Positions 1-16,006 of a stretch of 16,006 bases of DNA are shown here, piece after piece. Where the stretch lies: the NCBI GenBank assembly GCA_015657395.1, contig JADLKI010000002.1, positions 17,248 to 33,253 of the forward strand, in the 5' to 3' direction. How positions within the stretch are numbered: the first letter of the stretch is position 1; each line of letters starts with the position of its first letter. This DNA is from Spirochaetales bacterium (lineage in GTDB: Bacteria; Spirochaetota; Spirochaetia; Treponematales; Rectinemataceae). The translations under genes were made by a program, and so were the position numbers. The notes beneath the pieces are model-generated. The model saw nothing but the letters and a program-made list of their open reading frames with translations, ran no database searches and was not told the DNA's origin.

Positions 1-1275
1 GGGATCGCGTTTGCGCCGGCCATCGTAAAGCTCTTCGGCTCCGACCCGGTCGAGACCACCATCCTTACGCGGATCATGTTTCCTTTTCTGGCGCTCGTCT
101 CCTTTGCTGCGCTTCTCCAGGGGATTCTGAATTCGCATGAGATCTTTGGTCCTTCCGGACTCGCGCCGATCCTCTTCAACCTCTGCTTCATCGTCGTACC
201 CTGGCTTGTGGGCAATCGCCTCGGCAATCCTGCGCGCGCGATGGCGGTAGGCGTGGTGATCGGCGGCCTGGCACAGGCCCTCGTTCAGGTGCCGGCCGTC
301 ATAAGGCTCGGCCCCCGCTTTGGGTTCATGAATCCTGCCCGCGCCTTCCGCAACCCGGGCATGCGCAAGGTCTTCGCGCTCATCGCCCCGACCATTCTCG
401 GTATGGCGGCGTACCAGGTCAACGATCTCGTGAGCACGGCCTTCGCGTCGCGCGCGGGCACGGGCGTGGCGTCGAGCCTCCAGTATTCCCTGCGCCTACA
501 GGAATTGATACTCGGCATCTTTGCGGTGTCGGCGGGCACAGTGCTGCTGCCGCGCCTCGCCGATGCCGTCCGGGAAGGCGCCTGGCGCGAATATTCGAGC
601 ACGCTGGGGAGCACGATGCGCACCCTGCTTTTGCTCACCGTACCGGTCGCGGTCTTTTCCATGGCCTTTCCGGAGCGCATAGTGACGCTTCTCTTCAAGA
701 GCGGCGACTTTTCGGATCTGTCGGTGCAGCTCACCGCGGGCGCGTTTTTCTGGCACCAGACAGGGCTTGTGTTCATCGCGATGAACCGGCTGATCGCGCC
801 GGCCTTCTACGCGCGCAGCGACACGAAGACGCCGACATGGGCTGGGATAGCGAGTTTCGGCGTGAATGTGGTCCTCGTGCTGGCGCTCGCCTACAGATTT
901 CAGGGGCCGGGGATCGCGTTCGCGCTCTCACTTTCGAGCGCGGTGAATACCGCTCTCCTGGTGAGGGCGCTCATCAGAGGAAATACCGAGGGCATCCGGG
1001 ACGAACTGTGGATGGCGCTCAAGTATATGCTGAAGATGCTGCTCTTTTCGGTCATCGCCGTGGTTCCGGCAATTTTTGCTGACAGGGCGGTTCTCGCAAG
1101 GGTCGGAACCGCGCACTCGCGGCTTGTGGCGGCGGGCGTCCCCCTGGTCGTGGCGACTCTCGTGTTCGCAGCGGTCGGCATCGGCCTCCTCGTGTTGACA
1201 AAAGATTCGGTTGCTGCTTCAATAACCAATGCATTCTCGCGGAAGACTCATGGGAGAGGCCCGTCGCAATCTTGA
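1..1275 (+). CDS. murJ: Lipid II flippase MurJ (MviN family), C-terminal part
   Basis: The reading frame is open from the first base, so the gene starts upstream; 424 codons plus the stop are visible. MurJ proteins usually have about 510-530 residues, so roughly the first 90-100 are missing. MurJ is an inner-membrane MOP-superfamily transporter that flips lipid II outward for peptidoglycan synthesis. Seen here: a run of hydrophobic helices, the segment LTRIMFPFL followed by LLQGILNS, and YSLRLQELILGIFAVSAGT ahead of VLLPRL, which fits the helix of the family carrying a functional arginine (codon at 493-495; equivalent to E. coli Arg270 by motif, inferred). A short polar tail follows the last helix. 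The TGA stop (1273-1275) lies inside the -35 box of the next promoter, so murJ probably belongs to an upstream transcription unit. Family identity is sure; only the N-terminus is unseen. Confidence 0.93.
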   Translation, partial: GIAFAPAIVKLFGSDPVETTILTRIMFPFLALVSFAALLQGILNSHEIFGPSGLAPILFNLCFIVVPWLVGNRLGNPARAMAVGVVIGGLAQALVQVPAVIRLGPRFGFMNPARAFRNPGMRKVFALIAPTILGMAAYQVNDLVSTAFASRAGTGVASSLQYSLRLQELILGIFAVSAGTVLLPRLADAVREGAWREYSSTLGSTMRTLLLLTVPVAVFSMAFPERIVTLLFKSGDFSDLSVQLTAGAFFWHQTGLVFIAMNRLIAPAFYARSDTKTPTWAGIASFGVNVVLVLALAYRFQGPGIAFALSLSSAVNTALLVRALIRGNTEGIRDELWMALKYMLKMLLFSVIAVVPAIFADRAVLARVGTAHSRLVAAGVPLVVATLVFAAVGIGLLVLTKDSVAASITNAFSRKTHGRGPSQS

Positions 1276-1300
1276 CACATCCCTCGACGAGTGATATATT
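1272..1300 (+). promoter_or_regulatory. Sigma70-type promoter for tRNA-Thr and downstream genes
   Basis: TTGACA at 1272-1277 and TATATT at 1295-1300 are separated by exactly 17 nt. Transcription would start near 1306-1308, about ten bases before tRNA-Thr. The bases after the -10 box (CGCCACGC) are GC-rich, like the discriminators of growth-rate and ppGpp-controlled stable-RNA promoters; that control is an inference. The -35 box contains the murJ stop codon. This is the best candidate for the start of the tRNA-rpmG-secE-nusG-ribosomal protein-rpoBC transcription unit. Confidence 0.75.
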
Positions 1301-1317
1301 CGCCACGCTCTATTTGC

Positions 1318-1390
1318 GCCCCTGTAGCTCAGTTGGCAGAGCATATCCATGGTAAGGATAAGGTCAACGGTTCGATTCCGTTCGGGGGCT
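1318..1390 (+). tRNA. trnT: tRNA-Thr, anticodon GGT
   Basis: A full cloverleaf can be drawn. The acceptor stem is GCCCCTG with CGGGGGC (one T-G pair), with discriminator T. The D arm is GCTC/GAGC. The anticodon stem TATCC/GGATA encloses ATGGTAA, with GGT at positions 34-36. The variable loop is AGGTC. The T stem AACGG/CCGTT closes TTCGATT. The 3' CCA is not encoded and must be added after transcription. GGT reads ACC and ACT threonine codons. It sits just downstream of a strong promoter and ahead of rpmG, so it is probably cut out of a mixed tRNA-mRNA transcript. Confidence 0.96.
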
Positions 1391-1455
1391 CGAATTTCAT
1401 AGTATGATTAGCCCGGCGTGCACGATTGTGGACCGCCGCGAAAGGAAAGGGAGCC

Positions 1456-1632
1456 ATGGCATCCAAGAAGAAACAGAACGTAGAGATCATCGCCCTTCAG
1501 TGCACTGAGTGCAAGCGCCGCAACTATACGACCAAGAAGAACCGCAAGACCTCTCAGGAGAAGCTCGAGCTCATGAAATATTGCAAGTGGGACCACAAGC
1601 ATACGCTGCACAAGGAAACAAAAGTCAAATAA
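1456..1632 (+). CDS. rpmG: 50S ribosomal protein L33
   Basis: This 58-residue basic protein matches L33 of the large ribosomal subunit, near the E site. Typical L33 features are [27 protein letters not shown] and [10 protein letters not shown]. It has the first zinc-ribbon pair C16-x2-C19, but the second pair is incomplete: C43 is followed by Asp46 and His47 where zinc-type L33 proteins carry a second Cys. The ATG is preceded by AAAGGGAG. A TTG at 1426 could extend the frame by ten residues, but those are not L33-like and lack a Shine-Dalgarno match. It lies between tRNA-Thr (65 nt upstream) and tRNA-Trp (7 nt downstream), an arrangement known from spirochaetes and other bacteria. Confidence 0.96.
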
Positions 1633-1639
1633 GCAGTTT

Positions 1640-1712
1640 AGGCCAGTAGCTCTAATGGTAGAGCGCCGGTCTCCAAAACCGGATGTTGTGGGTTCGAGTC
1701 CTACCTGGCCTG
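1640..1712 (+). tRNA. trnW: tRNA-Trp, anticodon CCA
   Basis: The cloverleaf has acceptor AGGCCAG/CTGGCCT (seven Watson-Crick pairs) and discriminator G, the usual tRNA-Trp base. The D arm is GCTC/GAGC. The anticodon stem CCGGT/ACCGG surrounds CTCCAAA with CCA at 34-36. The T stem GTGGG/CCTAC closes TTCGAGT. CCA is not encoded at the 3' end. It begins 7 nt after the rpmG stop and 70 nt before the secE start, so it is almost certainly processed from the same transcript. A tRNA-Trp directly before secE-nusG is a recurrent gene order in several bacterial phyla. Confidence 0.96.
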
Positions 1713-1782
1713 GTTATAAGAAAGCACGCGTGACGTTGCGCCTGTGCGTAGCGTAAAAGCGAAAGGGGTTCAAGGAGCCGCC

Positions 1783-1965
1783 ATGAAGAAGATCATCCAG
1801 TTCTTTAAAGACAGCTACGCAGAGCTTTCCAAAGTGGTGTGGCCGTCAAAAGACGATGTAATCGCCTCTACGAAAATCGTTGTTATCTCAACAGTTGCAA
1901 CGGCTCTTGTACTCGGCCTCATTGATTTCCTCATCGTTTTGGGAATCGAGGTCATTTTCCGATAA
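1783..1965 (+). CDS. secE: Preprotein translocase subunit SecE
   Basis: A 60-residue, single-span SecE of the short bacterial type. SecE clamps the two halves of the SecY channel in the inner membrane. The N-terminal amphipathic stretch ends in the family signature AELSKVVWPSKDDV (about residues 13-26), followed by one hydrophobic helix at about 29-57. The start was chosen at ATG 1783 because AAGGAG lies five bases upstream and the protein then has normal SecE length. An in-frame GTG at 1744 would add 13 residues without a convincing ribosome-binding site. It is followed 12 nt later by nusG, the standard pairing. Confidence 0.95.
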   Translation: MKKIIQFFKDSYAELSKVVWPSKDDVIASTKIVVISTVATALVLGLIDFLIVLGIEVIFR

Positions 1966-1977
1966 GGCAGAGAAGGG

Positions 1978-2535
1978 ATGGCAAAATCCTGGTATATTCT
2001 TCACGTTTACTCCGGCTATGAGAACAAGATTGAAAAGACGATCCGCATGCTCATAGATTCAGGCGAGCTCTCGCGCGATATCGTCACCGATGTCAAGGTT
2101 CCCGCCGAAGAGGTCTCGGAGGTAAAAGAGGGCAAGAAACGGACGGTTTCCAGAAAGATTCTGCCTGGCTATATCCTCGTGGAGATGGACCTCCCCGAAA
2201 ACGGATGGAAGGCGACCTGTGCGGTCATCCGCAACATAACCGGCGTCACGGGTTTTGTGGGCTCCGCCTCCAATGCGAGACCTCAGCCCATCACCATGGA
2301 GGAAGTGAAGCGCATACTTCAGCGCACCGGCGAGCTCAAGGGCGAACGGCCGGCGCATTTCCGCCAGACCTTCACGGTGGGCGAGCAGGTGAAGATAACG
2401 GAGGGTCCCTTCGAATCATTCTCGGGTGTCATCGATGAGGTGAACGCCGAGAAGAGCAAGCTCAAAGTGAGCGTGCAGATATTCGGTAGATCGACGCCTG
2501 TCGAAGTCGACATGGCGCAGGTCGAAAAGATTTAA
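1978..2535 (+). CDS. nusG: Transcription termination/antitermination factor NusG
   Basis: The protein has 185 residues, the usual NusG length. NusG binds the RNA polymerase clamp and links it to Rho or ribosomal protein S10. The NGN domain spans about residues 3-115 (WYILHVYSGYENKIEK at 5-20, LPGYILVEM at 62-70, VIRNITGVTGFVG at 83-95). The KOW domain spans about 130-185 (GEQVKITEGPFESFSG, then IFGRSTPVEV). The start is ATG 1978; AAGG of the preceding secE stop region and a purine run AGAAGGG just before the ATG supply the ribosome-binding site, so coupling to secE is likely. No truncation or odd residues seen. Confidence 0.97.
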   Translation: MAKSWYILHVYSGYENKIEKTIRMLIDSGELSRDIVTDVKVPAEEVSEVKEGKKRTVSRKILPGYILVEMDLPENGWKATCAVIRNITGVTGFVGSASNARPQPITMEEVKRILQRTGELKGERPAHFRQTFTVGEQVKITEGPFESFSGVIDEVNAEKSKLKVSVQIFGRSTPVEVDMAQVEKI

Positions 2536-2541
2536 GTGAAT

Positions 2542-2575
2542 GCTCCCGCCTGGGGCCTTTGTCCCGTGCGGGAGC
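2542..2575 (+). other. Stem-loop after nusG, no U-tract
   Basis: GCTCCCGC (2542-2549) pairs perfectly with GCGGGAGC (2568-2575). The inner GGGG/TCCC (2552-2555 with 2562-2565) extends the stem. There is no T-run afterwards, so it is not a standard intrinsic terminator; it could be an RNA-processing or mRNA 3'-end stabilising hairpin that separates secE-nusG from the L11 unit. A smaller hairpin follows at 2579-2591 (CCTCT/AGAGG). Confidence 0.6.
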
Positions 2576-2668
2576 AAGCCTCTTTGAGAGGTCAGTGATC
2601 TTTGTACAGCGGCATACCGGCACGGTTGTCGGCATGCTTCTCAGATAAGGGGTTTATACTCCAATGAT

Positions 2669-2720
2669 GGGAGTCCCTGCCCGAGAGGGACGCTATCCCG
2701 GCCAGTGAGTGCCGGGTATA
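2669..2720 (+). promoter_or_regulatory. Structured rplK leader, candidate autogenous control site
   Basis: Two tandem hairpins lie just upstream of the rplK ribosome-binding site (AGGAGA, 2728-2733). Hairpin A is GTCCCT (2673-2678) with AGGGAC (2686-2691). Hairpin B is CCCGGC (2697-2702) with GCCGGG (2711-2716), extended by TAT/ATA across a one-base bulge. GGGA at 2669-2672 can instead pair with TCCC at 2696-2699; this extends A with an asymmetric internal loop and breaks B. In other bacteria L1 represses its own L11-L1 mRNA at a structured leader here. That this is the L1 site is inference. A 14-codon ORF (ATG 2664 to TGA 2708) overlaps it. Confidence 0.45.
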
Positions 2721-2739
2721 CCACGATAGGAGAACGGCT

Positions 2740-3171
2740 ATGGCCAAGAAGAAAATTACTGCAATAGTCAAATTGCAGTGCCCCGCCGGCAAAGCGACGC
2801 CAGCTCCTCCCGTAGGTCCCGCCCTGGGGCCTCACGGTGTTTCTGCACCCATGTTCTGCCAGCAGTTCAATGAGCGCACGAAGAGCATGGAGCCGGGTCT
2901 CGTTATTCCGGCGATCATCACGATCTATCAGGACAAGACCTTCACCTTCATCCTGAAAACACCTCCCGCCAGCGTGCTCATCAAAAAGGCCTGCGGCATC
3001 GAAAAGGGGTCTTCGCTTCCCCAGAAAGACAAGGTGGCAAAGCTCTCCAAGGCAAAACTCGAAGAGATTGCGAAGCAGAAGCTTCCCGATCTCAACGCCA
3101 ACGATCTTGAAGCCGCGGAGCGCATCATCGCGGGTACTGCCCGTTCCATGGGCGTAGAAGTGGAGAAGTGA
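2740..3171 (+). CDS. rplK: 50S ribosomal protein L11
   Basis: A 143-residue L11, the usual size, which with 23S rRNA forms the GTPase-associated centre where EF-G and EF-Tu act. The N-terminal domain holds [20 protein letters not shown] (about 10-29), including the proline-rich segment to which thiostrepton-type antibiotics are known to bind. [18 protein letters not shown] lies around residue 67-84, and the RNA-binding C-terminal domain ends in [13 protein letters not shown]. The ATG is preceded by AGGAG at a 7-nt spacing. The stretch HGVSAPMF differs from the more familiar QGVNIMEF. Its stop is one base before the rplA ATG, so the two are translationally coupled. Confidence 0.97.
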
Positions 3172-3172
3172 G

Positions 3173-3859
3173 ATGAAACACGGCAAGAAATACAACGAAG
3201 TGGTGAAGAAGGTCGATCCTTCGCAGGCGTATGAAGTCGGCGCCGCGTGCGCGCTCATAAGGGAGCTCAAGACTGCCAAATTCGACGAGACCGTCGAGGT
3301 GCACATCAGGCTCAACCTCAAGAAGAGCCAGTCCGTGCGCGACACCGTGGTTCTCCCCAACCAGTTCAGGGCGGAGAAGCGCATTCTCGTGTTCTGCAAG
3401 CCGGATCGCGTCAAGGAAGCCCTCGATGCCGGCGCCACCTATGCGGGCAGCGAGGAGCTCATCGAGAAGATCAAGGGCGGATGGCTCGATTTCGATATCG
3501 CGGTCGCGACGCCCGACATGATGAAGGACGTCGGCAAGCTCGGTATGGTGCTCGGACGCCGGGGACTCATGCCGAACCCGAAAACCGGCACCGTCTCCAA
3601 CGATCTCTCCGCAGCCCTCCACGAGCTGCGGAAGGGCCGCACCGAATACCGCACCGACAAATCAGGCATCATCCATCTGCCAGTCGGCAAAGTGTCCATG
3701 GACGCCGAAAAGATCGCCGAAAACCTCAGCACGCTCATGGAAGAAGTGAACCGCAAGCGTCCCGCTGATGCCAAAGGCGACTTTGTCGCTTCTGTCTATT
3801 TGACGCCGACCATGGGGCCGAGCGTCAAAGTCGCACAGAACAAATCGGAGAAGAGGTAA
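3173..3859 (+). CDS. rplA: 50S ribosomal protein L1
   Basis: A 228-residue L1, the protein of the mobile L1 stalk that escorts deacylated tRNA from the E site; in other bacteria it also represses its own operon. Recognised by FDETVEVHIRLNLK (37-50), GWLDFDIAVATPDMM, LGRRGLMPNPKTGTVS and the C-terminal LTPTMGPSVKV. The region normally read as LPHGTGK is LPNQFRAEK here (61-69), and GPRG is GRRG. The start ATG is one base after the rplK stop, with GGAG inside the rplK end as ribosome-binding site. Only 4 nt separate it from rplJ, so there is no room for a separate L10 leader. Confidence 0.97.
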   Translation: MKHGKKYNEVVKKVDPSQAYEVGAACALIRELKTAKFDETVEVHIRLNLKKSQSVRDTVVLPNQFRAEKRILVFCKPDRVKEALDAGATYAGSEELIEKIKGGWLDFDIAVATPDMMKDVGKLGMVLGRRGLMPNPKTGTVSNDLSAALHELRKGRTEYRTDKSGIIHLPVGKVSMDAEKIAENLSTLMEEVNRKRPADAKGDFVASVYLTPTMGPSVKVAQNKSEKR

Positions 3860-3863
3860 GACT

Positions 3864-4415
3864 ATGGCCATTAAAGCATCGAAAATCCAGCCGAAGAAAG
3901 TCGAAGCCATAGGCATGCTCAAAGAGATGATCTCTGGTTCGAACGATTTCATCTTCACCGAGTATCGCGGCCTCACGGTGGAGCGGATCACGGCGCTCAG
4001 ACACCAGCTGCGCGAGAAGGGTGTCAGGCTCCATGTCGTCAAGAACAACTTTGCGCGCCTGGCGTTTGAGGAGCTCGGGTATTCCAATGCGGTGGTGCCG
4101 GTCCTCAAGGGGCCGACGGCCGTCGCCTTTGTGAAGACCGATTCGAATGAGGTCGCCAAGATACTTCTTGACTTTGCGAAAGAGACACCCACCCTCGTCA
4201 TCAAGGGTGCGATGATCGATCGCCAGTTTATGGATACCAAGCAGATCGAGGCGTTCAGCAAACTGCCTGGCCGCAGCCAGCTCATTGCGATGCTCATGTC
4301 CGCCATGCAGGCACCCGCGCAGAACCTCGTCTATGTCATCAACGCGATTCCCACCAAGCTGGTGCGCGTGCTCAAGGCTATCGAGGAACAGAAGGCGCAG
4401 GCCGGCGCTAACTGA
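3864..4415 (+). CDS. rplJ: 50S ribosomal protein L10
   Basis: A 183-residue L10, the stalk base that holds L7/L12 dimers. Family signatures seen: FIFTEYRGLTVERITALRHQ (about 30-49), VRLHVVKNNFARLAF (54-68), LKGPTAVAF (85-93). The long C-terminal helix, about 135-183, carries L12-binding repeats and ends IEEQKAQAGAN. GAGAAGAGG at the rplA end supplies the ribosome-binding site. In many bacteria the L10-L12 complex represses translation at a leader upstream of rplJ; here the 4-nt spacing to rplA leaves none, so L10 should be made by coupling from L1. Confidence 0.97.
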   Translation: MAIKASKIQPKKVEAIGMLKEMISGSNDFIFTEYRGLTVERITALRHQLREKGVRLHVVKNNFARLAFEELGYSNAVVPVLKGPTAVAFVKTDSNEVAKILLDFAKETPTLVIKGAMIDRQFMDTKQIEAFSKLPGRSQLIAMLMSAMQAPAQNLVYVINAIPTKLVRVLKAIEEQKAQAGAN

Positions 4416-4427
4416 GCGGCGCTTGTG

Positions 4428-4527
4428 GGGCGCTGAAAGGCGCCCTCATCAAAAGGAAGGATCCGTCAGGCTTCGGACGCTGCCGTTCCTGTCGGAATTC
4501 GATAGAAAGCCTGTCCGTAGTGACGGG
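4428..4527 (+). promoter_or_regulatory. Structured rplJ-rplL intergenic region
   Basis: The 138-nt gap between L10 and L12 holds at least two clean hairpins: GGGCGC (4428-4433) with GCGCCC (4440-4445), loop TGAAAG; and CCTGTC (4510-4515) with GACGGG (4522-4527). Neither has a T-run. Between them lies AAGGAAGG (4453-4460), a good Shine-Dalgarno match with no standard start codon at proper distance. A TTG-started frame (4423-4536) ends in a TGA overlapping an ATG at 4533, just upstream of rplL. The region may tune the high L12:L10 ratio, by processing or altered translation, but this is inference. Confidence 0.4.
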
Positions 4528-4553
4528 CCAGCATGAAACAAGGAGAAGATAAT

Positions 4554-4943
4554 ATGGCAGCACTGACAAAAGAGCAAATCATCGACGCAATCGCCTCGAT
4601 GACCGTTCTCGAGATTTCCGATCTCGTAAAAGCGATGGAAGAGAAGTTTGGCGTCACCGCAGCCGCCCCCGTGGCCGTTGCAGCCGCTCCCGCAGCTGGC
4701 GCCGCAGCCGCCCCTGTCGAAGAGAAGACCGAGTTCACGGTCGTCCTCAAGGGCAATGTGCCGGCCGACAAAAAAATCGCTATTATTAAGGAAGTCCGTG
4801 TGATCACCGGCCTCGGCCTCAAGGAAGCGAAAGATCTCGTTGAAGCTGGCGACAAGCCCATCAAGGAGAATGTTCCCAAAGAGGAAGCCGAGAAAGTCAA
4901 GAAGCAGATCGAAGCTGCCGGTGGCGCTGTCGAGGTAAAGTAA
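4554..4943 (+). CDS. rplL: 50S ribosomal protein L7/L12
   Basis: A 129-residue stalk protein present as multiple dimers per ribosome, which recruits translational GTPases. The N-terminal dimerisation domain is [20 protein letters not shown]. An Ala/Pro-rich hinge covers about residues 38-60. The C-terminal factor-binding domain contains [20 protein letters not shown] and ends [10 protein letters not shown]. The start is ATG 4554, behind AAGGAGA at a 7-nt spacing, giving the standard N-terminus. An in-frame ATG at 4533 would overlap the ribosome-binding site and is unlikely. Small length excess is in the hinge. Confidence 0.97.
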
Positions 4944-4970
4944 CCGAAGCGTTTTCGATGTGTTTGCGGA

Positions 4971-5121
4971 AGGGGACCGCGATGTCTGACCACGGAGTGG
5001 TCCCTCCGTTTTCAGGATGCATTCGGCTTTTGCGGAGTGCCTCCTGATGACGGAAAGATTGAAGGCGCTGCGGCCCGTTGCCGTCAGCGCATGGACCTTT
5101 GACCCGCGCGCCCGGGCGCGC
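4971..5121 (+). promoter_or_regulatory. Structured rplL-rpoB intergenic region
   Basis: The 193-nt gap is packed with stems. Alternative 1: GGGACC (4973-4978) with GGTCCC (4999-5004). Alternative 2, mutually exclusive: GACCAC (4988-4993) with GTGGTC (4997-5002). Next: AGGA-GCATTC (5014-5024) with GAGTGC-TCCT (5035-5045), one mismatch. Next: GCGCTG+CGGC (5065-5074) with GCCG+CAGCGC (5080-5090), one bulge. Last: a perfect 16-bp palindrome, 5106-5121, ending 2 nt before the rpoB Shine-Dalgarno sequence. E. coli has an attenuator and an RNase III site in this same gap; equivalence here is inference. GCGCATGGA is directly repeated at 5087-5095 and 5118-5126. Confidence 0.5.
4982..5047 (+). CDS. 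Candidate small ORF 1 upstream of rpoB (21 aa)
   Basis: ATG 4982 is preceded by AAGGGG at a 6-nt spacing and the frame runs to TGA 5045-5047. The peptide begins MSDHGVVPPF and ends LLRSAS. No family is recognised. Its stop overlaps the start of the next small ORF as TGATG, the usual form of translational coupling. It covers the mutually exclusive hairpins in this gap, so its translation would alter their folding, as with leader peptides. Short ORFs are common by chance in GC-rich DNA, so coding is unproven. Confidence 0.3.
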   Translation: MSDHGVVPPFSGCIRLLRSAS

Positions 5122-5133
5122 ATGGAGGGGTAA
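5047..5133 (+). CDS. Candidate small ORF 2 upstream of rpoB (28 aa)
   Basis: ATG 5047 overlaps the stop of small ORF 1 and has GGAG at 5034-5037 upstream. The peptide starts MTERLKALRPVAVSAW and is rich in Arg. Its TAA (5131-5133) is 3 nt before the rpoB ATG, and its last codons contain the rpoB ribosome-binding site. It is in the same frame as rpoB, so readthrough of that single TAA would add 30 residues to RpoB. It might couple rpoB translation to the upstream genes. No homolog is recognised; coding is unproven. Confidence 0.3.
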   Translation: MTERLKALRPVAVSAWTFDPRARARMEG

Positions 5134-5136
5134 CGG

Positions 5137-8631
<3,495 letters not shown>

Positions 8632-8661
8632 AGTGTTGAGGCGCCACTGGAACATAGCTGA

Positions 8662-8709
8662 TGGCATGATGTATGCCACGTACAGGTTGTGCCACGGCAC
8701 GAGCTGTAC
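8662..8709 (+). promoter_or_regulatory. Tandem hairpins in the rpoB-rpoC gap
   Basis: TGGCAT (8662-8667) pairs with ATGCCA (8673-8678) around a 5-nt loop. GTACAG (8680-8685) pairs with CTGTAC (8704-8709), enclosing a second stem, GTGC (8689-8692) with GCAC (8697-8700), across a 3x3 internal loop. Both stems are perfect and there is no T-run. The second one ends about 10 nt before the rpoC Shine-Dalgarno sequence. Possible roles are RNA processing or control of rpoC translation; no known regulator can be named. Confidence 0.45.
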
Positions 8710-8728
8710 CGATGCCCGAAGGGGGTAG
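8666..8728 (+). CDS. Candidate small ORF before rpoC (20 aa)
   Basis: ATGATG starts at 8666 and the frame ends at TAG 8726-8728, one base before the rpoC ATG. Its last codons form the rpoC ribosome-binding site (AAGGGGG). The peptide begins [11 protein letters not shown] and ends TDARRG. No convincing Shine-Dalgarno sequence precedes it, and its codons coincide with the hairpins above, so chance is a good alternative. It is listed because the gap before rpoB holds small ORFs ending at the same kind of position. Confidence 0.15.
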
Positions 8729-8729
8729 C

Positions 8730-13082
<4,353 letters not shown>

Positions 13083-13091
13083 ATAGAGAAG

Positions 13092-13118
13092 GCCGGAACC
13101 GCCTGTGGCGGCCCCGGC
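13092..13118 (+). terminator. GC-rich hairpin after rpoC
   Basis: GCCGG (13092-13096) pairs with CCGGC (13114-13118), and CCGCC (13099-13103) with GGCGG (13107-13111), across a 2x2 internal loop with loop TGT. The following bases TCTTGACATATATT are only weakly T-rich, so termination may be partial. The next promoter begins 2 nt later, which supports a transcript boundary after rpoBC. Confidence 0.5.
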
Positions 13119-13120
13119 TC

Positions 13121-13150
13121 TTGACATATATTGTGCGAGAAAGGTATTCT
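13121..13150 (+). promoter_or_regulatory. Sigma70-type promoter for rpsL-rpsG
   Basis: TTGACA (13121-13126) and TATTCT (13145-13150) are separated by 18 nt. Transcription would begin near 13156-13158, about 107 nt before rpsL. This gives S12 and S7 a transcript independent of the rpoBC unit, or adds to readthrough from it. Confidence 0.65.
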
Positions 13151-13155
13151 ACACC

Positions 13156-13187
13156 GCCGCGAAAATAGTCACCGCAGTTTTCGCGGC
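13156..13187 (+). promoter_or_regulatory. Perfect 10-bp hairpin at the predicted rpsL mRNA 5' end
   Basis: GCCGCGAAAA (13156-13165) pairs perfectly with TTTTCGCGGC (13178-13187), with a 12-nt loop. It begins at the predicted transcription start, so it would cap the mRNA 5' end; such 5' stems are known to protect mRNAs from 5'-end-dependent decay. A T5 run at 13199-13203 lies too far from the stem to call it an attenuator with confidence. From 13188 to 13263 I see nothing else apart from the rpsL ribosome-binding site. Confidence 0.55.
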
Positions 13188-13263
13188 CCGGAATATCATT
13201 TTTATAGACGAAGCCCGCGCGTGATGCTGACATGTGCGAGCAAAAAGGGAGTCTGAAGCTAAT

Positions 13264-13638
13264 ATGCCGACTATTAACCAGCTTATCCGAAACGGGAGAA
13301 AGCAGAATCAGTGGAAGACGAAGTCGCCCGCGCTCATGGGTTGTCCCCAGCGCCGCGGCGTCTGCACGCGCGTCATGACCGTAACGCCGAAGAAGCCGAA
13401 CTCGGCTCTCCGCAAAGTCGCACGTGTGCGCCTCACCAATGGTATCGAGGTGACTGCATACATTCCGGGAATCGGGCACAATCTTCAGGAGCACTCTGCA
13501 GTGCTCGTCCGCGGTGGCCGTGTAAAAGACCTTCCTGGTGTGCGTTATCACATCATTCGCGGTACAAAGGACGCGCTTGGCGTCGAAGACCGCAAGCAGG
13601 GCCGTTCCAAGTACGGCGCCAAAAAGCCCAAGGCTTGA
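13264..13638 (+). CDS. rpsL: 30S ribosomal protein S12
   Basis: A 124-residue S12, the decoding-centre protein that monitors codon-anticodon pairing. [13 protein letters not shown] opens the protein. [11 protein letters not shown] is followed by [11 protein letters not shown] (Lys43, Lys44 counted with Met), and [13 protein letters not shown] has Lys88 and Asp89, the residue modified to methylthio-Asp in many bacteria. The lysines whose changes are known to give streptomycin resistance are unaltered. Residue 53 is Ala where E. coli has Cys. The start is ATG 13264; AAGGGAG lies 12 nt upstream and GAAG at 5 nt. A GTG at 13234 in frame is not part of the conserved protein. Confidence 0.98.
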
Positions 13639-13650
13639 GTGAGGTGATAC

Positions 13651-14121
13651 ATGGGCAGAAAAAAGAAAGCGATTGACAGGGGACACGCCCCCGATGACAA
13701 GTACAATTCGACCACTATTTCCCGTTTTATTTGCCGAATGATGTGGCAGGGCAAGAAGTCGATCTGCACCGGCATCATGTATGATGCGCTCGAGCATCTG
13801 CAGCAGAAGTCCGGCCAGCCGGCCCTCGATGCCTTCAACAAGGCGCTCGAAAACGTAAAGCCCACCATCGAGGTGAAATCGCGCCGCGTCGGTGGCGCCA
13901 CCTATCAGGTGCCCATCGAGATCCGCGAATCGCGCCGCGAGGCGCTCGCAATGCGCTGGATTATCGGCGCCGCTCGGGCCCGCACCGGCAAGCCGATGTC
14001 CGAATGCCTCGCCGACGAACTCTTTGATGCCTTCAACAGCACCGGCACCGCCATCAAGAAGAAAGACGACATGCACAAGATGGCTGAAGCGAATAAAGCA
14101 TTCGCTCATTACCGGTGGTAA
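13651..14121 (+). CDS. rpsG: 30S ribosomal protein S7
   Basis: A 156-residue S7, which nucleates assembly of the 30S head and touches E-site tRNA. Typical segments are SRFICRMMWQGKKS, the beta-hairpin VKSRRVGGATYQVPIEI, ALAMRWIIGAARAR and the tail MAEANKAFAHYRW, identical in its last residues to E. coli S7. The ribosome-binding site GAGGTGAT is a near-perfect anti-16S match, 12 nt after the rpsL stop. The N-terminus (MGRKKKAIDRGHAPDD) is lineage-specific. The last codons and stop are part of a long hairpin and are copied twice downstream. Confidence 0.98.
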   Translation: MGRKKKAIDRGHAPDDKYNSTTISRFICRMMWQGKKSICTGIMYDALEHLQQKSGQPALDAFNKALENVKPTIEVKSRRVGGATYQVPIEIRESRREALAMRWIIGAARARTGKPMSECLADELFDAFNSTGTAIKKKDDMHKMAEANKAFAHYRW

Positions 14122-14133
14122 GGAGCGAATGCT
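14097..14133 (+). other. Long hairpin spanning the rpsG stop codon
   Basis: AGCATTCGCTC (14097-14107) pairs perfectly with GAGCGAATGCT (14123-14133). Inside, TTACC (14109-14113) pairs with GGTAA (14117-14121) around loop GGT; a single A/G mismatch separates the two helices. The stop codon TAA is within the inner arm. This is a 16-bp stem made partly from coding sequence. A further small stem, GCTCGC (14131-14136) with GCGAGC (14144-14149), competes with its base. Confidence 0.65.
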
Positions 14134-14242
14134 CGCTCTAGCCGCGAGCGCAGCGAACGGCGTTAGGCTAACAAGGCATTTGCCCATTACAGGTGGTAAT
14201 GCACAAAAGCGGGCCATAGGGCCGACGCAGTCGGATCGTTAG
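14129..14242 (+). CDS. Candidate small ORF after rpsG (37 aa)
   Basis: ATG 14129 follows TAAGGAG, which contains the rpsG stop and a strong Shine-Dalgarno match, but only 3 nt separate them. The frame ends at TAG 14240-14242. The peptide begins MLALAASAANGVRLTRHL and has many basic residues. It reads the second rpsG tail copy in another frame, so if that copy is a recombination remnant this ORF is probably accidental. No family recognised. Confidence 0.15.
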   Translation: MLALAASAANGVRLTRHLPITGGNAQKRAIGPTQSDR

Positions 14243-14259
14243 GCCAACAAAGCATTCGC
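14161..14259 (+). repeat. Two diverged 23-nt direct repeats of a 76-nt unit
   Basis: Positions 14161-14183 and 14237-14259 match at 20 of 23 bases; all three differences are transitions. Both begin CGTTAGGC and continue with YAACAA and GCATT. Upstream bases are also alike (GCGCAGCGAACGG at 14148-14160 and GACGCAGTCGGAT at 14224-14236). With the end of rpsG itself, which lacks CGTTAGGC, they form three units with periods of 78 and 76 nt. Confidence 0.75.
14167..14199 (+). pseudogene. Second copy of the rpsG 3' end (ANKAFAHYRW-stop)
   Basis: The bases translate as ANKAFAHYRW followed by TAA, exactly the S7 C-terminus, in the same frame as rpsG and 78 nt further on. A TAG (14164-14166) lies directly before it. 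Six bases differ from the true end and all six are synonymous. Its TAA also lies in a hairpin, CATTAC (14185-14190) with GTAATG (14196-14201). It is a fragment without its own start and should not be translated as S7. Confidence 0.75.
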
Positions 14260-14269
14260 ACACTTCAAA
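14243..14269 (+). pseudogene. Third, degenerate copy of the rpsG 3' end (ANKAFAHFK)
   Basis: The bases translate as ANKAFAHFK, shifted +1 relative to the rpsG frame. Changes against rpsG are four synonymous codons plus Tyr to Phe and Arg to Lys, both conservative. The Trp and stop codons are gone; the last codon AAA is the foot of the intrinsic terminator. It begins 76 nt after the second copy. Confidence 0.6.
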
Positions 14270-14295
14270 GGCCGCCCGCGTGGGCGGCCTTTTTT
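14267..14295 (+). terminator. Intrinsic terminator of the rpsL-rpsG unit
   Basis: GGCCGCCC (14270-14277) pairs perfectly with GGGCGGCC (14282-14289) around GCGT and is followed by TTTTTT (14290-14295). AAA at 14267-14269 can extend the stem with the first three T bases. This is a textbook Rho-independent terminator and isolates the EF-G-like gene from the ribosomal protein transcript. Confidence 0.93.
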
Positions 14296-14318
14296 ATTTG
14301 ATGTCCCCGAAGTATACT
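14290..14318 (+). promoter_or_regulatory. Possible promoter of the EF-G-like gene
   Basis: TATACT (14313-14318) is a good -10 box, but at 17 nt upstream there is only the terminator T-run TTTTTT (14290-14295). Transcription from it would begin near 14325, three bases before the chosen ATG, giving a nearly leaderless mRNA. No Shine-Dalgarno sequence precedes the ATG, which agrees with that reading. The -35 match is weak, so confidence is limited. Confidence 0.4.
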
Positions 14319-14327
14319 GATACTGCA

Positions 14328-16006
14328 ATGAATTCAAGGCACGCCTCCGATTCGCGGCCGTCGTTTCCCATCCGAAACATCGGCATTCTCGCCCACATCG
14401 ATGCCGGCAAGACATCGATTACCGAGCGTGTGCTCCACGTCGCGGGCGTGCGTGAACAGGCGGGCAATGTCGACGAAGGCACCACTGCGACCGACTACCT
14501 CACTGTAGAACGCCAGCACGGCATCACCATAAAGACCGCGGCCGTGCGCTTTCTGCACAAAGGTGTCCATTTCCATTTGCTGGACACCCCCGGCCACGTG
14601 GACTTCAGTGCGGAAGTCGACCGCGTCCTGCGCGTGCTCGACGGCGCGGTCATCGTGCTCTGCGCCGTGTCGGGCGTGCAGGTGCGCACGGGATTCATTG
14701 CGAGCGGATGCCGGGCACACCACATCCCGCGCATCTATTTCATCAATAAAATGGACCGCCGAGGGGCGGATTTCTTCAGGGCGCTGCAGGAGATTGCCGG
14801 AGAGCTCGGCGAGCCGGTGCTCCCGCTGCAGATTCCGACATTCGAGGATTACCGATGGAATGGGATCGCCGATCTTGTAGAGATGTGCTGGTATCCTGCT
14901 GCCGTCGGGTCCGGCATCCCGGACGCGCTCCCTGTCGGGAAGACTCCCCTGACCGAAGAATCGCGGCGTCTCATCGCGGAATACCGCGAAAAGCTCCTCG
15001 ACCGGGCCAGCATGTACGACGACAATCTGATGGAAAAGATCGTGGAGGGGAAGGCTGTATCTTCCGACGAGATCCGCGCCGCTCTCCGGGCGCCGATCCA
15101 CAGGCAGGAGCTCACTCCGGCCCTCTGCGGATCATCGTTTTCCGATATTTCGAGCGCGCTCCTTCTGGATGCGACGATCGATTATCTGCCTGATCCTCTC
15201 GCACGCGGCTGCCCCGTCGCCAAAGACCTGAAGAATGCGAGGGAGCTGAGGCTGGAAGCGGCGCCTGGCGCCCGGTTTTCGGCCTACATCTTCAAGACAG
15301 TGCTCAGCACCGATCTCAATGCCCTCGCGTGGCTCCGCGTGTGGTCCGGGACGATTCGGGAAGGCATGAAGGTCATGGCCATGCCCGCCAGGAAACTTGT
15401 CCAGATTCAGCATCTCTATGGCATAAACGGCGCTGAGGTCGAGCCTGTCCAGAATGCCGCAGCGGGCGACATAGTCGGCGCCCGTCTTTCCTATATGGAA
15501 GCGGGCGGCACTCTCTGCGAGCCGGGTCTGCAGATCGTCTACGAATCGTTCAAGAATCCCGACCCCCTCGTCTCCATGGCGATTGAGCCGGCCTCTCAGC
15601 AGGAGCTTCCAAAGCTGCGCGAGGCCCTGAAGCGGTTCAGCCTCGAAGATGCCTCGCTCTTGGTCAATGAAGAGAAAGAGACCGGCAGAATAACCATTTC
15701 GGGGCAGGGAGAGCTGCACCTCGATATTGTGCTCGAGCGCCTGCAGAAGGAATACGGCCTCCATATCCGTGCCGGAAATCCCGAGGTGCCCAAGGTGGAA
15801 CGGCTGAAGAAACCGGCTCGCTTTGAGGATGAGTTCGTGGGCGACTTCGGCGGCGAAAAATTGTCTGTCACTCTCGGGGTCTCGCTTGAAAATCTGAAAG
15901 ACAAGGAAGAGAATGCTCTTCTTCTTGCGGGCGGCATACGGATGTCTTCGGGCTACGAGGCCGGCATACACCGGGCGATGGAGACGGTGCTGGCCGTCGG
16001 GCCGAC
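14328..16006 (+). CDS. Divergent elongation factor G-like GTPase, N-terminal part
   Basis: 559 codons are visible and the gene runs off the window. The GTPase domain has G1 AHIDAGKT (22-29), switch I GTTATDYLTVERQHGITIKT (51-70), G3 DTPGH (86-90), G4 NKMD (140-143) and G5-like CGSSF (267-271). Domain II is around 316-405; domain III covers about 413-485 (LVSMAIEPASQQE, GQGELHLDIVLERL). Then it departs: the domain IV motif GGRGQ[YF]GHV is absent and the region 491-559 is hard to align. Usual EF-G has about 690-700 residues. The VDEGTTATD...ERQ segment resembles EF-G2 and Tet ribosomal-protection proteins, but a resistance role is not supported. It occupies the common fusA position, yet looks like a paralog rather than main EF-G. 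The start at 14328 lacks a Shine-Dalgarno sequence; ATG 14301 is an alternative. Confidence 0.85.
   Translation, partial: MNSRHASDSRPSFPIRNIGILAHIDAGKTSITERVLHVAGVREQAGNVDEGTTATDYLTVERQHGITIKTAAVRFLHKGVHFHLLDTPGHVDFSAEVDRVLRVLDGAVIVLCAVSGVQVRTGFIASGCRAHHIPRIYFINKMDRRGADFFRALQEIAGELGEPVLPLQIPTFEDYRWNGIADLVEMCWYPAAVGSGIPDALPVGKTPLTEESRRLIAEYREKLLDRASMYDDNLMEKIVEGKAVSSDEIRAALRAPIHRQELTPALCGSSFSDISSALLLDATIDYLPDPLARGCPVAKDLKNARELRLEAAPGARFSAYIFKTVLSTDLNALAWLRVWSGTIREGMKVMAMPARKLVQIQHLYGINGAEVEPVQNAAAGDIVGARLSYMEAGGTLCEPGLQIVYESFKNPDPLVSMAIEPASQQELPKLREALKRFSLEDASLLVNEEKETGRITISGQGELHLDIVLERLQKEYGLHIRAGNPEVPKVERLKKPARFEDEFVGDFGGEKLSVTLGVSLENLKDKEENALLLAGGIRMSSGYEAGIHRAMETVLAVGP

Follow-up and report, generated by a model that had tools for sequence, protein, structure and literature searches.

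Tandem copies of the rpsG 3' end in Rectinema-like spirochaetes, a probable protein-gene variant of tyrT/RtT-type repeats

The 3' end of rpsG is repeated in tandem behind the gene itself, both in the genome studied here and widely in its family. The array is probably a variant, on a protein gene, of the known but poorly understood repeats of the tyrT/RtT type. Its units share one layout and their stem covaries, the complete copies of the genus differ from their own gene by synonymous changes only, and the live gene end varies in a block-like manner. We hold it narrowly probable that the array, as a tyrT/RtT-like 3'-end repeat, turns over by hairpin-driven strand switching together with unequal recombination.

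Layout of the rpsG array and its stem

The window, the whole stretch of 16,006 nucleotides that was analysed, corresponds to positions 17248-33253 of contig C21 in G000, the genome of the studied DNA. Its 3' side is closed by rpsL, rpsG and an EF-G-like gene (Table 1). The initial annotation had described three rpsG tails in tandem, and the repeat search recovers them, with starts at 14089, 14167 and 14243 and spacings of 78 and 76 nt. Its account of the two downstream copies holds as well: A2 shares 27 of 33 nt with the rpsG end, stop codon included, its six differences all being synonymous, and A3 keeps ANKAFAH and reads HFK ahead of the terminator. Absent from it was an inverted, near-perfect copy of the tail, which spans and follows the stop codon.

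Table 1. Features of the rpsG locus, in positions of the window
Feature	Position	Strand	Evidence
rpsG, 30S ribosomal protein S7, host of the array	13651..14121	+	NCBIfam TIGR01029, 221.5 bits (cut-off 135.85); open reading frame
A1, live rpsG end (ANKAFAHYRW-stop), array member 1	14089..14121	+	sequence; repeat search
A1', inverted rpsG-tail copy pairing with 14097-14113, hairpin round the stop codon	14117..14133	+	17 nt, 94% complementary; DNA fold z -7.0; covariation over 13 units
X1, spacer module of unit 1, GAGCGCAGCGA type	14134..14166	+	alignment; fold no better than shuffles (z +1.8)
A2, complete second copy of the rpsG end, 6 synonymous differences	14167..14199	+	repeat search; codon comparison
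A2', inverted arm of unit 2, partly decayed	14196..14210	+	mismatched pairs; DNA fold z -0.8
X2, spacer module of unit 2, GGCCGACGCAGTCGG type, like those in G007 and G002	14211..14242	+	alignment; DNA fold z -1.7
A3, third copy, truncated, ANKAFAH	14243..14262	+	repeat search; codon comparison
Terminator-like hairpin and T run, 3' of the array	14267..14298	+	sequence; DNA fold z -5.5
EF-G-like translation GTPase gene, runs off the window	14328..16004	+	best NCBIfam matches are elongation factor G models, below cut-off on the partial protein

Each unit follows the same plan: A (the gene end), in some cases a terminator, A' (the inverted arm), X (the spacer module) and then the next A. The terminator stands between A and A' in some relatives, for example G001, G021 and G029. 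Unit length is 76-78 nt in 11 of the 13 units of the genus and 68 and 109 nt in the other two; the inverted arm at rpsG arrays is 15-17 nt long. The 22-nt core of X1 has a single place in G000 at up to 3 mismatches. We reject the idea that each copy is translated into a peptide of its own, since unit lengths of 68, 76, 77, 78 and 109 nt share no frame.

The tandem rpsG tails are beyond chance in G000. In a sample of 0.40 Mb (20 stretches and the window), 339 gene ends were compared with the 300 nt that follow them, and for none do the last 33 nt recur, ungapped, with 27/33 or more identical. The best reaches 25/33 at a poly-T end, and the next 21/33. This set excludes rpsG, because a longer antisense ORF shadows it, and the value for rpsG was taken from its own repeat search and the copy census. 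Mis-assembly of the window contig is excluded only indirectly, through the arrays in assemblies of other species. An Rfam search of positions 13900-14500 gave sub-threshold matches only. One of them, to MicX, lies on the minus strand at 14057-14304 (26.2 bits against a gathering score of 75, E 0.00097 in the 601-base search); it was taken as chance, and a MicX identity was rejected.

Covariation of the A/A' stem was measured over 13 aligned units, 11 from the genus and two from G024, with the structure taken from one of the sequences. Standard pairs fill 93.8% of the 192 cells, and 12 cells are unpaired. Both sides have changed in 18 cells, whereas shuffles give 6.4 and none of 500 reaches 18; one-sided changes are zero. 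Two of the five covariation measures lie within the shuffles, the double-change pairs (64/500 as high) and the pair types (318/500). No G-U state was seen among the changed pairs of the 13 units, which suggests that the inverted arm was copied from the tail as DNA.

The stem also bears on an explanation at the RNA level. The array would then be a structured tandem element of the 3' UTR that protects the mRNA 3' end, signals processing or acts as a protein sponge; its first stem would use the coding tail, and the copies would be kept by selection on the RNA. The array sits between the stop codon and the terminator and should therefore be transcribed. The conserved A/A' stem with its double changes fits this explanation, as do the RNA fold of the window array, which beats 200 of 200 shuffles (z -5.6), and the annotation of the E. 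coli counterpart as a small RNA. However, selection on a stem would permit G-U pairs, and none occur among the changed pairs. The unit 2 arms of G000 and G004 carry stem mismatches, yet their tail copies keep the coding sense, and the synonymous-only variation of the complete genus copies is left unexplained. We regard selection on such an RNA as a rather improbable cause of the array.

Coding sense of the copies and variation of the live tail

All seven copies of the genus that run to the stop codon keep 11 of 11 residues, and the 30 differences from their own genes are synonymous without exception (30/30). Six further copies are truncated heads, compared over their first six codons. Here the synonymous differences are 12/12 in G000, G001, G007 and G009 together, 3/8 in G003 and 4/6 in G006. 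Complete copies and truncated heads of the genus together give 49/56. In the initial annotation the fragments were read as ends of rpsG alleles that were once expressed. The complete genus copies bear this out and look like former rpsG ends, but the truncated heads in G003 and G006 have decayed.

Outside the genus most copies are damaged, and among ten only that of G024, a member of another genus, keeps all residues; it is identical to its own rpsG end. The full-length copies in G019, G022 and G025 have one, two and three residues changed, with synonymous differences of 0/2, 1/3 and 5/11. All full-length alignable copies, from the genus and from G024, G019, G022 and G025, give 36/46 synonymous differences. 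In G012, G021, G023, G027 and G029 the first codons of the copies are damaged, while the last five residues (AHYRW or AHYKW) and the stop codon are kept. A fixed 20-nt recognition core is ruled out by these five genomes, since their copies keep the last codons and lose the first ones.

As a null model, gene and copy were taken to mutate equally and the gene to retain synonymous changes only, which gives a synonymous chance of 0.32 per difference. The resulting P values are 2e-15 for 30/30, 2e-10 for 36/46 and 2e-17 for 49/56, to be read as indicative because the differences share ancestry and are not fully independent. These numbers weigh on the idea that the array is a plain tandem duplication now decaying, or an artefact of mixed-strain assembly. 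It would agree with the nearly constant period of the tandem units, with the damage to copies in other genera and with the Ns over the array stretch in G005 (below). Against it are the synonymous differences (30/30 in the genus, 36/46 with the others), direct copies in 16 of 27 classified genomes, species-specific sequences and the stem covariation. We reject a plain decaying duplication on the synonymous-only differences of the complete genus copies, and duplication and artefact taken together are very improbable.

The live tail itself is unusually variable. Among four close species, 8 of the last ten codons of rpsG are synonymously variable, compared with 53 of 120 elsewhere in the gene (Fisher p 0.045, Mann-Whitney p 0.0036). 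In the 19 genomes classed as carrying arrays, GC3 is 0.50 in codons 145-156 versus 0.74 in codons 1-144 (Wilcoxon 5e-5); in the 8 array-free genomes it is 0.76 versus 0.86 (p 0.08), and the drop differs between the two groups (p 0.011). When the 16 genomes with direct copies are set against the other 11, the difference has p 0.015, and those 11 drop too. No such drop at the gene end was found in 30 control genes. The tail thus varies synonymously in a block-like manner and at low GC3, as if it were swapped in blocks, and block replacement would account for both the hypervariability and the GC3 drop. Just upstream, codons 128-145 (about 14032-14085 in the window) show low synonymous divergence, 0.20 versus 0.43 for the whole gene in the genus. 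The value is 0.29 in other genera, and 0.45 versus 0.52 in Treponema and others. This quiet stretch is not specific to the array, because the weaker dip is seen in Treponema and others as well.

Distribution in the family and related loci at other genes

The rpsG tail array is not confined to one assembly and is widespread in the family. The family search covered 30 genomes of Rectinema-like spirochaetes and gave an rpsG match in 28; G008 and G028, without a match, and G005, with Ns over the array position, were left out of the classification. Rectinema subterraneum is one of the relatives. We classed 27 rpsG ends by eye, 19 with tail copies or inverted arms and 8 without. The copy census counts 21 direct downstream copies in 16 of the 27 genomes and, at its threshold, none in the 8 classed as empty. 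G006, G015 and G018 have inverted arms or decayed heads only, as judged by eye. Tail-copy number differs between Rectinema species (one genome per species).

A codon-degenerate scan of 81 loci found copies at 14, all of them family loci, and none at the 50 loci L093-L123 and L125-L143 of Treponema and others; in its control, shuffled regions pass the threshold in 1 of 50 cases at three loci and in 0 of 50 at the rest. The junction motif of the genus, at up to one mismatch, occurs in 2 of 392 Spirochaetota genomes, twice at the rpsG array of the window and once, with a mismatch, elsewhere. The draw held five family genomes, and because the other four family genomes in it do not have the motif, it marks the genus type and not the wider plan. 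In G005 (L071) a run of Ns covers the array position 3' of rpsG, a sign of assembly trouble or masking. Second rpsG 3' pieces with different tails were seen at contig ends, at L148 (start of G012:C61) and L144 (end of G015:C323); they probably come from other strains or species in the bins.

The X core of genus g13, used as a query, brought up dispersed relatives of the module. One dispersed core adjoins the 3' end of a gene in G023, which from its protein we take to be efp, and is accompanied by an inverted piece of that gene end. Among 21 core places away from rpsG, a direct copy of the upstream gene end exceeds all shuffles at three (L209, L210 and L224), namely a tRNA-Lys in G023, a tRNA-Leu in G027 and an ORF ending in EELWT in G019. 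L235 exceeds its own shuffles too, but by core repetition. At the other 17 of the 21 core places no gene-end copy stands above the shuffles, so the X core alone is no marker of a unit. A CCTAGCGAGCGAAGCGAGCGTT core was also seen inside ORFs at two similar places, L214 and L218 (G019:C182 and C189).

Further searches with two of these three tRNA and ORF places found tRNA-Leu, -Ala, -Pro and -Met loci. Behind tRNA-Leu, -Ala, -Pro and -Lys genes of relatives the order is A-A'-X-A, and each locus has its own A. The last 20 nt recur both inverted and direct, at 16/20 or better, at 8 of 9 tRNA loci compared, the nine having been selected for matching the module; the tRNA-Met locus L248 has the inverted copy only. 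L264, L252 and L250 carry tandem units in which the terminator is repeated too. In a sampling of gene ends, whose G019 and G012 stretches included contigs with already known matches, both copies at 16/20 or better were found for 3 of 42 tRNAs, compared with 2 of 1564 cross-pairs of different tRNAs (p 2e-4). The count is 0 of 15 for the tRNAs of G000 and 0 of 1404 for ORFs, a set from which rpsG is missing, shadowed by the longer antisense ORF.

The X modules at tRNA loci L264, L252, L249, L266 and L210 contain hairpins with a GGA loop, for example ACAGGATGT and CATGGATG. Below threshold, Rfam gives CsrC at L264 (E 0.012) and TwoAYGGAY at L252 (28.8 bits, gathering 43), both of clan CL00106. 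The GGA loops resemble CsrA-binding sites, and the X modules behind tRNA genes may possibly be tRNA-linked CsrA-binding RNAs. Hairpins and sub-threshold matches also speak for the RNA explanation of the array considered above; against that explanation, the nine tRNA loci give nothing but tRNAs at the Rfam gathering level, and the window stretch has sub-threshold matches only.

Some of the tRNA sites can be compared in filled and empty states. At tRNA-Lys, G023 has a filled site and its congener G011 one that looks empty. For tRNA-Leu(caa), filled sites occur in G019 and G027, and by eye the site looks empty in nine other genomes; the flank after the last G027 copy, TTGTCGTTTTT...CGGTGG, has a similar counterpart in G025 almost directly after the tRNA. 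A direct downstream copy of a gene's 3' end is a known footprint of integration, and integrative elements target the ends of tRNA genes and of rpsI, rplL and rpmG. The filled and empty sites bear on the interpretation first proposed for the window, serial site-specific integration. Elements bringing their own rpsG tail would have inserted at the gene end and lost their cargo, leaving the copies as vestigial att sites. In a variant, the units would themselves be mini-elements of at least 77 nt with no ORF, whose recombinase is encoded at another place and which perhaps move as folded single-stranded DNA. Besides the tRNA-Lys and tRNA-Leu(caa) sites, it draws on the direct 3'-end copies at rpsG and tRNA genes, the once-coding look of the displaced genus tails and the GC3 shift at the rpsG tail.

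Several observations go against integration. No island lies between the copies at any locus read, the check that the initial annotation had called for; in G012 and G019 the contig ends before the array does. No viral contig carries the degenerate 33-nt tail pattern (0 found), and the one tRNA unit that was compared is matched by neither plasmids nor phages. In the 30 family genomes, occurrences of the HYRW-stop motif outside rpsG are, where read, chance or a contig end. Unlike simple att leftovers, the units carry an inverted copy of the end of their own gene, and one element family could not bring along arms that are specific to each gene. Units of 76-78 nt (11 of 13 in the genus) are also too short for an ORF of note. 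The integron-integrase profile gives five matches at E <= 0.001 in G000, on C7 and C16, and none on the window contig C21. Because neither island nor phage copy was found, att sites of lost ICEs are unsupported, and so is the proposal of serial ICE or phage integration with lost cargo. We judge integration, in either form, to be unlikely.

A broader reading takes rpsG and the tRNA loci together. In Rectinema-like spirochaetes, and at one E. coli locus, a general unnamed process might attach hairpin modules to the 3' ends of tRNA, ribosomal-protein and other genes in the form A-[terminator]-A'-X-A, copying the host end in both orientations and in tandem. At rpsG this would amount to a reservoir of silent, still-coding ends, by which the live end is repeatedly replaced, block-wise and synonymously, by folded DNA. 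We offer this reading tentatively and consider it doubtful as a whole.

Turnover of the array and comparison with known repeat systems

The reading we prefer, turnover by strand switching and unequal recombination, can be put in steps. Strand switching at hairpins during DNA replication or repair would write the inverted arm, and would rewrite it whenever the tail changes. Slippage or unequal recombination between the tandem A copies would add and remove units. In this way a downstream A could become the live rpsG end and a live end a downstream copy. With units gained and lost between A copies, tails would be swapped between gene and array, and the copies would be former (or future) rpsG ends and not debris. 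Recombination with related strains probably has to supply tails as well, because the copies are intact yet differ at many wobble positions; slippage or conversion within one genome would hardly suffice, since the removal of non-synonymous changes should erase the synonymous ones as well.

This turnover has difficulties of its own. Synonymous differences reach between-species levels while non-coding copies stay intact. Tail import, or weak selection on the copies, could close this quantitative gap, and weak selection is conceivable because the copies may become the live end. Truncated copies cannot serve as an S7 end, yet they are synonymous-only in four genomes (12/12). X1 folds like its shuffles, and the unit 2 stem is weak (z -0.8). 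Further points against turnover are the damage seen in most copies beyond the genus and, in E. coli, an inverted arm of only 10 nt.

The closest known system is the 178-nt tyrT/tyrV repeat of E. coli, with its RtT (rttR) small RNA and tpr, reportedly first described by Egan and Landy in 1978. In the tyrV/tyrT locus of MG1655 the 3' end of tRNA-Tyr recurs three times, at 19/20 nt and with a period of 178 nt. As in the rpsG arrays, tandem units lie behind the gene, each ending in a copy of the gene's 3' end, and each unit contains an inverted piece of the gene end. This piece is weaker in E. coli, 10 nt compared with 15-17 nt: a scan at 13/20 found no inverted match, and unit 1 contains an exact inverted 10-mer, GGGGAAGGAT (any such in 5 of 2000 shuffled units), seen by eye in the next two units as well. 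The query is matched by 5,375 of 5,426 E. coli genomes. In 40 records sampled at even steps, the annotated RtT copies number between 0 and 6, with partial matches at the low end, so that copy number varies between strains of the species. The E. coli host is a tRNA gene, whereas the host here is a ribosomal protein gene, whose complete copies vary synonymously; relatives do have tRNA hosts. The Rfam RtT model has no match at E <= 1 in six spirochaete loci (two of them rpsG) or in 13900-14500 of the window.

To our knowledge, the E. coli repeats have so far stood as an odd single locus, and among the literature matches listed none deals with rpsG tail repeats or with such repeats in spirochaetes. 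A comparable plan at a protein gene throughout a family and at several tRNA genes of relatives would make the tyrT curiosity one member of a class open to comparison. The protein gene adds a clock that tRNA genes lack, in that its synonymous sites mark the complete copies as gene ends that once worked or that behave as if they do. The rpsG array also provides a natural setting in which to study strand switching driven by hairpins, and selection acting on spare gene ends.

Other repeat systems share parts of the plan. The att repeats of integrative elements likewise place a direct 3'-end copy downstream of a gene whose end stays functional, but at the rpsG array no integrase, cargo or island was seen, each unit has an inverted arm, and the units are short, tandem and several in number. 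REP/BIME and MIRU elements are palindromic or tandem intergenic units beside stop codons, as the rpsG units are, and MIRUs are about 77 bp long; they carry a sequence of their own, whereas the rpsG array repeats the end of the neighbouring gene. Integron attC sites and ORF-less cassettes are, like the array, short tandem modules with inverted repeats, and integrons occur in G000 and in the family.

This last likeness raises the question of whether the units are attC-like sites, as ORF-less cassettes that IntI would have placed at an attC-like rpsG tail. IntI exceeds its curated cut-off in 15 of the 30 family genomes including G000, and four attC sites of G000 begin with CTAACAAC and end with GTTAAGC or GTTAGGC, resembling the borders of the G000 units. 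However, of 13 unit ends only four, two each in G000 and G004, agree with the R' box GTTRRRY, and the unit starts read (A/G)GCNAAY and not R'' RYYYAAC, so that neither box is conserved in the units. IntI is also independent of the arrays, in 8 of 19 genomes with them versus 4 of 8 without (p 1), or 6 of 16 versus 6 of 11 when split by direct copies (p 0.45), and it is below cut-off in G009, the genus member with most copies. We reject an attC identity of the units on the box mismatch and the missing association with IntI, and we give an integron-related origin hardly any credence.

G000 has a chromosomal integron in its own right, with IntI over cut-off at C7:232265-233233 and the four attC sites at L183 (2822, 8091, 10815 and 15502). 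A 2013 paper (PMC3607928) calls Treponema the only spirochaete clade found with integrons; the 15 of 30 genomes with IntI over cut-off reported here belong to the Rectinema family.
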